From Planctomycetota bacterium (GTDB lineage: Bacteria; Planctomycetota; UBA1135; GCA-002686595): a stretch of 64,000 nt of DNA. The stretch's first letter is position 1. Each line of letters starts with the position of its first letter. This document shows, piece by piece, positions 1 through 64,000 of this stretch. Made by a program: the position numbers and the translations under genes. The notes below the pieces were generated by a model that was not told the DNA's origin, ran no database searches, and saw only the letters and a program-made list of their open reading frames with translations. Location: contig NZBA01000035.1 of the NCBI GenBank assembly GCA_002686265.1, positions 124,001 to 188,000 of the forward strand, in the 5' to 3' direction.

Positions 1-1194
1 CTGCTCGTGGTGGCAGCCGTGGATGACCGAGCCGGCCGAGAGGAACAGGCACGATTTGAAGAAGGCGTGCGTCACCATGTGGAACAGCCCGGCGACGAGG
101 CCGATTCCGCCCGTGCCGATGGCGGCCACCATGAACCCGAGCTGGCTGATCGTGGACCACGCCAGCACCGCCTTGAGGTCGAAAGCCGTCACGCCGATCG
201 TCGCCGCGAAGAGCGCCGTGAAGGCTCCGGTCGCCATCACGACCGCCAGCACGTCGGGCGAGAGGATCGGGAAGGTGCGCCCGAGCAGAAAGACGCCCGC
301 CGCGACCATCGTGGCGGCGTGGATCATGGCCGAGACGGGCGTGGGGCCCGCCATGGCGTCGGGCAGCCAGATGTGGAGCGGGAACTGGGCGCTCTTGCCG
401 ACCGTGCCGCCGAAGATGAACAGGCCGGCGACCGTCATCCACGCAGGCCACTCACCGCCGTGGCGGGCGACGTCCTCGTTCGTGAGCCTCCACAGGTCGA
501 CGAACTCGAAAGTGTGGTAGTGCTGCCAGAACATCATCATCCCGATCAGGAGGCAGCAGTCTCCCACCCGCGTGGTCAAGAAGGCCTTTTTCGAGGCCCA
601 GGTCGCCCAACGCTGGAAGAAGGGTGTGCTCGGATCGTGGGAGAAGTGGCCGATGAGCAGGTAGCTCATCAGGCCCATGATCTCCCAGAACACGAACAGC
701 ACGAGCAGGCTGTCGGCCAGCACCAGGCCCAGCATCGCTACCGAGAACAGGCTGATGTTGGCGAAGAACAGGTGGTAGCGGCGATCGCCCTTCATGTACC
801 CGACCGAGAACAGGTGCACGAAGAAGCTCACGACGCCGACGGCCGCCAACATGGCCGCGCCCAGGCCGTCGTAGAGGATCCCCACCTCCAGGTTCAACGG
901 CGAAACCGCCGCCTTGCCCGACTGGTAGAGCCAAGCCCAGCTGATCCCAGCCTCCGAGGAGACGTGGAAGAAACCCCCGCCGCCGTGCTCGCCGCCGCTG
1001 GCGTGCAAGGCCTTGGCCAGCATCAGGACGGCGATCACCATCGTGACGCCCATGCCGCCTGTCAGAAGCCAGTCGCCCTTGCGCGGGAGGAAGCGGCCAA
1101 AGAAGACCTGGACGACATACCCGATGAGCGGGATCAGCGGCACCGCGAGCAGCAGCTTGAAGTCCGTCTCGGGGTTGAAGTGAAGGAAGTCCAT
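1..1194 (-). CDS. nuoL: NADH-quinone oxidoreductase subunit L, partial (C-terminal part beyond the left edge)
   Basis: Proton-pumping antiporter-like membrane subunit of respiratory complex I. The first 398 residues are present, starting MDFLHFNPETDF at 1194; the rest lies outside the window. Family motifs seen are FVFWEIMGLMSYLLIG near the middle, HAATMVAAGVFL at about residue 292, the STISQLGFM helix at about 347 and VTHAFFKSCLFL at about 375. Many hydrophobic helices are evident. It is the last visible gene of the nuo operon; nuoM and nuoN are expected further left. The frame is open to base 1 with no internal stop. Identification is firm; only its full length is unknown. Confidence 0.95.
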   Translation of the reverse strand, partial: MDFLHFNPETDFKLLLAVPLIPLIGYVVQVFFGRFLPRKGDWLLTGGMGVTMVIAVLMLAKALHASGGEHGGGGFFHVSSEAGISWAWLYQSGKAAVSPLNLEVGILYDGLGAAMLAAVGVVSFFVHLFSVGYMKGDRRYHLFFANISLFSVAMLGLVLADSLLVLFVFWEIMGLMSYLLIGHFSHDPSTPFFQRWATWASKKAFLTTRVGDCCLLIGMMMFWQHYHTFEFVDLWRLTNEDVARHGGEWPAWMTVAGLFIFGGTVGKSAQFPLHIWLPDAMAGPTPVSAMIHAATMVAAGVFLLGRTFPILSPDVLAVVMATGAFTALFAATIGVTAFDLKAVLAWSTISQLGFMVAAIGTGGIGLVAGLFHMVTHAFFKSCLFLSAGSVIHGCHHEQ

Positions 1195-1208
1195 CTGGAG
1201 AGCTCTCC

Positions 1209-1511
1209 CTACTCGCGCATCAGATCGACGTCGCTCGGCTTGATCGAGTCGAAGAGGTGGAACACGTTCAACACGATGGCGAGCGCGACGGCGGCCTCGG
1301 CCGCGGCGAGGATGATCGTGAAGATCGCGAACATCCGTCCGTCGAGGCCGTCCCCGCCAAAGCGATTGAAGGCCACGAAGTTGATGTTCGCCGCGTTGAG
1401 GATCATCTCGATACCCATCAACACGTAGAGGATGTTGCGGCGGGCGATGATGCAGACCACTCCCAGCGCAAACAGGGCGGCGGAAACGGCGACGTAGGCT
1501 CCGACTCCCAT
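1209..1511 (-). CDS. nuoK: NADH-quinone oxidoreductase subunit K
   Basis: Small membrane subunit of complex I, 100 residues, the usual family size, with three hydrophobic helices. Conserved membrane acidic residues are present: Glu35 in GIEMILNAANINFVAF and Glu72 in AAAEAAVALAIVL, matching the two glutamates essential in E. coli NuoK. The ATG at 1511 overlaps the nuoJ stop by one base (TGATG), which fixes the start and implies translational coupling. A longer in-frame reading extends to 1751, but that part is antisense-type Arg-rich sequence and overlaps nuoJ, so it was not used. Confidence 0.95.
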   Translation of the reverse strand: MGVGAYVAVSAALFALGVVCIIARRNILYVLMGIEMILNAANINFVAFNRFGGDGLDGRMFAIFTIILAAAEAAVALAIVLNVFHLFDSIKPSDVDLMRE

Positions 1512-2128
1512 CAGATGCCCCCTTCCGGCTCGGCGGGTTCCTCGAAGTCGGCGACCTTGCGCCGCGCGATGTAGACCGCGGCGACGAGCGCCACGGTCAG
1601 GACGACGGCGGCGAGCTCGAAGGCCACGACGTACTGATCGGCGGCGAGGAAGCCCACGCCGATCTCCCGCGCGTGCGACAGCTTCGGAGCGGGCGGCGGC
1701 GTGGCCGCTTGCGACCAGTGGACCGTGGCCGCCACCTTGGCGCCCACCCACGCGAAGGCGCCACCCCCCGCTGCCAGTCCCAAGCCCACGCGCGAGAGCT
1801 TGCGCTCGGTCGGATCGGGGGGGCTCAGCATCACGCCGAACAAGATCAGCGCCAGGATGCCGCCCACGTAGATCAGGATCTGCGCCATGGCCAGGAAGTC
1901 GGCTCCTAGCAGCAGAAACAGGCCCGCGACGCCGCCGAAGGTGGCCAGCAGGGCGAAGGCGCTGCGCACGACCGAGCGCTCCCAGATACAGACCAGGGCC
2001 CCGCCCAGGGTCAGGGCCGCGAAGCCGGCGAAGAGCAGCCCGCCGACGCCTCCCGAACTCAGCCCCCAGCCCGCGCCGGCGAGCGCGGCCAGACCGAGGA
2101 GCGCGTAGAACCCCCGCTCAATCCCCAT
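1511..2128 (-). CDS. nuoJ: NADH-quinone oxidoreductase subunit J
   Basis: Membrane subunit of complex I, 205 residues. Five hydrophobic segments are readable, including the conserved LGADFLAMAQILIYVGGILAL region that forms TM3 of the proton path. The start was chosen at the second of two closely spaced in-frame ATGs (2134 and 2128): AAGGGA sits six bases before 2128 but directly abuts 2134. The N terminus overlaps the end of nuoI, and the stop overlaps the nuoK start by one base. The hydrophilic C-terminal tail (EEPAEPEGGI) is short and unremarkable. Confidence 0.93.
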   Translation of the reverse strand: MGIERGFYALLGLAALAGAGWGLSSGGVGGLLFAGFAALTLGGALVCIWERSVVRSAFALLATFGGVAGLFLLLGADFLAMAQILIYVGGILALILFGVMLSPPDPTERKLSRVGLGLAAGGGAFAWVGAKVAATVHWSQAATPPPAPKLSHAREIGVGFLAADQYVVAFELAAVVLTVALVAAVYIARRKVADFEEPAEPEGGI

Positions 2129-2663
2129 CGCCATTCCCTTCGCTCTCGTCCTTTGCCTGCTTGGCGGCCAACTTGGCGGCTTCCTTGAGGGCCTTCTTCT
2201 CCTTCGCCTCCCGCATCCGCACCTTCGCGTCGGGCGCCATGCCCTTGAAGGAGAGCAGGTCGTGAACGAATTCGCTGCGATCGAAGCTGACGTAGGCGAA
2301 CTCCGTCCCCATGTGAATACAGTCCTTGGGGCAGGGGTAGACGCACAGCTCGCAGAACATGCACTTCTGGTAGTCGAGGGTGAACGAGACCCACTCCAGC
2401 TCCTTGCCGTGACGGATGGCATCCATCTCGATGCAGTCGATCGGGCAGGCCCGCGCGCAGGCGAGGCAGTTGATGCACTTCTCCTGCTCGAGGTAGTGGA
2501 TCCCCCGGTAGCGATCGGGGATCGGCAGGCGCTCGTCGGGGTATTGGACCGTGATCGGCTTCTGCAGCAGGTAGCGCCCCGTGATCCGCATGCCCACGAG
2601 GGTCGTCCGCACGCCATCCCAGACGTTGGTCAGGTACTCCCGAACTGCACTGCTTGCTAGCAT
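2118..2663 (-). CDS. nuoI: NADH-quinone oxidoreductase subunit I, 2x[4Fe-4S] ferredoxin
   Basis: Peripheral-arm subunit passing electrons through clusters N6a and N6b. It has 181 residues with two classic 8Fe-type motifs: Cys63-Cys66-Cys69-Cys73 (CINCLACARACP) and Cys101-Cys104-Cys107-Cys111 (CMFCELCVYPCP). The N-terminal amphipathic part and the YRGIHYLEQEKC lead-in are typical of NuoI. The C terminus carries an extra highly charged Lys/Ala/Glu-rich tail of about 35 residues, probably a lineage extension. The start MLASSAVREY at 2663 was picked because the frame upstream is a shadow of nuoH. It lies between nuoH and nuoJ. Confidence 0.95.
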   Translation of the reverse strand: MLASSAVREYLTNVWDGVRTTLVGMRITGRYLLQKPITVQYPDERLPIPDRYRGIHYLEQEKCINCLACARACPIDCIEMDAIRHGKELEWVSFTLDYQKCMFCELCVYPCPKDCIHMGTEFAYVSFDRSEFVHDLLSFKGMAPDAKVRMREAKEKKALKEAAKLAAKQAKDESEGNGDGD

Positions 2664-2680
2664 GGTCTCCACGACTGCGT

Positions 2681-3820
2681 TCAGCTGAGAATCAGCTCCC
2701 AGAAGCCCGTGGCGAGCACGACCACCAGAGCCAGCGGCGTCAGGTACTTGTAACCCATCGTCATGACCTGATCGATGCGCACGCGCGGCAGGGTCCAGCG
2801 CACCCACATCATCAGGAACACGCCGAACAGCGCCTTTGCGGCGAGGACGGTTCCCGCCGTCACGTGGTAGAGCAGCGGCAACTCGAAGATCCCGGCCGCC
2901 TCGGTCACGACTCCGTCGGCGCCACTCTCGGCGACGAAGGCCCACTCGGCCAAGCTCGTGAATGGGCTCTCGAAACCGCCGAAGAAGAAGACCGCGCCCA
3001 CGATCGACATCAGGAACATCGCCGCGTACTCCTCCATGAAGAAGAACGACCAGCGGATGCCCGAGTACTCGGTCATGAACCCGGCGACGAGCTCCGATTC
3101 GGCCTCGGGCAAGTCGAAGGGGGCACGCTTGGTCTCGGCGAGGGCGGCGACGAAGAACAGCACCGCGGCGGGGATCAGGAAGGGGTTCTGGAAGACGAAC
3201 CACTTCATTCCGAACCAGCCGCTCTGAGCCTCGCTTGCTTCGAGCAGGTTGAAAGTCCCCGCGACCATCAACGGCGCGAGCAGCGAGATGCCGAGCGGGA
3301 TCTCGTAGGCGACGACCTGGGCAGCCTCGCGCATGGCGCCGTAGAGCGACCACTTCGAATTCGACGCCCAGCCGGACATGATCACGCCGATGGTCGTCAG
3401 GGCGGACATCCCCAGGATGAAGAACACGCCCAGGTTGATGTCGGCGAAGTAGAAGCCCGGCGCCAGCGGCATGGCCGCCATGGCACCGAAGATGCTCCCC
3501 AGCACGAGCGCCGGCGCGAGCACGAACAGCACCCGGTCCGCGCCCAGGGGGATCATGTCCTCCTTCATCAACAGCTTCACGCCGTCCGCCAAGGACTGCG
3601 CCCAGCCGTGCCAGCCACCGACGTACATCGGGCCGTAGCGACACTGGATATGGCCGGAGACCTTGCGCTCGAGCCAGACCGAGAACATGGCGAGGACCGA
3701 GACCAGGCCGACCAACACCGAGACACCGATCACGGCGGTCACCAGGATCGTGGCCCACTCGGGCACGGCCTCGGGGGCCACCCCGCTCAGGAGCTCATGG
3801 ACGAGATTGCCGTGCTGCAT
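2681..3820 (-). CDS. nuoH: NADH-quinone oxidoreductase subunit H
   Basis: Membrane subunit that connects the peripheral and membrane arms and forms part of the quinone site, 379 residues. Conserved features include ERKVSGHIQCRYGPMYVG near the N terminus, FDLPEAESELVAGFMTEYSG in the quinone-loop region, and the C-terminal WVRWTLPRVRIDQVM. About eight hydrophobic helices are visible. The start MQHGNLVHELL at 3820 lies 5 nt after the nuoD stop. Finding nuoH directly after nuoD means that nuoE, nuoF and nuoG, which usually sit here, are absent. Confidence 0.95.
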   Translation of the reverse strand: MQHGNLVHELLSGVAPEAVPEWATILVTAVIGVSVLVGLVSVLAMFSVWLERKVSGHIQCRYGPMYVGGWHGWAQSLADGVKLLMKEDMIPLGADRVLFVLAPALVLGSIFGAMAAMPLAPGFYFADINLGVFFILGMSALTTIGVIMSGWASNSKWSLYGAMREAAQVVAYEIPLGISLLAPLMVAGTFNLLEASEAQSGWFGMKWFVFQNPFLIPAAVLFFVAALAETKRAPFDLPEAESELVAGFMTEYSGIRWSFFFMEEYAAMFLMSIVGAVFFFGGFESPFTSLAEWAFVAESGADGVVTEAAGIFELPLLYHVTAGTVLAAKALFGVFLMMWVRWTLPRVRIDQVMTMGYKYLTPLALVVVLATGFWELILS

Positions 3821-3824
3821 GCCC

Positions 3825-5051
3825 TCAGCGGTCCGTTTCTCCAATGACGACGTCGGTGGAGCCGACGATCGCGACGGCGTCCGCGAGCAGAGTGCCCGGC
3901 ATGATCGCCTCCAGGACGGCCAGGTTGCAGAAGGACGGACCGCGCACACGCACGCGGCGGGCGACCTTGCCCCCGTCGGAGACGACGAAGTGGCCCAGCT
4001 CGCCGCGCGGGTTCTCGATGCCCACGTAGGCCTCGCCGGCGGGGACCTTCAGCACCTTCGGCAAGGGGGCGATCACCGGTCCGGGCTCGATGCTCCCCAG
4101 ACACCAGCGGATGATCTTGACCGACTCGATCATCTCCATCACACGCACGTAGAAGCGGTCCCAGCAATCGCCCAGGGCTCCCTTGGCGCCCGATCCCAGG
4201 ATCACGTCGAAGGCGCCCGCGTCCGCGAGCTCTCCGTAGAGCATGTAAGGCGTGTCCCGGCGCAGGTCGAAGTCAATCCCCGAGCCGCGGATCATCGGGC
4301 CGGTAAGGCCGAAGTCGAGGGCCATCTCCGCCGGGATGACCCCAATGTCCGCCGTGCGCTTGACGAAGATGTGGTTCATCATCAAGAGGTCGACGTACTC
4401 CTTGTGCTTCTCCTCGAAGACGTCGCAGAAGTGCTCGACCTCCCCGAGCCAGCCGGGCGGCGTGTCGTTGAAGACGCCGCCGATGCGCAGGTAGCTGTAG
4501 GTCAGCCGCGCGCCGCAGATTTTCTCGAACAGCGCCATCATCCACTCGCGCTCGCGGAACGCGTAGAGGAAGGGCGTGATGGCGCCCAAGTCGAGTCCGT
4601 AGGTGCCAAACGCGATCAGGTGCGAGCCGATCCGGTTCAGCTCGGCGCAGATGGTGCGGAGCATCTGCGCCCTGCGCGGGATCTCCTCGCCCAGCATCGC
4701 CTCGACGGCCATGCTGTAACCGAGGTTGTTGTTCATCGCCGCCAGGTAGTCGTAGCGGTCGGTGTAGGGCAGGTACTGCAGCCACTCGACGTTCTCGCCG
4801 ATCTTCTCGGCGCAGCGGTGCAGGTACCCCAAGTGCGGCTGGGCGCCGGTGATGAGCTCACCGTCGGTGCGGATCAGGATCCGCATCACCCCGTGGGTCG
4901 CGGGGTGCTGCGGCCCCATGTTCACTTCGAGGTCCGCGGTGCGCACGTCCATCATGAACTCGCGCTCTCCGCTCGGCAGCGTCCGTGCCTTCTCCGAGAG
5001 CACGACCCCAGCGGCCTGCGGCTCGGTGGTCTTCCCCTGGGATTCGATCAT
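3825..5051 (-). CDS. nuoD: NADH-quinone oxidoreductase subunit D
   Basis: The 49-kDa-type peripheral subunit, homologous to [NiFe]-hydrogenase large subunits, which forms the quinone pocket with NuoB and NuoH. It is about 408 residues and separate from nuoC (in E. coli the two are fused). Visible motifs are NMGPQHPATHGVMR, LGYLHRCAEKIGEN, YLPYTDRYDYLA and, at the C terminus, ENPRGELGHFVVSDGG. Two adjacent ATGs (5054 and 5051) are possible; neither has a clear ribosome site and the inner one is reported. It follows nuoC after 12 nt. Confidence 0.95.
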   Translation of the reverse strand: MIESQGKTTEPQAAGVVLSEKARTLPSGEREFMMDVRTADLEVNMGPQHPATHGVMRILIRTDGELITGAQPHLGYLHRCAEKIGENVEWLQYLPYTDRYDYLAAMNNNLGYSMAVEAMLGEEIPRRAQMLRTICAELNRIGSHLIAFGTYGLDLGAITPFLYAFREREWMMALFEKICGARLTYSYLRIGGVFNDTPPGWLGEVEHFCDVFEEKHKEYVDLLMMNHIFVKRTADIGVIPAEMALDFGLTGPMIRGSGIDFDLRRDTPYMLYGELADAGAFDVILGSGAKGALGDCWDRFYVRVMEMIESVKIIRWCLGSIEPGPVIAPLPKVLKVPAGEAYVGIENPRGELGHFVVSDGGKVARRVRVRGPSFCNLAVLEAIMPGTLLADAVAIVGSTDVVIGETDR

Positions 5052-5063
5052 CATCTCGACGGG

Positions 5064-5582
5064 CTACTCACAGGAAATGCCGTGGTACTCCGTGGGGAAC
5101 TCGTAGTCCTTGCGCAGGGGGTGGCCGGCCCAGTCGTCGGGCAGCAGGATGTTGCGCGGGTCGGGGTGGCCGACGAAGGTGATCCCGAACATCTCGGCGC
5201 ACTCGCGCTCGTGCCACTGCGCCGCGCGGTAGACGGCCGTCGCCGTCGGCACGCGCGCTCCTTCCTTCGCCACGAACACCTTGATCGCGAGCCGATGGCG
5301 GTGCGTCGTCGACAGGAGCTGATATCCGATCCAGAACCGCTCGTCCTGTGCATCGGGATCGGTCGCCGTCAGATCCACGAGCAGGTCGAAGGCCAGCTCC
5401 GCGTCGTCGCGGCAAGCCGCGAGGAACGCGGCGATCTCACCCGGCTCGACCTGCACGAAGGCATCTCCGGCGCGGCCCCCGTCCTTCTTGTCCTCGGGAT
5501 CGGCCTCGCGCGGCCGGTCGGCCCCCGAGAGGCCCGGCGCGGAGATGGCCCCCAGTCGCCCGTGGATGCCCTCGAAGTCCAT
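5064..5582 (-). CDS. nuoC: NADH-quinone oxidoreductase subunit C (30-kDa subunit)
   Basis: Peripheral-arm structural subunit, 172 residues. The family signature is clear near the C terminus: HERECAEMFGITFVGHPDPR followed by ILLPDDWAGHPLRKDYEFP. The N terminus contains a charged, probably flexible stretch (DPEDKKDGGRAGD) before the core alpha/beta domain. The ATG at 5582 lies 3 nt after the nuoB stop, consistent with a tightly spaced operon. It is not fused to NuoD, which is the ancestral arrangement. Confidence 0.94.
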   Translation of the reverse strand: MDFEGIHGRLGAISAPGLSGADRPREADPEDKKDGGRAGDAFVQVEPGEIAAFLAACRDDAELAFDLLVDLTATDPDAQDERFWIGYQLLSTTHRHRLAIKVFVAKEGARVPTATAVYRAAQWHERECAEMFGITFVGHPDPRNILLPDDWAGHPLRKDYEFPTEYHGISCE

Positions 5583-5585
5583 GAA

Positions 5586-6086
5586 TCAGGCCGTATGCAC
5601 GGGCTTGCGGATGACGGAGGTGTTGCGGATCTTCGCTTGCAGCTTCATCAGCCCCTCCAGCAGGGCTTCGGGGCGAGGCGGGCAGCCCGCGATGTAGACA
5701 TCCACGGGAATGACGCGGTCCACGCCCTTCACGACCGTGTAGCCGTACTTGTAGTAGGGGCCGCCGCCGGTCGCGCAGGCGCCCATCGCGATCACGTACT
5801 TGGGCGAGGGCATCTGGTCGTAGAGGCGCTTGACGCGCTCCGCCATCTTGAAGTTCACCGTGCCAGCCACGATCATCAGGTCGGCCTGGCGTGGGGAGGC
5901 CCGGAAGGCTCCGGCGCCGAAGCGGTCGATGTCGTGGTGGGCCGCGCCGACCGCCATCATCTCGATCGCGCAGCAGGCGAGGCCGAAGGTCATCGGCCAG
6001 ATGCTCGACAGGCGCGCCCAGTTGAGCAGCCAGTCGACCTTGGTCGTGAGGAGGTTCTCCTCGAACTGATGTTCGATCAATCCCAT
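5586..6086 (-). CDS. nuoB: NADH-quinone oxidoreductase subunit B, N2 cluster
   Basis: Carries the terminal [4Fe-4S] cluster N2, which reduces quinone. It has 166 residues, and all four ligands are visible: the adjacent pair Cys38-Cys39 ([10 protein letters not shown]), Cys104 (MGACATGG) and Cys135 (IAGCPPRPE). The conserved [14 protein letters not shown] and YVIAMGACA segments are intact. The start [13 protein letters not shown] at 6086 is 23 nt downstream of the nuoA stop. Nothing unusual apart from the operon context. Confidence 0.96.
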
Positions 6087-6109
6087 GGGTCGTTCCGTGC
6101 GCCCGGCCT

Positions 6110-6643
6110 TCAGGCCACGGCTTCCTCTCCCTCATCGGCCGCTTCGTCACCGCCGCCCTGCTCGCCCTCCGCGGCGGCCCGGACCTCCTCGAGGCTCGGC
6201 AGCTTGCGGTTGCGGTCGGCCCGGCCTGCGTAGTCACCGCCCTCGTAGGCGAGGACCCAGTCGAGGTCGCCCTTGGCCCACACGTAGGCGAGTCCGAGGA
6301 AGAGCACGATGATGAACAGCACGCCCTCGACCAGAGCGAAGGCGCCGATCCCAGCTCCTTCGGCCGCGCCCGTGCCGGCGAAGGACTCCTTCAACACGAT
6401 GGCCCAGGGGAAGAGGAAGGCGATCTCGACGGCGAAGATCACGTACACCAGGGCGACGGTGTAGTAGCGGATGTCGAACTTCACCCAGGCCTCGCCCAGG
6501 GTCTCCTCGCCGCACTCGTAGACCTCGCGTCCCTGCTCGGTCTTGCGCTTGGGTCGGATGACCGAGCCGATGATCATGTTCGCGAAGACGAACACGAACC
6601 CCACGGCCGCGAAGATCAGGACGTTGAAGTAGTCGAAGTACAT
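6110..6643 (-). CDS. nuoA: NADH-quinone oxidoreductase subunit A
   Basis: First gene of the nuo operon; membrane subunit with three helices, 177 residues. Core motifs are [20 protein letters not shown] and [14 protein letters not shown], holding the conserved acidic residues. The C terminus has an acidic extension of about 40 residues (rich in Glu, Ala and Gly), longer than usual for the family. The start [11 protein letters not shown] at 6643 begins right at the first helix; an open frame continues to 6916, but that part has Arg/Pro-rich non-coding composition. No Shine-Dalgarno precedes the ATG. A candidate promoter lies about 300 nt upstream. Confidence 0.93.
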
Positions 6644-7068
6644 GAGGGAGGGCGGCCCGCGGGCCCGCGGCGACCCGCACCCAGGCTCGGCGCTCCGACC
6701 GTGAGCGCGCTGCGGCCGGAACCCGGAAGCTGGAGCGTTGGCGGCCTGAGAGGTCGTCGGCCTTGGAGGTTGTCTGCGGGGTGTGCGGGAGGGAGGTCGT
6801 ACCGGAGAGAATGAGGTCTCGGCGGGCGGTGGCGGCCGCTCCACCGACCCGGCACGCCTCCGCCTGTCGGGGCCGAGGATGGGGTGCGTCGGGCGCTCAT
6901 CCTGCCCTCTCCGCACGCCTGCCCGGGTGGATTTTGGCAGAGAGTCTAGGTGCGCCGCGGAACCACTGCAAGCCGCCGCGATCCTCGTCCGGGAGGGGAA
7001 TCGGCCCTTTCACCGGCACCGCGCGATCGCGGGCGAGTCCATACCCTGTGGCGGACAGTCGCCGACGC
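6644..7068. other. Intergenic region, about 425 bp, divergent between nuoA and a small membrane-protein gene
   Basis: No open frame here shows convincing coding character in either direction. It holds a candidate nuo promoter (see 6943-6971) and would provide a leader of roughly 290 nt for nuoA. A short reading frame starting at 6900 on the minus strand, after an AGAGGG-like sequence, runs into nuoA in another frame. It could be a leader peptide but is equally likely to be chance. Confidence 0.5.
6943..6971 (-). promoter_or_regulatory. Candidate sigma-70-type promoter for the nuo operon
   Basis: Read on the minus strand, TTGCAG (6971-6966) and TAGACT (6948-6943) are separated by exactly 17 bp. 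Transcription would start near 6936, leaving a long nuoA leader of about 290 nt. The match is by eye only. Confidence 0.4.
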
Positions 7069-7602
7069 ATGCGAGGAGCCTACGAACGAGGGGCGGGGCC
7101 GGATGGGGCCCGGTCTACGGCGAGGCCGGACGCGGGCGTGCAATCCGGCAGCGAAGCGGGCGCGCGGCCTAGTGCGGGGGCGGAACCGGATCTAGAATCC
7201 GAGCCCGTCAGCGGAGCGGGCGCCCAGGCGCCGGGCACCCGGCGGTGGGGGCGCCGCATCGCCCAAGCCACCCTCTGTGCGGTCTCGCTCGCCCTGCTGG
7301 AGGCCGCCCTCGAGCGCTCGCCGGCGCGCGGAGCAGAGCCGGCCTTCCTCGGCTTCCTGCGCGTGCTCGTCGACCACCCCCTGCGTTCCTGGCTGGCCCT
7401 GACCCTTCTCTGGGCGGGGCTAGGCAAGGCGGGGTTCCAGCCCGGACCGGACGAGCCGCCGGGGGCGCCGTCGCCATCGCCCGGGCCATCGCCCGCTGGA
7501 CCGGAGGCGCGCCAGCGGACCTCGCCCGGGCCTTCCAATCACACCTATGGCTATGGTACTCTGGGGGTTACGGTTGACTGCGCCGAGCCCGATCGCGGCT
7601 GA
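7069..7602 (+). CDS. Putative small membrane protein, unrecognised
   Basis: Weakly supported gene of 177 residues starting MRGAYERGAG. The first half is Gly/Ala/Pro-rich and poorly convincing. From about 7240 the third codon positions become strongly GC-biased, and two hydrophobic segments appear: AQATLCAVSLALLEAAL and RVLVDHPLRSWLALTLLWAGLG, followed by a Pro/Ser-rich tail. It would end 41 nt before the radical-SAM-like gene in the same direction. I do not recognise the family. The alternative is that the whole stretch is non-coding. Confidence 0.4.
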   Translation: MRGAYERGAGPDGARSTARPDAGVQSGSEAGARPSAGAEPDLESEPVSGAGAQAPGTRRWGRRIAQATLCAVSLALLEAALERSPARGAEPAFLGFLRVLVDHPLRSWLALTLLWAGLGKAGFQPGPDEPPGAPSPSPGPSPAGPEARQRTSPGPSNHTYGYGTLGVTVDCAEPDRG

Positions 7603-7643
7603 GCGGCGCCCCAGAGGACCCTGACCAGCAATTCGAGCGCCCC

Positions 7644-8384
7644 ATGACCGTGCCCGCCCTGAGCCCCTCCGCCCTCCTGAGCGGCCCCGAGACCCTCGAT
7701 CCCTGGGGCGCCTGCGTCCGCATCGACCTCGGCCAACCCGACTCCACCCTAGCCATCAGCCGCGAGAACCGCCTGCCGCGCGCTTCCGTGGTGGTCACCA
7801 TGGCCGCCCGCGAGCTGATGCGGCTCTCCAAGGGGGGTGACAAGCTCAAGAGCATCCTGGTCATCGGAAGCGAAGTGGATCCAACGCAACATCCTGCCTT
7901 CAAAGAGATTACGGAGAATCTGCGCGAGTTGCGCAACAAGTGGTTCCCGCGCGCCAAGCTGTGCTTGATCTCCAATGACCCCGACCTCGAGCGGGTCGAG
8001 GTGCGCCTGGCCATCGGCGCCTACGACCGCCCGATGATCCGCTTCGAAGCGGGGACCGCGCGCACCTTCGCGCGCCTCACCGGCCACAAGAGCACCCGCT
8101 TCCGTCAGCTCGCCGGCCACCTCGAGAGCCTCGACCGGGTCTCCATTCAGGCCTGCTTCGTGCGCGGCACGGTGGACAACTCGACGGACTCGGAGATCGA
8201 GGGCTGGCTACGTCGCCTGCAGGAGGTCGAGCCCAAGGAGGTGCTGATCTCCAGTCCCAACCCCCGCAAGCGCGGCAAGGACCTGCCTTGGGGAATCCCG
8301 ATCGGACGGCTGAAGGGAATAGTGGAGCAGATCGGCGACCGGATCGGGGCCGAGGTCACCGTCGTGGACGCCGAAAACTCCTGA
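7644..8384 (+). CDS. Radical-SAM-superfamily-like protein lacking the cluster cysteines
   Basis: 246 residues. From about residue 65 the sequence follows the C-terminal two thirds of the COG0731-type radical SAM TIM barrel: SILVIGSEVDPTQHPAFKEI (compare GxGEPTLHPdF), WFPRAKLCLISND, a conserved central strand pattern, then CFVRGTVDNSTDSEIEGWL and PKEVLISSPN. The N-terminal part, where CxxxCxxC should bind the [4Fe-4S] cluster, has only one Cys (GACVRID). An in-frame stop at 7575 excludes an upstream cluster domain in this frame. The fold is inferred from motif resemblance; the function is unknown and the protein is probably non-catalytic as a radical SAM enzyme. It is followed after 20 nt by an ABC ATPase. 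Confidence 0.65.
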   Translation: MTVPALSPSALLSGPETLDPWGACVRIDLGQPDSTLAISRENRLPRASVVVTMAARELMRLSKGGDKLKSILVIGSEVDPTQHPAFKEITENLRELRNKWFPRAKLCLISNDPDLERVEVRLAIGAYDRPMIRFEAGTARTFARLTGHKSTRFRQLAGHLESLDRVSIQACFVRGTVDNSTDSEIEGWLRRLQEVEPKEVLISSPNPRKRGKDLPWGIPIGRLKGIVEQIGDRIGAEVTVVDAENS

Positions 8385-8404
8385 GAACGGCGTTCCCGCG
8401 AGGC

Positions 8405-9199
8405 GTGAAGCGACCCCTGGCGGAGTTCCGCGGCGTCGGCAAGCGCTTCGGCGAACACCTCGCCCTGGCCGACCTCGATCTCGAGGTCTTCTCCGGAGAG
8501 GTCCTCGGCCTGCTCGGCCCCAACGGCGCCGGGAAGACCACCGCCCTGCGCCTGTTGTGCGGCCTGATCGCGCCCAGCGAGGGGAGCGTCACGATCGACG
8601 GCCACGACACGCGCCTGGAGCCCCTTGCGGCCCGCCGGCATCTGGGCTTCGTGCCCGACGGCGCCCCGCTGTACGCGAATCTCTCGCCTCTCCAGCACCT
8701 CCAGCTCGTGGGCCGCCTGCACGATCTGACGGACGAGCGCACGCGGGAAGGCACTCGGGAGCTGCTCACTTCACTCGACCTCTCCGACCGCTCCGGCGAG
8801 CCGGTCGGCCACTTCTCACGCGGCATGCGCCAGCGGGTCGCCCTTGCTTGCGCCCTCCTGCCGCGCCCGGCCCTGCTCGTGCTCGACGAGCCCTTGACGG
8901 GGCTCGATCCACCCGGAGCGGCCATGCTGAAGGCCCTCCTGCGGGGCTGGGCGAAGCGAGGCGGAGCGGTCCTGTACACCTCGCACCTGCTCGATGTAGT
9001 CGAGCGCGTCTGCGACCGGATGGCGATCCTGGGGAAAGGGCGCCTGGTGGGCGTGGGCACGCTCGAGGAACTACGCCAGCGGGCGGGGGGCGATGAGAGC
9101 CTGGAACAGGTCTTTACACGACTGGCCAAGAGCGCGGACCCCGAGGCCGAAGCCGCCGCCCTGCTCGCCCACACCGCCCCGCGCACCGGCGGCGACTGA
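8405..9199 (+). CDS. ABC transporter ATP-binding protein (ABC-2 / CcmA type)
   Basis: Nucleotide-binding subunit of an ABC exporter, 264 residues from a GTG start (VKRPLAEFRGVGKRF). Visible: Walker A GPNGAGKT, Q-loop region, signature SRGMRQR in place of LSGGQ, Walker B LLVLDEPLTGLD, and H-loop TSHLLDVVE. The modified signature SxGMxQR is common in ABC-2 transporter ATPases of the NatA/CcmA kind. An upstream ATG at 8288 would overlap the preceding gene and adds unconserved residues, so the GTG was preferred. No permease follows immediately; the best partner is the membrane protein at 12297. Confidence 0.88.
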   Translation: MKRPLAEFRGVGKRFGEHLALADLDLEVFSGEVLGLLGPNGAGKTTALRLLCGLIAPSEGSVTIDGHDTRLEPLAARRHLGFVPDGAPLYANLSPLQHLQLVGRLHDLTDERTREGTRELLTSLDLSDRSGEPVGHFSRGMRQRVALACALLPRPALLVLDEPLTGLDPPGAAMLKALLRGWAKRGGAVLYTSHLLDVVERVCDRMAILGKGRLVGVGTLEELRQRAGGDESLEQVFTRLAKSADPEAEAAALLAHTAPRTGGD

Positions 9200-9390
9200 T
9201 TCTCGAAGACGCGCTCCGAAAACGGTCGGTCGTCTCCCGAGGGCGCCCTTCGAGTCCTGACGCCGGGCGCGGCCCTGCCGAGCCGGCGAGGATGGCGAGG
9301 AGCCAGGAGTCCTCCACGGGCGATCGTGTCCCGAAGACCAGCGTGCGTCTTCAGGAACGAGGCGGACCGAGCGGCCGCCCGCGGGCAACA

Positions 9391-11169
9391 ATGGTGGCCC
9401 GCGCGGCCTCCCTGCCGTTCAATGGGCATGTGCACTCTCCCGATGCTCAGGCGATCCCGCGCCATGCTCCGCCGCCCCACCGGTTCACGATCCTCGCGGC
9501 CCTGTCCGTGGTGACCGCCTGCGCCCTTGGGCTGCGCCTGGCGGCCCTCGCGAACGGCCTGCCTTTCCAGAGCGACGCCGACGCGGTCATCGTCACCCAG
9601 GCGATGGGACTCGAGCGCGGGGCGCCGCGCTCGGGCGCACTCCCGATCAGCCCCCTCTACCCCCACCTGCCCGCTCTGAGCCTGGTCGCCTTGCCCGGCG
9701 AGGTCGTCCACCAAGCCCCCGCGGACGCACCGTGGGAGAGCCACGCCACGGCCGCCGCCCACCCCCACCTGCTGGCGCGGCGCTGGCTGGCGTTGCTCTC
9801 CACTCTCGCTATCCCCGGCGCCTTCTTCCTGGCCCGACGATTCCTGTCACCCGCATGGGCTCTGTTCGCCGCTTGCCTGCTGGCGACCTCTCTCCTGCAC
9901 CTCGTCTTCACACGCCAGGCGCGGCCACACGGACCCCTGACCGCCGCCACCCTGTGGACGCTCATATCCGCCATGCACCTCGCGCGCCGCCCGACCTGCG
10001 CCGCCAGCGCCGCCTGCTCCGTCTGCACGGCACTTGCGATCGGTATCCTCCACAGCGGGACGTCCATCCTGCCGATCGTCGCTCTCGCGAGCCTCATCGC
10101 CGCGTACCGCTCCACCGGCCTGGCGCGGGCGGCCTGCGCCCTACCCCTGGCCGCGGCCTACGCATCCTTCCGCCTGTTCTACCCCTTCGTCGGAACCCAC
10201 GGCGTCCTCGCCACGCGCAAGGACCTGCCCAACCATGTGTTCGACGGCAGCGGCTTCGCCGCCATCGCCCGCAGTTGTTGGTCCTTCGACCCCGTGCTCA
10301 CCTCTCTGGCCGCGGTGGGAACGCTGTACGCCTGTTCCCTCGCCTGGCGGCGACGCAGGCAACACGAACCCTGGTGCTCGAGCGATGTCGCGCTGGTTGC
10401 CGCCTTCGCCCTACCCTATCTCGCCGTGCTGGGCTCCTACGCGCGAGCTCTCCACCGCTTCGCCTTGCCGCTGACGCCGGTCCTGGCCCTGCTCGGTGCC
10501 GCGGGAGCGCAGGTGATCGTGCGCACCCTTGCTCGTCGCCACTCCTCGGCCACAGCCCAAGGACGCACGGCGCTGTTGCTCGCCGGCGTGGCCCTGATCC
10601 CGCCCTCCGCCGCCGCCCTGCGATGGGTGTGGCTCTCGGCCACGCCCAACTCCGCCACAATCGCCGCGCGCTGGGTGGCCGAGAACACCTCCCCCGAGAG
10701 GGAGACGGTCGCCATTAGCGCCGGGCTGCACCTACCGCTGCCCTGCGACCCCGAGGGCTTGGAGACCGTCCCCGAATACGCACGCTCCCCGATGCAGCGC
10801 TACCTCGAGGAGCACCCGGCGAGACCCAATCCCGGGCCCGCCTACCGCCTGCGGACGTTGATCCCACTGACCGACACCGGGGCCGCGGACATCCGCGAGG
10901 AGTCGGTGGCCGACCTGCTCGCGGAGCTGGCGCCGCACTACGCGGTCGTGACTCCGCCCACGAACCACGCCGGCCAAGGCGACGGGACCCTCGCGGCAAT
11001 CAAGGCCGCCGGCGGAGTGCTCGTCGAACGCATCGAGACCTACGACGTCCGCGGCGACTTCAGCATCCCACGCCACCGCCGCGGCGGCTCCTTCGGCTAC
11101 GAGGCCTTCTCCCTCGCCCTGCGCGCCAAGGCCCGGGGGCGGCCGATCGAGATCTACCGCCTGCCCTGA
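9391..11169 (+). CDS. Membrane glycosyltransferase, GT39/ArnT-like
   Basis: About 592 residues with roughly ten hydrophobic segments after an N-terminal cytoplasmic piece. The first helix (ILAALSVVTACALGLRLAAL) is followed by an acidic SDADAVIVTQA loop, where GT39/PMT_2 enzymes have their catalytic Asp, then ARRWLALLSTLAIPGAFFLARRF. The C-terminal 170 residues are soluble and presumably periplasmic. By family it would move a sugar from a polyprenyl-phosphate donor to lipid or protein. The start is uncertain: an in-frame ATG also exists at 9292, and neither has a ribosome site. The substrate cannot be told. Confidence 0.7.
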   Translation: MVARAASLPFNGHVHSPDAQAIPRHAPPPHRFTILAALSVVTACALGLRLAALANGLPFQSDADAVIVTQAMGLERGAPRSGALPISPLYPHLPALSLVALPGEVVHQAPADAPWESHATAAAHPHLLARRWLALLSTLAIPGAFFLARRFLSPAWALFAACLLATSLLHLVFTRQARPHGPLTAATLWTLISAMHLARRPTCAASAACSVCTALAIGILHSGTSILPIVALASLIAAYRSTGLARAACALPLAAAYASFRLFYPFVGTHGVLATRKDLPNHVFDGSGFAAIARSCWSFDPVLTSLAAVGTLYACSLAWRRRRQHEPWCSSDVALVAAFALPYLAVLGSYARALHRFALPLTPVLALLGAAGAQVIVRTLARRHSSATAQGRTALLLAGVALIPPSAAALRWVWLSATPNSATIAARWVAENTSPERETVAISAGLHLPLPCDPEGLETVPEYARSPMQRYLEEHPARPNPGPAYRLRTLIPLTDTGAADIREESVADLLAELAPHYAVVTPPTNHAGQGDGTLAAIKAAGGVLVERIETYDVRGDFSIPRHRRGGSFGYEAFSLALRAKARGRPIEIYRLP

Positions 11170-11191
11170 CGCACGCGCGCCCGCGGCACCC

Positions 11192-11608
11192 TCAGGCCTC
11201 GGGCCGCGGGATTTCCGCGGGCTTCATCTCCTCGTCCACGGCGACCATGGTCACCAAGGCCTCGGTGACCGCGATGGCTTCGCCGCCGCCGAAGTGTCTC
11301 TGGGACCAGACGCGGACCTTGACCTGGATCGAGGTACGGCCGAGGCGCTCGGTGCTCGTGAACAGGGAAACCAGATCACCGACCCACACGGGCTGGGTGA
11401 ACTCGACCTTGTCCATGGCCACGGTCACGACCCGGCCCGGCCAGTAGCGGTGCGCCTCGACGGCCGCCGCGAGGTCGATCTGGGAGAGAATCACCCCGCC
11501 GAAGATGGTCCCCAGAGCATTGGTGTCGCGCGGCATCATCACGGCGCGGATCGCCGGCGCCTCGTCTTCGGGCAGGGTCGCCGCCGCATCTTGTCGTTCT
11601 TCGCTCAT
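11192..11608 (-). CDS. Acyl-CoA thioesterase, hotdog fold (YciA/BFIT type)
   Basis: 138 residues. The RAVMMPRDTNALGTIFGGVILSQIDLAA segment is the classic hotdog thioesterase signature, in which N/T-LGTIFGG and the following acidic residue form the active site. The DKVEFTQPVWVGDLVSLF strand and the SIQVKVRVW region also match. It hydrolyses acyl-CoA to free acid and CoA in the cytoplasm; the chain length is unknown. The ATG overlaps the stop of the upstream alpha/beta hydrolase by 4 bp (ATGA), so the two are translationally coupled and may work on related esters. Confidence 0.88.
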   Translation of the reverse strand: MSEERQDAAATLPEDEAPAIRAVMMPRDTNALGTIFGGVILSQIDLAAAVEAHRYWPGRVVTVAMDKVEFTQPVWVGDLVSLFTSTERLGRTSIQVKVRVWSQRHFGGGEAIAVTEALVTMVAVDEEMKPAEIPRPEA

Positions 11609-12240
11609 CGGTCCTCCGCCAGCCAGCGCCGCGCTCTCTCTCGTACGAGGTTCCCCAGGGCCCCGATCCGTCCCTCGAAGAAGTGATCGGCACGCCCCAC
11701 CTCCGCAAGCTCGAGCCCACCGTAGAGATCGGGGTGACGCGCTTCCAACTCCGCGAGGTTGCCGAACTCGTCGGCCTCGCCCTGGCACAGCAGTCCGGGA
11801 GTGTCTAGATCCTCGATGGCGGAGCAGTCGAAGGCGGTCACGGGCAGCGCCACCAGGACGATGCGCGACGGGCGGCGGGTGTGCACGGCATGAGCGACGG
11901 CGCAGCGGGCGCCGAAGGAGGTCCCCCCGGTCCACAGCGCGAGGGCGGGGTAGCACTCGGTCAGCCAGTCCAGGGCGGCCTCGAGGTCACCCTCCTCTCC
12001 GCCCGCGCCGTCGTGCTCGCCCTCGCTGAGGCCGGCGCCACGAAAGTTGAAGCGCAGGACCGCCAGACCCGCCTCTTGCAAGGCCCGTGCGACGCGAAAG
12101 CACACCGTCGAGTTCATCGTGCCCCCGAATAGGGGGTGGGGATGGCAGAAGACGACCGCGGCGCGCGCGGGTTCGTCGCCGGGCGGCTCCCACAAGCGCG
12201 CCTCGAGTCGGCCCACGGGTCCGGGGATGAACAGCTGCAT
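11605..12240 (-). CDS. Alpha/beta hydrolase, COG2945-like
   Basis: About 211 residues from MQLFIPGPVGRLEA. Features are the oxyanion strand CHPHPLFGGTMNSTV, the RFNFRGAGLSEGEHD loop, the nucleophile elbow GTSFGA with Ser, an acid residue in CQGEADEFG and the catalytic His in RADHFFEGR. This is a small esterase family of unknown natural substrate. An in-frame ATG also exists at 12258. The inner start fits family N termini better and has TACAGC eight bases upstream. It forms a two-gene unit with the thioesterase. Confidence 0.85.
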   Translation of the reverse strand: MQLFIPGPVGRLEARLWEPPGDEPARAAVVFCHPHPLFGGTMNSTVCFRVARALQEAGLAVLRFNFRGAGLSEGEHDGAGGEEGDLEAALDWLTECYPALALWTGGTSFGARCAVAHAVHTRRPSRIVLVALPVTAFDCSAIEDLDTPGLLCQGEADEFGNLAELEARHPDLYGGLELAEVGRADHFFEGRIGALGNLVRERARRWLAEDR

Positions 12241-12296
12241 GAGAGCGGGCTGTACCATGGCCGCGCCGCGGGTGGAAACGGGATCCGCGCACGTCC

Positions 12297-13805
12297 ATGC
12301 TCCCGCGCGTCCTAGCCCTCTTCCGCTCGCGGCTCGCCGCGCACCTCGGCGGCGAGGGCCTGCCCGTGGGAGCGCTGTGCGCCCACGGCACCCTGACCTC
12401 GGGCGCGTGCTTGATCCTGCGCGACGGCCTCGCGCCCTTCGGCTACGCCCTGCTGGCGCTGACCCTTGCCGCCGGCCTGCTCTGCATCAGCCTGCTGGGC
12501 GAGTTCGGCGGCCTGCTGCGGGACGATCCCGCCGCCGAGTGGTCCCGCAGCCTGCCCGCAACCGAGCTAGAGCGTCGCCTCGGCCACTCGTCGGCCGTGC
12601 TCGCGATGGTCGGCCTGCTCAGCGCGGGCAGCGCCCTGCCTGCGGCCCTGCTCGCACCTCCCTCCCTCGACACCGGCGCCCGAGTCGTTCTCGTGGCCGC
12701 CGTCTTCGCTCAGGCGCTCGTCTTGTCCTGCGGCCTCCTCGCCATGCAGTCCGCCCTCGGCGAGCGCGCCGAGGGTCTGCTGGTCGGCTTGCAATCCCTG
12801 CTGGTCGCCCTGGCCGCCGCCGGAGGGCTGGGCGCCCTGCGCCTGGGATCGTGGCTGCGAACCCTCGCCCTCGGCGAGGTCGATTGGCCCGCCTGGCTCG
12901 ACGCCGCGCCCCCCGCCTGGTTCGCCGCCACGGTGGGCTCCGCGCCCGACGCCGCGGGCCTGCCGTCGGCCTGGGGCGTTGTCGCGCTCGCCGTGGGGGC
13001 CGCGGCACTCTTGTGCGCCGTGCCCCCAGCGCCCGCCGCTCGCGGACGGCGTAGCGCGACGCTCGCGGCGCGCCTGCTCGAGCTCCCGCGCCGCTTCGCC
13101 GCCCGCTGGTGGGTCCATCGTCGCGAGCGTGGGACCTTCGAGCTCGTCTTCGCGGCCCTGCCTCTCGAGCGAGACTTCGTCCTGCGCACCTACCCGATGA
13201 TCGGCATTCCCCTCGCCTTCCTGCTCGTCGGCGCGCGCGCCCAGAGCGGAGCGGAGCGCGAGGGCATTCTGACCCTGCTGCTCTTCACTCCCGCCGCCTA
13301 CCTGCCGGTCCTCCTCGCCCAGCTCCCCGCCACGGCCAGCCCGCGCGCGCGCTGGCTCGTCGACTGCGCCCCCATCGCACCGGCCGCGATCCGCGGCGGC
13401 GCCCTGAAGGCCCTCGCCGTGCGCTTTCTGATTCCCCTGCACGGGCTCCTCGCGGCCGTGGCCGTCCTCCTCGGCGAGGGCGCTCTCGCCGGGCGCCTCG
13501 CTCCCGCCGGCGCGGTCGTCTCGGTGCTCGCCGTGCGCCTGCTCTACCCGCGCATCGTCAGCGCCCCGCCGCTCTCGACCGCCGTCGAGGAGCTCGAGGT
13601 GAACCACGACTGGATGGGCCTGGTCATGACCCTGGTCGTGGTCCTGGTGGGCGTCTCCTTCCTCGCCGGCGCCCTCGTCACCAGCCTGCCCCGCGCGGCC
13701 GCCTTCACCGCGGGCCTGATCGCCGTCGAGCTGGCCCTCGACCGCCGCGGACACTCCTGGTCGAGCTCTCCGGCCGGAGAGGCAAGTGGTCCGAAACGGG
13801 GCTGA
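12297..13805 (+). CDS. ABC-2-type permease-like integral membrane protein
   Basis: 502 residues, extremely Ala/Leu-rich, with about ten to twelve hydrophobic segments and a central cytoplasmic loop containing ELPRRFAARWWVHRRERGTFELVFAAL. No catalytic motif is visible. The topology and the presence nearby of an orphan ABC-2-type ATPase (8405-9199, same strand) suggest it is the membrane half of that exporter, although three genes lie between them. It starts 56 nt from the divergent hydrolase. It ends inside a 21-bp repeat tract (13787-13849), whose first unit supplies the last residues SGPKRG. Confidence 0.6.
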   Translation: MLPRVLALFRSRLAAHLGGEGLPVGALCAHGTLTSGACLILRDGLAPFGYALLALTLAAGLLCISLLGEFGGLLRDDPAAEWSRSLPATELERRLGHSSAVLAMVGLLSAGSALPAALLAPPSLDTGARVVLVAAVFAQALVLSCGLLAMQSALGERAEGLLVGLQSLLVALAAAGGLGALRLGSWLRTLALGEVDWPAWLDAAPPAWFAATVGSAPDAAGLPSAWGVVALAVGAAALLCAVPPAPAARGRRSATLAARLLELPRRFAARWWVHRRERGTFELVFAALPLERDFVLRTYPMIGIPLAFLLVGARAQSGAEREGILTLLLFTPAAYLPVLLAQLPATASPRARWLVDCAPIAPAAIRGGALKALAVRFLIPLHGLLAAVAVLLGEGALAGRLAPAGAVVSVLAVRLLYPRIVSAPPLSTAVEELEVNHDWMGLVMTLVVVLVGVSFLAGALVTSLPRAAAFTAGLIAVELALDRRGHSWSSSPAGEASGPKRG

Positions 13806-13849
13806 TTCGGTCCGAAAGGAGGCTGTTTCGGTCCGGTCTCGGCCCCTTT
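13787..13849 (+). repeat. Three imperfect 21-bp direct repeats across the permease stop codon
   Basis: Units at 13787-13807, 13808-13828 and 13829-13849 share a GGTCCGAAA core and a GGCTG(A/T)TT end; the third is degraded. The first two keep the 7-codon phase, so the repeat began as a heptapeptide-type expansion, but the permease stop falls in unit 1. The CCGAAA and TTTCGG parts can also pair into a weak hairpin (13812-13831) before a T-rich stretch, so it could act as a terminator. Confidence 0.6.
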
Positions 13850-13931
13850 TCGTGCAAAACGCGCCGATAACATCTCGCCTTGCGTACACTGGGGTCTGAT
13901 ATCGGGGCCCTTGTTGAATCGGAGTTCATTC

Positions 13932-14639
13932 ATGTTCCGTACAGCTCATCTCGCGGCACTCGCCCTGACCTGCAGCCTCGCTTCCGCCCAGGGTGTCACG
14001 GTCGCCGTCGACGACGGCACAGGACAGCTAGACCTGTGGCGGGTCCTCGACGGCAGCCCCAGCGCCGCGCTGGAACACTCGGGCGTGACGCTGCTCGACG
14101 TGCGGCTCGGGGGCTATCCGCTGATGGCGCGCCTGCGGAGAGATCTTCCGCGGCGGGCCGACGCCGCGCGCGTAGACCTGCCCGACTGCGGGAGCTTGTA
14201 CCGCGTTCGGACCAGCTCGGCGACGGGCATCCTGCATGCACGCGGCGACGGCGACACGACGATGCTGATCAGCGTCGCCGACGCTGGCGGCACCGCGGGA
14301 CTGCGGGAGAGCCTGCACGTCTGTGCGACCGGCGCCCTGGCGATGGTCGCCACATCCTTCGAGGCCGGTGGCGACGTCTACGTACTCGACCTGTTGCACG
14401 GTGCCCCGCCGTTGTGTCTGACCGCGGGGATCGACCCGCTGGACGTCAACGACAAGTCTCTGCGCATCTCCTCGTCGAGCGCGTGGTTCGCAGCCCATCC
14501 CGCAATCGACCCTCTCACCCGCTGGCTCGACGAGTTCGGCACACGCATCGCGGGCGATCCCCTGTGGTCGGAGTCCGACCGGGCCGCCCTCTCCGACGAG
14601 GAGCTGATGGCCCTGCAAGCGATCGGCTACGCGAAGTGA
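13932..14639 (+). CDS. Small secreted protein, unrecognised
   Basis: 235 residues with a clear Sec signal peptide (MFRTAHLAALALTCSLASAQG). The mature part has Cys residues at three places and no recognised domain. The last residues SDEELMALQAIGYAK resemble the LxALGY ending often seen on planctomycete sulfatase-like and secreted proteins. A TACACT hexamer at 13885-13890 lies about 40 nt upstream, similar to the one before the FG-GAP gene at 27884. Function unknown; likely periplasmic or surface. Confidence 0.72.
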   Translation: MFRTAHLAALALTCSLASAQGVTVAVDDGTGQLDLWRVLDGSPSAALEHSGVTLLDVRLGGYPLMARLRRDLPRRADAARVDLPDCGSLYRVRTSSATGILHARGDGDTTMLISVADAGGTAGLRESLHVCATGALAMVATSFEAGGDVYVLDLLHGAPPLCLTAGIDPLDVNDKSLRISSSSAWFAAHPAIDPLTRWLDEFGTRIAGDPLWSESDRAALSDEELMALQAIGYAK

Positions 14640-14743
14640 CCGCTCCGGGCTGAAGCGCGGGCCTGCCGGCGTGGGGCGCACCACCCGCTCACGGGCCTCC
14701 ACACCAGACCGCCAGGGGCCGCCGGCGGAGCCAGCCGTTGGGG

Positions 14744-14763
14744 CAGGCCGGCGTGAAGGCCTG
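14744..14763. terminator. Hairpin between convergent genes
   Basis: CAGGCC (14744-14749) pairs with GGCCTG (14758-14763) across an 8-nt loop, in the 137-bp gap between two converging genes. There is no T run, so a Rho-independent role is uncertain. Confidence 0.3.
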
Positions 14764-14776
14764 TGAGAGGTGCCGG

Positions 14777-15838
14777 TCACACGGCGCGGGCCGCGAGGAA
14801 GGCGTCGAGGTCGGGAGGTAGGGGACTGGTGATTTCGACGAGGTCGGCGCAGGCGGGAGAGCGGAACACGAGGCGCTGGTGGTGGAGCGCGTGGCGTCCG
14901 AGGAGCAGCAAGCGGCGGTCCTCGTCGGTCAGACAGTCTTCGATCCCGCGCTGGAAGATCGCCTCGTCGTGGGCGTAGAGCTTGTCGCCCACGATTGGGT
15001 AGCCGATGGCGGCTAGGTGAACGCGAATCTGATGCTGGCGGCCGGTGTGTAGACGACAGCGCAGCAGGGTGAAACCGTCCGTGCGGCGCTCGACGCTCCA
15101 AGAGGTGCGGCAAGGCTGGCCGTCCGCGGCCACGGCGATCTTGAGCCCCACCTTGCTGGCGCGGGCGGGGCCGAGGGGGAAGTCGATCGATCCGTACTCC
15201 TCGCCGGGCTCGCCGTGGACGATCGCGAGGTACTCCTTCTCCCCCTCCCTCCGCTCGAACTGGCGCATGATCTTGCGATGAGCGCGTAGGTCGGTCGCGA
15301 CGAGCACGATCCCGCTCGTCTCCCGGTCGAGACGGTGGCAGAGGCGCGGGGCGACGCCGTCGCGCTCGATCGCCTCGCGCCGACAAGCGTGCACGCGCTG
15401 GATCAGAGTGTCGCTCACGTGCCGACCGCTTGGGTGCACGGGCAGGCCCGCGGGCTTGTCCACGGCCAGAGCCACGGCGTCCTCCCAGAGCACGTCGAGA
15501 ACGGCGTCGGCGGAAACCACGGCGGGCAGCCGCTCGCCCGGAGGGATACGCACCTCGACGCGAGAGGCGTGGCGCAGGCGGCGCCCTGGGCGGGTCTCGC
15601 GCTCGAACGCGCCCGTGCCTGCGGGACTCTCCGGCGTACTGGCGTCGATCCGGACCCAGCCATCCTTGATCAACCGCTGCACCGACGCGCGCGAGCGCCA
15701 GTGGAGACGCCGCGCGAGGAACAGGTCGAGCCGCTCCTCGAAGCCCTCGATGCGCGCGCCGACCGCACTTGCGTCGATCAGCAACTCGACGCGCTCAGGG
15801 GGGCGCGTCAGATCACGATCAGAGGGGAACAGGCCCAT
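14777..15838 (-). CDS. RluA-family pseudouridine synthase with S4 domain
   Basis: Converts specific uridines of rRNA or tRNA to pseudouridine. 353 residues. An S4-like RNA-binding segment lies at about 35-80 (LDLFLARRLHWRSRASVQRLIKDG), followed by the catalytic domain from about 120. Its motif II is CHRLDRETSGI with the nucleophilic Asp, then RRTDGFTLLRCRLHTGRQHQIRVHLA near the C-terminal part. Family and fold are certain; whether it corresponds to RluC, RluD or another target cannot be told. It starts 24 nt after the bS21 stop in the same direction, so the two probably share a transcript. Confidence 0.92.
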   Translation of the reverse strand: MGLFPSDRDLTRPPERVELLIDASAVGARIEGFEERLDLFLARRLHWRSRASVQRLIKDGWVRIDASTPESPAGTGAFERETRPGRRLRHASRVEVRIPPGERLPAVVSADAVLDVLWEDAVALAVDKPAGLPVHPSGRHVSDTLIQRVHACRREAIERDGVAPRLCHRLDRETSGIVLVATDLRAHRKIMRQFERREGEKEYLAIVHGEPGEEYGSIDFPLGPARASKVGLKIAVAADGQPCRTSWSVERRTDGFTLLRCRLHTGRQHQIRVHLAAIGYPIVGDKLYAHDEAIFQRGIEDCLTDEDRRLLLLGRHALHHQRLVFRSPACADLVEITSPLPPDLDAFLAARAV

Positions 15839-15862
15839 GGCGGAGCCCCCCTCGGCGGTCGG

Positions 15863-16096
15863 CTAGCGAGCCCGACGGCGGCGGATACCGCCGCGGAAGT
15901 TCGGGTCATTGCGGCGCGCGGCCTTGAGAATCGTGCGCAGCCGCTCGCGGCGCTCGCGGCGGCGCTTGTCCGAGCGCTTCTCGTGCCAGGAATTGGACTT
16001 GGCGAGACGAAAGATCCCGCTGTAGTTGCACTGACGCTTGAAGCGCCTCAGCGCGGACTCGAGGGACTCGTTGGAACGTACCTGGACCCGGATCAT
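15863..16096 (-). CDS. rpsU: 30S ribosomal protein bS21
   Basis: 77 residues, extremely basic (many Arg/Lys). The N terminus MIRVQVRSNESLESALRRFKRQC is the bS21 signature, where RRFKRQC contacts the anti-Shine-Dalgarno end of 16S rRNA. GGAG lies a few bases upstream of the ATG. The following gene encodes a pseudouridine synthase, a sensible ribosome-related partner. Length and composition are typical of longer bS21 variants with an Arg-rich tail. Confidence 0.95.
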   Translation of the reverse strand: MIRVQVRSNESLESALRRFKRQCNYSGIFRLAKSNSWHEKRSDKRRRERRERLRTILKAARRNDPNFRGGIRRRRAR

Positions 16097-16245
16097 GCTC
16101 TCCGTTGGGCTGCGCCGGCCTAAGGTGACAGAACACCGCCGACCGTCTTGGGGGATTCACGAGCTCAGCGCTCGCGAAAGGGGGGAACAGGATATCGCCC
16201 GCCGCCGGTCGGGCAAAGGCCCCGCTGGAAAACCCAGCCGAGGGG

Positions 16246-16251
16246 TAGGAT
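16246..16251 (+). promoter_or_regulatory. -10-like TAGGAT, 6 nt before the recD2 start
   Basis: TAGGAT is followed by six bases and then the ATG at 16258, so transcription would begin at or next to the start codon (leaderless). No -35 match at 17 bp is convincing. Confidence 0.45.
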
Positions 16252-16257
16252 GCGCCC

Positions 16258-18513
16258 ATGGCGCAGGACGACCGGCGGACGAGGAGAAACGAGGGGGGAA
16301 CGCCCGCCGCCGCCACGATGCTCGTCGGGAGCGTGGAGCGCGTCACCTACCAATCCCCCGAGACGCTCTATACCGTTCTAAGAGTTTCTCCTGAACGCGG
16401 TTACGACGATCCAGAGGACCCGAGCATGTTCCGCGCCGAGCGCGTGACGGCGGTCGGCAAGACGCCCATGCCCCACGCCGGCCAGCGGGTCCGGCTGACG
16501 GGGACCTGGCGGACGCACGCCACCCATGGACGGCAGTTCGCTTTCGAGAGCCTCGAGCCCTTGCCGCCCACCGACACCGGGGGGCTCGTGCGCTACCTCG
16601 CCTCCAGCGCCTTCAGGGGCATCGGCGACACCCTGGCTCGGCGCATCGTCGAGCACCTGGGAGCCACCACTCTCGAGCGCATCCGCGAGGACCCGGCCTG
16701 TCTCGAAGGGGTCCGCGGCCTGCGAGGGAAGGTCGCGGCGGATCTCGTCGAGCGCGTGCGCGTCGAGCTCGGCGCCCACAAGGCCCACGCCTTCCTGCGC
16801 GGCCTCGGCCTGGGTCCCTGGCAGGCGGCAACGGTGGTCACAACCCTCGGTGCGGACTGCGAGACTCGGCTGCGCGAGGACCCCTTCCTCCTGGCCGATG
16901 AGGTCTCCGGCCTCGGCTTCGTGACCGCGGATCGCGTCGCGCGCGAGCTGGGGATCGAGGGCGCCGATCCGCGCCGAGCGCGCGCGGGGCTGCTGCACAC
17001 GCTCAACGCCGCCCGCGACGACGGGCACACCCTGCTCGCTCGCGAGCGCCTGCTGGAGAGCACCCTCGAGTTGCTCGGCGAAAGCGCACGGTCCACGGTG
17101 GTCGAGGAGTCGCTCGACGGCATGACGGGCAGCGGCGAGCTCGTGGCGCGCACCGACGATGACGGCCTACAGCATCTCTACCTGCCACACCTCGCCCACT
17201 GCGAGGGCGCCCTCGCGCGCAACCTCGCCGGGCTCCTGGCCTCCGGCCCCGCTCGCCCGCTGGCGGCCGAGGGTGACCTGGCACGCGCGGAGAGCGCCGC
17301 GGAGCTGCGCCTGCACGCCGACCAGCGCAGCGCCGTCCTGGGCCTCTTGGCCGAACCGGTGGCGCTGCTGACCGGCGGCCCCGGAGTCGGCAAGACGACG
17401 ATCATCCGACTCGTCGTGGAGCTCGCCGAACGAGCCGGTGTGGGGGTGTTGCTGGCCTCTCCCACCGGCCGCGCCGCCAAACGCCTTGCCGAGGCGACCG
17501 GCCGCGAGGCACGCACGATCCACCGTACGCTCGGCTTCGAGCACGGTGGCGGCTTCGAGCACGACGCCAACCACCCCCTCGAGGCGGACCTCGTCATCGT
17601 GGACGAGATATCGATGCTCGACGTCGTGCTCGCCCACCATCTCCTCAAGGCCGTCGCCCCGCCCACGCGCCTCGTGCTGGTCGGCGACCCCGACCAACTC
17701 CCCTCGGTCGGACCAGGAAACGTACTCAGCGACCTGCTCGCCTCCGAGCGTATCCCCGTACACCGTCTGACGCGCATCTTCCGTCAAGCCGAGGGCAGCC
17801 TGATCGTGGAGAACGCCTACCGCGTCCTACGCGGCGAGACTCCCAGCTTCCCAGGGCGCGGGGACACGCAATCCGACTTCTACTTCTTCCCCGCCGAGGA
17901 ACCACAGGAGTGCGCCGAGCGTGTGGTCGACATCGTTACGCGGCGGATCCCCGAGACCTTCGGCCTTGCCTGGGAGACGGACGTCCAGGTGATCGCGCCG
18001 ATGTACCGCGGTCCCTGCGGGGTCGATGCGCTCAACGGGCTGCTGCGCGAGGCCCAAGGATCGGGCGGTCGCGAGGTCCAGCGCGGCTCTCGCACTTGGC
18101 GCACTGGCGACCGCGTGATCCACACGCGCAACGACTACGAGAAACGAGTCTTCAACGGTGACATGGGGCGCATCGTCCGCATCGCCTCCAGCGATGGCTT
18201 GGAGGTCGTCGTCGCCTACCCCGACCGAGAGGTCGTCTACTCCTCCGGGGAGCTATCCGACTTGCGACCCGCCTTCGCGATCACCGTCCACCGCTCCCAG
18301 GGCGGTGAGTTCGACGGTGTCGTGCTGCCCCTGGTCGCCCAGCACTTCATGATGCTCCAGCGCAACCTGCTCTACACGGCGATCACGCGCGCACGCAAGC
18401 TCGTCGTGCTCGTCGGGTCGCGCCGCGCCCTCGAGATCGCCGTTCGCAATACCGACCAGAGCCGGCGCGAGAGCGCACTCGCGGACCGGCTGGCCAAGAT
18501 CACGGATTCGTAG
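16258..18513 (+). CDS. recD2: RecD2-like ATP-dependent 5'-3' DNA helicase
   Basis: Superfamily 1B helicase, 751 residues. The N-terminal OB-like region and helix-hairpin-helix repeats (about 110-250) are typical of RecD2 and absent from RecBCD RecD. Helicase motifs: I GGPGVGKTT (373-381), II IVDEISMLD (about 447-455), III VGDPDQLPSVG, V/VI AITVHRSQGGEFD and LLYTAITRAR at the C terminus. It would act in DNA repair without RecB or RecC, neither of which is nearby. The first ATG sits just after TAGGAT; an alternative start at 16318 would trim 20 unconserved residues. Confidence 0.93.
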   Translation: MAQDDRRTRRNEGGTPAAATMLVGSVERVTYQSPETLYTVLRVSPERGYDDPEDPSMFRAERVTAVGKTPMPHAGQRVRLTGTWRTHATHGRQFAFESLEPLPPTDTGGLVRYLASSAFRGIGDTLARRIVEHLGATTLERIREDPACLEGVRGLRGKVAADLVERVRVELGAHKAHAFLRGLGLGPWQAATVVTTLGADCETRLREDPFLLADEVSGLGFVTADRVARELGIEGADPRRARAGLLHTLNAARDDGHTLLARERLLESTLELLGESARSTVVEESLDGMTGSGELVARTDDDGLQHLYLPHLAHCEGALARNLAGLLASGPARPLAAEGDLARAESAAELRLHADQRSAVLGLLAEPVALLTGGPGVGKTTIIRLVVELAERAGVGVLLASPTGRAAKRLAEATGREARTIHRTLGFEHGGGFEHDANHPLEADLVIVDEISMLDVVLAHHLLKAVAPPTRLVLVGDPDQLPSVGPGNVLSDLLASERIPVHRLTRIFRQAEGSLIVENAYRVLRGETPSFPGRGDTQSDFYFFPAEEPQECAERVVDIVTRRIPETFGLAWETDVQVIAPMYRGPCGVDALNGLLREAQGSGGREVQRGSRTWRTGDRVIHTRNDYEKRVFNGDMGRIVRIASSDGLEVVVAYPDREVVYSSGELSDLRPAFAITVHRSQGGEFDGVVLPLVAQHFMMLQRNLLYTAITRARKLVVLVGSRRALEIAVRNTDQSRRESALADRLAKITDS

Positions 18514-18525
18514 AAGCGCCCGCGC

Positions 18526-19818
18526 TCAGCGCAGGCCGGTCTCTCCCTCTTCGAAGTAGTGGCGCCCGGCGAGCGAAGGCGGGAGACAGGTCATCTCCCC
18601 TACCGCATCCGGGTCGTCGTGAGCGTAGCGGTAGCCGACGCCGTAGCCCGCCTCGCGCATCAGGCTCGTGACGGCGTTGCGCAGGTGCTTGGGAACCGGC
18701 TCGGCAGCGGTCTCCCGCACATCCAACTCGGCGCGACCGAGGGCCTTGTAGATGGCATTCGACTTCTCTGCCCGCGCCAGGTAGACGGCCGCCTGGGCGA
18801 GGGCGAGCTTGCCCTCGGGGTATCCTAGGCGGTGAAAGGACTCCGCCGCGTCAAGCGTGATGCGCAAGGCGAAGGGGTCGGCGAGGCCGACGTCCTCGCT
18901 CGCCATGCGGATCAGGCGGCGAGAGACGAAGTTGCCGTCCTCCCCCGCTTCCATCAGACGCGCGATCCAGTAGAGCGTTGCGTCCTCGTCGGAGTTGCGC
19001 ACGCTCTTGTGTAAGGCCGAGATCAGGTTGTAGTGCTCCTCGCCACTCTTGTCGTGCCGCAGAACCTTGCGTTGCAGGGCCTCCTCTGCGAGCTCGCGGT
19101 CTATCTCGCCCCCCTCCGGGCGCAGGGCCGCGGCCGCCTCGAGGGCCGTCAGAGCCCGGCGCGCGTCGCCGTCGGTCGCGTGGGCGATGGCCGTGAGGGT
19201 CTCGTCAGCGGCCGACCACGCTCCTCCCAGCCCACGCGGATCGTCCTCGAGAGCGCGGCGCAGAAGAGAGACGACGTCAGTGACGGACAGCGGCTCGAGC
19301 GCCAACACCCGCACACGGGAGAGCAGGGCGCCGTTGACCTCGAAAGAGGGGTTCTCGGTCGTGGCGCCGATCAGGAGGATGTCCCCGCGCTCGACATGAG
19401 GCAGAAAGGCGTCCTGCTGGGCCTTGTTGAAGCGGTGGATCTCGTCCACGAACAAGAGCGTGCGGTGCTCGCGCGCTCGCCGCGCCGCCTCCGCCTCGGC
19501 CATCACCTTGCGGATCTCCTTGACCCCAGAGAGCACGGCGGAGAAAGGGACGAAGCGCATGGCGCTGGCCCGCGCGATCAGGCGTGCAAGGGTCGTCTTC
19601 CCGCTGCCCGGTGGGCCCCACAGGATCAGGCTCCCGGCGAGCTCCCCGGAGAGCGCGCGACCGAGGATCTTCCCCTTCCCCACGATCGACTCCTGACCGG
19701 CGAACTCCGCGACGTCCGCCGGACGCATCCGGTCGGCGAGCGGAGCGTTCACGCCTCCCGCTCCCAGATCAGCGCGGTCGGGCGCGCTACGAACCCCAAA
19801 GAGATCTCGCTCACTCAT
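18526..19818 (-). CDS. rarA: Replication-associated recombination protein A (RarA/MgsA AAA+ ATPase)
   Basis: Clamp-loader-like AAA+ ATPase acting at stalled replication forks, 430 residues. Seen: RPADVAEFAGQESIVGKGK, Walker A WGPPGSGKTTLA, Walker B LLFVDEIHRFNKAQQD, sensor 1 IGATTENPSFEVN, arginine finger LLSRVRV, and the C-terminal tetramerisation part ending CLPPSLAGRHYFEEGETG. Two adjacent ATGs exist; the inner one (19818) has GGGAGG at six-base spacing and was chosen. It overlaps the upstream methyltransferase stop by 8 bp, forming a two-gene operon. It converges with recD2, 12 bp away. Confidence 0.95.
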   Translation of the reverse strand: MSERDLFGVRSAPDRADLGAGGVNAPLADRMRPADVAEFAGQESIVGKGKILGRALSGELAGSLILWGPPGSGKTTLARLIARASAMRFVPFSAVLSGVKEIRKVMAEAEAARRAREHRTLLFVDEIHRFNKAQQDAFLPHVERGDILLIGATTENPSFEVNGALLSRVRVLALEPLSVTDVVSLLRRALEDDPRGLGGAWSAADETLTAIAHATDGDARRALTALEAAAALRPEGGEIDRELAEEALQRKVLRHDKSGEEHYNLISALHKSVRNSDEDATLYWIARLMEAGEDGNFVSRRLIRMASEDVGLADPFALRITLDAAESFHRLGYPEGKLALAQAAVYLARAEKSNAIYKALGRAELDVRETAAEPVPKHLRNAVTSLMREAGYGVGYRYAHDDPDAVGEMTCLPPSLAGRHYFEEGETGLR

Positions 19819-20599
19819 CATCGACCTCCCTCCCCGGATCGACTCGTCCGGCGGCGAAGAGCAGTAGGGAGGCAGCCACGCTGACGTTGAGTGACTCGAC
19901 GCCGTCAGCGCAGGTGATCGTCACTCCCTCGAACGAGCGCGCCGCGGCGGGCAGCTCGCCGGTCTCCGAGCCGATCCAGAGCGCCAGCGGGCCCTGCCAG
20001 TCCGCGGATCGTGCCTCCCGCCCGCCTCGGGTAGCGGCGCGCATCTGGCGGAAGCCCCTCGCGCCGAGGAGCGCGGACGCCTGATCGGCATCGACGCCGT
20101 AACAGCAGGGCAGGCGCAGGAGGCTCCCCATCGACCCACGCAAGGCCTTCGTGCCCCAGGGACTCGCGCCATTGCGGATCACGACGAGAGCGGTGGCACC
20201 GGCGGCCTCCGCCGAGCGGGCCATGGCCCCCAGATTCCCGGGGTCACCGACTCCCGCGACGACCAGCACCAGGGCCCGTGGGCTGGCCTCCAGGTCGGCT
20301 AGGGCGAGCGGCCGCGGTCGCGGGCAGAGCGCGACCGTGCCGGGCGAAGTCTCCAGGGAGCTCACGTGCGCGAGCAAGCGCTCCTCCACGGCTCGCACCG
20401 GCGCCCTGTCGGCCCAGCGCGCTGCTCGCTCGGCCAACGGCTCCGCCACGAGCACGACCTCGAGAGCGAGGCCGGCACCGAGAGCGTCCTCGATCAGCCG
20501 CTCGCCTTCGAGCACGAGCGTCTCGCTGTCCTTCCCCGCGCCGACGGCGCCCACGCGCCGCAGAAGCGCATTCGAGCGTGATCGGATCGTGGCGCTCAT
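19811..20599 (-). CDS. SpoU/TrmH-family RNA 2'-O-methyltransferase
   Basis: SAM-dependent ribose methyltransferase with the SPOUT knot, 262 residues. An N-terminal substrate-binding domain (about 1-105) precedes the catalytic domain. Motif 1 is GDPGNLGAMARSAEAAG, motif 2 LWIGSETGELP and motif 3 ESLNVSVAASLLLF. The NLGA form suggests an rRNA or tRNA enzyme of the RlmB/TsnR kind; the target nucleotide cannot be assigned. It is divergently transcribed from rsgA across only 27 bp, and both probably use the same AT-rich hexamer. Confidence 0.9.
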   Translation of the reverse strand: MSATIRSRSNALLRRVGAVGAGKDSETLVLEGERLIEDALGAGLALEVVLVAEPLAERAARWADRAPVRAVEERLLAHVSSLETSPGTVALCPRPRPLALADLEASPRALVLVVAGVGDPGNLGAMARSAEAAGATALVVIRNGASPWGTKALRGSMGSLLRLPCCYGVDADQASALLGARGFRQMRAATRGGREARSADWQGPLALWIGSETGELPAAARSFEGVTITCADGVESLNVSVAASLLLFAAGRVDPGREVDDE

Positions 20600-20607
20600 C
20601 CGCCGCT

Positions 20608-20615
20608 GTTATAGC
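20608..20615. promoter_or_regulatory. Shared -10 element of divergent trmH-like and rsgA genes
   Basis: GTTATAGC reads TATAGC toward rsgA (11 nt before its ATG) and TATAAC on the other strand (8 nt before the methyltransferase ATG). It is the only AT-rich hexamer in the 27-bp gap. Confidence 0.5.
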
Positions 20616-20626
20616 ATCGCATCGAC

Positions 20627-21580
20627 ATGAGCCGTTTGCTGAAGGGGCGGGTCGTCCGTCTGGACGCCAAGGTCTGCCACGTCGACACTGGCGACGGCGT
20701 CCACTTGGCCGCACCGCGAGGCGCCCTGTTCGAGCAGCTAGACACCCAGATGAAGAACCCGGTGGCGGTGGGTGACTGGGTGCTTCTGGACATGGAGGGC
20801 GATCCGGTGAGCCTGGTTGAGGTACTCGAGCGCCAGAACTACCTCGGGCGCACAGCCTCGTCCCACGATCCCCGCGAGCAGGTGCTGGTGGCCAACGTCG
20901 ACCAGCTGCTCGTGATCGCCTCCCTCGCCAAGCCGCGCTTCTCGAGCGTTCGGACCGACCGCATCCTCGCGGCCTGCGCGTGGCACCAGATCCCCGCCGC
21001 CCTGGTGCTGAACAAGACCGACCTGGCCAAGGGCGATGTGGCGGCGGAGATCCGGGCAACCTACGAGCAGGTTCCCGTCGAAGTGCTCGAGACCTGCGCG
21101 ACCCTCGAGGGGGGGATCGACGAGATTCGCGAGCGCCTGCGAGGAAAGGTCACGGTCATGTACGGCGCCTCGGGCGTCGGCAAGTCCACGCTCCTCAACG
21201 CCCTGCAACCCGACCTCGACCTCAGGGTCCGCAAGATCAGCAAGTACTGGAACGCGGGCAAGCACACGACGACCTTCTCACGGATGATCGACCTCGACTT
21301 CGACGCCCAAGTCATCGATACGCCGGGGATCCGCGTCTTCCGCATCCACCGTGTCCACCACAGCGAGCTCAAGGGCCTGTTCAACGAGTTCGCCCGCTAC
21401 GAGGATGGCTGCCGCTTCCCCAACTGCGTCCATGACCACGAGCCCGATTGCGCCGTGGTCGCTGCTCTCGAGTCGGGTGAGATCCCGCCCACGCGCTATG
21501 CGAGCTACCTCGAGCTCTTGCTCGAGGCGGTCCCCGACGTGCCCTTCGACGACGAGGTCGTCGGGGGGGAGGAGGGCTAG
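20627..21580 (+). CDS. rsgA: Ribosome small-subunit-dependent GTPase A
   Basis: Circularly permuted GTPase for late 30S maturation, 317 residues. The order is an N-terminal OB fold (about 1-80), then G4 NKTD (129-132), G1 GASGVGKST (180-188) and G3 DTPG (231-234). The C-terminal zinc knuckle has Cys262, Cys267, His269 and Cys275. All diagnostic residues are intact. It is near the 30S protein bS21 and RNA-modification enzymes. Its stop overlaps the convergent DUF2752 gene stop by 4 bp (CTAG). Confidence 0.96.
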   Translation: MSRLLKGRVVRLDAKVCHVDTGDGVHLAAPRGALFEQLDTQMKNPVAVGDWVLLDMEGDPVSLVEVLERQNYLGRTASSHDPREQVLVANVDQLLVIASLAKPRFSSVRTDRILAACAWHQIPAALVLNKTDLAKGDVAAEIRATYEQVPVEVLETCATLEGGIDEIRERLRGKVTVMYGASGVGKSTLLNALQPDLDLRVRKISKYWNAGKHTTTFSRMIDLDFDAQVIDTPGIRVFRIHRVHHSELKGLFNEFARYEDGCRFPNCVHDHEPDCAVVAALESGEIPPTRYASYLELLLEAVPDVPFDDEVVGGEEG

Positions 21581-22071
21581 AAGACCAGCCAGATCTTGTA
21601 GATCCAGGCGGCGACCAGCGCCGCGAGGCCGCCGACGAGGAGCGGGCGGGCGCGCCTGGAGGCAAGGGCGGCGTAGAGATCCCCGCCGCTGAAGTGAACC
21701 CGCAGGGACCAGAGGAAGAAGACTGGCAGGAAGAGAGCGGTGAGGAAGCCGAAGGGCTGGTTGGCGATGGAATCGAGCGGCCGTCCCTGGACGGCGAGGG
21801 CGACCGAGGTCGTCACGCCACAACCGGGACAGGGCACGCCGAACCAGTCCATCGAGCGGCAAGGCAGCATCCCCAGCTGCTCGTGCGTCCCGAATCCGCG
21901 CTCGTCCGGCTCGACGAACAAGGCCAGGGCGAGCATGGCGACAATCGAGAGGCCGGCGCAAGCGAACAAGATCCAGTGCGGGCTCGGCCGTGCTCCGAGC
22001 GAGCCCCCCTCTCCTCGCGTGCGAGCGGCGTCGCGCCCGCCCTGCTCTCCAGCGCCCTCCACGAGAGCCAT
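21577..22071 (-). CDS. DUF2752 membrane protein
   Basis: 164 residues with three or four hydrophobic segments. The family hallmark GVPCPGCGVTTSVALAVQG follows the first long helix, preceded by MLPCRSMDW. DUF2752 proteins are small bacterial membrane proteins of unknown function whose CPxCG motif may bind metal or form a disulfide. The N terminus is a charged cytoplasmic tail of about 30 residues. It is the third gene after folC in the same direction, with a 26-nt gap to the preceding gene. Confidence 0.85.
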   Translation of the reverse strand: MALVEGAGEQGGRDAARTRGEGGSLGARPSPHWILFACAGLSIVAMLALALFVEPDERGFGTHEQLGMLPCRSMDWFGVPCPGCGVTTSVALAVQGRPLDSIANQPFGFLTALFLPVFFLWSLRVHFSGGDLYAALASRRARPLLVGGLAALVAAWIYKIWLVF

Positions 22072-22097
22072 CGTAGCGGCCCGCGCGCGGTCGTCGG

Positions 22098-22601
22098 TTA
22101 GTTGAAGTCGTAGATGTACGACAGGCGCAGCTTGTTGACGATCACGTAGGGCAGCTCGCCGAGCCCAATGAGGTCCTTGTCGCCGTGATCGTCGAATCCG
22201 CGCACCTTGGGGCTGCGCAGGATGAAGAAGCGCCGCGAGAGCCGATCGTCCGCCTCGTAGGACCCCGGTCTCAGCTGGCCCGCGATCTCGAGGTTGAGCT
22301 TGCCGGTGTAGAAGGCCCGCACGCGGTGCAGCTCGGTGTCGCCGGCCAGCAGGCGCGCGTGCTGGTCGCCGCCCTCGTCGAGAAACTCGTGCGCCAACAG
22401 GATCTCATCGAGGTTGACGTGCAAGAGCGGCGTCTCGACGCGTTCGCAGGTCTTCAGGTCGATCAGGGTCGCGTCACGGATCTTGAGGAAGTACCGCCGA
22501 CTCTCGTCGAGGACCTGGCTCAGGCGGGTGTACTTGTTCTCGACGTTGCCCTTGATCAGGAAGCAGTCGGTGAGCAAGAGGTCCGAAACGATGGTCAACA
22601 T
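22098..22601 (-). CDS. Conserved-looking hypothetical protein with an internal duplication
   Basis: 167 residues, soluble, no signal peptide. The sequence seems to contain two similar halves. The first runs from LLLTDCFLIKGNVENKYTRL to a strand-rich LHVNLDEILLAHEF. The second runs from FYTGKLNLEIAGQL to ELPYVIVNKLRLSYIYDF. Both have a loop ending in an Arg-rich ESRRYFL or LSRRFFIL strand, suggesting a duplicated beta-rich fold. The start at 22601 was taken because the upstream frame is Arg-rich shadow of folC; it lies 17 nt after the folC stop. I do not recognise the family. Confidence 0.7.
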   Translation of the reverse strand: MLTIVSDLLLTDCFLIKGNVENKYTRLSQVLDESRRYFLKIRDATLIDLKTCERVETPLLHVNLDEILLAHEFLDEGGDQHARLLAGDTELHRVRAFYTGKLNLEIAGQLRPGSYEADDRLSRRFFILRSPKVRGFDDHGDKDLIGLGELPYVIVNKLRLSYIYDFN

Positions 22602-22618
22602 GGGGAGGGCGGGTCGGG

Positions 22619-23902
22619 TCACGAGTCGGCGCCGGCCAGGAGACCGCGCAGCTCGCCGGCGAGGTAGAAGGAACCGATCACGAGGACCCAGCCGCCGCCG
22701 GCGGCCGATGCGCGGGCCCGATCCAGCGCCTCGAGAGGAAGCGCGCAGTGTTCGGTGTCGAGGCCCGCGGTCACGGCCAAGGAGGCGAGCTCGCCGGCCG
22801 CGAGAAGCGAACCGCCGCTCACGCTGGTCACGAAGCACCTATCGACACGCCCGGCGAGAGCCTTGAGGACCGCTTCGTGGGCCTTGTCCCGGCCGAGGGC
22901 GAGCACAACCTGCGGCGGGCCGCAGAGCGCGTCGTTCGCCTCCAGCTCGTCCAGGATCCCCTCCACGCTGGAAGCCACGTGAGCGGCGTCGAGAACAACC
23001 GGGCATCCCTCCCCGAGAAACAGCTCGGCCCGCGCGGGCAGGCGCGCCGCCTCGCAGGCCCGCTCGTCGAGCAAGGCGCCGCCCAGAGGCGAGCCGTCCG
23101 CCGCGCCCACGCCCCCCGCGCCCAGCTCGTCGAGCACCGCCGCCGCCAGGGCTCGGTTGCGCTCGGCGAAGCTGCCGTCGGTCTCGACGCGCACCAGGCG
23201 CCCGCCACGCTCATCGACGATCTTCTCCAGGGCCGCGAGGGCCTCGGGGTGCTCCACAGAGCTCACCAGAGCGCGCCCCCGCGTCAGGATGGCGCCCTTC
23301 TCGGCGGCGATCTCCGCGAGGCTCGTCCCTAGGGTCGCGGTGTGTTCGAGATCGAGATGGGTGAGCACGGCAACATCGCTGGCAAGGGCGTTGGTCGAGT
23401 CCAACCTCCCGCCGATGCCGCACTCGATCACGCCCCAGTCCACCTGCGCCCGGCGCAACACGACGAAAGCCGCCGCGGTCATCAGGTCGAACCACGTGGC
23501 CTCCGATCCCGCGCTGCCCGCCTCTGCCGCGGCAGCTCGGGCCCGCCAGGCTTCGTCGAGCGCCGCCGCCAACGCCTCTTCGCGAACCTCCTCCCCGTCC
23601 ACGCGCACGCGTTCGGTCACCCGCTCCACGTGCGGCGAGGCGTAGACTCCCGCGCGCAGCCCCGCCCCCCGCAAGCCCTCGGCGATGAGGGCGCAGACCG
23701 AGCCCTTGCCCTTGGTCCCCGCGACGTGGACGGCCCGCCACGTGGAGGCGGGATCACCCAGACGGGCGAGAACGTCCCGGATCGGCGCCAAGGAACGCTC
23801 CATGCCGGCGGAGCGATCCGCCCGCTCCCAGTCCACGAGACCGTCCAGGCGCCCGAGGGCCTCTCGCAGGTCGGCGCCAGCCGCTGCCTCTCCGGTGTCC
23901 AT
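22619..23902 (-). CDS. folC: Folylpolyglutamate synthase / dihydrofolate synthase
   Basis: Mur-ligase-family enzyme that adds glutamate to (dihydro)folates or dihydropteroate, 427 residues. The ATP loop GTKGKGS is at 62-68, and SPHVERVTERVRVDGEEV follows. The central GVIECGIGGRLDSTNALA and LTHLDLEHTATLG regions carry Mg-binding residues, and the C-terminal domain contains VVLALGRDKAHEAVL. Length and motif order are normal. TAGCCT lies ten bases before the ATG, fitting the leaderless pattern of this genome. It heads a short operon with a hypothetical gene and a DUF2752 gene. Confidence 0.94.
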   Translation of the reverse strand: MDTGEAAAGADLREALGRLDGLVDWERADRSAGMERSLAPIRDVLARLGDPASTWRAVHVAGTKGKGSVCALIAEGLRGAGLRAGVYASPHVERVTERVRVDGEEVREEALAAALDEAWRARAAAAEAGSAGSEATWFDLMTAAAFVVLRRAQVDWGVIECGIGGRLDSTNALASDVAVLTHLDLEHTATLGTSLAEIAAEKGAILTRGRALVSSVEHPEALAALEKIVDERGGRLVRVETDGSFAERNRALAAAVLDELGAGGVGAADGSPLGGALLDERACEAARLPARAELFLGEGCPVVLDAAHVASSVEGILDELEANDALCGPPQVVLALGRDKAHEAVLKALAGRVDRCFVTSVSGGSLLAAGELASLAVTAGLDTEHCALPLEALDRARASAAGGGWVLVIGSFYLAGELRGLLAGADS

Positions 23903-24065
23903 GGCGCGCTCAAGGCTACTCGCGGGGCCGGGTGGGGAGGAGAGAACTCACGAGGAGGACTCCTGCTCGCCGGGTGGTTGTGTCGATAGGAGGCCCAATC
24001 GAGCCCTTGCCAGGGCGCGTTCGGACACGCCTCGACGTCGGCTAGAGAACCGTCCCCCACTTGCC

Positions 24066-24488
24066 ATGAACGAGCTCTCCCACAGAATCAAGGTCTTCGT
24101 GTTCCGCATGCGCGAGGCGCGCCCGGACTACCTGTTGCTCCGGGGCGCCCAGGGCTTGGAGAGCTTCTGGGGGCCCGTCCATGGACCGGTCGGCTTCGGA
24201 GAGCAGCTCGAATCCGCCATCCAACGCGAGGTCAAAGACGATGTCGGCATCGCCCGCCCCCTCGACGTCATCGACCTGAGGATGCCCGCGCGCTGGGTCG
24301 TCGGCGACGAGGAGATCATCGAATGGGCCTACGGCTTCCGCGCCCTCGATGCCGGCGAGCAACTGGAGCTCGACGGTCGCTGGTCCGCCTTCCGCTGGGC
24401 GGGCTTCTCCGAGGCTTATCCGGCTTTGGAGCTCGAGAACGACAGGGCCGCGATCGCCCGCCTGCACTCGCTGCTCGGCGCGGCCTGA
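24066..24488 (+). CDS. Nudix-fold hydrolase with a variant Nudix box
   Basis: 140 residues. A Nudix-like fold is suggested by an N-terminal strand (RIKVFVFRMR), FWGPVHGPVGFGEQLESA and a box reading GPVGFGEQLESAIQREVKDD VG; compared with Gx5Ex7REUxEExGU, the metal-binding EE pair is replaced by DD. The later WAYGFRAL and WSAFRWAGFSEA strands also fit Nudix enzymes such as NTP pyrophosphohydrolases. Nearby genes do not indicate a substrate. Catalysis with Asp in place of Glu is possible but unproven. Confidence 0.7.
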   Translation: MNELSHRIKVFVFRMREARPDYLLLRGAQGLESFWGPVHGPVGFGEQLESAIQREVKDDVGIARPLDVIDLRMPARWVVGDEEIIEWAYGFRALDAGEQLELDGRWSAFRWAGFSEAYPALELENDRAAIARLHSLLGAA

Positions 24489-24546
24489 ACGGGACCCACG
24501 ACTCCCCTGCGCGGACTCTGGCGCACGGAGCGGCCGCGAAGGCGGC

Positions 24547-25791
24547 TCAGGTCTTCAGGTACGGAATCCGCTTGAAGGTCTCTCCGAGGACCTCTGCGTG
24601 CGGGACGCCGAACCAGTCCTCGATAGCCGTGGCGTAGACCGAGCGGAAGTCGGTCGTGAAGGCGAGGTCACCACCGTCGAGCTCGGTCATGGAAGGGTGC
24701 TCGCCGAAGATCCCGCCCTCGACCGGCGTGCCCGCCAGGAACATCGGGCCCGCCTTGCCGTGGTCCGTGCCGCCCGAACCGTTCTCGGCGACGCGCCGTC
24801 CGAACTCGGAGAACATCATCACCATGGTCCGATCGCCCGCCTCGCGCCCGCGCAAGTCACGCAGGAAGGCGTTGAGCGCGTCATCGATGGTGGACATCAA
24901 CGTGTCATGGGCCGCTTTCTGATTGTTGTGCGTGTCGAAACCGCCCAGCTCGATCGAGAAGACGCGCGTCCCCCCCCGCGCTTCGATCAACCCGGCGATC
25001 ACGCGCAGTCCGCGGCCGAAAGGCGTGTCGGGGTACTCCACGTCCGTCCGGTAGGCCCTCGCGGCGGCCCGAATCCGAGTCGAGGATTCCTGGGCGTCCC
25101 GCAGCACGCCCCGCAGGCGGTCGAGGACGCTGTTCCTCTCGCCCCCCTCACTGCCCTTGCGCAGGGTCTCCGCCTCGTGGCCGTCTCCCAGCCAGCGGTA
25201 GCTCTCGGGGATCTCAAAGGCCACCGCCGAGTGCTCGAGGGAGTGCAGGGAATAGGGGACCTTGCCGCCGAGGTGCACGACCAGCTCGGGTAGGGGGCTC
25301 TCCTTCCAGGCGGTGTTGCACACCTTCCCGACCCAGCCCTCGCGCGCGGCACGCCCGCTCAAGCTGGCCGAGTGCCAGACGTCGAGGGACTTGAAGTGCG
25401 AGCGCACCGGGCCGGGGTAGCCCACTCCCTCGACGATCGCCAGACCGCCCTCTTCGAAGTGCCTCGCGAGCTTCCCCAGATTGGGGTGCAGCGCCCGGTA
25501 GCCATCCAGCTTGTGCAGCCCCTCGGAAGGGGCCAGGGTGCGCGATCGCTTGGACTGGTAGGCGTCGTCTCCGAAGGGCACGACCGTGGAGAGGCCGTCG
25601 TTTCCTCCCGAGAGCTGGATCAGCACGAGCGTCCGGTCGGCCTGCTCCTCCTGCGCTCCCAGCGCCGCGAAGGCTCGGCTCGAGAGCAGACCGGCGCCAC
25701 CCAAGAGCGAGAGGCCGCCAGCCACGAAGCCTCGCCGGTCGAGATTCGTCCGCGCGGTCGATGAGTCGTTCCTGTCGTTCATGTCGTTCAC
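24547..25791 (-). CDS. DUF1501 secreted protein (sulfatase-like fold family)
   Basis: 414 residues with a twin-arginine-type signal (LDRRGFVAGGLSLLGGAGLL, RR at 19-20). The core shows LIQLSGGNDGLSTVVPFGD, GYPGPVRSHFKSLDVWHSAS, FSIELGGFDTHNNQKAAHD and MMFSEFGRRVAENGSGGTDHG, all typical of DUF1501, an alkaline-phosphatase-superfamily-like group abundant in Planctomycetota. The ATG overlaps the DUF1800 stop by 4 bp, the usual order for this pair. Role unknown; the two proteins are thought to act together outside the cytoplasm. Confidence 0.93.
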   Translation of the reverse strand: MNDMNDRNDSSTARTNLDRRGFVAGGLSLLGGAGLLSSRAFAALGAQEEQADRTLVLIQLSGGNDGLSTVVPFGDDAYQSKRSRTLAPSEGLHKLDGYRALHPNLGKLARHFEEGGLAIVEGVGYPGPVRSHFKSLDVWHSASLSGRAAREGWVGKVCNTAWKESPLPELVVHLGGKVPYSLHSLEHSAVAFEIPESYRWLGDGHEAETLRKGSEGGERNSVLDRLRGVLRDAQESSTRIRAAARAYRTDVEYPDTPFGRGLRVIAGLIEARGGTRVFSIELGGFDTHNNQKAAHDTLMSTIDDALNAFLRDLRGREAGDRTMVMMFSEFGRRVAENGSGGTDHGKAGPMFLAGTPVEGGIFGEHPSMTELDGGDLAFTTDFRSVYATAIEDWFGVPHAEVLGETFKRIPYLKT

Positions 25792-27608
25792 CCCAGTTGT
25801 GCTTCGGGAAGGCTCAGGATCAGGTGCGCCAAGCGCCTCAGGATGTCCTCGCAGGTGGCGGCGGCGGCGAGCAGCTCGCCCTCGCGGATGCGGCTCGACA
25901 TCCTCTCGGACCGCAGGTACTCGAGCAGCATCGCCCGGGTCTCTACGGGAGCCTCGATGGCGAGCAGCGAGGACAAGAGCGCGTCGAGGATCTCGGCGTC
26001 GTCCCGCGCCCCCGTGGACTGCATGCGCCAGGTCAGGTTGATGCGCGGGCGATACCCCGATCCCACGGCGCTACGCAGGACGCGCAGGCTGCGGGGGATG
26101 GGGCGGCTACCGCCGCGCGAGCCGCCCTCGCCCTCGGGGTTCATGGCTTCGTCCATGGAGGACAGGTCGGAGTCCATGTCGATGTCCATATCGATATCCA
26201 TATCGATGTCCATATCGATGTCCATGTCCATCTCCGGGGCCGCGTCCCGCACGCGGTCGGAAGCTCGCCTTCGCGACGGTTGCCCGCGACGCTCCGCGAT
26301 CCCCTCCTCCTCGAAGGCCGCCTGCAGGTCGACAACGCCCAGCACCAGCCCCGCCACGTTGCCTCGCTGGAGCAAGCTCGAGGTGGTGATCCAGCTCTCT
26401 CCGCCCTCCCAGCCCTTCACGTTGGGGGGCTCGAAGAGGCGCTCGCCGAGGTTTCCCGCGGCCAGCAACAGGTAGCGCGCGGGCGGGTGTACATCGAGCC
26501 GGCGCACCATCCCGACCACGAAGTCGACCGGGCTCTGGACCCGTGTGCCAACGATCTCGTCGCGGTAGAAGTCCGGATCGAGGAACAGGCGGCGCAGGAA
26601 AGGACGAAGCTGGTAGTCCTCGTTGCGGAGCAGGCCCGCGTACTCGCGCAGGCGGCTGAGCTCGGGCTCGACGCCCTCCAAGAACCCGATCAGCCGTCGG
26701 GCGACCCACTCGGCGCAGGCCTCCTGTTTCAGCAGCAGCTCGACGACTTCGTCCCCGTCAAAGCGACCGCGCTCGCCGAGGATACGTTTGATCCCGTCGT
26801 CATGCTGGCGGCGGTTGAGCTCGAATCCCCCCTCGCGGTTGGCCGAGTAGCCGGTGAGGGCCCTGGCGACCTCCTTGACGTCTCTCTCGGTGTAGTTGCC
26901 CTCGCCGAGGCTGAACAGCTCCATCAGCTCCCGCGCGAGGTTCTCGTTCGGCTTGCCGCGGCGATTCGCGTTGTTGTCAAGGTAGTAGAGCATCGCCGGG
27001 TCACGCACGATGGCGCGCAGCATGTCGGCGTAGCTCCCCAGGGCGTTCGAGCGCAGGAGCTGGTGCTGCTGGATCACCTCGTAGGAACGACGCACATCTC
27101 GCGAGCTGGTCGTGAAGAACCCGTGCCAGAAAAGGGTGATCCGATCGCGCAGCGGGTCCTCGTAACCCACCATCTGGTCCACCCAGAAGCTGGCGTAGTC
27201 GTTCATCTGCTGGCGATCGGCCGCACGCACCTGGACCCGCACCCGGCGGCGCTCTTCCTCCGGGAGGCTCCGCATCTGCCGGTACTGACCATCGCCCGCA
27301 CGTTCCGCGTAGAAGGGCTCGCTCGGGGAAGTGCTGGAGCTCAAGAGCTCATCGACTACTTCCTCGAGGGAGTGCTCGAGAACATCCTCGAGTTCCTCGG
27401 AGGTGATGCCGAATGCAGCGCGGTTGAACAGGTGTTCTGCGTTGCGCGCGTTCCACACCACGCCATCCGTCGTCATCGCGCCGTCATCCGACGTTCCCGC
27501 CAGAACCGAGGGAGCGGCCCCCACCAGAAACACGCCCGCGGCCATGGAGGCCCACTGCCACAACCCACGCACACCAGGTTCCCGCTCGGTCATCAGTTGT
27601 TCGGTCAT
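25788..27608 (-). CDS. DUF1800 secreted protein
   Basis: 606 residues with an N-terminal hydrophobic signal-like segment (WASMAAGVFLVGAAPSVLAG). DUF1800 markers are HLFNRAAFGITSEELEDVL, RDRITLFWHGFFTTSSRDVR, LYYLDNNANRRGKPNENLARELMELFSLGEGNYTE with its Asn/Arg-rich loop, and PPNVKGWEGGESWITTSSLLQR. A repeated Met-Asp/Ile-Asp stretch of about 22 residues interrupts the C-terminal third (see the repeat at 26172). TGAGG precedes the ATG at 27608 with good spacing. It is co-expressed with DUF1501, and the function of the pair is unknown. Confidence 0.92.
   Translation of the reverse strand: MTEQLMTEREPGVRGLWQWASMAAGVFLVGAAPSVLAGTSDDGAMTTDGVVWNARNAEHLFNRAAFGITSEELEDVLEHSLEEVVDELLSSSTSPSEPFYAERAGDGQYRQMRSLPEEERRRVRVQVRAADRQQMNDYASFWVDQMVGYEDPLRDRITLFWHGFFTTSSRDVRRSYEVIQQHQLLRSNALGSYADMLRAIVRDPAMLYYLDNNANRRGKPNENLARELMELFSLGEGNYTERDVKEVARALTGYSANREGGFELNRRQHDDGIKRILGERGRFDGDEVVELLLKQEACAEWVARRLIGFLEGVEPELSRLREYAGLLRNEDYQLRPFLRRLFLDPDFYRDEIVGTRVQSPVDFVVGMVRRLDVHPPARYLLLAAGNLGERLFEPPNVKGWEGGESWITTSSLLQRGNVAGLVLGVVDLQAAFEEEGIAERRGQPSRRRASDRVRDAAPEMDMDIDMDIDMDIDMDIDMDSDLSSMDEAMNPEGEGGSRGGSRPIPRSLRVLRSAVGSGYRPRINLTWRMQSTGARDDAEILDALLSSLLAIEAPVETRAMLLEYLRSERMSSRIREGELLAAAATCEDILRRLAHLILSLPEAQLG
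26172..26233 (-). repeat. Hexanucleotide repeat encoding alternating Met-Asp / Ile-Asp
   Basis: About ten copies of a 6-bp unit (GACATC/GACATG read on the coding strand) lie inside the DUF1800 gene and encode an acidic tract of M-D and I-D dipeptides. Copy number could vary by slippage without shifting the frame. Confidence 0.85.
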
Positions 27609-27726
27609 CGCTCGCCTCACCTGCCTGGATCTTCGAAGCCGCCTCGGTGCTCGCCTCGGCCCCAAGGAACAACCGTCCCTGAAACGAGAGGTTTCGGATC
27701 CCCGCCAGATCCTCCTTCGCGCCGAA

Positions 27727-27743
27727 CCCCAGGGAACCTGGGG
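27727..27743. other. Perfect hairpin in a divergent promoter region
   Basis: CCCCAGG-GAA-CCTGGGG lies in the 275-bp gap between the divergent DUF1800 and FG-GAP genes. It could be an operator or a structured leader; no protein is known to bind it. Confidence 0.35.
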
Positions 27744-27883
27744 ACCAGGATAGACCCCTCCTCGGATCTGTCCCGCGCCCTCCTGGAAAGCAATTCAGCA
27801 TTCGCGTCGAACGACCCACACACGTGCCTCCCGGCGCGGTTTACACTGCGTGAGACGCCTCGAACCGTTCGCGCCGCGATTCC

Positions 27884-29527
27884 ATGCTGCTTCTGACGCT
27901 GACGCTTCTCGTTCCCGCCTCCGCGGCGGGCGATCCGCCGGCCTGGACGCTGGAGGCCCAACTCCTGTCCAGCGACCAGGGGGGACACGTCGGCATCGAC
28001 GCCTCGCTCTCCGGCGACACCGTAGTGTTGGCGGCCAACACCGCGCCCGGCTCGGGTCCCGGGTTCTACGGGGCGGCGTACGTGTTCGTGCATGACGGGA
28101 CGGCTTGGTCCCAAGAACAGAAGCTCGTCCAGGAGGACGGCGAGGTTGGAAGCTGGTACGGATTCTCCGCCGCGATCTGTGGCGACACGATCGTCGTCGG
28201 CGCTTTCAAGGACGACGAGGGGGGCACGGACGCGGGTTCGGCGTATGTCTACGCGCGGAGCGGGAGCAGCTGGTCTCAGGAAGCGAAGCTCCTGCCGGAC
28301 ACGCCCTCGGGCGCGGTCGAGTTCGCCCGCTCGGTCGCCGTCTCGCGCGACACCGTCGTCATCGGGGCGCGCTCGCACGGCGGCGCAACCTGGGACGAGG
28401 GTGCGGTGTACGTGTTCGTGCGCGAGGGAGGTTCCTGGTCGCGACAGGCGCGGCTCACGCCCACCGATGCCACCGGCGGCATGAACTTCGGCGACTCCGT
28501 GGCCATCGACGGAGACACGCTCATCGCCGGGCACACCGGCGGCGGCGGACCCGCCTACGTCTACGTCCGCGACGGCGCCACATGGACGCAACAGGCACGG
28601 CTGATCGTGGACGAGAGCATCCAACCCCACGCGTTCTCCGTGGCCGTGGGCGGCGACACGGCGGTGATTGGCGCCCCCAGCGATCAAGTCGCCGGCCGGG
28701 CCTGGGTCTTTGCCCGTTCCGGAAGCGATTGGGAACAGCAGCAGAAGCTACGCCCGCTCGACGGGCACGCGGGCGACTGGTTCGGCGAATCGGTCGCGAC
28801 ACACGGTTCGCGCGTGGTCGTCGGCGCCTTCCTGGAGAACGTCCAGCAGGAGGACACCGGAGCCGCCTACGTGTTCGAGCGAGTCGGAGCGAGGTGGTAC
28901 GAGAACGCGAAGCTCACCGATCCCAACGGCGCCCTGTGGGACCGCTTCGGGGGGGCCGCCTCGATGGATGGCGACCGCATTCTCATCGGCGCCTACAACG
29001 ACGACGACGCCGGGGGAAACGGGGGCTCCGGCTTCGTTTTCACCGCCACACCGACCGCCGGCACACCCTACTGCTTCGGCGACGGCTCGGGCGCGCCCTG
29101 CCCGTGCGGCAACGAGAGCACGGCGGGCATCGGCGTGGGCTGCGCCCACTCCGGAGGCCTCGGCGCCGAGCTCTCGGCCTTCGGGTCGGCGAGCGTAGCC
29201 ACCGACGACCTGACCCTGCGCGGCGCACCCCTGCTCAGCGGTCAGGCCGCCTTGCTGTTCGCCGCCGACGAGGAGGTCAACGGCGGCGACGGCGTCTCCT
29301 TCGGCGACGGACTGCGCTGCGCCGGCACCAACGTCCTACGCCTGGGCGTCGAGTTCCCCGACCTCCACCACGGGTTCGCCTACTGGGGCCCCGGCCTCGG
29401 CGCAGGGGGCGGCTGGGCGCCGGGAGAGACGCGTCGCTTCCAGGTCTGGTACCGCGACTCGACTGGCAGCCCCTGCGGGAGCAACTTCAACCTCTCGAAC
29501 GCTATCGCGATTCCCTTCACTCCGTGA
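27884..29527 (+). CDS. Secreted FG-GAP-type repeat protein with a Cys-rich C-terminal domain
   Basis: 547 residues, with a signal peptide MLLLTLTLLVPASAAG. About seven repeats of roughly 50-55 residues follow (about 20-385), each with a GDTVVLGA-type strand, a GxAYVFVxDGxxW strand and a Q.KL strand: a beta-propeller of the FG-GAP/integrin-alpha-like kind. A second domain from about 390 begins YCFGDGSGAPCPCGNES and contains paired Cys residues. I believe this tail recurs in secreted planctomycete proteins. Surface adhesion or polymer binding is an inference only. TACACT lies about 37 nt upstream. Confidence 0.82.
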   Translation: MLLLTLTLLVPASAAGDPPAWTLEAQLLSSDQGGHVGIDASLSGDTVVLAANTAPGSGPGFYGAAYVFVHDGTAWSQEQKLVQEDGEVGSWYGFSAAICGDTIVVGAFKDDEGGTDAGSAYVYARSGSSWSQEAKLLPDTPSGAVEFARSVAVSRDTVVIGARSHGGATWDEGAVYVFVREGGSWSRQARLTPTDATGGMNFGDSVAIDGDTLIAGHTGGGGPAYVYVRDGATWTQQARLIVDESIQPHAFSVAVGGDTAVIGAPSDQVAGRAWVFARSGSDWEQQQKLRPLDGHAGDWFGESVATHGSRVVVGAFLENVQQEDTGAAYVFERVGARWYENAKLTDPNGALWDRFGGAASMDGDRILIGAYNDDDAGGNGGSGFVFTATPTAGTPYCFGDGSGAPCPCGNESTAGIGVGCAHSGGLGAELSAFGSASVATDDLTLRGAPLLSGQAALLFAADEEVNGGDGVSFGDGLRCAGTNVLRLGVEFPDLHHGFAYWGPGLGAGGGWAPGETRRFQVWYRDSTGSPCGSNFNLSNAIAIPFTP

Positions 29528-29542
29528 CGACACGCGAGGCCG

Positions 29543-29566
29543 GGAAGCGCCGGGTCACTCGCTTCC
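29543..29566 (+). terminator. Hairpin after the FG-GAP gene
   Basis: GGAAGCG (29543-29549) pairs with CGCTTCC (29560-29566) around a 10-nt loop, 15 nt after the stop codon. There is no T run. Confidence 0.35.
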
Positions 29567-29658
29567 GCGCCGGATGCGAACGGCGAGCGCACTGACCGGG
29601 AGGGGTCGGGCTCGCACCCGCGCCACGCCATGTGTGGATCGCCCGGGAGCCGGACCTC

Positions 29659-29664
29659 TAGAAT
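29659..29664 (+). promoter_or_regulatory. -10-like TAGAAT upstream of the UbiD-like gene
   Basis: TAGAAT lies 69 nt before the reported TTG start, in a 206-bp gap between two genes on the same strand. No good -35 is visible. Confidence 0.35.
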
Positions 29665-29733
29665 GGGACCCGCCGGGATGCGCCGCGCTCCCTCCCGCCC
29701 AATCCCGCGGTCCTCACCCCACCGCCAGCCCTT

Positions 29734-31539
29734 TTGGCCGCCCCGCCCGTCCACCTGCGCGAGTTCCTCGCCCTCCTGCGGAGCGAGGGTGAGCTCGTTG
29801 AGGTCGAGGCGGAGGTCGACGCTTCCCTGGAGCTGGCTGAGATCCACCGGCGCGTGATCGCCGCCGGCGGACCAGCCCTACTGTTCAAGCGCGTGCGCGC
29901 GAGCGACCTGCCGGTCGTCACGAACCTGTTCGGGACGCGCCGCCGGGTCGAGCTGGCCTTCGGCTCGCGCCCGCGTGAGCTGATCGAGGAGCTGGCGCGC
30001 CTGCCCGAGGAGCTCGTCCCCCCCAGCATCGGGAAGCTATGGAGCAAGCGCGGTCTGTTCGGATCGCTCTTGCGCATCGGGATGCGCAAGGGCCGCGGGG
30101 GACCGGTGAGCGAAGTCGTCGAGTCGCCGCCGCGCCTCGACCGGCTGCCGGCCCTGCAGTCCTGGCCGCGCGACGGGGGGCGGTTTCTGACCCTGCCGCT
30201 GGTCTACACCGAACACCCCGAGACCGGCGGCGGCAACCTCGGCATGTACCGCATGCAGATCACCGGCGCGGACTCGGCGGGGATGCACATCCAGATCCAT
30301 CGCGGCGCCGGCTTCCACCTGGCGGCCGCTGAGGAGGTTGGTCGTTCCCTCCCGGCGGTGGTGACGCTCGGCGGACCGCCGGCACTGGTGCTCTCGGCCA
30401 TCGCGCCCCTGCCCGAGAACGTGTGCGAGCTGGCGCTGGCCAGCCTGCTCTTGGCCAGACCTCTGGCACTCTCACGCCACGACACGAGCCCACTCCCCTT
30501 CGCCCGCGAGGCGGAGCTGGCGCTGGTCGGCGAGATCCCCGCCGGCGAGCGCCGCCCCGAGGGACCGTTCGGGGATCACTACGGGTACTACTCCGAGGTT
30601 CACGACTTCCCCTGGTTTCGCTGCAAGGCGGTCCTGCGCCGCCGGGACGCGATCTTCCCAGCCACCGTCGTGGGCAAGCCGCGCCAGGAGGACTTCTTCA
30701 TCGGGGACTACCTCCAGGACTTGCTCTCGCCCCTCTTCCCGCTGGTCATGCCCTCGGTGCGCGAGCTGTGGAGCTACGGTGAGACGGGCTACCACCCGCT
30801 CTCGGTTGCCCGGGTCGAGGAGCGCTATCGGCGCGAGGCGATGGTCTCCGCCTTCCGCATCCTCGGTGAGGGCCAGCTCTCCCTGACGAAGTTCCTCCTG
30901 CTGGTCGACCGCCCCCTCGACTTGCGGGACTTCCGAGCCGTGCTGACCCACGTGCTCGAGCGGGCGGACTTCCACACGGACCTGTTCGTGTTCTCGAACC
31001 TCTCGATGGACACCCTCGACTACGCCGGCCCGCGGCTCAACGAGGGCAGCAAGGGGGTTCTGCTGGGGATCGGCGAGGCGCGCCGCGAGCTCCCGGTCGA
31101 GTTCACCGGCACACCCGGCGCCGCCGTGCGTGACGTGCGTGTCTTCTGTCCCGGTTGCCTCGTCCTGGAGGCACCCGCCCACTCCGAGGATCCGGACGTG
31201 GCTCGCCGGATCGCCCGCGACCCCGCCTTCGCCGACTGGCCTCTGTTGGTCCTGAGCGACACGGCCGAGCGCGCGGCGCGCAGCGCCTTCAACTTCCTGT
31301 GGACTACGTTTACGCGCTTCGATCCCGCCTCCGACGTGACGGCCGCCGAAGTGGAGCTCGTGGGCGCGCACGCCAGCTTCACACCCCCGCTGGTGCTCGA
31401 CGCGCGCATGAAGGCCGCTTACCCCGAGGAGCTTTTCAGTGACGCCGACACGGCCCGGCGGGTCGAGCGCCGCTGGAATGACTACTTCCCCGATCACCTG
31501 GTCGAAATGGGCGAAGCCAACGACGCCCACCTCGACTGA
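29734..31539 (+). CDS. UbiD-family decarboxylase (prenylated-FMN dependent)
   Basis: Non-oxidative decarboxylase of aromatic or unsaturated acids, 601 residues. Key segments are GGGNLGMYRMQITG and the prFMN/metal-site motif RRPEGPFGDHYGYYSE, which supplies the conserved Glu/Asp and substrate-side residues, plus VVGKPRQEDFFIGDYLQD. The start is a TTG in the absence of a suitable ATG; MAAPPVHLREFLALL aligns with family N termini, but a slightly different start is possible. No UbiX is in the window. Since complex I here would reduce menaquinone, a role as the MqnL-type carboxylyase of the futalosine pathway is plausible but not shown. Confidence 0.88.
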   Translation: MAAPPVHLREFLALLRSEGELVEVEAEVDASLELAEIHRRVIAAGGPALLFKRVRASDLPVVTNLFGTRRRVELAFGSRPRELIEELARLPEELVPPSIGKLWSKRGLFGSLLRIGMRKGRGGPVSEVVESPPRLDRLPALQSWPRDGGRFLTLPLVYTEHPETGGGNLGMYRMQITGADSAGMHIQIHRGAGFHLAAAEEVGRSLPAVVTLGGPPALVLSAIAPLPENVCELALASLLLARPLALSRHDTSPLPFAREAELALVGEIPAGERRPEGPFGDHYGYYSEVHDFPWFRCKAVLRRRDAIFPATVVGKPRQEDFFIGDYLQDLLSPLFPLVMPSVRELWSYGETGYHPLSVARVEERYRREAMVSAFRILGEGQLSLTKFLLLVDRPLDLRDFRAVLTHVLERADFHTDLFVFSNLSMDTLDYAGPRLNEGSKGVLLGIGEARRELPVEFTGTPGAAVRDVRVFCPGCLVLEAPAHSEDPDVARRIARDPAFADWPLLVLSDTAERAARSAFNFLWTTFTRFDPASDVTAAEVELVGAHASFTPPLVLDARMKAAYPEELFSDADTARRVERRWNDYFPDHLVEMGEANDAHLD

Positions 31540-31558
31540 CCGCGCCCACCTTCACGGC

Positions 31559-31576
31559 CCGCCGCCACAGCGGCGG
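31559..31576. terminator. GC-rich hairpin between convergent genes
   Basis: CCGCCGC (31559-31565) and GCGGCGG (31570-31576) form a 7-bp stem with a CACA tetraloop between the UbiD-like and Asn-synthetase-like genes. It has no T run and may serve both directions. Confidence 0.4.
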
Positions 31577-31615
31577 AGAGGGCGAAGTCGGAGTAGGGCG
31601 TTTCTCAACGGGTTG

Positions 31616-33415
31616 CTAGGCCCGGCCGCCCACATGGGTCATCCAGCGCGCCAGGGAGAGCAGGCAGCCGATCTGCTCGCTGCGATCCCCGCCGCGGACG
31701 CGGTGGTCCGATAGGAGCTCCTCGACGCCCTTTCGGCTGACAACCCCCTCGAGAGCCGCGGCGCCGTCGAGCAACCGCTCGTCGACGAAGTCGCTCAAGG
31801 GCCCGCGGAACCAAGCCGGGTAGTCCGTGGCCGACCCGGCGGCCGATCCGACGACAGGTAGGAAGCGCCGCGCACGCCGTGCGGCGACATCGAAGACCCG
31901 CTTGGCGAAGCGAAGGCTCTGGGGCCAGGCGACCGGCAGGTTCCGTGCAGCGTCGGGAGCCTTCGCGAGGACGCCCAGCCGAAGGGAGTGCATGCGCAGG
32001 TACGCCCGCTGCTCGATCAACAGCCGAACCGGCGCCCGGCGCACGAGATCCGTGAACCCCAGGGAGTAGAACGGCGTCGCGACCTTGACGAAGGGGCGGA
32101 GCAGGTGCGGGCCGAACTGAACGAACCGCCTCTGGCGCTCGCGCAGGTCGAACTGGTGGCAACCCCACCAGATCGGTCGCCCGCCCAAGCCCTCGAAGTG
32201 CCGCGACACGGCGCCGCGCGGTTGGCGGACCGACTCCGCGAGGAACCCGGGATCGAGGATGCGCCCCAGCGCGGCGCGATCCGCGAAGACGGTGGCGCGC
32301 TTCTCGAAGACCCTTCCGACGGCCCGTTCCACCGAGCGCGACGCGATCATCCCCCAGCCGAGATGTCTGCCCGTCAGGGCGTCTCCCCCCAAGCCGTCGA
32401 GAACCACGTCCGCCCCGGCAAGGCGCTCCAACAAGGAGAGGATGTGGAAGTGGGTCGCTCCGACCATGCCGTCGGTCACGCCGACCGCGTGGTCGAGCCG
32501 GCCTGGGAGGAACCGGTGATCGATCTCGACAAGCTCGTGTGGGCAGCGCGCCCTCTTCGCCACACGGCGAGCGTGCTCGACATCGAGAGCGCCCGGCACA
32601 CCGAAGGTGTGAGCGCGCACCTCGGCGCCGGTATCCAAGGCGAATCCCAACAGCGCGCGCGAGTCGAGCCCACCCGACAAGGTGACCGCGATGCGCGAGG
32701 CCCCCGCGACCGACGAGCGCACCGAGCGATGCAGCTCCGCGTACATCCGCTCGGCGAGCTCGTCGAGGCCCAGCTTCGAGTGAGTCTCCTCGGGAAGGTC
32801 GCCCGCGTAACGACGCAGCTCCAGGCCACCAGGACCGAACGAGAGGATCGAGCCGGGGGCGAGCAAGCGGACCTCCTTGGCGAAGGTCCGATCCCCCGTC
32901 ACGTGACCGAAAGTCAGGAAGTCGACGACGGCCTGGCGGTCGATCTCCCAAGCTCCCAGGCCCGCCCGCAGCAGGGGAGCGACGCGGGTGCCGAACACCA
33001 GGAGGTCCCCCCAACGAGCGTAGTAGAGCGGGCGCAGGCCGAAGGCGTCGGTGACGAGGTACAGGTCCCGCCGTTGGTGATCGACCAGGCAGGCGGCCCA
33101 GGGAGGGTCGGCGCCCGCCAACCCGGCGGCCTCGCCCGCCCTCAGCGCCGCTCGTGTGCGGACCAGGACCTCGGGGCTGTCGGGCAACCCGGGATCCCCC
33201 GCGCACACCAGCGCCGATCCGTCGGGCGCGCGGCGCACGGATCCCGCGTCTCCCCCGTGGTGCAACAGCAACCCGATCTGAACCCCCGACGCCGCGAAGG
33301 CGCCCTGGGTGCCCGCGCCCGCCGCCGAGAAGTCCGCGGACAGGCGGCGAAATCCCTCCAACGCCTCGCATGGGAGGGGTCCTCGAGTACGGAACACGCC
33401 GAAGATCTCCGCCAT
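31616..33415 (-). CDS. Asparagine-synthetase-like ATP-dependent ligase without the glutaminase cysteine
   Basis: 599 residues. The N-terminal half looks like a class II glutamine amidotransferase domain (LVTDAFGLRPLYYARWGDLLVFG), but residue 2 is Ala, not the catalytic Cys of MCGI. The second half has the PP-loop SGGLDSR (247-253), VVLDGLGGDALTG and HVGGR. It would therefore activate a carboxylate with ATP using free ammonia or another amine, as in beta-lactam or lasso-peptide-type relatives, or be regulatory. The C-terminal 250 residues are poorly conserved. Neighbours give no biosynthetic context. The start MAEIFGVF at 33415 keeps the amidotransferase fold complete. Confidence 0.8.
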   Translation of the reverse strand: MAEIFGVFRTRGPLPCEALEGFRRLSADFSAAGAGTQGAFAASGVQIGLLLHHGGDAGSVRRAPDGSALVCAGDPGLPDSPEVLVRTRAALRAGEAAGLAGADPPWAACLVDHQRRDLYLVTDAFGLRPLYYARWGDLLVFGTRVAPLLRAGLGAWEIDRQAVVDFLTFGHVTGDRTFAKEVRLLAPGSILSFGPGGLELRRYAGDLPEETHSKLGLDELAERMYAELHRSVRSSVAGASRIAVTLSGGLDSRALLGFALDTGAEVRAHTFGVPGALDVEHARRVAKRARCPHELVEIDHRFLPGRLDHAVGVTDGMVGATHFHILSLLERLAGADVVLDGLGGDALTGRHLGWGMIASRSVERAVGRVFEKRATVFADRAALGRILDPGFLAESVRQPRGAVSRHFEGLGGRPIWWGCHQFDLRERQRRFVQFGPHLLRPFVKVATPFYSLGFTDLVRRAPVRLLIEQRAYLRMHSLRLGVLAKAPDAARNLPVAWPQSLRFAKRVFDVAARRARRFLPVVGSAAGSATDYPAWFRGPLSDFVDERLLDGAAALEGVVSRKGVEELLSDHRVRGGDRSEQIGCLLSLARWMTHVGGRA

Positions 33416-33548
33416 CGTACGAGCAGCCGCTTCCTCCTGGGGCGGTAGCGCCGCGAGCGGCCGCTCGACCGCACCCCTCCCCGTGGGTCCTCAACCGTGG
33501 ATCGGGCCCGGCGCGTTCGGCCCGATCCGCCGATTGCGAGATCGGGAG

Positions 33549-35495
33549 TCAGGCGTCTGAGCGCAGACTCCTCAGGGAGCGGGCGACCAACACGGTTCCA
33601 GCGAGGGCCACCGCCAGCCCCGCGCCGGCCTGCACCAGGCTGCCCAGGAAGAAGCAACCGACGCCGAAGAGCGCCCCGTAGGTCGCGGCCAAACCCCCGG
33701 CGGCACCGGCGAGGGCCGCTCCCATGCGCTGGTCGGGCTGCACGTCCAAGGCGAGGGCGCGCACGGGCCCCCAGGCTCCCAGGGGCCGCACGCGGCGGTA
33801 GAAACCCACGAGCGTGCGCGGGTCGGGCGTTTGCGTCGCGAGCATCGAGCACGCCGCGCAGAGCATGGAGAAGGCGACCACCAGGCACAAGCGACCCTCG
33901 GGCGCCAGCTCACCACCCGGAGAGAGGGGCGAGTCACGCCAGGGGATCGGCGTGAAGGTCAGGATCAAGGTCGCCGCCGCCGAAGCCAGCATGGCGGTGA
34001 TTTCCGTCGAAGCGCGCACGCGCCACCACAGCCAGCGCGCCAAGTACACCGGCCCGACGCCGCCGAGGAACGCCAGGAAGAACAGGAACAGGCCGCTGAT
34101 CGAGCTGGATGCGTAGGCCAACCAACCACCTAGGGCGAGAACGCCTGCACTCGCCAAGCGCGCCACACGCACGTAGTGCGCCGCATCACGGCCCGGAGCA
34201 AGGAAGCGGCGGTAGAGGTCGTTCACGAAGAACGACGACGCGAGATTCACGTGGGTGTCGATAGTCGACATGAAGGCCGCGAGCAGCGAGGCCACCACCA
34301 AGCCCAAGAGGCCCACGGGCAAGAAGCGCTTCATCATCACGACGTAAGCGCGCTCGCCGTCGGTACGGGCGACGACGGCCCCGGACTCGATCACCTCGCC
34401 CGCGGCGACCGTCGCCCGCGGCGACCAGTCCGCCTCGAACGCCTCGCCGCCGATCGCGATCTCATAGCGCCCCGCGCCGTCGGTGGCGGCAACCACCATG
34501 CGTTCACCCGTCAGCTCGACGACGCGACCGGCGTGCTCGGCCCGCACCTCGACGTCGGGGAGGATCACCAGCGAAGCGACCGCCACCAGGATCCAGGGCC
34601 AAGGCCGCAGGGCATAGTGGGCGACGTTGTACCAGAGGGTAGCGAGCATGCCGTCGCGCGGCGTGCGCGCCGCGCTCACGCGCTGCACCGTCGTGCTGCT
34701 GCCGTCGACGCCCTCCGCCGCCCACCAGGAGACGCCCAGGTAGACCGCCAGGGCGGCTGTGGGCACCGTCCAGAAGCTCGAATCGAACACGGAGCCCTCC
34801 CCCGGCCGCGGCAAGAAGCGCAGGGTGTCGGGCCCGAACAACCCCTCCACCCGCGCAGCCTCCAGGCCGGCGCCGCCATCGATGGCCGACCAAGACAGCG
34901 CCGCCAGGATGACGGCGCCCACGATCGCCATCGTGAACTGCACGATGTCGGTGATCACGACGCCCCAAAACCCCGCCAGCGACGAGTAAACCAGGGCGAT
35001 CAGGCTCGCCGCCACGATCCCGGTGGCCTTGTCCACGCCGAACAGCACATCGAGGATCTTCACCGCCGCCAGCAACACCCAGCAGAGGACGATCGTGTTG
35101 GTGACTCCCGCGTGCATCGTGCCGAGCACGGCGCGCAGGGCGCGCGCGCCGCTCCCTCCGTAGCGCAGCTCGGCGAGCTCGGCCTTGGTCATCACGCCAC
35201 CTCTCCGCCACCAGCGCGAGAAGAGGAAGACCGTGAGCATCCCGTTGGCGGCGAAGGCCCACCACAGCCAGTTCTTCCAGATGCCGTAGTCGCGAACCCA
35301 GCCCGTCACGACCAAGGGCGTGTCCGCGGCGAAAGTCGTCGCCACCATCGAGGTCCCCGCCACCCACCAGGGCAGGGAACGGCCAGAGAGGAAGAACTGG
35401 TCGACGTCCGACCCGGCGCGTCGGGCGAGGAGCACGCCGACGACGAGAGCGAAGACGACGTAGGCCCCGACGACCGTCCAGTCCACCCAGTGCAT
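33549..35495 (-). CDS. Sodium:solute symporter family (SSF) transporter
   Basis: 648 residues with about 13-14 hydrophobic helices. The N terminus (WTVVGAYVVFALVVGVLLARRAGSD) and FFLSGRSLPWWVAGTSMVATTFAAD are characteristic of SSF, as is MSTIDTHVNLASSFFVNDLYRRF, which carries sodium-site Ser/Thr residues. A soluble insert of about 75 residues, rich in beta strands (DVEVRAEHAGRVVELTGERM and following), interrupts the middle of the protein, which is unusual. It starts 10 nt after the tryptophan dioxygenase stop, so it may import tryptophan or a related solute; this is inferred from position only. Confidence 0.88.
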   Translation of the reverse strand: MHWVDWTVVGAYVVFALVVGVLLARRAGSDVDQFFLSGRSLPWWVAGTSMVATTFAADTPLVVTGWVRDYGIWKNWLWWAFAANGMLTVFLFSRWWRRGGVMTKAELAELRYGGSGARALRAVLGTMHAGVTNTIVLCWVLLAAVKILDVLFGVDKATGIVAASLIALVYSSLAGFWGVVITDIVQFTMAIVGAVILAALSWSAIDGGAGLEAARVEGLFGPDTLRFLPRPGEGSVFDSSFWTVPTAALAVYLGVSWWAAEGVDGSSTTVQRVSAARTPRDGMLATLWYNVAHYALRPWPWILVAVASLVILPDVEVRAEHAGRVVELTGERMVVAATDGAGRYEIAIGGEAFEADWSPRATVAAGEVIESGAVVARTDGERAYVVMMKRFLPVGLLGLVVASLLAAFMSTIDTHVNLASSFFVNDLYRRFLAPGRDAAHYVRVARLASAGVLALGGWLAYASSSISGLFLFFLAFLGGVGPVYLARWLWWRVRASTEITAMLASAAATLILTFTPIPWRDSPLSPGGELAPEGRLCLVVAFSMLCAACSMLATQTPDPRTLVGFYRRVRPLGAWGPVRALALDVQPDQRMGAALAGAAGGLAATYGALFGVGCFFLGSLVQAGAGLAVALAGTVLVARSLRSLRSDA

Positions 35496-35505
35496 GGTCG
35501 GCGGC

Positions 35506-36618
35506 TCAGTCGTCGTGGGCGAAACCGTAGTACTCGGCGTTTTCCAAGGTCGGCGCCGCCTCGCGGCGAATCTGAAGCGTGCGGATGGTCCACAGGTCGC
35601 GGAAGACGCGGTACTTCTGGGCCACGGCATCGAGGTAGTCGACGCCCGAGCTGCCGCCGGTTCCGGTCCGGCGGCCGATGATGCGCTCCACCATGCGCGC
35701 GTGGCGCTGCCGGAAGAGGACGAGCGCCTGCTCGAGCTCCACGAGCTTGTCGAGCACCTCCCGCGGCCAGGCCAAGAGGGGTAGCTCGCGGTAGGTCTCG
35801 ATGAACAGCATCGCGCAGCGGATCCGCGCGCGCTTCGCTCCGCCCTCTTCCTCGGTAGGAGCGAAGAAGGCCCGCACCGTGGCTTTCTCGTCCTCGGCGC
35901 GCCGCCGGCGGGCCTCCGGGTCGATACCGAGCTCTGCACGCGCAAGGGCCGCCTCGCAGGCGGCGTTCACCTCTCGCCCGTGGGCCGCAAGGAAAGTCTC
36001 GATGAATCCCCCGAGCTTCTGCGCCGCCGTGGGAGCATCGTGGGGCACACCGTCGATCGGCGTCCGTACAAGCCAAGACTCGATGGCCTCCCTGAGCGTG
36101 TGGCGCTCGTCGAGGGTGGCCAGCACACGCCGTGAAGACCACGACTCCGTCCCGTCGGAATTGCGCAGCATCTCGAGCCAGTTACCCGCCGCTCCGGCGT
36201 CAATCCGCTCGCTGGAGTCGAGTCCCAAGACGATCTCCAGCTCGCGCATCTGCGCGCTCTGGAAACCGCTGGCGGAAGTGAGCTTGTCGCGGAAGGCGAG
36301 GTAGTCCCGGGTCGAGAGGGTCTCCATCACCCCGAAGTGGTCGGTCGCGCGCCCCAGGATGGTGATCACCCTCTCCAGGCTGCGAACGGCTCCCGAGAGC
36401 TCCTGGTTGGCCACCACGTCGCGGCCGAACAAGTCTCGGGCGGTACGAGACTCCCGCAGGATCAGCTTGAACCACAGCTCGAAGACCTGATGGACCGTTA
36501 TGAAGACGACCTCCTCGTTGCTGAGGGCGCTCTCGTCGTCCTCGACCCCGCCTTGGAGACTCAGCAGTCCCTGGACGCGGATGTAGTCCCAGTAGGCTAG
36601 CGATCCATCGGTGCCCAT
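35506..36618 (-). CDS. kynA: Tryptophan 2,3-dioxygenase
   Basis: Heme enzyme opening the indole ring of L-tryptophan to N-formylkynurenine, about 370 residues. Recognisable segments are [34 protein letters not shown] (substrate-binding Phe/His/Arg region), [19 protein letters not shown], and the heme-ligand region [25 protein letters not shown]. It is longer than the usual 280 residues owing to inserts around position 180-260. The ATG at 36618 has TACCCT seven bases upstream; an alternative ATG exists at 36645. It pairs with the SSF transporter. No other kynurenine-pathway gene is in the window. Confidence 0.9.
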
Positions 36619-36676
36619 GGGGATCAGGGTACGAACCCCCGCCATGGATCGAAAAGCCCTCGTGCCGCCGGGCGGG

Positions 36677-36682
36677 TACAAT
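36677..36682 (+). promoter_or_regulatory. -10-like TACAAT before bioB
   Basis: TACAAT lies eight bases before the bioB ATG, implying a leaderless or near-leaderless mRNA for the biotin operon. No BirA-type palindromic operator is obvious around it. Confidence 0.45.
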
Positions 36683-36690
36683 CCGCGCCC

Positions 36691-37662
36691 ATGTCCCGCG
36701 AATCCACCACGACGGAGGCCTCGACAGCGGCTTCGGTGGCCGAGGCCCGACGGCTCCTCGACCGCCCGCTGCTGGAACTGGTTTTCGAGGCCGCGACGGT
36801 CCACCGGCAGCACCACGACCCCGCGGCGCTGCAACGCTCCCAGCTCGTCTCCATCAAGACCGGAGGGTGCACGGAGGACTGCGGCTACTGCTCCCAGAGC
36901 GCTCACTCCGCCGCCGAGATCGAGCGCGAGCCCCTGATGGAGGTCACGGCCGTCCTCGCCGCCGCACGCACGGCCAAGGAGGGCGGCGCCGACCGATTCT
37001 GCATGGGCGCCGCTTGGCGCGAGGTCTCCGACGGCGAGGACTTCGAGCGCGTGCTCGAGATGGTCCGCGGCGTCAAGGCACTCGGCCTGGAGGCCTGCGT
37101 GACCCTCGGCATGCTCGAGCAGCACCAGGCGCGGCGCCTACGGGAGGCCGGGCTCGACTTCTACAACCACAACCTCGACACGGGGCGCAGCTTCTACGAC
37201 CAGGTCGTCACGACCCGCGAGTACGACGATCGGCTGCGCACGATCGAGGCCGTGCGCGAGGCGGGCGTGCGTGTCTGCACCGGCGGTATCCTGGGCCTGG
37301 GAGAGGGCCGCGACGCGCGCGCCGAGCTGCTTGCACAGCTTGCCAACCTCGAGCCGCCCCCCGAGAGCGTGCCGATCAACACGCTGGTGGGCATGAAGGG
37401 CACACCGCTGGGCGACACGCCGCCGCTCGCCTGGGATGAGGTCGTGCGCACCGTCGCGGCGGCGCGCATCCTCTTGCCCCGGGCGGCCGTCCGCCTGAGC
37501 GCCGGGCGCGGGGAGATGAGCGAACAGACCCAAACCCTGTGCTTCTTGGCCGGCGCGAACTCGGTCTTCAGCGGCGAGGAGCTGCTCACCACGCCCAATG
37601 CCGAGCCGGGGCGCGACGAGGCCCTCTTCGAGAAGCTCGGCCTGGGCGGGCCGGGCGCCTGA
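36691..37662 (+). CDS. bioB: Biotin synthase
   Basis: Radical SAM enzyme inserting sulfur into dethiobiotin, 323 residues. The [4Fe-4S] motif is Cys60-x3-Cys64-x2-Cys67 ([13 protein letters not shown]). [10 protein letters not shown], the YNHNLDTG segment, GGILGLGEG and [29 protein letters not shown] include the residues that hold the auxiliary [2Fe-2S] cluster and the substrate. All expected motifs are intact. It is the first gene of bioB, bioF-bioD, bioA, transcribed away from tryptophan dioxygenase with only 72 bp between start codons. Confidence 0.97.
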
Positions 37663-37687
37663 GGGTTGCGGAGGAGCCACGCGAGCG

Positions 37688-39502
37688 GTGGAGCGTGATC
37701 TTGACCGGGCCTGGCGCGCAGAGCGCGAGCGACTAGCGAGCTCGAATCAGCTGCGGGAGCTGCGGCTGGCCGAGAGCTCCCTCGTCGACTTCACGAGCAA
37801 CGACACCCTCAACCTCGCCCGCCACCCGGCGCTGGTCGAAGGCGCGCAGGCCGCCGCCTGCGAGTTCGGGGCCGGCGCTCGCGCCTCGCGCTTGCTCGGC
37901 GGCGGCTCACCGTTGGACGAGGCCGTGGAGGCGGCCGTCGCCCGCTGGCTCGACGCAGACGCCGCGCTGCTGTTTCCCACCGGCTACCAGGCCAACCTGG
38001 GAGTCACCGCGGGCTTGTTCGGCCTCGGAGATTTCGTCTGCTCCGATGCGCGCAACCACGCCTCCCTGATCGACGGGCTACGGCTGTCGAGGGCGAGGGT
38101 GGGAGTCTTCGAGCACGGCGACGCCGATCACGCCGACCGCCTGCTCGCCGACGCTGTCGGCGCCCCGCGACGCTGGCTCGTCACCGAGGGGATCTTCAGC
38201 ATGGACGGCGACGCCGCGCCCCTAGCCCGCTTGGCGGAGCTCTGCGTCCGCCACGACGCTTGGCTGATCGTGGACGAGGCCCACGCCGTCGGCATGGTCG
38301 GGCCCGAGGGAGCGGGCGCCTGGGCGGCGACCGCCGACCGCGGCGCCGATCCCTCGCGCCTGGCGGCGCGCGTCGTGACCGGCGGGAAAGCCCTCGGCGC
38401 CGGCGGCGGCCTGGTGGTCTGCTCGAGCGCAACGCGCGAGCGCCTCGTGCAGGGCGCCCGCAGCCTGATCTTCACCACTGGCTGTCCGCCTCCCACCGCC
38501 GGCGCCCTCGCGGCGGCCGTTCCCCTCGCCAGGGCGGCGACGGACGCGCGGGCGCGCGTACGCGAGCACGCCGCGCGCATCGCCGCCGCGGTCGGCGGAC
38601 CGCCGCCGGCGGGAGCCATCGTCCCGGTCGTGCTCGGCGAGAGCGAGGCGGCCCTCGCGGCCGCCGCGAAGTTGCGTGCGGCGGGGTTCGACCTGCGGGC
38701 CGTCCGACCGCCGAGCGTTCCCGCCGGGAGCGCGCGCCTGCGGGTCGCGCTGCACGCCTTCAACTCCACCGAGGACGTCGAGGCGCTCGCGAGCGCCCTC
38801 GCCACCCGCCCGACCGCCGGCGTCTCGCCCGCCGCATCCGGCGAGACCGCGAGGGCCTTGTTCGTGGTCGGAACCGACACCGACATCGGTAAGACGGTCG
38901 TCGCTGCTTGCTTGGCGCGGGCCGCGGCGAACCTGGGGGCGGCGGCCTACTGGAAGCCGGTCCAAACCGGCGAGGACGACGATACCCGGGAGGTCGAACG
39001 CTTGTGCGCGGGTTGTGACGTCGAGTTCGCCGAACCCCTCGCCCGCTTCCCCCTGCCCGCCTCGCCCCACGAGGCGGCGGCCGCAGCCGGGGAGGCGGTC
39101 GAACCCACGCGCCTCGCGGAGCGCCTGGCGGAGCTCACCGGCCCCGAGACCGCCGGGGCCCTGATCGTGGAGCTCGCCGGCGGCCTGCTGGTGCCTTACG
39201 ACGAGCGCACGACCCAGGCGGACTGGTTGGCGGCCGAGCGTCCGCCGCTCGTGCTGGTCGCGCGCTCGGGTCTGGGAACGCTCAACCACACCCTGCTCAG
39301 CGTCGAGGCCCTCGCCGCCCGAGGCCTGCGGCCGCTGGCCCTGGTTCTCGTCGGCAAACCCCACGCCTCCAACCGCGCAACCCTGGCCTCGCGCACGGGG
39401 CTGGAGGTCCTCGAGCTGCCCCTGCTCGATCCCCTGGGTCCCGCGGAGCTCGCGGACTGGCTCGCGGGCCACGAGCTCGCCCCGCTCTTCAGGGACCGAT
39501 GA
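37688..39502 (+). CDS. bioF-bioD: Fused 8-amino-7-oxononanoate synthase / dethiobiotin synthetase (BioF-BioD)
   Basis: One continuous frame of 604 residues from a GTG preceded by GGAGGAG. Residues 1 to about 372 are a fold-type I PLP enzyme like BioF: VDFTSNDTLNLARHP, GGGSPLDEAVE, TEGIFSMDGDAAPL, IVDEAHAVGMVG and the PLP lysine Lys234 in VTGGKALGAGGG. After an Ala/Ser/Pro linker, about 390-604 is BioD: VVGTDTDIGKTVVAA (P-loop), YWKPVQTGEDDD, and ELAGGLLVPYDERTTQADWL. No stop or frameshift signal lies at the junction. One polypeptide would thus make KAPA and close the ureido ring, with BioA acting between them. Confidence 0.93.
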   Translation: MERDLDRAWRAERERLASSNQLRELRLAESSLVDFTSNDTLNLARHPALVEGAQAAACEFGAGARASRLLGGGSPLDEAVEAAVARWLDADAALLFPTGYQANLGVTAGLFGLGDFVCSDARNHASLIDGLRLSRARVGVFEHGDADHADRLLADAVGAPRRWLVTEGIFSMDGDAAPLARLAELCVRHDAWLIVDEAHAVGMVGPEGAGAWAATADRGADPSRLAARVVTGGKALGAGGGLVVCSSATRERLVQGARSLIFTTGCPPPTAGALAAAVPLARAATDARARVREHAARIAAAVGGPPPAGAIVPVVLGESEAALAAAAKLRAAGFDLRAVRPPSVPAGSARLRVALHAFNSTEDVEALASALATRPTAGVSPAASGETARALFVVGTDTDIGKTVVAACLARAAANLGAAAYWKPVQTGEDDDTREVERLCAGCDVEFAEPLARFPLPASPHEAAAAAGEAVEPTRLAERLAELTGPETAGALIVELAGGLLVPYDERTTQADWLAAERPPLVLVARSGLGTLNHTLLSVEALAARGLRPLALVLVGKPHASNRATLASRTGLEVLELPLLDPLGPAELADWLAGHELAPLFRDR

Positions 39503-40794
39503 CGTCCCCCGGAGCCGACCCGCGGAGTTTGATCGGGCGCGATCGTGCGCACCTCTGGCACCCCTTCACCCAACACGGCACAGAGGCGGATCCGCTCGCG
39601 GTGGAGTCCGCGCTCGGCTCCGTGTTGACCCTCGAAGACGGGCGGGAGCTCATTGACGCCATCTCCTCCTGGTGGGCCTGCCTTCATGGCCACAGCCACC
39701 CGCGCATCGTGGCCGCCATGACCGAGCAGGTCGGCAAGCTCGATCACGTGCTCTTCGCCGGCGCAACCCATGCTCCGGCGGTCGAGCTCGCCGAGCGGCT
39801 GGTCGCCTGCACCCCCGCCGGCCTCTCGCGGGTGTTCTTCTCCGACAACGGCAGCACGGCGGTCGAGGTAGCGCTCAAGATGGTCATCCAGTCCTGGCTG
39901 CAGCGCGGGGAGGGCCGCAGGCGCGTCTTCGTCGCCCTCGAGGGCGGCTACCACGGGGACACCTTCGGCGCGATGGCGGCCGGGGATCCCGATCCGTACT
40001 TCCTGCCCTTCGAACCTCTTCTCTTCGAGGTGTGCCGCGTCCCGCCGCGGGGCGAGGCACTGCGCGAGGCGCTCGACGGGCTCGGCGAGCGCGCCGCCGG
40101 CGTCGTGCTCGAGCCCCTCGTCCAGGGAGCGGGCGGCATGCGCATGCAGGCTCCTGCCTTCTTGCGCGAAGTGCGCGCCGCCTGCGACGACACCGGCCTG
40201 CCCTGGATCGCCGACGAGGTGATGTGCGGCTTCGGCCGCACGGGCAGCCTGTTCGCCTGCGACCGGGCCGGCGTCGCCCCCGATCTGCTGTGTCTGGCGA
40301 AGGGGCTGACCGGAGGGGCCTTCCCTCTCTCGGTGACGATGGCGACCGAGCCCGTGTTCGAGACCTTCGTCTCCACCGACCGCCTGCGGGCGTTCTTCCA
40401 CGGCCACACGTTCACCGCCAACCCCGTGGGCTGCGCGGTGGCCCTGGCCTCACTCTCGATCTGCGAAGAGGAGCGAACGCCACAGAGACTCGATGCGATC
40501 GGCCGCCGCATCGAGGGTGCCCTGAGAGGGAGCCTGGAGAGCTGCCCGGGCGTCAGTGACCTGCGCCGCACCGGCGGCATCGTCGCGGTCGATCTCGCTG
40601 TGCCCAGCGGCGAGTGCGCCGGCTACGCCTCCTCGCTCGCGCCGCGCCTACGCGCCCTGGCGATCGAGCGCGGCGTGCTCCTGCGCCCGCTGGGTAACGT
40701 CCTCTACGCCATGCCACCGGCCAGCACGAGCGAAGACCAGTGCGACCGGATCGCCGAGGTGATGGCCGAGCTGGCTCGAGCCGCCGCGGAGTGA
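39499..40794 (+). CDS. bioA: Adenosylmethionine-8-amino-7-oxononanoate aminotransferase
   Basis: PLP aminotransferase converting KAPA to DAPA with SAM as donor, 431 residues. BioA-specific features are HLWHPFTQH near the N terminus, DAISSWWACLHGHSHP (Trp-Trp), FFSDNGSTAVEVALKM, GGYHGDTFGAM, ADEVMCGFGRTG with the PLP Asp, and the PLP lysine in CLAKGLTGG. The ATG overlaps the BioF-BioD stop by 4 bp (ATGA), so translation is coupled. It completes the late biotin pathway in this operon. Confidence 0.96.
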   Translation: MTSPGADPRSLIGRDRAHLWHPFTQHGTEADPLAVESALGSVLTLEDGRELIDAISSWWACLHGHSHPRIVAAMTEQVGKLDHVLFAGATHAPAVELAERLVACTPAGLSRVFFSDNGSTAVEVALKMVIQSWLQRGEGRRRVFVALEGGYHGDTFGAMAAGDPDPYFLPFEPLLFEVCRVPPRGEALREALDGLGERAAGVVLEPLVQGAGGMRMQAPAFLREVRAACDDTGLPWIADEVMCGFGRTGSLFACDRAGVAPDLLCLAKGLTGGAFPLSVTMATEPVFETFVSTDRLRAFFHGHTFTANPVGCAVALASLSICEEERTPQRLDAIGRRIEGALRGSLESCPGVSDLRRTGGIVAVDLAVPSGECAGYASSLAPRLRALAIERGVLLRPLGNVLYAMPPASTSEDQCDRIAEVMAELARAAAE

Positions 40795-40811
40795 GGGAGT
40801 CGGACCGGGGC

Positions 40812-41390
40812 TCACTCGCCCCGAGCGAGGCGACCGACCTGTTCGCGGACGAACTCCTCGCCGCCGCCCGGCGTCATCCCGGCGCGGCGCGCCTCGGCCA
40901 GCGCCTGCTCGAGCGGGACTCCCACGACGACGGTGCGATGGATCGCCATCAACGCCACGCAGCGGGCACCGCTCCCGCAGAAGACGAGGGTCCGGGGTCG
41001 GTCCGCGCGGCCGAAGCGGGCGAGCACCTCGTCGACGGCAGTTTCCGACGGCAGAGAGGAATCGTCCTCCCCGACACGGACGTACTCCATCCCGAAGCGA
41101 GCGCAGGTCGCAGCCACATCGAGGTCCGTGCTTTCGCCGGCGGCGGAGAGGTCGATCACGCACTCCACGCCACGACGCTCGGCCAGCTCGAGATCCTCCC
41201 AGGCGGGGGTGCTCCCCAACCAGATTCCGTCGACGACGAACACGTTGCGCATCGAGCCGAAGGTGCCGGTTTCCAGCGGCGGGTACTCGGGTGTCGACGA
41301 CAAGGTGGGGCCGCCCTGGCAGGCGGCGAAGGCCAGCGCCGCAATCCCGGCGGTCAGACGGGCGATCAGCGAGTGTCTCGTGGAGGTCAT
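40812..41390 (-). CDS. Lipoprotein with a tyrosine-phosphatase-like (DUF442-type) domain
   Basis: 192 residues. The signal peptide ends in a lipobox (LAFAAC, Cys24), so the protein is probably anchored to a membrane. The domain reads GIWLGSTPAWEDLELAERRGVECVIDL, then a P-loop LVFCGSGARCVAL with Cys138 and Arg143. The spacing is CX4R, as in the DUF442/beta-lactamase-hydrolase-like group, rather than the CX5R of classical phosphatases. A general acid is not obvious. The start at 41390 gives a perfect signal peptide. It follows the VWA gene in the same direction after 138 bp. Confidence 0.75.
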   Translation of the reverse strand: MTSTRHSLIARLTAGIAALAFAACQGGPTLSSTPEYPPLETGTFGSMRNVFVVDGIWLGSTPAWEDLELAERRGVECVIDLSAAGESTDLDVAATCARFGMEYVRVGEDDSSLPSETAVDEVLARFGRADRPRTLVFCGSGARCVALMAIHRTVVVGVPLEQALAEARRAGMTPGGGEEFVREQVGRLARGE

Positions 41391-41457
41391 CGAGGCGGGT
41401 GGGCGGGAAGACCTGCGTGAGAGTCGGGACGTCCCGAGCTCCAGCGGGTGACCCCGA

Positions 41458-41486
41458 ACTCTAGCCTCGATCCGCGCGCCCTCCAA
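41458..41486 (-). promoter_or_regulatory. Candidate promoter of the phosphatase-like lipoprotein
   Basis: On the minus strand TTGGAG (41486-41481) and TAGAGT (41463-41458) are 17 bp apart, about 67 nt before the ATG at 41390. This would make the gene independent of the VWA operon. Confidence 0.4.
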
Positions 41487-41528
41487 GCCCCTCACCGCAA
41501 TCCGCCTCCCGCGGGGCGCTCCTCGGGG

Positions 41529-44399
41529 TCAGCGTCCCCCGGCCTCCTGGCGCATCAGCTCCCGGATGCGGTCGGAGAGCTCCCGATTCTGCCGCTCGAG
41601 CTCCGCGATCACACCGTCGTCGACGATCGTGCTGAGCTCGGAGTACTCGCAGTCGAGGATGCGGTTGCGACGCAGGCCGTCGATGGAGCGTTCGAGGACC
41701 CCCGGTGTGTGATAGGGAGCCTGCCTGATGAGCGCGCGAGTGCGCACCATGAGCGAGAGGAACTCGAGGTGATCGGGGTCGGCGAGCTCCCGCTCGAGGG
41801 TCGCCGCAACCGAGATCAGCTCGTCGAGGGAGTCATTGCGGGCATGGTAGCTGCGGCGCAGGATCTCAGCGAATTGAGCGACGCAGACCGACCGGCGGAA
41901 CCCGGCCGAGGCGCCCTCGAAGGTAGTCCGGCTGCTCCAATTCACGTTGGTCTCGATCTCCGTGGCGCTGTCCTCCAGGGGATCCCGCTCGGGACCGCTG
42001 GGTCGCTTCCAGCGCAGGCGCACGGTGGCCAGGGGCGGATCGGCGGCGGCGGGGACGTCGTTCAGGTCCAGCTCGTAGAGCGCCACGATCTGGTGGCCCG
42101 CCCCGACCTCGCCGGCGTCGACGGAGTCGTTACGGAAATCCACGTCGGCGATGGCCCGATTCTCGTAGCCCAGCAGTCTCCAGCGGTGGACGAAGCGCGG
42201 GTCGAACTCCACTTGCACCTTCACGTCACGCGCGATCGGCTCGAAGGCGCCGGTGAAGTTGTCCACCAGTGCGCGCTGAACCTCCTCGGGGCTGTCGACG
42301 TAGTTACAGATCCCGTCGCCCCTGTCCGCGAGCTGCTCGAGGAACACGTCGTTGTGGTTCCCGAGGCCAACGCCCACGGTGTTGAGGTAGATCCCCTTCT
42401 CGCGGTGGGCCCCGACGGCCTCGGCGATGCGCCCCTGGTCGGTCTCGCCGATGTTGGCAACGCCGTCGGAGAGGAACACCACGCGGTTGTTCGCCTCCAG
42501 CGTCAGTTCGTTCACGGCAAGCTCAAAGCCCAGGCGGATGCCCGCATCGGCGTTGGTGCCTCCGTCGGGGTGCAAGCCGAAAACCGCCGCCTCGATCACG
42601 CCGCGGTTGGCGGCCGAGGTCATCGGAAGCACGAGGCGCGCCTCGTTGCTGAAGGCCACCAGGGCGATCGCGTCCCGCCCGTCGAGCTGTCCCACGAGCT
42701 GGCGCAGGGCGTGCTTGACGAGCTCCAAGCGACGGTCCTTCTTCATCGACCCCGAGGTGTCCACGACGAAAGTCAGCGCCAATGGCTTGCGCTCGGTGCG
42801 CGAGACCTCCCGGCCACGGACGACGACGCGCAGCTGGTGAGGCTGTTCGACGCGCCCCGAACGGGGCGCGATCCCCACGGCGAAGCGGCTGGCGGCCAGA
42901 TCCGTGTGGATGGAGAAGACACCCTCCTCGGGGGAGAGAACGTCGGGCTTGAAGTAGTTCAGGAACTCCTCGGTCCGGACCTGCTCGCGGGTGGGGAGGA
43001 GACCCTCGTTCAGCATGCGCCGGGCCAGGGCGTAGCTGGCGGTGTCCACGTCCACGCCGAAGGTCGACTGGGCGTCGAGCGCGGTGAGCTCGAAGGGGTT
43101 GTCTCCCCAGAAGCGGAAGAACATCGCACCCGGCCGTTCGCCGGGTCGGCGGCGGCAGGAGCCAAGGAGCTGATCGACGCGCGCGGGGTCGGAGGCGCTG
43201 GACTCGAGCCCGAGCGAGAGCCGCTTGCGCGCGGGGCCGGCGTGATCGCCTTCGCGCGCAAGCGGCTCTCCGAGCCTCTCGAGCACGCGGCCGGCGGCGG
43301 GGGCGCGGAGCTTGGCAGCCCCTCTCGCGACGAGCCCCGCCGTGGGGGCGGGAGGAGCGCCGCTCGGACCGGAGGTCGAGGGGCCCGCCGGACCTGCAGC
43401 GCCCGGCGGGGCCGGCGGGGCCGGCGAGGCCGGCGCGAAGCGATTGCGGGCCGTGAGCTTCTCGCCGGCGGAGACCCCGTCGAGGAGGAACTCGCCGGCA
43501 CCGGTGACGGCGCCGTTGCCCTCTACGCCGGAGACCTTGTGGAGGTAGTCGTCGGGAGCCGCCCCGCCGCCGTCGCCGCCGACCGGCGTGGAGGGTGCGG
43601 CGAAGAAGCGCTCGCGCCCCGCACGGAGGTCCGGTGACTGTGACGACATCAAGGAGCGGCGAGTCGCCTCCGGTGCGGCTCGCTCCGCCGGAGGACTCGT
43701 CGGAGCCTCACTGGGCCGGTCCAGGACGACGCCTGCGGCTCGCTGGGCCGCCCCCCGCTGGGCGGGGGCGGTGGCCGGCGCCTGGTCCGTGGAGGGGACG
43801 GTGTCCGATGGTCCGCGGTAGGTCGCGCCGGCGGAGGACGGGGTCGTTCCGCCGAGGTCTCCGCCGTCCACGGGGGCGGGGCCGCCCCGGGGAACCGTCG
43901 AGCTCGACGAGGCCGCGCTCGGCCTGGGCGCCGATCGTCCCTCCCGCGCCTCGGACTCGGCCATGGGGGCGGACACGCTGTAGCTCTCCAACGATCCGGC
44001 GGCGGGAGCCTGGTTTCTCGCCAGGCGTGCTTCATTGGCCCCCCGTTCTCGAACGCCGTCGAGGGCCCGAAGGGCGATGACGGCTCCGCAGAGAATCAGG
44101 ACCACGGCCGCCGCGGCACGCAGACCGCCCGCGGTCCACATCGCGCGAGGCGCCGCTCCCGCCCGCTCCTCGAGCTCGGAGACGGCTCCCGGAGACAGAC
44201 CCTCTGAGCCGGAGTAGGCCCCGCGGACGAGGCCGATCGTCGCCTCGATCCGCGCGCGCTCGGCCTGCAGCTCCTCGGACTCGGCCAGGGCCGCCTCGAT
44301 GCGCACGCGGTCTTCGGCGCCAAGCTCACCCAGCACGAGGGCGCACAGGAGTTCGTGGGTCTCGTCTCGTTCCATATGCAGATCCTCATCCCTGTTCAT
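41529..44399 (-). CDS. Transmembrane VWA protein (YfbK type) with an anti-sigma-like N terminus
   Basis: 956 residues in four parts. Residues 9-60 (ETHELLCALVLGELGAEDRVRIEAAL) resemble the cytoplasmic sigma-binding domain of RskA-like anti-sigma factors, without zinc ligands. A single TM helix is at about 95-112. A Pro/Ala/Ser/Gly-rich linker covers about 130-420. The YfbK-type module follows: STFGVDVDTASYALARRMLNEG, VWA domain with MIDAS Asp547-Ser549-Ser551 (VVDTSGSM), HPDGGTNADAG, FLSDGVANIGETDQG, then VQVEFDPRFVHRWRLLGYENR in the C-terminal region. The start overlaps the ECF sigma gene stop by 4 bp. It likely senses something outside the membrane and controls that sigma factor; this is inference. 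Confidence 0.85.
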   Translation of the reverse strand: MNRDEDLHMERDETHELLCALVLGELGAEDRVRIEAALAESEELQAERARIEATIGLVRGAYSGSEGLSPGAVSELEERAGAAPRAMWTAGGLRAAAAVVLILCGAVIALRALDGVRERGANEARLARNQAPAAGSLESYSVSAPMAESEAREGRSAPRPSAASSSSTVPRGGPAPVDGGDLGGTTPSSAGATYRGPSDTVPSTDQAPATAPAQRGAAQRAAGVVLDRPSEAPTSPPAERAAPEATRRSLMSSQSPDLRAGRERFFAAPSTPVGGDGGGAAPDDYLHKVSGVEGNGAVTGAGEFLLDGVSAGEKLTARNRFAPASPAPPAPPGAAGPAGPSTSGPSGAPPAPTAGLVARGAAKLRAPAAGRVLERLGEPLAREGDHAGPARKRLSLGLESSASDPARVDQLLGSCRRRPGERPGAMFFRFWGDNPFELTALDAQSTFGVDVDTASYALARRMLNEGLLPTREQVRTEEFLNYFKPDVLSPEEGVFSIHTDLAASRFAVGIAPRSGRVEQPHQLRVVVRGREVSRTERKPLALTFVVDTSGSMKKDRRLELVKHALRQLVGQLDGRDAIALVAFSNEARLVLPMTSAANRGVIEAAVFGLHPDGGTNADAGIRLGFELAVNELTLEANNRVVFLSDGVANIGETDQGRIAEAVGAHREKGIYLNTVGVGLGNHNDVFLEQLADRGDGICNYVDSPEEVQRALVDNFTGAFEPIARDVKVQVEFDPRFVHRWRLLGYENRAIADVDFRNDSVDAGEVGAGHQIVALYELDLNDVPAAADPPLATVRLRWKRPSGPERDPLEDSATEIETNVNWSSRTTFEGASAGFRRSVCVAQFAEILRRSYHARNDSLDELISVAATLERELADPDHLEFLSLMVRTRALIRQAPYHTPGVLERSIDGLRRNRILDCEYSELSTIVDDGVIAELERQNRELSDRIRELMRQEAGGR

Positions 44400-45037
44400 C
44401 GCGAACCTCCATCCATGGCGCGGGGCCTCTCGGTGGGCGAAGGGGCGCTCGGCATACCGCGAGGATCCAGCGCCAGCGCCGGGGCCAGTCGCTCGCCGAG
44501 GACCTTCAGGCCCTCGCTGACCAACCAGCCGACGGTCCCGACCTTCTTGCCGGTGATCTCGGCGATCTCGCGATAGCTGCGCTCGGCGATCAGCCGCAAG
44601 CTCAGCACCTCGCGCTGGTCGTCGGCCAGGCGCTCGAGCTCACGCTCGACCGCCGCGATCGTGTCGCGTTCCTCGACGAGCTCGAGGCCGCCCGCGAATC
44701 CCTCGCGCGAAGCCCTCTCGTTCTCCCGTGCCCTGCGGCGAGATTCCGACCGGATGATGTCCATGCAGGCGTTCCTCGTGACCTTGTGCAGCCACGCTTG
44801 CAGCTGCTTCCGTTCGCCCTCGGGGCCGCCCCCCGCCTCCACGGACAGGACCAGGCGCTCCCGAGTGAGCCTGAGGAAGACCTCCTGCACGACGTCCTCG
44901 TAGACGCTCCCCGGCCCGAGGATCCCGCGTGCGTGAGCGAGCAAGGCTCGCTGGTGGCGGGTCACGAGTTCGGTGAACGTCCCCCGGCGGCCCAGGTAGT
45001 GGGCCCGGAGAAGCTCTCCGTCCGAGAGGTCTTTCAT
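44396..45037 (-). CDS. ECF-type RNA polymerase sigma factor, coupled to the VWA gene
   Basis: 213 residues. Sigma region 2 is visible at GTFTELVTRHQRALLAHARGILG and VYEDVVQEVFLRLTRER, and region 4 at LERLADDQREVLSLRLIAERSYREIAEITGKKVGTVGWLVSEGLKVL with its helix-turn-helix. A Gly/Glu-rich insert separates them. The C-terminal tail of about 35 residues is Pro-rich. ATGA overlap with the VWA gene makes the pair one regulatory unit. The start at 45037 begins the conserved MKDLSDGELLRAHY; upstream sequence in frame is not sigma-like. Confidence 0.9.
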   Translation of the reverse strand: MKDLSDGELLRAHYLGRRGTFTELVTRHQRALLAHARGILGPGSVYEDVVQEVFLRLTRERLVLSVEAGGGPEGERKQLQAWLHKVTRNACMDIIRSESRRRARENERASREGFAGGLELVEERDTIAAVERELERLADDQREVLSLRLIAERSYREIAEITGKKVGTVGWLVSEGLKVLGERLAPALALDPRGMPSAPSPTERPRAMDGGSR

Positions 45038-45162
45038 GCAGGCGCTTCGCCCATCTCGGAATCCCAGACGGCGCCGCCGGCGGACGTCTTGGAGGAATCC
45101 GGGGGCTTTCTTCGTGGCCGTGTAGTGGGGGAGGCGGCCGGGGACACCTCCCCGGCTCCCCT

Positions 45163-46239
45163 TCAGTCCTCGTCCTCGTGCTCGCCGATCAGGAGCTTCA
45201 CCATGCCGTTCACGTCGATGATGCTGGGGATCGAGGGGTCGTTGGAGTTGAGGGTGACGCTCTCGAAGGTCAGGTTCTCGGCCGCCTTCCGCGCCAGGAA
45301 GATGCGGCCCCCGAGGGTGTCGAGGGCCTGGTTGCGCAGCTCGTTGCGTAGAGCCTCGGCCTTGTCGATCGCCAGCTGGCCGTCGGCGACGGCTGTCTGG
45401 TAGTCGGCCTCGCCCTCCGCTCGGGTGCGCTGGTCGTAGACGTCCGCTTCCGCCCGCACCGTCGCGACCGCGACCTTGTTCTCCGAGCGCATGGTCTCGA
45501 GGGTCTTGTCCCACTCCCCGCGCTTCTGCTTCTCGGCCGCGGCGATCTCTGCGTTCTTCGTGCCGTTGACGGCCTGCTGCTCCTCCACGCCCCGCTTGGC
45601 CCTTGCCAGCTCGCGCCTCTGGTAGGTGATCTGCTTCTCCTGCAGCTCCTTCTCGTAGCCCGCGGGGAAGTGGATCGCCCGCACGAGGATCCGCTCCGGT
45701 TGTACGTGGTACTGCTTCATGTCCTCGGTCATCGGGACCAGCGCCGCATCCACGCGAGCCACGCGTTTCTCGGTGTCGTAGATCTCCTCCGAGGAGAGCT
45801 GCGCCAACTCCTCGCGCAGGGTGCTCTCCACGCGGTCCGCGACACGACTGCGGTAGGTGTCGCGGTTGCCATCCATGACGATTCTGTAGCCATCGCCCTC
45901 GATGATCCGGTAGGTGACCGTGACATCGAAGGACGCCACGTTGTTGTCCTTGGTGCGGATCTGCAGCGAAGGCCGGTAGTCACCCGCCCGCGATCGGGCG
46001 CGGCGCTCGGAGAAGTTCAAGAAGTGCGTCCGCTTATCGAGCATGTACCACTTGTGGTATCCGCTGACGCCGATGTGATAGCCGAGATGGTGGTCCTTCT
46101 CGACCACGCCGCCGCCTCCCCACAAGGCCTGCTTGACGCCGATTGCCGAGGGCGGGACCTTCTCAAGGAGGGCGCCGAACGCGCCCAAGGCGACGGCGCA
46201 GAGGGCGACTAGGACGAGGAATGTCTTGGCGAATCTCAT
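45163..46239 (-). CDS. SPFH/band 7 membrane protein, HflC-like
   Basis: 358 residues with one N-terminal TM (FAKTFLVLVALCAVALGAFGALL). The SPFH core follows (SLQIRTKDNNVASFDVTVTYRIIEGD), then VADRVESTLREELAQLSSEEIY. A long charged coiled coil (about 205-300, rich in Glu, Lys, Arg and Ala) precedes a C-terminal cap ending in acidic residues. It overlaps its upstream SPFH partner by 4 bp, as HflK/HflC pairs do. It would form hetero-oligomeric cages in the membrane, often around FtsH-type proteases; no ftsH is in the window. Confidence 0.85.
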   Translation of the reverse strand: MRFAKTFLVLVALCAVALGAFGALLEKVPPSAIGVKQALWGGGGVVEKDHHLGYHIGVSGYHKWYMLDKRTHFLNFSERRARSRAGDYRPSLQIRTKDNNVASFDVTVTYRIIEGDGYRIVMDGNRDTYRSRVADRVESTLREELAQLSSEEIYDTEKRVARVDAALVPMTEDMKQYHVQPERILVRAIHFPAGYEKELQEKQITYQRRELARAKRGVEEQQAVNGTKNAEIAAAEKQKRGEWDKTLETMRSENKVAVATVRAEADVYDQRTRAEGEADYQTAVADGQLAIDKAEALRNELRNQALDTLGGRIFLARKAAENLTFESVTLNSNDPSIPSIIDVNGMVKLLIGEHEDED

Positions 46240-47432
46240 GACTGACCTCCATTGCTGAAGCTGGCCTCGTCAACCAGCGGCGTAGTCGGTTTCGCTCCGC
46301 TGTGCTCGAGGCGCTTGGGGGCTGGGTCGCGGCTGTAGGGGACGAGCGTGAATCGGATGCTACGCAGCTTCTCGATGACCGCCTCGCGCACGACGACCTC
46401 GCCCCGCTGCTCGAGGGCCTCGGCCTGCTTCTGGATGCCCTCGGCCTCCTTGCGGAACTTCGCCTCCAGGCCTCGCGCGCGCTCGATCATCTCGGCCTTC
46501 GCAGCGAGACCCTCGGCCACTTGCGTGATCTTCGCCGCGTCCGCTCCGCGCTTGATCTGAATCGCGCTCTCCTGGGCCGCGAGCAGGGCCTTCTGAAGGT
46601 CCCCTTCGAGGTCCTGACGCTCGATCTCCTTGTCCTTCTCGACCGAGGCCAGGCGCTGGCCGCGCTCCTCCACGATGGTCTCCTCCTCCGCCCTCAGGCG
46701 CTGAATCTCCTGGTCCGCTTCCTTGCGCGTCTCGATCGCGTGCTCGTACTCGGGATCGAACTTCGGATCGGGGACGGGGATCTTGGTAACCCGGATTCCG
46801 TGCGGCGCGAGTATCTCGTTGAGCCGCTTGGCCGCCTCGATCGGCGCAGCGTTGTAGACCGTCGGGTTGGCGACCTCGACGGCCGAATAGCGGCCGAACT
46901 CGTCGCGCAGGATCGAGCGCGCGTGGGCGCGGATCCACTCCTCCTTGTAGGCATCACCCGGGCCGGAGTCCTGCAGCGCGATCGCCGCGTCGCCCGGGAT
47001 GAGCTCGTAGTGCACGGTCAGAGAGTCGAACCAGAAGTTGGAGCCGTCCCCCGCACGTACGGTGAGTCGGGAGACGTGGTTGTTGCTGGTCGCATCCCGT
47101 CCCTCCATCGTGAACTCCTGGGAGCGCTTGTCGAAGACGAAGACCTCCTGGGCGATGGGCATGTAGATCTTGATGCCGGGGGTCGTGATCACCTCCTTGG
47201 CGCCGGTCAGGTAGTTGACCTTCACGGCCACCTCGTTGTCGGCCACGCTCGCCACGCCCGCCCTGCCCGAGACGACGAGGCCGAGGGCGGTGAGCAGCAG
47301 GACTAGAAACAGGACTCCGGCCGCCATGACGATGATCGGCGGGTGTCCGCCGCCCGCTAGGCGCCTGACGGCCGCCTCGCCCTTGCCGGGAGGCCAGTTG
47401 GTGGGGATGTCTCCTTGGTCGCTCGGGCTCAT
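46236..47432 (-). CDS. SPFH/band 7 membrane protein, HflK-like
   Basis: 398 residues. A Gly/Pro-rich cytoplasmic N terminus precedes one TM (IIVMAAGVLFLVLLLTALGLVV), then the SPFH domain (DNEVAVKVNYLTGAKEVITTPGIKIYMP) and SLTVHYELIPGDAAIAL. The coiled coil (about 230-350) has repeated Ala/Glu/Lys runs, and the C-terminal tail is Ser/Pro-rich. The start at 47432 has AGGAG with good spacing; an upstream in-frame ATG at 47492 lies within the probable promoter. It is coupled to the HflC-like gene by ATGA overlap. Confidence 0.85.
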   Translation of the reverse strand: MSPSDQGDIPTNWPPGKGEAAVRRLAGGGHPPIIVMAAGVLFLVLLLTALGLVVSGRAGVASVADNEVAVKVNYLTGAKEVITTPGIKIYMPIAQEVFVFDKRSQEFTMEGRDATSNNHVSRLTVRAGDGSNFWFDSLTVHYELIPGDAAIALQDSGPGDAYKEEWIRAHARSILRDEFGRYSAVEVANPTVYNAAPIEAAKRLNEILAPHGIRVTKIPVPDPKFDPEYEHAIETRKEADQEIQRLRAEEETIVEERGQRLASVEKDKEIERQDLEGDLQKALLAAQESAIQIKRGADAAKITQVAEGLAAKAEMIERARGLEAKFRKEAEGIQKQAEALEQRGEVVVREAVIEKLRSIRFTLVPYSRDPAPKRLEHSGAKPTTPLVDEASFSNGGQS

Positions 47433-47490
47433 CGTTCGCTCCTGCTCTGTGGGCGGGACCGCGGACTGCGGACCCGGAGTGAGGGCCCGC

Positions 47491-47520
47491 AATCTACCGC
47501 CCGGCGCGGCAGCGGACCAA
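47491..47520 (-). promoter_or_regulatory. Candidate promoter of the SPFH operon
   Basis: On the minus strand TTGGTC (47520-47515) and TAGATT (47496-47491) are 18 bp apart. The transcript would have a leader of about 50 nt containing the AGGAG ribosome site. Confidence 0.4.
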
Positions 47521-47588
47521 ACACATCCGGCCTACGCCCGCCTCGGGGCCATATTCACGCGCCGTTGTGATGGGGTAGGGTGGGCGCC

Positions 47589-48644
47589 ATGGCAGGATTC
47601 GACCCCGACGCACCGGCCGCGCCCTCCAGCGGCCTGTTCGGGCTCGACTGCGCCGCCGCGGACTCGAAGGCGCATGTCCTCGGCGTCCCCTTCGACGCCA
47701 CGGCCTCCTTTCGTCGGGGAGCCGCCGGCGCCCCCGGCGCCGTCCTCGCCGCCAGCCACCAGGTGGAGCTGTTCGACCTCGACTCCGGCAAGCCCCACGA
47801 GCGCGGAATCCACATGCACGCGGTCGACCCGCGGCTGGCGACACTGAACGAGGAGGCTCGGCGGCTCGTGGACACCGCGCGCGCCCAGGGAGAGCGAGCG
47901 AAATCGGAGCGCGAGCGGGTGAACGCCATCGGCGTTGAGGTCAACCACCTCGTGGGCACCGCCGTGGAGGCTGCTCTGAACTCCCAGCGCCTGCCGGCGG
48001 TCTTGGGGGGAGACCACTCCGTGGCCTTCGGAGCGATCAGCGCGGCGGCGCGGCGCCATACGGGCCTGGGGGTCCTGCACTTCGACGCCCATGCCGACCT
48101 GCGGCCCGCCTACGAGGGCTTCGAGTGGTCCCACGCCTCGGTCTTCCACAACCTGCTCGGACGTTCGAGCGATGTGGCGGCGCTCGTTCAGGTGGGCGTG
48201 CGTGATGTGAGCGAGGGGGAGCTCTCCTACATCCGCTCCTCGCGGGAACGCGTGAAGACACTGTTCGACCGCGACTGGCGCGATGCGGGCTACGCGGGAA
48301 TTGACCGCCGTGCTCTCGTGCGGGAGTGGATCGCTCGGCTCCCCGACGAGGTCTGGATCAGCTTCGACATCGACTGCCTCGACCCGTCGCTGTGCCCGAA
48401 CACGGGTACACCCGTACCCGGCGGCCTCACCTGGCACGACGCGCGGCTGTGGCTCGGCGAGATCGCCCGCTCGAACCGGCGCGTAGTCGGCGTCGATCTG
48501 TGCGAAGTCAACCCGGGCCCCACCCCTTGCACGTCGTCGGACGCGCTCGTCGCCGCCCGCCTCCTGTACGCACTGCTGGGTTGCGCCTTGAAGTCGGGTG
48601 AGCGCGCTGTGGAGCGAGGTCAGACCAAGACCCGCCAGGTGTAG
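47589..48644 (+). CDS. Arginase/agmatinase-family ureohydrolase
   Basis: Binuclear manganese hydrolase, 351 residues. Metal ligands are seen in GGDHSV (140-145), HFDAHADLR (Asp166, His168, Asp170) and WISFDIDCLDPS. The VDLCEVNPG segment is characteristic of the superfamily. A helical insert of about 40 residues (NEEARRLVDTARAQGERAKSER) is larger than in typical agmatinases, so the exact guanidino substrate (arginine, agmatine, guanidinobutyrate or formiminoglutamate) is open. TAGGGT lies seven bases before the ATG. Its 3' end overlaps the convergent antiporter by 25 bp. Confidence 0.88.
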   Translation: MAGFDPDAPAAPSSGLFGLDCAAADSKAHVLGVPFDATASFRRGAAGAPGAVLAASHQVELFDLDSGKPHERGIHMHAVDPRLATLNEEARRLVDTARAQGERAKSERERVNAIGVEVNHLVGTAVEAALNSQRLPAVLGGDHSVAFGAISAAARRHTGLGVLHFDAHADLRPAYEGFEWSHASVFHNLLGRSSDVAALVQVGVRDVSEGELSYIRSSRERVKTLFDRDWRDAGYAGIDRRALVREWIARLPDEVWISFDIDCLDPSLCPNTGTPVPGGLTWHDARLWLGEIARSNRRVVGVDLCEVNPGPTPCTSSDALVAARLLYALLGCALKSGERAVERGQTKTRQV

Positions 48645-49573
48645 GCGAGGTAGGAGGCCACGAGCAACGCGCCCTTCCAGCGCCCACCGCTCGCACCGGC
48701 GAACTGCGAGAGGAAGATCAGGGCCAGGCTGAAGCCCATCACGACCGGGAAGTCGGTGCCCAGGGCGCGGTCGATGGAGGTGACGGCCTCGGGCGCGCTC
48801 GGCTCGAGGGGAGCGATCACCGCCGCCACGCCGATGACCGCCAGGACGTTGAAGACGTTGCTGCCCACGATGTTGCCCAAGCTGAGCTCGGAGTGGTTCT
48901 TCAGGACGCCGCTCAAGCCAGCGGCGAGCTCGGGGAGGGAGGTGCCCAGGGCGATGATGGTCAACCCGACGACGCGGTCGCTGATACCGATGTGCTCCGC
49001 GACACCCACGCCTCCTGTGACCGCCAGCTTCGCACCGATGGCGATCGCGATACTGCCCGCGACCACGCGCGTCCAGGGGGCGCTCTGCAACGCGGGCCCC
49101 GGAGCCGTCCCCGCGGCGCCGCGCACCAGAAGCCAGAGGTTCAGGTTGTGGAGGGCAAAGGCCGCCAGCAGCGCCGCTCCTTCGCCGCGACTGACCGCTC
49201 CATCCGCCAGGGCCCACCAAGCACAGCCGACCGAGGCCACGAGCCAGCTCGCCTCCCAAGCTGACAGGCCGCGCTGCAGCAGAGTCGGCAAGGCCAGTGC
49301 GCAGACGCCGAGCACCAGGCCGATGTTGGCGATGTTGCTCCCCAAGACGTTGCCGAGCGCCAAGGCCGGGCGGCCCTCGGCCGCGGCCAAGCTCGAGATC
49401 ATGACCTCGGGAGCCGAGGTTCCCCAGGCGACGATCGTCAGGCCGACGATCACGGGCCGCACGCCCCGCCGACGGGCTAGCTCGGCGCTACCGTCGACGA
49501 GCCAATCTCCTCCCTTACCGAGCAAGAGCAGCCCGCCCAGAAGGACCATGAGATCGAGGGCCACGGAATCCAC
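48620..49573 (-). CDS. Calcium/sodium:proton antiporter, CaCA family (YrbG type)
   Basis: 317 residues from a GTG, with ten or so hydrophobic helices and two inverted alpha-repeats. Repeat 1 is VAWGTSAPEVMIS with GNVLGSNIANIGLVLG, and repeat 2 is IALGTSLPELAAG with GNIVGSNVFNVLAVIG. These hold the ion-binding Glu and Asn/Ser residues. The GTG at 49573 is preceded by TAGGAT at eight bases, matching the leaderless pattern; a GTG at 49594 and an ATG at 49549 are alternatives. The family exchanges Ca2+ for Na+ or H+ across the inner membrane. Confidence 0.9.
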   Translation of the reverse strand: MDSVALDLMVLLGGLLLLGKGGDWLVDGSAELARRRGVRPVIVGLTIVAWGTSAPEVMISSLAAAEGRPALALGNVLGSNIANIGLVLGVCALALPTLLQRGLSAWEASWLVASVGCAWWALADGAVSRGEGAALLAAFALHNLNLWLLVRGAAGTAPGPALQSAPWTRVVAGSIAIAIGAKLAVTGGVGVAEHIGISDRVVGLTIIALGTSLPELAAGLSGVLKNHSELSLGNIVGSNVFNVLAVIGVAAVIAPLEPSAPEAVTSIDRALGTDFPVVMGFSLALIFLSQFAGASGGRWKGALLVASYLAYTWRVLV

Positions 49574-49581
49574 GCGGGGGG

Positions 49582-49619
49582 ATCCTATCGTCACGGACGC
49601 ACGGCGACGGCGATAGAAT
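49582..49619. promoter_or_regulatory. Divergent -10 elements for the antiporter and amidotransferase genes
   Basis: TAGGAT on the minus strand (49587-49582) lies 8 nt before the antiporter GTG at 49573. TAGAAT on the plus strand (49614-49619) lies 10 nt before the ATG at 49630. Both imply leaderless or very short-leader messages. Confidence 0.45.
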
Positions 49620-49629
49620 GCCGGGAACC

Positions 49630-50454
49630 ATGAGCTGTCCGGGCCAGCCGCTGATCGCCGTCAACGGGTTTGTGAGCGAAGGCGAGACACCACGCCTCGA
49701 GCTCGCGCTGAGCTACGCCGAGTCGATCGTCGCGGCTGGAGGCCTGCCCCTCGCCCTCGGGCCGGTCGGCGGGCTGAGCGAGATCGAAGCGCTCCTCGAG
49801 CGCGTCGACGGGCTCCTGCTCAGCGGCGGTGACGACTTCGACACCGAGCGCCTCGGGCTCGGGCCTACCCATGACAAGGCCACGCCAACGCCCACTCGCA
49901 AGCAGGACTGGGACTTCCAGCTCGTGCGCACGGCCCTCGCGCAGGGTGTCCCGCTGCTCGGCATCTGCTACGGAATGCAGGCACTCGGCCTCGCGGAGGG
50001 CGCGAGCATCCACCAGCACCTGCCCGAGGGCCGGCCCGGCTCGCGCGAGCACGCCGGCGGAACGGTCCACGCCGTCGTCGCCGCGCACGGATCGAAACTG
50101 AGGTTCCTGTTGGGGGTAGACACGGTCGATGTGATTTCACGCCACCACCAGGCGCTCGCGACCGTCGCCCCGCCCTGGCGCGTGTGCGCCCAAGACGAGG
50201 AGGGGCTGATCGAGGCAATCGAGCGCGCAGACCACCCCTTCGCGATCGGAGTCCAGTGGCACCCCGAGCTCTCAGGGCCGGACAGCCCCCACGGCGGTCT
50301 CTTTCGCGGCCTGATCGCCGCCGCGGCGCGGCGGGCACAGGGGCGCCGGCACACGCGCGACGATCTCTCCGCTCACGACATGGACGCGTTAGCCCGGCTC
50401 GAAGAGGTGAGGGAACCGATCAATCCACTCTCAGACGAAACGCTCTCCCGATGA
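49630..50454 (+). CDS. Class I glutamine amidotransferase, gamma-glutamyl-GABA hydrolase-like (peptidase C26)
   Basis: 274 residues. The nucleophile elbow GICYGMQAL carries the catalytic Cys, and GVQWHPELSG supplies His and Glu. LLLSGGDDFDTERLG resembles the GGxD(V/I) segment of PuuD. The C-terminal 35 residues beyond the fold are charged and unconserved. By family it would cleave gamma-glutamyl amides in polyamine or GABA metabolism, which fits the nearby ureohydrolase. An ATG at 49618 overlaps the -10 hexamer, so the next one was chosen. Its stop overlaps the following ATG by 4 bp. Confidence 0.85.
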   Translation: MSCPGQPLIAVNGFVSEGETPRLELALSYAESIVAAGGLPLALGPVGGLSEIEALLERVDGLLLSGGDDFDTERLGLGPTHDKATPTPTRKQDWDFQLVRTALAQGVPLLGICYGMQALGLAEGASIHQHLPEGRPGSREHAGGTVHAVVAAHGSKLRFLLGVDTVDVISRHHQALATVAPPWRVCAQDEEGLIEAIERADHPFAIGVQWHPELSGPDSPHGGLFRGLIAAAARRAQGRRHTRDDLSAHDMDALARLEEVREPINPLSDETLSR

Positions 50455-51824
50455 AAACTCCCTCTCCCTCCCCCGGCGCCGTCGCCTCACAGGCCGGCCT
50501 GTTCACGAGGTCCGAGCGCAACCGGATGATCGCCATGGTCGTCGTCCTCGTCGGCCTGGTGATCGCCTTCGTGGCCTCGGTGGCGCAGAAGGAGAAGCAC
50601 GAGCGAGCCGGCGAGGAGAACCTCCCCGATGAGCGCGTCTACACCGAAACCGTCGACCTGCCCGACCTCGACCGTGAGCTCCTCGCGGGCAAGATCCGCG
50701 ACACACAACCAGGCGACCGCATCCTGATCGAGACCGGCCCTTCGCAGGCGCTCTTCAGGTTCGTCGCGCGCTTCCTCGGCCCCCACTACAAGGCGCTGGG
50801 GATCAGCGATCTGACGCGGGAGACGGGGCGCGAGATGTACGCCGATCCCGAGCCTTTCCGCGCGCGGCCGTACCGCGTGCGGGGCTGGGTGGAGGAGCTC
50901 TACTCACGCCAGCTCGACGGCGGAGGCCAAGAGCACTCCGGGTGGATCCGACTCGAGGACCGCAGCGTCGTGCACTTCCTCGTACACCGCGTCGACGCGG
51001 GGATCATCCGCGACGACTTCGTGCGCCTAGACGGTGTCTTCTTCAAGCTCTTTCACGATGAGGGCGAGACGGGGTGGGAAGAGGGGCCCTTCTTGATCGG
51101 GACCCGCATCGTGCGCTCCTACGACTCTGTTGAGCCATTCGACAAGGAGCACTTCGCCCGCCGGCTGGCCTCCGTCACCGATGACTCGGCCGAGGACATT
51201 TCGGGCATGACGAGCGGCCCCGCCTTCGACGCCCAGTGGATGCTGCTGGACCACGCCCGCGGCGAGAGCGCGGCCGGCGTCGACTGGGAGGGCGCGCCGG
51301 AGCTCGACAATCAGGCCATGGTCGAGCTCCTCGTCAACGGAGCGCCCCACCGCGGAGCTCCCTATCTGATCCCGATCAGCCGCAGCCTCGGCATCTGGAC
51401 TCAGGACCCCGGAGAGAACCCGGCCCGGCTAGACCGGGTCACGACCGGCTGGATCGGGAACTTCACCTGGACCAACCAGGCGGGGCTGATCCAGTTCATC
51501 ATGGCTGGCGAGCAACCTCAGCTCCGAGAGAGCGAGCTCGTCTTGGGCCGCGGCTTCTTCTTGAAGAACTTCGCGTATGAGCCGCGCGACGGCGGCCTGC
51601 GCGTGGCGCCCTTCTTCGTGGTGGAATCGCTCGAACCGTACATCGCCCCTTTTGACCCGACAGCCGACTACATCATGTACGGGATCGTGGCGGTTACCCT
51701 CGTGCTGATCAGCTCGTTCGCGGCCTTCTTGCTGTGGGACAAGCGCCGCTCTCTGTCCCTCAAGGAGGAACTCGGGAGGCGCAAGCGAGAGCGCCGCCAG
51801 CGGGCGGCCGGAGCCGACACCTGA
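50451..51824 (+). CDS. Unrecognised membrane-anchored protein with two TM helices
   Basis: 457 residues. A first TM lies at about 25-45 (MIAMVVVLVGLVIAFVASV), then a large hydrophilic domain rich in beta-strand patterns and aromatic residues, and a second TM near the C terminus (YIMYGIVAVTLVLISSFAAFLLW), followed by a basic cytoplasmic tail. The central domain would lie outside the cytoplasm; it contains RPYRVRGWVEELYSRQL and GAPYLIPISRSLGIWTQDPG. No catalytic motif is seen. ATGA coupling to the amidotransferase and a 10-nt gap to aroB suggest one transcript. I cannot assign a function. Confidence 0.75.
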   Translation: MKTPSPSPGAVASQAGLFTRSERNRMIAMVVVLVGLVIAFVASVAQKEKHERAGEENLPDERVYTETVDLPDLDRELLAGKIRDTQPGDRILIETGPSQALFRFVARFLGPHYKALGISDLTRETGREMYADPEPFRARPYRVRGWVEELYSRQLDGGGQEHSGWIRLEDRSVVHFLVHRVDAGIIRDDFVRLDGVFFKLFHDEGETGWEEGPFLIGTRIVRSYDSVEPFDKEHFARRLASVTDDSAEDISGMTSGPAFDAQWMLLDHARGESAAGVDWEGAPELDNQAMVELLVNGAPHRGAPYLIPISRSLGIWTQDPGENPARLDRVTTGWIGNFTWTNQAGLIQFIMAGEQPQLRESELVLGRGFFLKNFAYEPRDGGLRVAPFFVVESLEPYIAPFDPTADYIMYGIVAVTLVLISSFAAFLLWDKRRSLSLKEELGRRKRERRQRAAGADT

Positions 51825-51834
51825 TCGGGCCGCC

Positions 51835-52911
51835 ATGACCACCTCGATCCTCGTCGCCACCGAGCCCGCCTACGAGGTCCGCATCGGGCGCGGGATCCTC
51901 GACGACGTCGCGGCTGCTGTCGCGAACCACACAACGGCAGCGGTCATCACCGACACGCGGGTTGCGGAGCTCTACCGCTCGGCGCTGGTGGACACCGACG
52001 GATTCGCCACCTGCGTCCTCCCGCCGGGAGAGGAGACGAAATCCCTCGCCTACCTCGAGCGCGTCCTCTCATTCTTGGCCTGCGCCGGGCTCGACCGTGG
52101 CGGGTGCGTGATCACGCTCGGCGGTGGCGTCATTGGCGATCTCGGCGGACTGGCGGCGGCCCTGTACATGCGCGGCATAGCCTTCCACTCCTGCCCGACC
52201 AGCCTACTGGCCCAACTCGACGCCTCGGTCGGAGGGAAGACCGCGGTGAACCTCCCCGAGGGCAAGAACCTCGCGGGCGCCTTCCACCAACCGACGGCGG
52301 TGTCGGCCGATACGGCCGTCCTCGCCACGCTCGAGGACGAGGAATGGCGGAGCGGATTGGGCGAGATGCTCAAGACGGCCCTAGTCGGCGGAGAGCGGGC
52401 GCTGGCGGCGCTAGAGGAAGGCGCGCCGGCGCTCCGCGAGCGCTCCGGCGAGGGCCTGGAGGAGCTGATCTCCTCCTGTGTCGCGATCAAGGCCCGCGTG
52501 GTAGCAGACGACCCCGGCGAACTCGCCGGGCGGCAGGTCCTCAACCTCGGCCACAGCTTCGGCCACGCGATCGAGCGCGTGGCCGGGTTCGGTTCGATCC
52601 CGCACGGGATCGCCGTCGCGGCCGGTATCGGCCTGGCTCTGGAGTGCTCGCGGCGGACGGGGCTGCTCAGCGATTCGACGCTCCCCGAGCGCGCGGCCCG
52701 GCTGGCCGGGGAGCTCGGCCTGCCGGGGGATCTCGAGGCCCTGCGCGCGCGCACGGGCCTGCCGCTCGCCTCCTCCGAGCTCGCCGAGAGCATGTTGCTC
52801 GACAAGAAGGGTCGGCGGGGCGTGCCGCGCCTCGTCCTGGTGCGCGGACCCGGAGAATTGGTCTGCGGCGTGGAGATGAACCCGAGCCTCCTCGCCGAAG
52901 TCCTGGCCTGA
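51835..52911 (+). CDS. aroB: 3-dehydroquinate synthase
   Basis: Second step of the shikimate pathway (DAHP to 3-dehydroquinate, NAD and Zn dependent), 358 residues. Motifs are [16 protein letters not shown], the NAD-binding [38 protein letters not shown], and the zinc histidines in [11 protein letters not shown] and PHGIAVAAG. Length and motif spacing are standard. It starts 10 nt after the membrane protein gene and is followed by carB after 137 bp. Confidence 0.96.
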
Positions 52912-53048
52912 TCCCGCCTTCTCGTGGTCCGCCAGCGGGGACCTGCTCGTCGACAGGCGCGGGCCGATGTGCTTCAATCGCGCCAATACGGTCGCGAGCC
53001 AACGTCGGCTCACCGCTCCCCCGCGCCCCTCCCGCCAACGCCCACCGC

Positions 53049-56289
<3,241 letters not shown>

Positions 56290-56315
<26 letters not shown>

Positions 56316-56844
56316 TCGCAGCCTGGAAGGTCCACTCGTCGGGGGGGATCTCCGAGGGCTTGGTTCGCCTCCCGATCTGCTCGATGGACAGGTCGGTGAC
56401 CTTGATCTGACGGCTGTCCGCCTCGAGGCGGTACATGAAGCTGGCGATCGTCGAAGTCGTGAAGGGGCGCTTCTTGTCCGCCGGGATGATGGTGTACACC
56501 GAATCGACGATCCCCTTGGCGGAGAGGTTCTCCACCGTGCGCTCCTTGACGTCGACGTCTCCCACCTGGACGAGGCGGTGGTCCTTGCACTTGCGAATGT
56601 AGCTCTGCGGGCTCCCGACGCGAGCGAGGCCATCGCCCTCGACACTGCGGGTCAGCTCCGTGTGCCTCAAGGCCGCCTGCTGGATGTCGTTGACCACCTT
56701 CGCGGCTTGATAGTCGAGCGCCTCGCGCAGATCCGAGAGCTCGCCGTGAGCCTGCAAGCCGGTCCACGCGAGGAAGACGGCACCGCCTAGGGATGCGAGG
56801 ATGATGACGCGCGCGAGGTTCAGGTTGCTAAGGAACTCCTTCAT
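56290..56844 (-). CDS. PilO/GspM-like pilus or secretion assembly protein
   Basis: 184 residues. A short cytoplasmic N terminus and one TM ([20 protein letters not shown]) precede a helical segment ([24 protein letters not shown]) and a small alpha/beta domain. This layout and its position directly after a PilM-PilN-like gene (4-bp ATGA overlap) suggest the inner-membrane PilO/GspM partner, but sequence similarity by eye is weak. It would dimerise with the PilN-like part in the periplasm. It converges on carB. Confidence 0.6.
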
Positions 56845-58469
56845 GCCGATCTCTCCGGTCCGGCCTTGACGAGGTCGACCACGATGTCGAGCCCCTCGAC
56901 CCAAATGCCGACCTCCCCGTCCTCCAGGGTGTCGGTGCCCCGCGATTTCACGCTCTCGCACCAGCCTTGTGCGCGCAGCTCCTCGACCATGGTCTCGAAC
57001 TGGACCGTGGCCTGCGTGCTGTCTTCGGCGAAGAAGGCCGCGTCCATGGAGATGCGAACGGTATCCGGCTTCCCCGAGCGGCCGGGTGTGTAGGTCGAGC
57101 GCATCTTGCGGAGCGAGGGGCGGCCGAAGCGCGCCCCCTCCTGTTCCGCAGCGTGTAGGACGTCAAGCACCAGTGTCATGCCGCGGAACGCGGACTGGGG
57201 CTGGGTGACCTCCGATCCCTGGCCGAGCTTCTTCTCGAGGGTGCGGATCTCCTTGTTGAGCAGGGATCGGATGTAGGTCAGCTGCTCGAAGCGATTGCGG
57301 TCCGGGTCGTCGTTATGCACGCCCGCACGCAGGTCGCCGCAAGTCTGCTTGACGTACCTGCGCAACTCGTCGCTGGGGTACTCGAGGTTCCCACGGCCGC
57401 CCTTGCCGATCATGAAGTTGTTCGAGCTCTCGCGCCATGAGTACAGGGCCTGGTCGACGTACTGCTCCTCCTTGCTGATGAAGATGTTGAAGACGCCCAA
57501 GAGCGTGACGAGCAACAGCGCCACCACCGCCAAAGGAAGCTCGAGGCGCTCCATCGCCCCGGAGAACTTGAGCTCCTCTCGTCGCAAGGACGATTGGAGT
57601 ACTCCCCCCCCGAGCTGGCGCAGGGCTACGCCGTAGGCGACCGCGATCGAGGCGCCTCCGCCGTCACCCTCGGTCTCGAGGGTATCGAACGGTTGCACCG
57701 GCAGTCCGAGGACTTCCCCACCCGCGAGGCCGGGAAGGTCGAGCCCGCAGACGAAGACGGCCTGCAGCTCGTTGATCGTGCGGGCGGCTGAAATCGTGCG
57801 GGCCAACTCGCTCTGGATGCGCCTGACGAGGTCCTCGGGAGGTGAGTCGGTCAGAGCTCCGACCTGGATCGAGCGCATCTCGCGCACCTTGGCGCCATCC
57901 ATCACGGCGACACCCGTTGATTCCTCACCCACATGGACGAGGACCTGCGCGCTGTCCACGACGCTGATCCCCGCATCCACCGCGGCGTTGACCATCGCCG
58001 TGGTCTCGAGCTCTACCTCCAAGGGCTCCAGTCCCGCTGCGGTGCAGAACTCGACGATGCGCTCGATCTCCTCCTTGGGAACGGCGGTCGCAAGCAGGAT
58101 GCTCGAGTTCTGGGAGGATTCCAGCTTGTGGAAATCGACGACGACGTCCTCGATGCTGAACTGCGGCAGGTGCCCTTCGACCTCGAACTTGATGACCTTC
58201 TCGATCTTCGCGTCGTCGTCGACCGGCAAGGTCAGCCGGCGGTATGCGGCGTGCTTGGCATCGATCGCCACTCCGATGTTCTCGCGCGCGACGTTGTGTT
58301 CCTTGGCGAGGCGCTTCAGCTCTCCAGTGGCGGCTCCCAGAGGATCTTCCTCGTCCTCGGGGAACTCGCCAGAGTAGGAGGAGATGACCTTGGGTCGCTT
58401 GGCGCTACCCTCGAGGGTGACCAGCTCGAAACGCCTCGTGCCGATTCTCAATCCGCAGGACTTGGCCAT
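56841..58469 (-). CDS. PilM-PilN fusion (GspL-like inner-membrane assembly protein)
   Basis: 542 residues. The N-terminal ~280 residues form an actin-like PilM domain: KSCGLRIGTRRFELV, VARENIGVAIDAKHAAYRRLTLP, KFEVEGHLPQFSIEDVVVDFH and VLVHVGEESTGVAVMDG. A TM helix follows at about 310-330 (LELPLAVVALLLVTLLGVFNIFI), then a coiled coil and a ferredoxin-like PilN periplasmic part. The fusion has the same architecture as GspL of type II secretion. With the downstream PilO-like gene it would form the alignment subcomplex of a type IV pilus or T2SS. No ATPase, pilin or secretin gene is near. Confidence 0.82.
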   Translation of the reverse strand: MAKSCGLRIGTRRFELVTLEGSAKRPKVISSYSGEFPEDEEDPLGAATGELKRLAKEHNVARENIGVAIDAKHAAYRRLTLPVDDDAKIEKVIKFEVEGHLPQFSIEDVVVDFHKLESSQNSSILLATAVPKEEIERIVEFCTAAGLEPLEVELETTAMVNAAVDAGISVVDSAQVLVHVGEESTGVAVMDGAKVREMRSIQVGALTDSPPEDLVRRIQSELARTISAARTINELQAVFVCGLDLPGLAGGEVLGLPVQPFDTLETEGDGGGASIAVAYGVALRQLGGGVLQSSLRREELKFSGAMERLELPLAVVALLLVTLLGVFNIFISKEEQYVDQALYSWRESSNNFMIGKGGRGNLEYPSDELRRYVKQTCGDLRAGVHNDDPDRNRFEQLTYIRSLLNKEIRTLEKKLGQGSEVTQPQSAFRGMTLVLDVLHAAEQEGARFGRPSLRKMRSTYTPGRSGKPDTVRISMDAAFFAEDSTQATVQFETMVEELRAQGWCESVKSRGTDTLEDGEVGIWVEGLDIVVDLVKAGPERSA

Positions 58470-58674
58470 GGTTGTCTCAAAGAGCTCCGTTCATGAAGGG
58501 GCGCCCCAGACGCCACGGCTCGGTACCCGGCGCTGCAGCCTGGGCCTTGGTTTCGGACGCGCTCCCGGCGAACCGCCGCGGGAGACGAGGCTCCAGGAAG
58601 ACCGCCACGGGGCGCGGGGGCGCAGAAGGCGTCCGCCTGCGAAGTCTGGTGCGCGTTCTCATGAGCGGGTGGAT

Positions 58675-59067
58675 TCAGTCTACCGGTGTCGGGAAGGTCG
58701 CCGAACTCGCACACAGCCGGTCGAAGGTCGGCCGGTCCTCCTCTTCCAGGAGGTGGTTTCGGATCAAGCCGCGGAAGTGCCTCCCCTTCTGGGAGAGCTC
58801 CGGCTCCATGCCAGACATGAGCTCTGCCATGTGGCGGTCGCTGATCTCGGTGAGGGAGTCCTGATAGAGGGTCAGGATGTTCCGCAGCTCGCGCTCCCGC
58901 TCAGGGGCGAGGTCGAAGTGGCGCACGAGGAGCCCACGGTAGTCCGGGAAGGCCTCGGTCACATGCTGCTGGACACGGGCGCGCTCGGCCATGAGCGTCC
59001 CCGCCGCAAGCCCTCCGAGGAAGCTGGTACCGGCAAGGAGCAGAACCCACAGTCGAACGCTGTTCAC
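58675..59067 (-). CDS. Periplasmic CnrX/Spy-like sensor protein
   Basis: 130 residues with one N-terminal TM or uncleaved signal (WVLLLAGTSFLGGLAAGTL, about 7-25). The rest is all helical and resembles the metal-resistance/CpxP-Spy hairpin: VRHFDLAPERERELRNILTLYQDSL (compare LTPEQ) followed by HMAELMSGMEPEL. Histidines at 35, 50, 79, 97 and 105 and methionines at 80, 84 and 87 could bind metal. Its ATG overlaps the anti-sigma stop by 4 bp, making a sigma / anti-sigma / sensor operon like cnrYXH. Ligand unknown. Confidence 0.7.
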   Translation of the reverse strand: MNSVRLWVLLLAGTSFLGGLAAGTLMAERARVQQHVTEAFPDYRGLLVRHFDLAPERERELRNILTLYQDSLTEISDRHMAELMSGMEPELSQKGRHFRGLIRNHLLEEEDRPTFDRLCASSATFPTPVD

Positions 59068-59585
59068 TCGCGTCCGCTCCCGGGATCGGGCCGCACCAGG
59101 TCGGCTTCGCCGACCGCGTCACGGTTGAGCCGTTCGAGATTTCGCAAGACCTCGGCCTCGGTGACCGGCGCCACGTCGTCGGCCCGCAAGCCACCCTCCG
59201 TGGGCAGCCCGACCCCGCCGATCCCGCCGGCGAGCAGCAGCACCAGGACGGCCGCGGCAGCCGTAGCCGCCAAGACGAAGTTCAGGACCGCCCCCTGGGA
59301 CCGCGGGTCGCCCACGGGGTCGGCGGGAGCGCGCTCGCCGCGGTCTCCCGCGAACGCTCTCCGCGCGACATGGGCCGCGAAACCCGCCGGAGGTGCGATC
59401 ACCTCGCCCGCGACGAACCAGCCCCTGAGGGCCTTCTCGCCCTGGGTCGCCGTGCGGCACGCACGGCAATCCAACAGGTGTTTTCGCAGCGGCGAGGCTT
59501 GCTCCTCGCTCAGCTCGCCGTCCAGATAGCCCGGAACCAACGGTCGGATTCGTTCGCAGTCACTCATCACATGCTCCGTGTTCAA
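59064..59585 (-). CDS. Zinc-finger anti-sigma factor
   Basis: 173 residues. The N-terminal ZAS domain shows Cys near residue 10, LVPGYLDGELSEEQASPLRKHLLDCRACR with a His-x3-Cys-x2-Cys pattern, then a hydrophilic linker, one TM helix (VLNFVLAATAAAAVLVLLLAGGIGGVG) and a short extracytoplasmic tail. It would hold the adjacent ECF sigma factor at the membrane. Two starts are possible (MNTEHVMSD at 59585 or the inner ATG 18 bp later); the first overlaps the sigma gene stop by 4 bp. It is coupled on both sides. Confidence 0.88.
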   Translation of the reverse strand: MNTEHVMSDCERIRPLVPGYLDGELSEEQASPLRKHLLDCRACRTATQGEKALRGWFVAGEVIAPPAGFAAHVARRAFAGDRGERAPADPVGDPRSQGAVLNFVLAATAAAAVLVLLLAGGIGGVGLPTEGGLRADDVAPVTEAEVLRNLERLNRDAVGEADLVRPDPGSGRE

Positions 59586-60178
59586 TGCTCGCCAAACTCA
59601 GGGAAGAGGGCCAGGAGCTTCTCCTTGAACCGCCCACGCGCCCTGAACAGGCGCGATTCGACGGTGCCGATCGAGATGCCGAGGGTGTCCGCGATCTCCT
59701 GGTAGGCGAGACCCTCGAGCTCGCGCAAGATCAGGACCGTACGGAAGATCTCCGGGAGCTCCTCGAGGACCTTGCGGGTCACCTCGGCGACCTCCTCGCG
59801 CTCTAGGTTGCCCGAGGGAGCGAAGCCCTCCACGGGCGCCGGCTGGGCCAGCAGCTCGGGATCCTCGACCGAGGTCACCGGTGAGCGACCCTTGCGCTTG
59901 AGCGAGTCGAGGATCGTGTTGACCGTGATGCGGTAGAGCCAGGTGTAGAACGACGAGCGGTGGTCGAAGCTCGCAAGGCGTCGGTAGGCCTTGAGGAAGC
60001 TGTCCTGGACGATGTCCTCGACCTCCACCTGGCTACGGGTGTAGTGCCGCGCGAGCGCGAACAGACGAGTCTCGTAGCGCTCGACGAGCAACTGGAAGGA
60101 CACTTGGCTGCCCGCCAGGGTCTCCTGGACGAGGTGTGCGTCGTCGTTGGCGGCCGGTTCCATGGCGAGAATCCCCAT
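59582..60178 (-). CDS. ECF-type RNA polymerase sigma factor (RpoE-like)
   Basis: About 198 residues. Region 2 is FQLLVERYETRLFALARHYTRSQVEVEDIVQDSFLKAYRRLASFDHRSSFYTWLYRITVN. Region 4 is LEELPEIFRTVLILRELEGLAYQEIADTLGISIGTVESRLFRARGRFKEKL. Both are textbook for RpoE-type sigma factors. The start is at 60178 or 60163; a still longer reading would run into ribBA. Its stop overlaps the anti-sigma gene. Autoregulation is likely by analogy, but no promoter motif was assigned. Confidence 0.93.
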   Translation of the reverse strand: MGILAMEPAANDDAHLVQETLAGSQVSFQLLVERYETRLFALARHYTRSQVEVEDIVQDSFLKAYRRLASFDHRSSFYTWLYRITVNTILDSLKRKGRSPVTSVEDPELLAQPAPVEGFAPSGNLEREEVAEVTRKVLEELPEIFRTVLILRELEGLAYQEIADTLGISIGTVESRLFRARGRFKEKLLALFPEFGEH

Positions 60179-60209
60179 GATGGGGGACTTCGACGGCTCG
60201 ACGGAGGCG

Positions 60210-61475
60210 CTATTCCCGCTTATCCGGGGCGTCGGGAGAGCGCTCAACCCCCTCGAGAGAGTGCCCCATCTTCGCCACCTTCGTTCGTAAGTAGTGAATA
60301 TTGGTGGGGTTAGGCTCGGTGGTCAGGGCCAGCTGGTCGATCACGTCCAACCCCCACCCGTGCAGCCCGGCGATCTTCTTGGGGTTGTTGGTCAGCAGCC
60401 GCATCCGACGCACGCCGAGGTAGTGGAGCATCTGCGCACCGAGGCCGTACTCGCGCAGGTCCGCCGGGAACCCCAGGGCGGCATTCGCCTCGACCGTATC
60501 GAGACCCTCGTCCTGCAACCGGTAGGCCTTCAGCTTGTTGGCCAGGCCGATCCCGCGCCCCTCCTGGCGCATGTACACCAAGATGCCGAGTTCCTGCCGG
60601 CCGAGGAACTCGAGTGCCTTGTCCAGCTGGCTCCCGCAGTCGCAGCGCATCGAGCCGAAGACATCGCCGGTCAGACACTCGGAGTGGACGCGCACGAAAA
60701 CCGGTTTTTCGATCGCCTCGCGCGGGCCGTCGAGCCCAGGGCCGGGGAGCCCGCGGGTGAGGACCACGTGCTCCTTGCCGTCGAGGGTCGAGCGGAAGAG
60801 CGTCGCGCGGAAGTCCCCGTAAGGCGTGGGGAGCGGGACCTCCTCTCCCAGGGGTTCCACGAGGCGCTCGTTCCTGCGACGCCAGGCGATGAGGCTCTCG
60901 ATCGTGCAGATCTTGAGGCCGTGCCGTTCGGCGAACACCTCGAGATCGGGCATGCGCGCCATGCTCCCGTCCTCGTTCATCACCTCGCAGATGACCCCTC
61001 CCGGCCGGCTCCCGCACAACTTGGCGAGGTCCACGATGCCCTCGGTCTGCCCGCCTCGAACGAGTACTCCTCCGTCGCGGGCGCGCAAGGGGAAGATGTG
61101 GCCCGGCCGATCCAGGTCGCTCGGCGTGGAGTCCTCGTCGATCAAGACCGAGACGGTCCGAGCTCGGTCGGCGGCGCTGATCCCGGTCGTGACCCCCTCG
61201 GCAGCCTCGACGCTGACGGTGAAGCCCGTACCCATCTTGCTCGTGTTCTTCTGGACCTGCGGTTCGAGCCCCAGTTCATCGCAAATGCCGCCCGCGAGGG
61301 GCACGCAGATCAGCCCCCGCCCGTGGGTCGCCATGAAGGCGATGGCCTCGGGCGTCGCGAACTCCGCCAGCATGGCCAGGTCACCCTCGTTTTCGCGGGC
61401 AGGGTCGTCGACGAGGAGGATCATCTTCCCCTGGCGTAGGTCCTCGACGATCTCGGATATCTCGCTGATTGCCAT
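60210..61475 (-). CDS. ribBA: Bifunctional DHBP synthase / GTP cyclohydrolase II
   Basis: Supplies both precursors of riboflavin, 421 residues. The N-terminal DHBP synthase part (1 to about 205) contains LVDDPARENEGDLAMLAEF, MATHGRGLICVPL and DLDRPGHIFPLRA. The GTP cyclohydrolase II part has zinc ligands Cys267, Cys278 and Cys280 (SECLTGDVFGSMRCDCG) and RQEGRGIGLANKLKAY plus LLTNNPKKIAGL. Both halves look complete. TACAAG lies six bases before the ATG. I looked for an FMN riboswitch upstream and did not see one. No other rib gene is in the window. Confidence 0.96.
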   Translation of the reverse strand: MAISEISEIVEDLRQGKMILLVDDPARENEGDLAMLAEFATPEAIAFMATHGRGLICVPLAGGICDELGLEPQVQKNTSKMGTGFTVSVEAAEGVTTGISAADRARTVSVLIDEDSTPSDLDRPGHIFPLRARDGGVLVRGGQTEGIVDLAKLCGSRPGGVICEVMNEDGSMARMPDLEVFAERHGLKICTIESLIAWRRRNERLVEPLGEEVPLPTPYGDFRATLFRSTLDGKEHVVLTRGLPGPGLDGPREAIEKPVFVRVHSECLTGDVFGSMRCDCGSQLDKALEFLGRQELGILVYMRQEGRGIGLANKLKAYRLQDEGLDTVEANAALGFPADLREYGLGAQMLHYLGVRRMRLLTNNPKKIAGLHGWGLDVIDQLALTTEPNPTNIHYLRTKVAKMGHSLEGVERSPDAPDKRE

Positions 61476-61719
61476 GAATCGCTTGTACGGGCTGTCGCGG
61501 TAGCGGCTCCGCCCTTCGAAGCCGCACGCGACAGTCTACCTCCGGGGATCTAGCGGCCGGTCCCAGACCGCCTGTTTGTCGTCGCAAGTCCATGTTGAAC
61601 AGTTACTTCTGGCGCAATGACGGCCCCGCCTCGGCGGCCGGTGCCCTTCTCCTCCACCCGCGGCGGCCCTCGAACCGAAAGATCACAACGCCCGACGCGC
61701 CGCCGCCGCGGCCCACACG

Positions 61720-62940
61720 ATGACCCTCTCAAAGCGGATGTTGCTGCTGCTCGCTCCCACCCTCCCATTGGCCCTCGCAACCTGGGGTTGGTGGACGCTG
61801 CAGAGCCGCATCGGTGAGCTGGAGTCCCTGCCCGGAGAGACAGTCGGCGTCTTCACGGCCCTCGACGGGCGCCTGACCGAACTAGAAGCCGAGCTGCTCG
61901 GGGCGCGGGCCCGGCTCGAACGAACGGAAGGACTAGGCGCCGCCGCCCGAAAGCGCGACCTTCGGGTGGACCTCCTGGAAGCGGGCGTGCACTCCACGCG
62001 AGAGGACCTCGTTCTGCATGGCGAGCGCTTTGATGAGTGGAAGGTCCGCCACGAACAACAGCTCGCCCTCGGCTTGGGGGAGCGGCTCGAGACGCTCTCA
62101 CGCCGCGCCGAAGAACGTCTGGAGGGGCTGCGGAGCGAGGTCCGCGGCACCGGCGCCCTGGCGGCGCTCAACGGCGAACGGCTGGACGAGCTGAGGACTC
62201 GGGCCTCCCGCCGTCCGCACGTCATGTGGCGCGAACTGGTCGGACCGACGGTGCAACTCTGTGGCGAGACGACCGTGGGCACGGGCGTGCTCCTGGCCTC
62301 GATCGCCGACGAGGAGAGCGGCCGCTGGACGACACCGGTGATCACCGCCTGGCACGTGGTGCGCGACATCCTCCAGGACGCCCGCAACGACGATCCGTCC
62401 ATTCCCGTCGCCATCTACTCCGCCGACGGCACGGTCCGTCAGGAATCCGCACTGCTGCTCGGGTTCGACCGCTGGGTGGACGTCGCCCTGCTCGAGATGA
62501 CGACCGACGAGCCCTGCGAGTACAGTGCGAGGCTCGCCAGCCGCGAGCGGCTCGCGGCGGTCTCCACGTTCGACTCGATCTACGCCGTCGGCTGCCCTCT
62601 GGGCAACGACCCGATCCCGACCTACGGCGAGATCGCCGACCGCCGCCACAGGGTGGACGGCGAGCTGTACTGGATGATCAGCGCCCCCACCTACATCGGG
62701 AACTCCGGCGGAGGGGTCTTCGACGCCCAGACCCACGAGTTGCTCGCGATCTTCTCGAAGATCTACACCCACGGCAGCCTACAGCCGACGGTCGTTCCCC
62801 ACATGGGCCTCGCGACGCCGCTCGACACCATCTACGACTGGCTGGCGGAGGAGGGCCTGACCTCGGTCGCGCCCACCCTCGGGCGGGGAACACCCTTGAC
62901 CGCCGCCGCCTCGCTCGAGACGCCCCTCGAGCGCGATTGA
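61720..62940 (+). CDS. Membrane-anchored trypsin-like serine protease with a coiled coil
   Basis: 406 residues. One N-terminal TM (MLLLLAPTLPLALATWGWWTL) is followed by a long coiled-coil region (about 30-165, rich in Leu, Glu and Arg). The S1-type protease domain comes next, with His212 (TAWHVV), Asp254 (WVDVALLEM) and Ser329 (GNSGGGVFD). No PDZ domain follows, unlike DegP/HtrA. The active site would be extracytoplasmic. Ahead of it, 61476-61719 holds the divergent ribBA upstream region with no clear gene. Confidence 0.82.
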   Translation: MTLSKRMLLLLAPTLPLALATWGWWTLQSRIGELESLPGETVGVFTALDGRLTELEAELLGARARLERTEGLGAAARKRDLRVDLLEAGVHSTREDLVLHGERFDEWKVRHEQQLALGLGERLETLSRRAEERLEGLRSEVRGTGALAALNGERLDELRTRASRRPHVMWRELVGPTVQLCGETTVGTGVLLASIADEESGRWTTPVITAWHVVRDILQDARNDDPSIPVAIYSADGTVRQESALLLGFDRWVDVALLEMTTDEPCEYSARLASRERLAAVSTFDSIYAVGCPLGNDPIPTYGEIADRRHRVDGELYWMISAPTYIGNSGGGVFDAQTHELLAIFSKIYTHGSLQPTVVPHMGLATPLDTIYDWLAEEGLTSVAPTLGRGTPLTAAASLETPLERD

Positions 62941-62958
62941 CCTTCCACCTCCTGCGCA

Positions 62959-62979
62959 CCGACCCGGAAAATGGGTCGG
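62959..62979 (+). terminator. Hairpin after the serine protease gene
   Basis: CCGACCC (62959-62965) and GGGTCGG (62973-62979) pair around a 7-nt loop, 18 nt after the protease stop and just before the next gene's promoter-like TAGGAT (62988-62993). Confidence 0.45.
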
Positions 62980-63013
62980 CGGCGGGCTAGGATAGCAAGA
63001 GACTCACGGCTCG

Positions 63014-64000
63014 ATGCGTCTTCGATCTCTCACCCTCTCCGCCCTCGCCTTGCTCGCCCTCGGCGCCTGCTCTCGCGAAGCCGGCGAAGTTGGCGAGGCC
63101 GCCGTGGTTTGGCAGGTGGAGGTCCCGCTGATCCCGCGCAGGGCGTACGAGGGCGTCGAGCTCCAGAACAGCCGAGCGCCGGTGCGGCCGGGGTTCCTCT
63201 CCCCTTACCTGCCACGGACAGCGAAGCTCGGCTCCTTACCTGCGCTTGTCGCACCTCCACCCGCCACCGTGCGCATCCCGCTGCCCGAAGGTCTCGAGCC
63301 GAGCTCGCGCCTGCGCCTCGCGCTCGGGCTGGGGATCACGGCCTACAGTGGGGCCGCGAAGCGAGTCGTGCGCTTCACCGTCGAACTCGATGGCCGGGTG
63401 GCCCTGCAGCGCGAGCGCGAGGCCCACCGATCGGTGCCCGAAGACGGGCGGGACTGGGAGCACTCCGAGATCGAGCTCGACGGGGCGCGAGAGCTCGTGC
63501 TGCGCACCGAGTTATGGGAGGCCGGGCGCTCCATCGAGGAAACAGAGGGTATCGATGCTGCCTTCGCGCTGCTCGAAGTGCTCTCGCCTCTCACCGTGCA
63601 CCGCTCTCGCGCGACGGTGAAGGCACCTAACGTGATCTGCGTCCTGATCGACACGCTGCGTGCCGACCGCTTGGGATGCTACGGGTACGAGCGCCCGACC
63701 AGCTCCGCCATCGATCGGATAGCAGCCACGGGCGTCCTGTTCGAACAGGCCTTCGCCCCCTCACCGTGGACATGGCCGTCCACGGCTTCCTTGCTGACTT
63801 CCCTCGAACCGCCTCACCACGGCCTGGTCGACCACGACGCGTGCTTCCTGGCGAACGAGCTGTGCACCCTTCCAGAGTCCATGCAGCGCGCGGGCCTGCA
63901 CACCGCCGGATTCAGCGTGAACCCGCTCGTCCACTCCATCCGCAACTTCCACCAGGGCTTCGATCTGTTCGAGGAGCGCCTCTGGACTCCCGCGCCCGAA
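63014..64000 (+). CDS. Sulfatase-superfamily lipoprotein, partial (C terminus beyond the right edge)
   Basis: 329 residues are visible. A lipoprotein signal ends at Cys19 (LALLALGAC). Residues 30-200 form an unrecognised beta-rich domain. From about 205 the alkaline-phosphatase/sulfatase fold begins: NVICVLIDTLRADRLGCYGYERPTSSAIDRIAATG, with the metal Asp in LIDTLRAD. The active-site stretch reads APSPWTWPSTASLLTS, so the residue normally converted to formylglycine (Cys/Ser of CxPSR) is Thr253 and the following Arg is also Thr. It may use Thr as nucleophile, as phosphoethanolamine transferases do, or be a non-sulfatase hydrolase. Confidence 0.85.
   Translation, partial: MRLRSLTLSALALLALGACSREAGEVGEAAVVWQVEVPLIPRRAYEGVELQNSRAPVRPGFLSPYLPRTAKLGSLPALVAPPPATVRIPLPEGLEPSSRLRLALGLGITAYSGAAKRVVRFTVELDGRVALQREREAHRSVPEDGRDWEHSEIELDGARELVLRTELWEAGRSIEETEGIDAAFALLEVLSPLTVHRSRATVKAPNVICVLIDTLRADRLGCYGYERPTSSAIDRIAATGVLFEQAFAPSPWTWPSTASLLTSLEPPHHGLVDHDACFLANELCTLPESMQRAGLHTAGFSVNPLVHSIRNFHQGFDLFEERLWTPAPE

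Follow-up and report, generated by a model that had tools for sequence, protein, structure and literature searches.

An ECF sigma factor and a membrane-bound VWA/YfbK protein as a proposed two-gene switch in Planctomycetota

Planctomycetota encode many sigma factors, and the signals to which these respond are unknown. In the 64-kb stretch of planctomycetal DNA analysed here (the window), four adjacent genes on the minus strand, from 47432 to 41529, raise the question which of them act together and how a signal might reach the sigma factor among them. A sequence-only reading had treated these four co-directional genes as one candidate system, made up of two SPFH proteins, an ECF sigma factor and a VWA protein. 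Our analysis confirmed the common orientation. Of the four genes, those for the sigma factor and the VWA protein form the real system, and the SPFH pair most likely lies outside of it (Table 1).

Table 1. Features of the locus, with positions in the window.
Feature	Position	Strand	Description
SPFH1	47432-46236	minus	398 aa, Band_7 protein (Pfam E 3e-21); neighbour, judged outside the system
SPFH2	46239-45163	minus	358 aa, Band_7 protein (Pfam E 6e-19); neighbour, judged outside the system
Hairpin 3' of SPFH2 stop codon	45128-45161	minus	-26.1 kcal/mol, z -2.5; terminator-like, without T run in the window
Putative bipartite promoter CCAAGA-N16-CGTC	45067-45092	minus	55 nt upstream of sigma ATG; shared core and spacing
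ECF sigma factor	45037-44396	minus	213 aa; Pfam Sigma70_r2 2e-11, r4_2 4e-10
VWA protein, very probably a membrane anti-sigma factor with VWA/YfbK ectodomain	44399-41529	minus	956 aa
N-terminal class I anti-sigma domain, residues 1-83	44151-44399	minus	profile and fold matches
Transmembrane helix, predicted helix residues 90-119	44043-44132	minus	hydropathy, AF2
MIDAS region of VWA domain, residues 541-645	42465-42779	minus	conservation in alignment

Linkage of the sigma factor and VWA genes and the place of the SPFH pair

The ECF assignment of the sigma factor held, with matches to both Pfam sigma-70 domains and to the NCBIfam model sigma70-ECF (74 bits, cut-off 42.9). The VWA gene is joined to it by an ATGA overlap at 44396-44399, as had been noticed before, and another ATGA overlap joins SPFH2 to SPFH1. 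SPFH2 and the sigma gene are separated by 125 nt, so that the genes are coupled pairwise and do not make up a single four-gene operon with even coupling. In each of the 42 loci that hold both genes, a sigma orthologue directly precedes the VWA gene. In an independent survey of 63 YfbK-type VWA genes from Planctomycetota, an ECF gene adjoined 37 of the 38 VWA genes with an anti-sigma domain, compared to five of the 25 without a match to this domain (Fisher p = 7e-11, table [[37,1],[5,20]]). The single exception among the domain-bearing genes has its ECF gene 441 nt upstream. Among the five ECF-adjacent genes without a domain match, one (L094) has the Hx3Cx2C zinc form of the domain, and the remaining four encode a short N-terminal segment followed by a membrane helix. 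The sigma-VWA pair is, together with its own putative promoter, conserved across Planctomycetota. A fused AF2 model of sigma and anti-sigma domains, for which same-frame neighbours (L007 and others) were read through the stop codon, reached a pTM of 0.45, with confident domains but not a confident arrangement.

The SPFH proteins had been described as HflK/HflC-like. This identity did not hold, since the HflC model TIGR01932 scored 9.4 bits against a cut-off of 134.4 and the HflK model TIGR01933 gave no match; by their profile matches they are generic Band_7 proteins. It had further been suggested that they belong to the system, where they might control proteolysis of the VWA protein. The pair does lie directly upstream on the same strand in the window and in ten relatives from several branches of the sigma/VWA tree, and a Streptomyces plasmid, where a YfbK lipoprotein gene is followed by an SPFH gene, provides a second neighbourhood of both families. 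However, at least 11 related loci encode sigma and VWA protein without adjacent SPFH genes, and in the genomes checked the SPFH orthologue was located about 14 kb away (Poly30) or far from the locus (Pla86), or gave no match (two genomes). Poly30 and Pla86, both culturable, do encode the sigma-VWA pair (L029 and L025). In several loci 115-650 nt separate SPFH and sigma genes, and this stretch holds hairpins that resemble terminators or a RidA-like gene on the opposite strand; a classical hairpin with a T run was found in L052 and L051 at the same place as the hairpin behind SPFH2 in the window. The region upstream of SPFH1 is devoid of the sigma promoter motif described below. Furthermore, arginase and biotin genes are likewise conserved neighbours, and the SPFH block can therefore be explained by shared gene order. 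Based on distribution, gap, hairpins and promoter we rejected the SPFH pair as a component, a role that we consider quite improbable; the genes are probably bystanders that form a separate neighbouring unit. Separate promoters without a shared phylogenetic pattern, which would speak against a common system, fit the SPFH genes and do not fit the sigma-VWA pair.

Anti-sigma domain, membrane helix and ectodomain of the VWA protein

Several lines of comparison place the N terminus of the VWA protein among class I anti-sigma domains (ASDI), in agreement with the RskA-like segment proposed earlier. A profile of 47 N-terminal segments matched RslA (9e-8), ChrR (2e-5) and RskA (1e-4) in the PDB. The NCBIfam anti-sigma model matched 47/47 relatives, and zf-HC2 matched 22/47. 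For residues 1-83 the AF2 model (pLDDT 87.5) shows a three-helix bundle (H3-22, H28-40, H42-63) and a fourth helix (H70-82). With VIA-align this predicted fold matched RslA (Z 6.4), RsiW (6.3) and MucA (6.2) as well as RskA and ChrR, in lists on the basis of which no family is excluded. The Hx3Cx2C zinc motif is absent from the window protein and was seen in the one homologue mentioned above. It is optional, being present in about 56% of ASDI proteins (PMC7406223), and does not define the class. The three-helix bundle with helix 4, the homology to known members and the adjacent ECF gene are all features of the class that the window protein shares.

A single hydrophobic segment near residues 86-113, with a hydropathy maximum at residue 95, overlaps the predicted helix and is followed by a long, variable, Ala/Pro/Ser-rich linker. 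Beyond the linker the protein carries, in the order of the YfbK family, vWF_A (PF12450, 2e-20), VWA (PF00092, 1e-17) and YfbK_C (PF12034, 2e-34). The MIDAS is intact, and its residues D547, S549, S551, T615 and D645 are shared by at least 98 of 103 aligned homologues, in line with the YfbK-type VWA domain with intact MIDAS that had been recognized in the sequence. In place of the lipoprotein signal peptide of E. coli-type YfbK, the N terminus consists of the anti-sigma domain and then the membrane helix. Several homologues without anti-sigma domain bear lipoprotein signal peptides ahead of the same ectodomain, therefore this ectodomain is an exported one and the VWA module of the window protein would be located outside the cytoplasm. 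Very probably, then, the protein spans the membrane once and serves the neighbouring ECF sigma factor as its anti-sigma factor, the VWA domain lying outside.

Promoter motif and candidate regulon

Upstream of the sigma gene, CCAAG-N17-CGT(T/C) occurred at exact spacing in 28 of 43 loci, with 0.07 expected, and 7 further loci had it at a spacing one base shorter. Such a frequency at fixed spacing implies autoregulation, and the sigma factor probably transcribes its own operon from this conserved promoter. The motif is lost or changed in some orthologues (L014, L016, L023). Paralogous ECF-YfbK pairs are generally without it, so the motif goes with this subgroup of sigma factors rather than with the place of the gene. 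The window site was the only one above threshold in the 64 kb, and in its own genome it scored 29.9 against 15.1 for the next best, using a weight matrix that was trained on the very sites scoring highest with it.

In the same genome 33 matches to the motif core were found, compared to 15 for a reversed control. With a stricter pattern each of 14 genomes had 1-11 sites, and the operon site was the best in all 12 genomes that had it. Neither search established a regulon beyond the sigma-VWA operon. In two genomes, motif sites a short distance ahead of genes for a serpin (L237) and an alpha-2-macroglobulin-like protein (L238) could indicate that the sigma factor drives a defence regulon of secreted protease inhibitors. 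We dropped this explanation and give it hardly any credence, since at the serpin genes of three other genomes, including that of the window, the motif is absent or just a weak variant, and site counts are close to the control count in several genomes.

Proposed mechanism and related systems

Taken together, domain identities, coupling, conservation and promoter motif, each established by comparison of sequences or structures, make it highly likely that the sigma factor and the membrane anti-sigma protein constitute a translationally coupled, self-amplifying two-gene switch in which the SPFH pair has no part. Inside the cell, the anti-sigma domain would keep the sigma factor inactive, tied by one membrane helix and the long variable linker to the outside VWA module with its intact MIDAS. 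A signal at this module, for which adhesion or surface contact had been put forward as a candidate, would cause the anti-sigma domain to be lost. The most likely route is regulated intramembrane proteolysis, and site-2 protease genes are present in the window's genome. The freed sigma factor would then act on its own operon through the CCAAGA-N16-CGT(T/C) promoter and perhaps on a few other genes.

The VWA protein might instead act chiefly in the envelope, as an effector or chaperone, with its N terminus giving feedback; the sigma factor would then report the assembly state of the VWA protein and not an external ligand. Where homologues lack the anti-sigma domain, they are exported as lipoproteins and must fulfil some function themselves, and the operon itself is the best-scoring promoter site in those 12 genomes; the long and variable linker, however, resembles that of sensor-type anti-sigma factors. 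We consider this role unlikely, although the results are compatible with effector and sensor alike. We favour the switch. That YfbK-type VWA domains serve, as a phylum-spanning class, as extracytoplasmic sensors for ECF sigma factors, with a metal or ligand at the MIDAS gating the sigma factor, is a more tentative proposal that may well turn out otherwise.

RskA/SigK, RslA/SigL, RsiW/SigW and MucA/AlgU likewise combine an N-terminal three-helix anti-sigma domain and fourth helix with a membrane helix and an ECF neighbour, whereas the ectodomain in the window is a large linker with a VWA/YfbK module. The overall design is also similar to RsgI/SigI of Clostridium thermocellum, with a cytoplasmic sigma-binding segment, one membrane helix and an extracytoplasmic sensor module (PMC12203970). 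RsgI/SigI differs in its anti-sigma domain, its carbohydrate-binding ectodomains and its periplasmic autocleavage domain, and SigI is not an ECF factor; no RsgI model was among the Pfam or NCBIfam matches of the VWA protein, and its partner is of the ECF type. The VWA and YfbK_C ectodomain is common to YfbK of E. coli and other YfbK_C/vWF_A proteins, but E. coli yfbK has no adjoining sigma gene, and several YfbK homologues are exported lipoproteins, their export signal being replaced in the window protein by anti-sigma domain and membrane helix. On plasmids of Rhizobium, Ruegeria and Azotobacter an ECF gene overlaps a YfbK-type VWA gene at its 5' end. The VWA proteins encoded there have a hydrophobic N-terminal segment; this segment is short, and our anti-sigma profile did not match these proteins.

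We found no description of ECF-YfbK/VWA coupling in the open-access papers searched, and it may already be contained in the main ECF classification. One widespread sigma class of Planctomycetota hereby gains a defined anti-sigma factor and a candidate sensor domain whose metal site is open to testing, and the promoter sequence is directly usable as a reporter. The coupling is also a first point of entry to the function of the uncharacterised YfbK/DUF3520 family, whose members occur in E. coli and in many further bacteria. If the sensor reading is true, one sensing module would occur in this family in two forms, as a free lipoprotein and coupled to a sigma factor.

Gene layout and the N terminus of the VWA protein

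The four minus-strand genes of the sequence-only reading are present at the coordinates it gave, and all MIDAS residues of the VWA protein are intact in the window. One ATGA overlap joins SPFH1 to SPFH2 and another the sigma factor gene to the VWA gene; SPFH2 and the sigma factor gene are 125 nt apart.

Coordinates of the genes discussed, in the window unless a fetched locus is named
Feature	Position	Strand	Description
SPFH1	46236-47432	-	Band_7 (SPFH) protein
SPFH2	45163-46239	-	Band_7 (SPFH) protein
Sigma factor	44396-45037	-	ECF, 213 aa
VWA protein	41529-44399	-	956 aa; vWF_A, VWA and YfbK_C
Phosphatase-like gene	40812-41495	-	small protein resembling dual-specificity phosphatases; may be a lipoprotein; weak Pfam matches only
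BioA-like gene	39499-40794		class-III aminotransferase, after the BioF-BioD-like frame
BioF-BioD-like frame	37598-39502	+	one open frame, 634 aa, resembling a BioF-BioD fusion
Second pair, L117	G000:C35:41445-50000		ECF and anti-sigma-VWA genes, own genome
Zinc-type protein, L094	L094:3478-6570		YfbK-type VWA protein

The N terminus of the VWA protein is an anti-sigma domain, since sequence profile and structure comparison agree. Searched alone, the window N terminus gave only weak family matches: zf-HC2 at 20.7 bits, slightly below cut-off, and NCBIfam anti-sigma models at 24-29 bits. When 47 homologous N termini were combined into a profile and searched against solved structures, the top four matches were anti-sigma chains, namely RslA (entry 3hug, 9e-8), ChrR (twice, 2e-5) and RskA (1e-4); the coiled coils that came next, from 0.07 upwards, are unrelated. 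All 47 match an NCBIfam anti-sigma model at E <=0.01 (best 2.5e-15). Structure prediction gives a bundle of three helices, a helix 4 apart from it and a membrane helix. VIA-align placed RslA, RsiW and MucA (twice) in its top four rows at Z 6.0-6.4. RskA, ChrR and DdvA came next at Z 4-5, and an unrelated toxin (4.2) ranked among these three; all these values are modest, as expected at about 60 residues. In class I anti-sigma factors helices 1-3 form the bundle and a flexibly linked helix 4 binds sigma region 2 (PMC7406223), an architecture that this arrangement fits. The RskA-like segment proposed earlier is thus borne out, and the dissimilarity to anti-sigma domains that was to count against it was not what the 47-member profile found. 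The L094 protein carries a zinc-type N terminus (Hx3Cx2C; HAKSCYQC), so zinc and zinc-less forms share the same position.

Several relatives without the domain have lipoprotein signals ahead of the same ectodomain, which is therefore of the exported type. Together with the single membrane helix of the VWA protein and the excess of basic residues ahead of it in most homologues, this supports a predicted topology with the anti-sigma domain inside and the VWA module outside.

Coupling of the sigma factor and VWA genes

Among 48 related loci drawn from genome contigs, the sigma factor gene lay immediately upstream of the VWA gene in all 42 having both, mostly with a 4-nt overlap or short gap. A second sample was picked on the YfbK domain only: 83 of 149 surveyed Planctomycetota genomes have a PF12034 gene, and 63 genes from 60 fetched regions were tested, three regions (L101, L131, L133) being from genomes of the first sample. 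An ECF gene was adjacent to 37 genes with the anti-sigma domain and not to 1, versus 5 and 20 for genes without a domain match (p = 7e-11, a guide only, as related genomes do not count as independent observations). Because the profile was built from ECF-adjacent loci, it could overlook very divergent domains. The single exception (L084) has its ECF gene 441 nt upstream. The five ECF-adjacent genes without a match are the zinc-type L094 and four (L099, L128, L134, L140) with short N-terminal segments and a membrane helix. At these four loci, tandem YfbK genes stand behind a divergent ECF gene; the first encodes the short segment and helix, the second a probable lipoprotein, and the two are possibly a sensor pair.

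On Azotobacter, Rhizobium and Ruegeria plasmids, YfbK-type VWA genes begin within the end of a sigma factor gene; the short N termini of these VWA proteins gave no match to the anti-sigma profile. Relatives in E. coli, Salmonella and Nostoc have no sigma gene alongside.

Upstream of the sigma factor gene we found CCAAG(A)-N16-CGT(T/C), at exact spacing in 28 of 43 loci (0.07 expected from shuffles) and one base shorter in 7 further loci; in most loci its distance to the start codon is about 43-57 nt. Conservation extends to a T/A-rich triplet ahead of the -35 element and to a CG ahead of the -10 element. With a weight matrix trained on these same sites, this is the single above-threshold site in the window (score 29.9; best of the shuffled window 15.2). 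Most paralogous ECF-YfbK pairs lack the motif, as a promoter of one sigma subgroup predicts. We infer that the sigma factor would autoregulate its operon through this site. The second pair of the window's own genome, L117, lies about 120 kb from the first on the same contig and lacks the CCAAG promoter. Matches also occur shortly upstream of serpin, alpha-2-macroglobulin-like and DUF4139 genes in three different genomes (L237, L238, L234); serpin genes of other genomes showed no good site.

The neighbouring SPFH genes

The four-gene order holds in part: SPFH genes precede the sigma factor gene in the window and ten relatives, but they are absent from at least 11 loci in which arginase flanks it. 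At the related locus L026 only the SPFH2 end is present, 5 kb away. Among checked genomes of SPFH-lacking loci, Pla86 has an orthologue elsewhere and Poly30 one about 14 kb off, and the others have just a ~40%-identical paralogue or no match. The SPFH2-sigma gap in relatives spans 115-649 nt and often contains strong hairpins (z -4.6 in L020, -5.3 in L008, -5.6 with a T run in L052); the window's hairpin has z -2.5, folding of the L007 stretch gave a weak one (z -1.5), and the gap of L030 contains an opposite-strand ORF, read as RidA-like. The sigma motif was not found upstream of SPFH1 genes; with the SPFH-lacking loci, this agrees with the separate promoters and unshared pattern named beforehand as counting against a common system, for the SPFH genes but not for the sigma-VWA pair. 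Arginase, the phosphatase-like gene and biotin genes are likewise conserved around the pair, so shared gene order can explain the SPFH block. Distribution, gaps, hairpins and SPFH1 upstream regions thus leave the SPFH role proposed earlier unsupported.

The phosphatase-like gene, 3' of the VWA gene, is kept in about seven related loci. A Streptomyces yangpuensis plasmid (L158, NZ_CP102516.1) has an SPFH gene after a YfbK lipoprotein gene, a second neighbourhood of the two families, outside Planctomycetota.

A possible signalling route

No description of an ECF-anti-sigma-VWA fusion was found in the open-access literature; the main ECF classification may list one already. A sigma/anti-sigma model reached pTM 0.45, without confident contact between the two. 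Site-2 protease genes are present in the genome and are, to our knowledge, nearly universal. Most likely the anti-sigma domain sequesters the sigma factor; a signal at the VWA module would lead to loss of that domain, probably through regulated intramembrane proteolysis, and the released sigma factor would switch on its own operon. The pair would work as RsgI or RskA does, with a VWA ectodomain, whose MIDAS lets us guess at metal-dependent binding of a ligand or surface.
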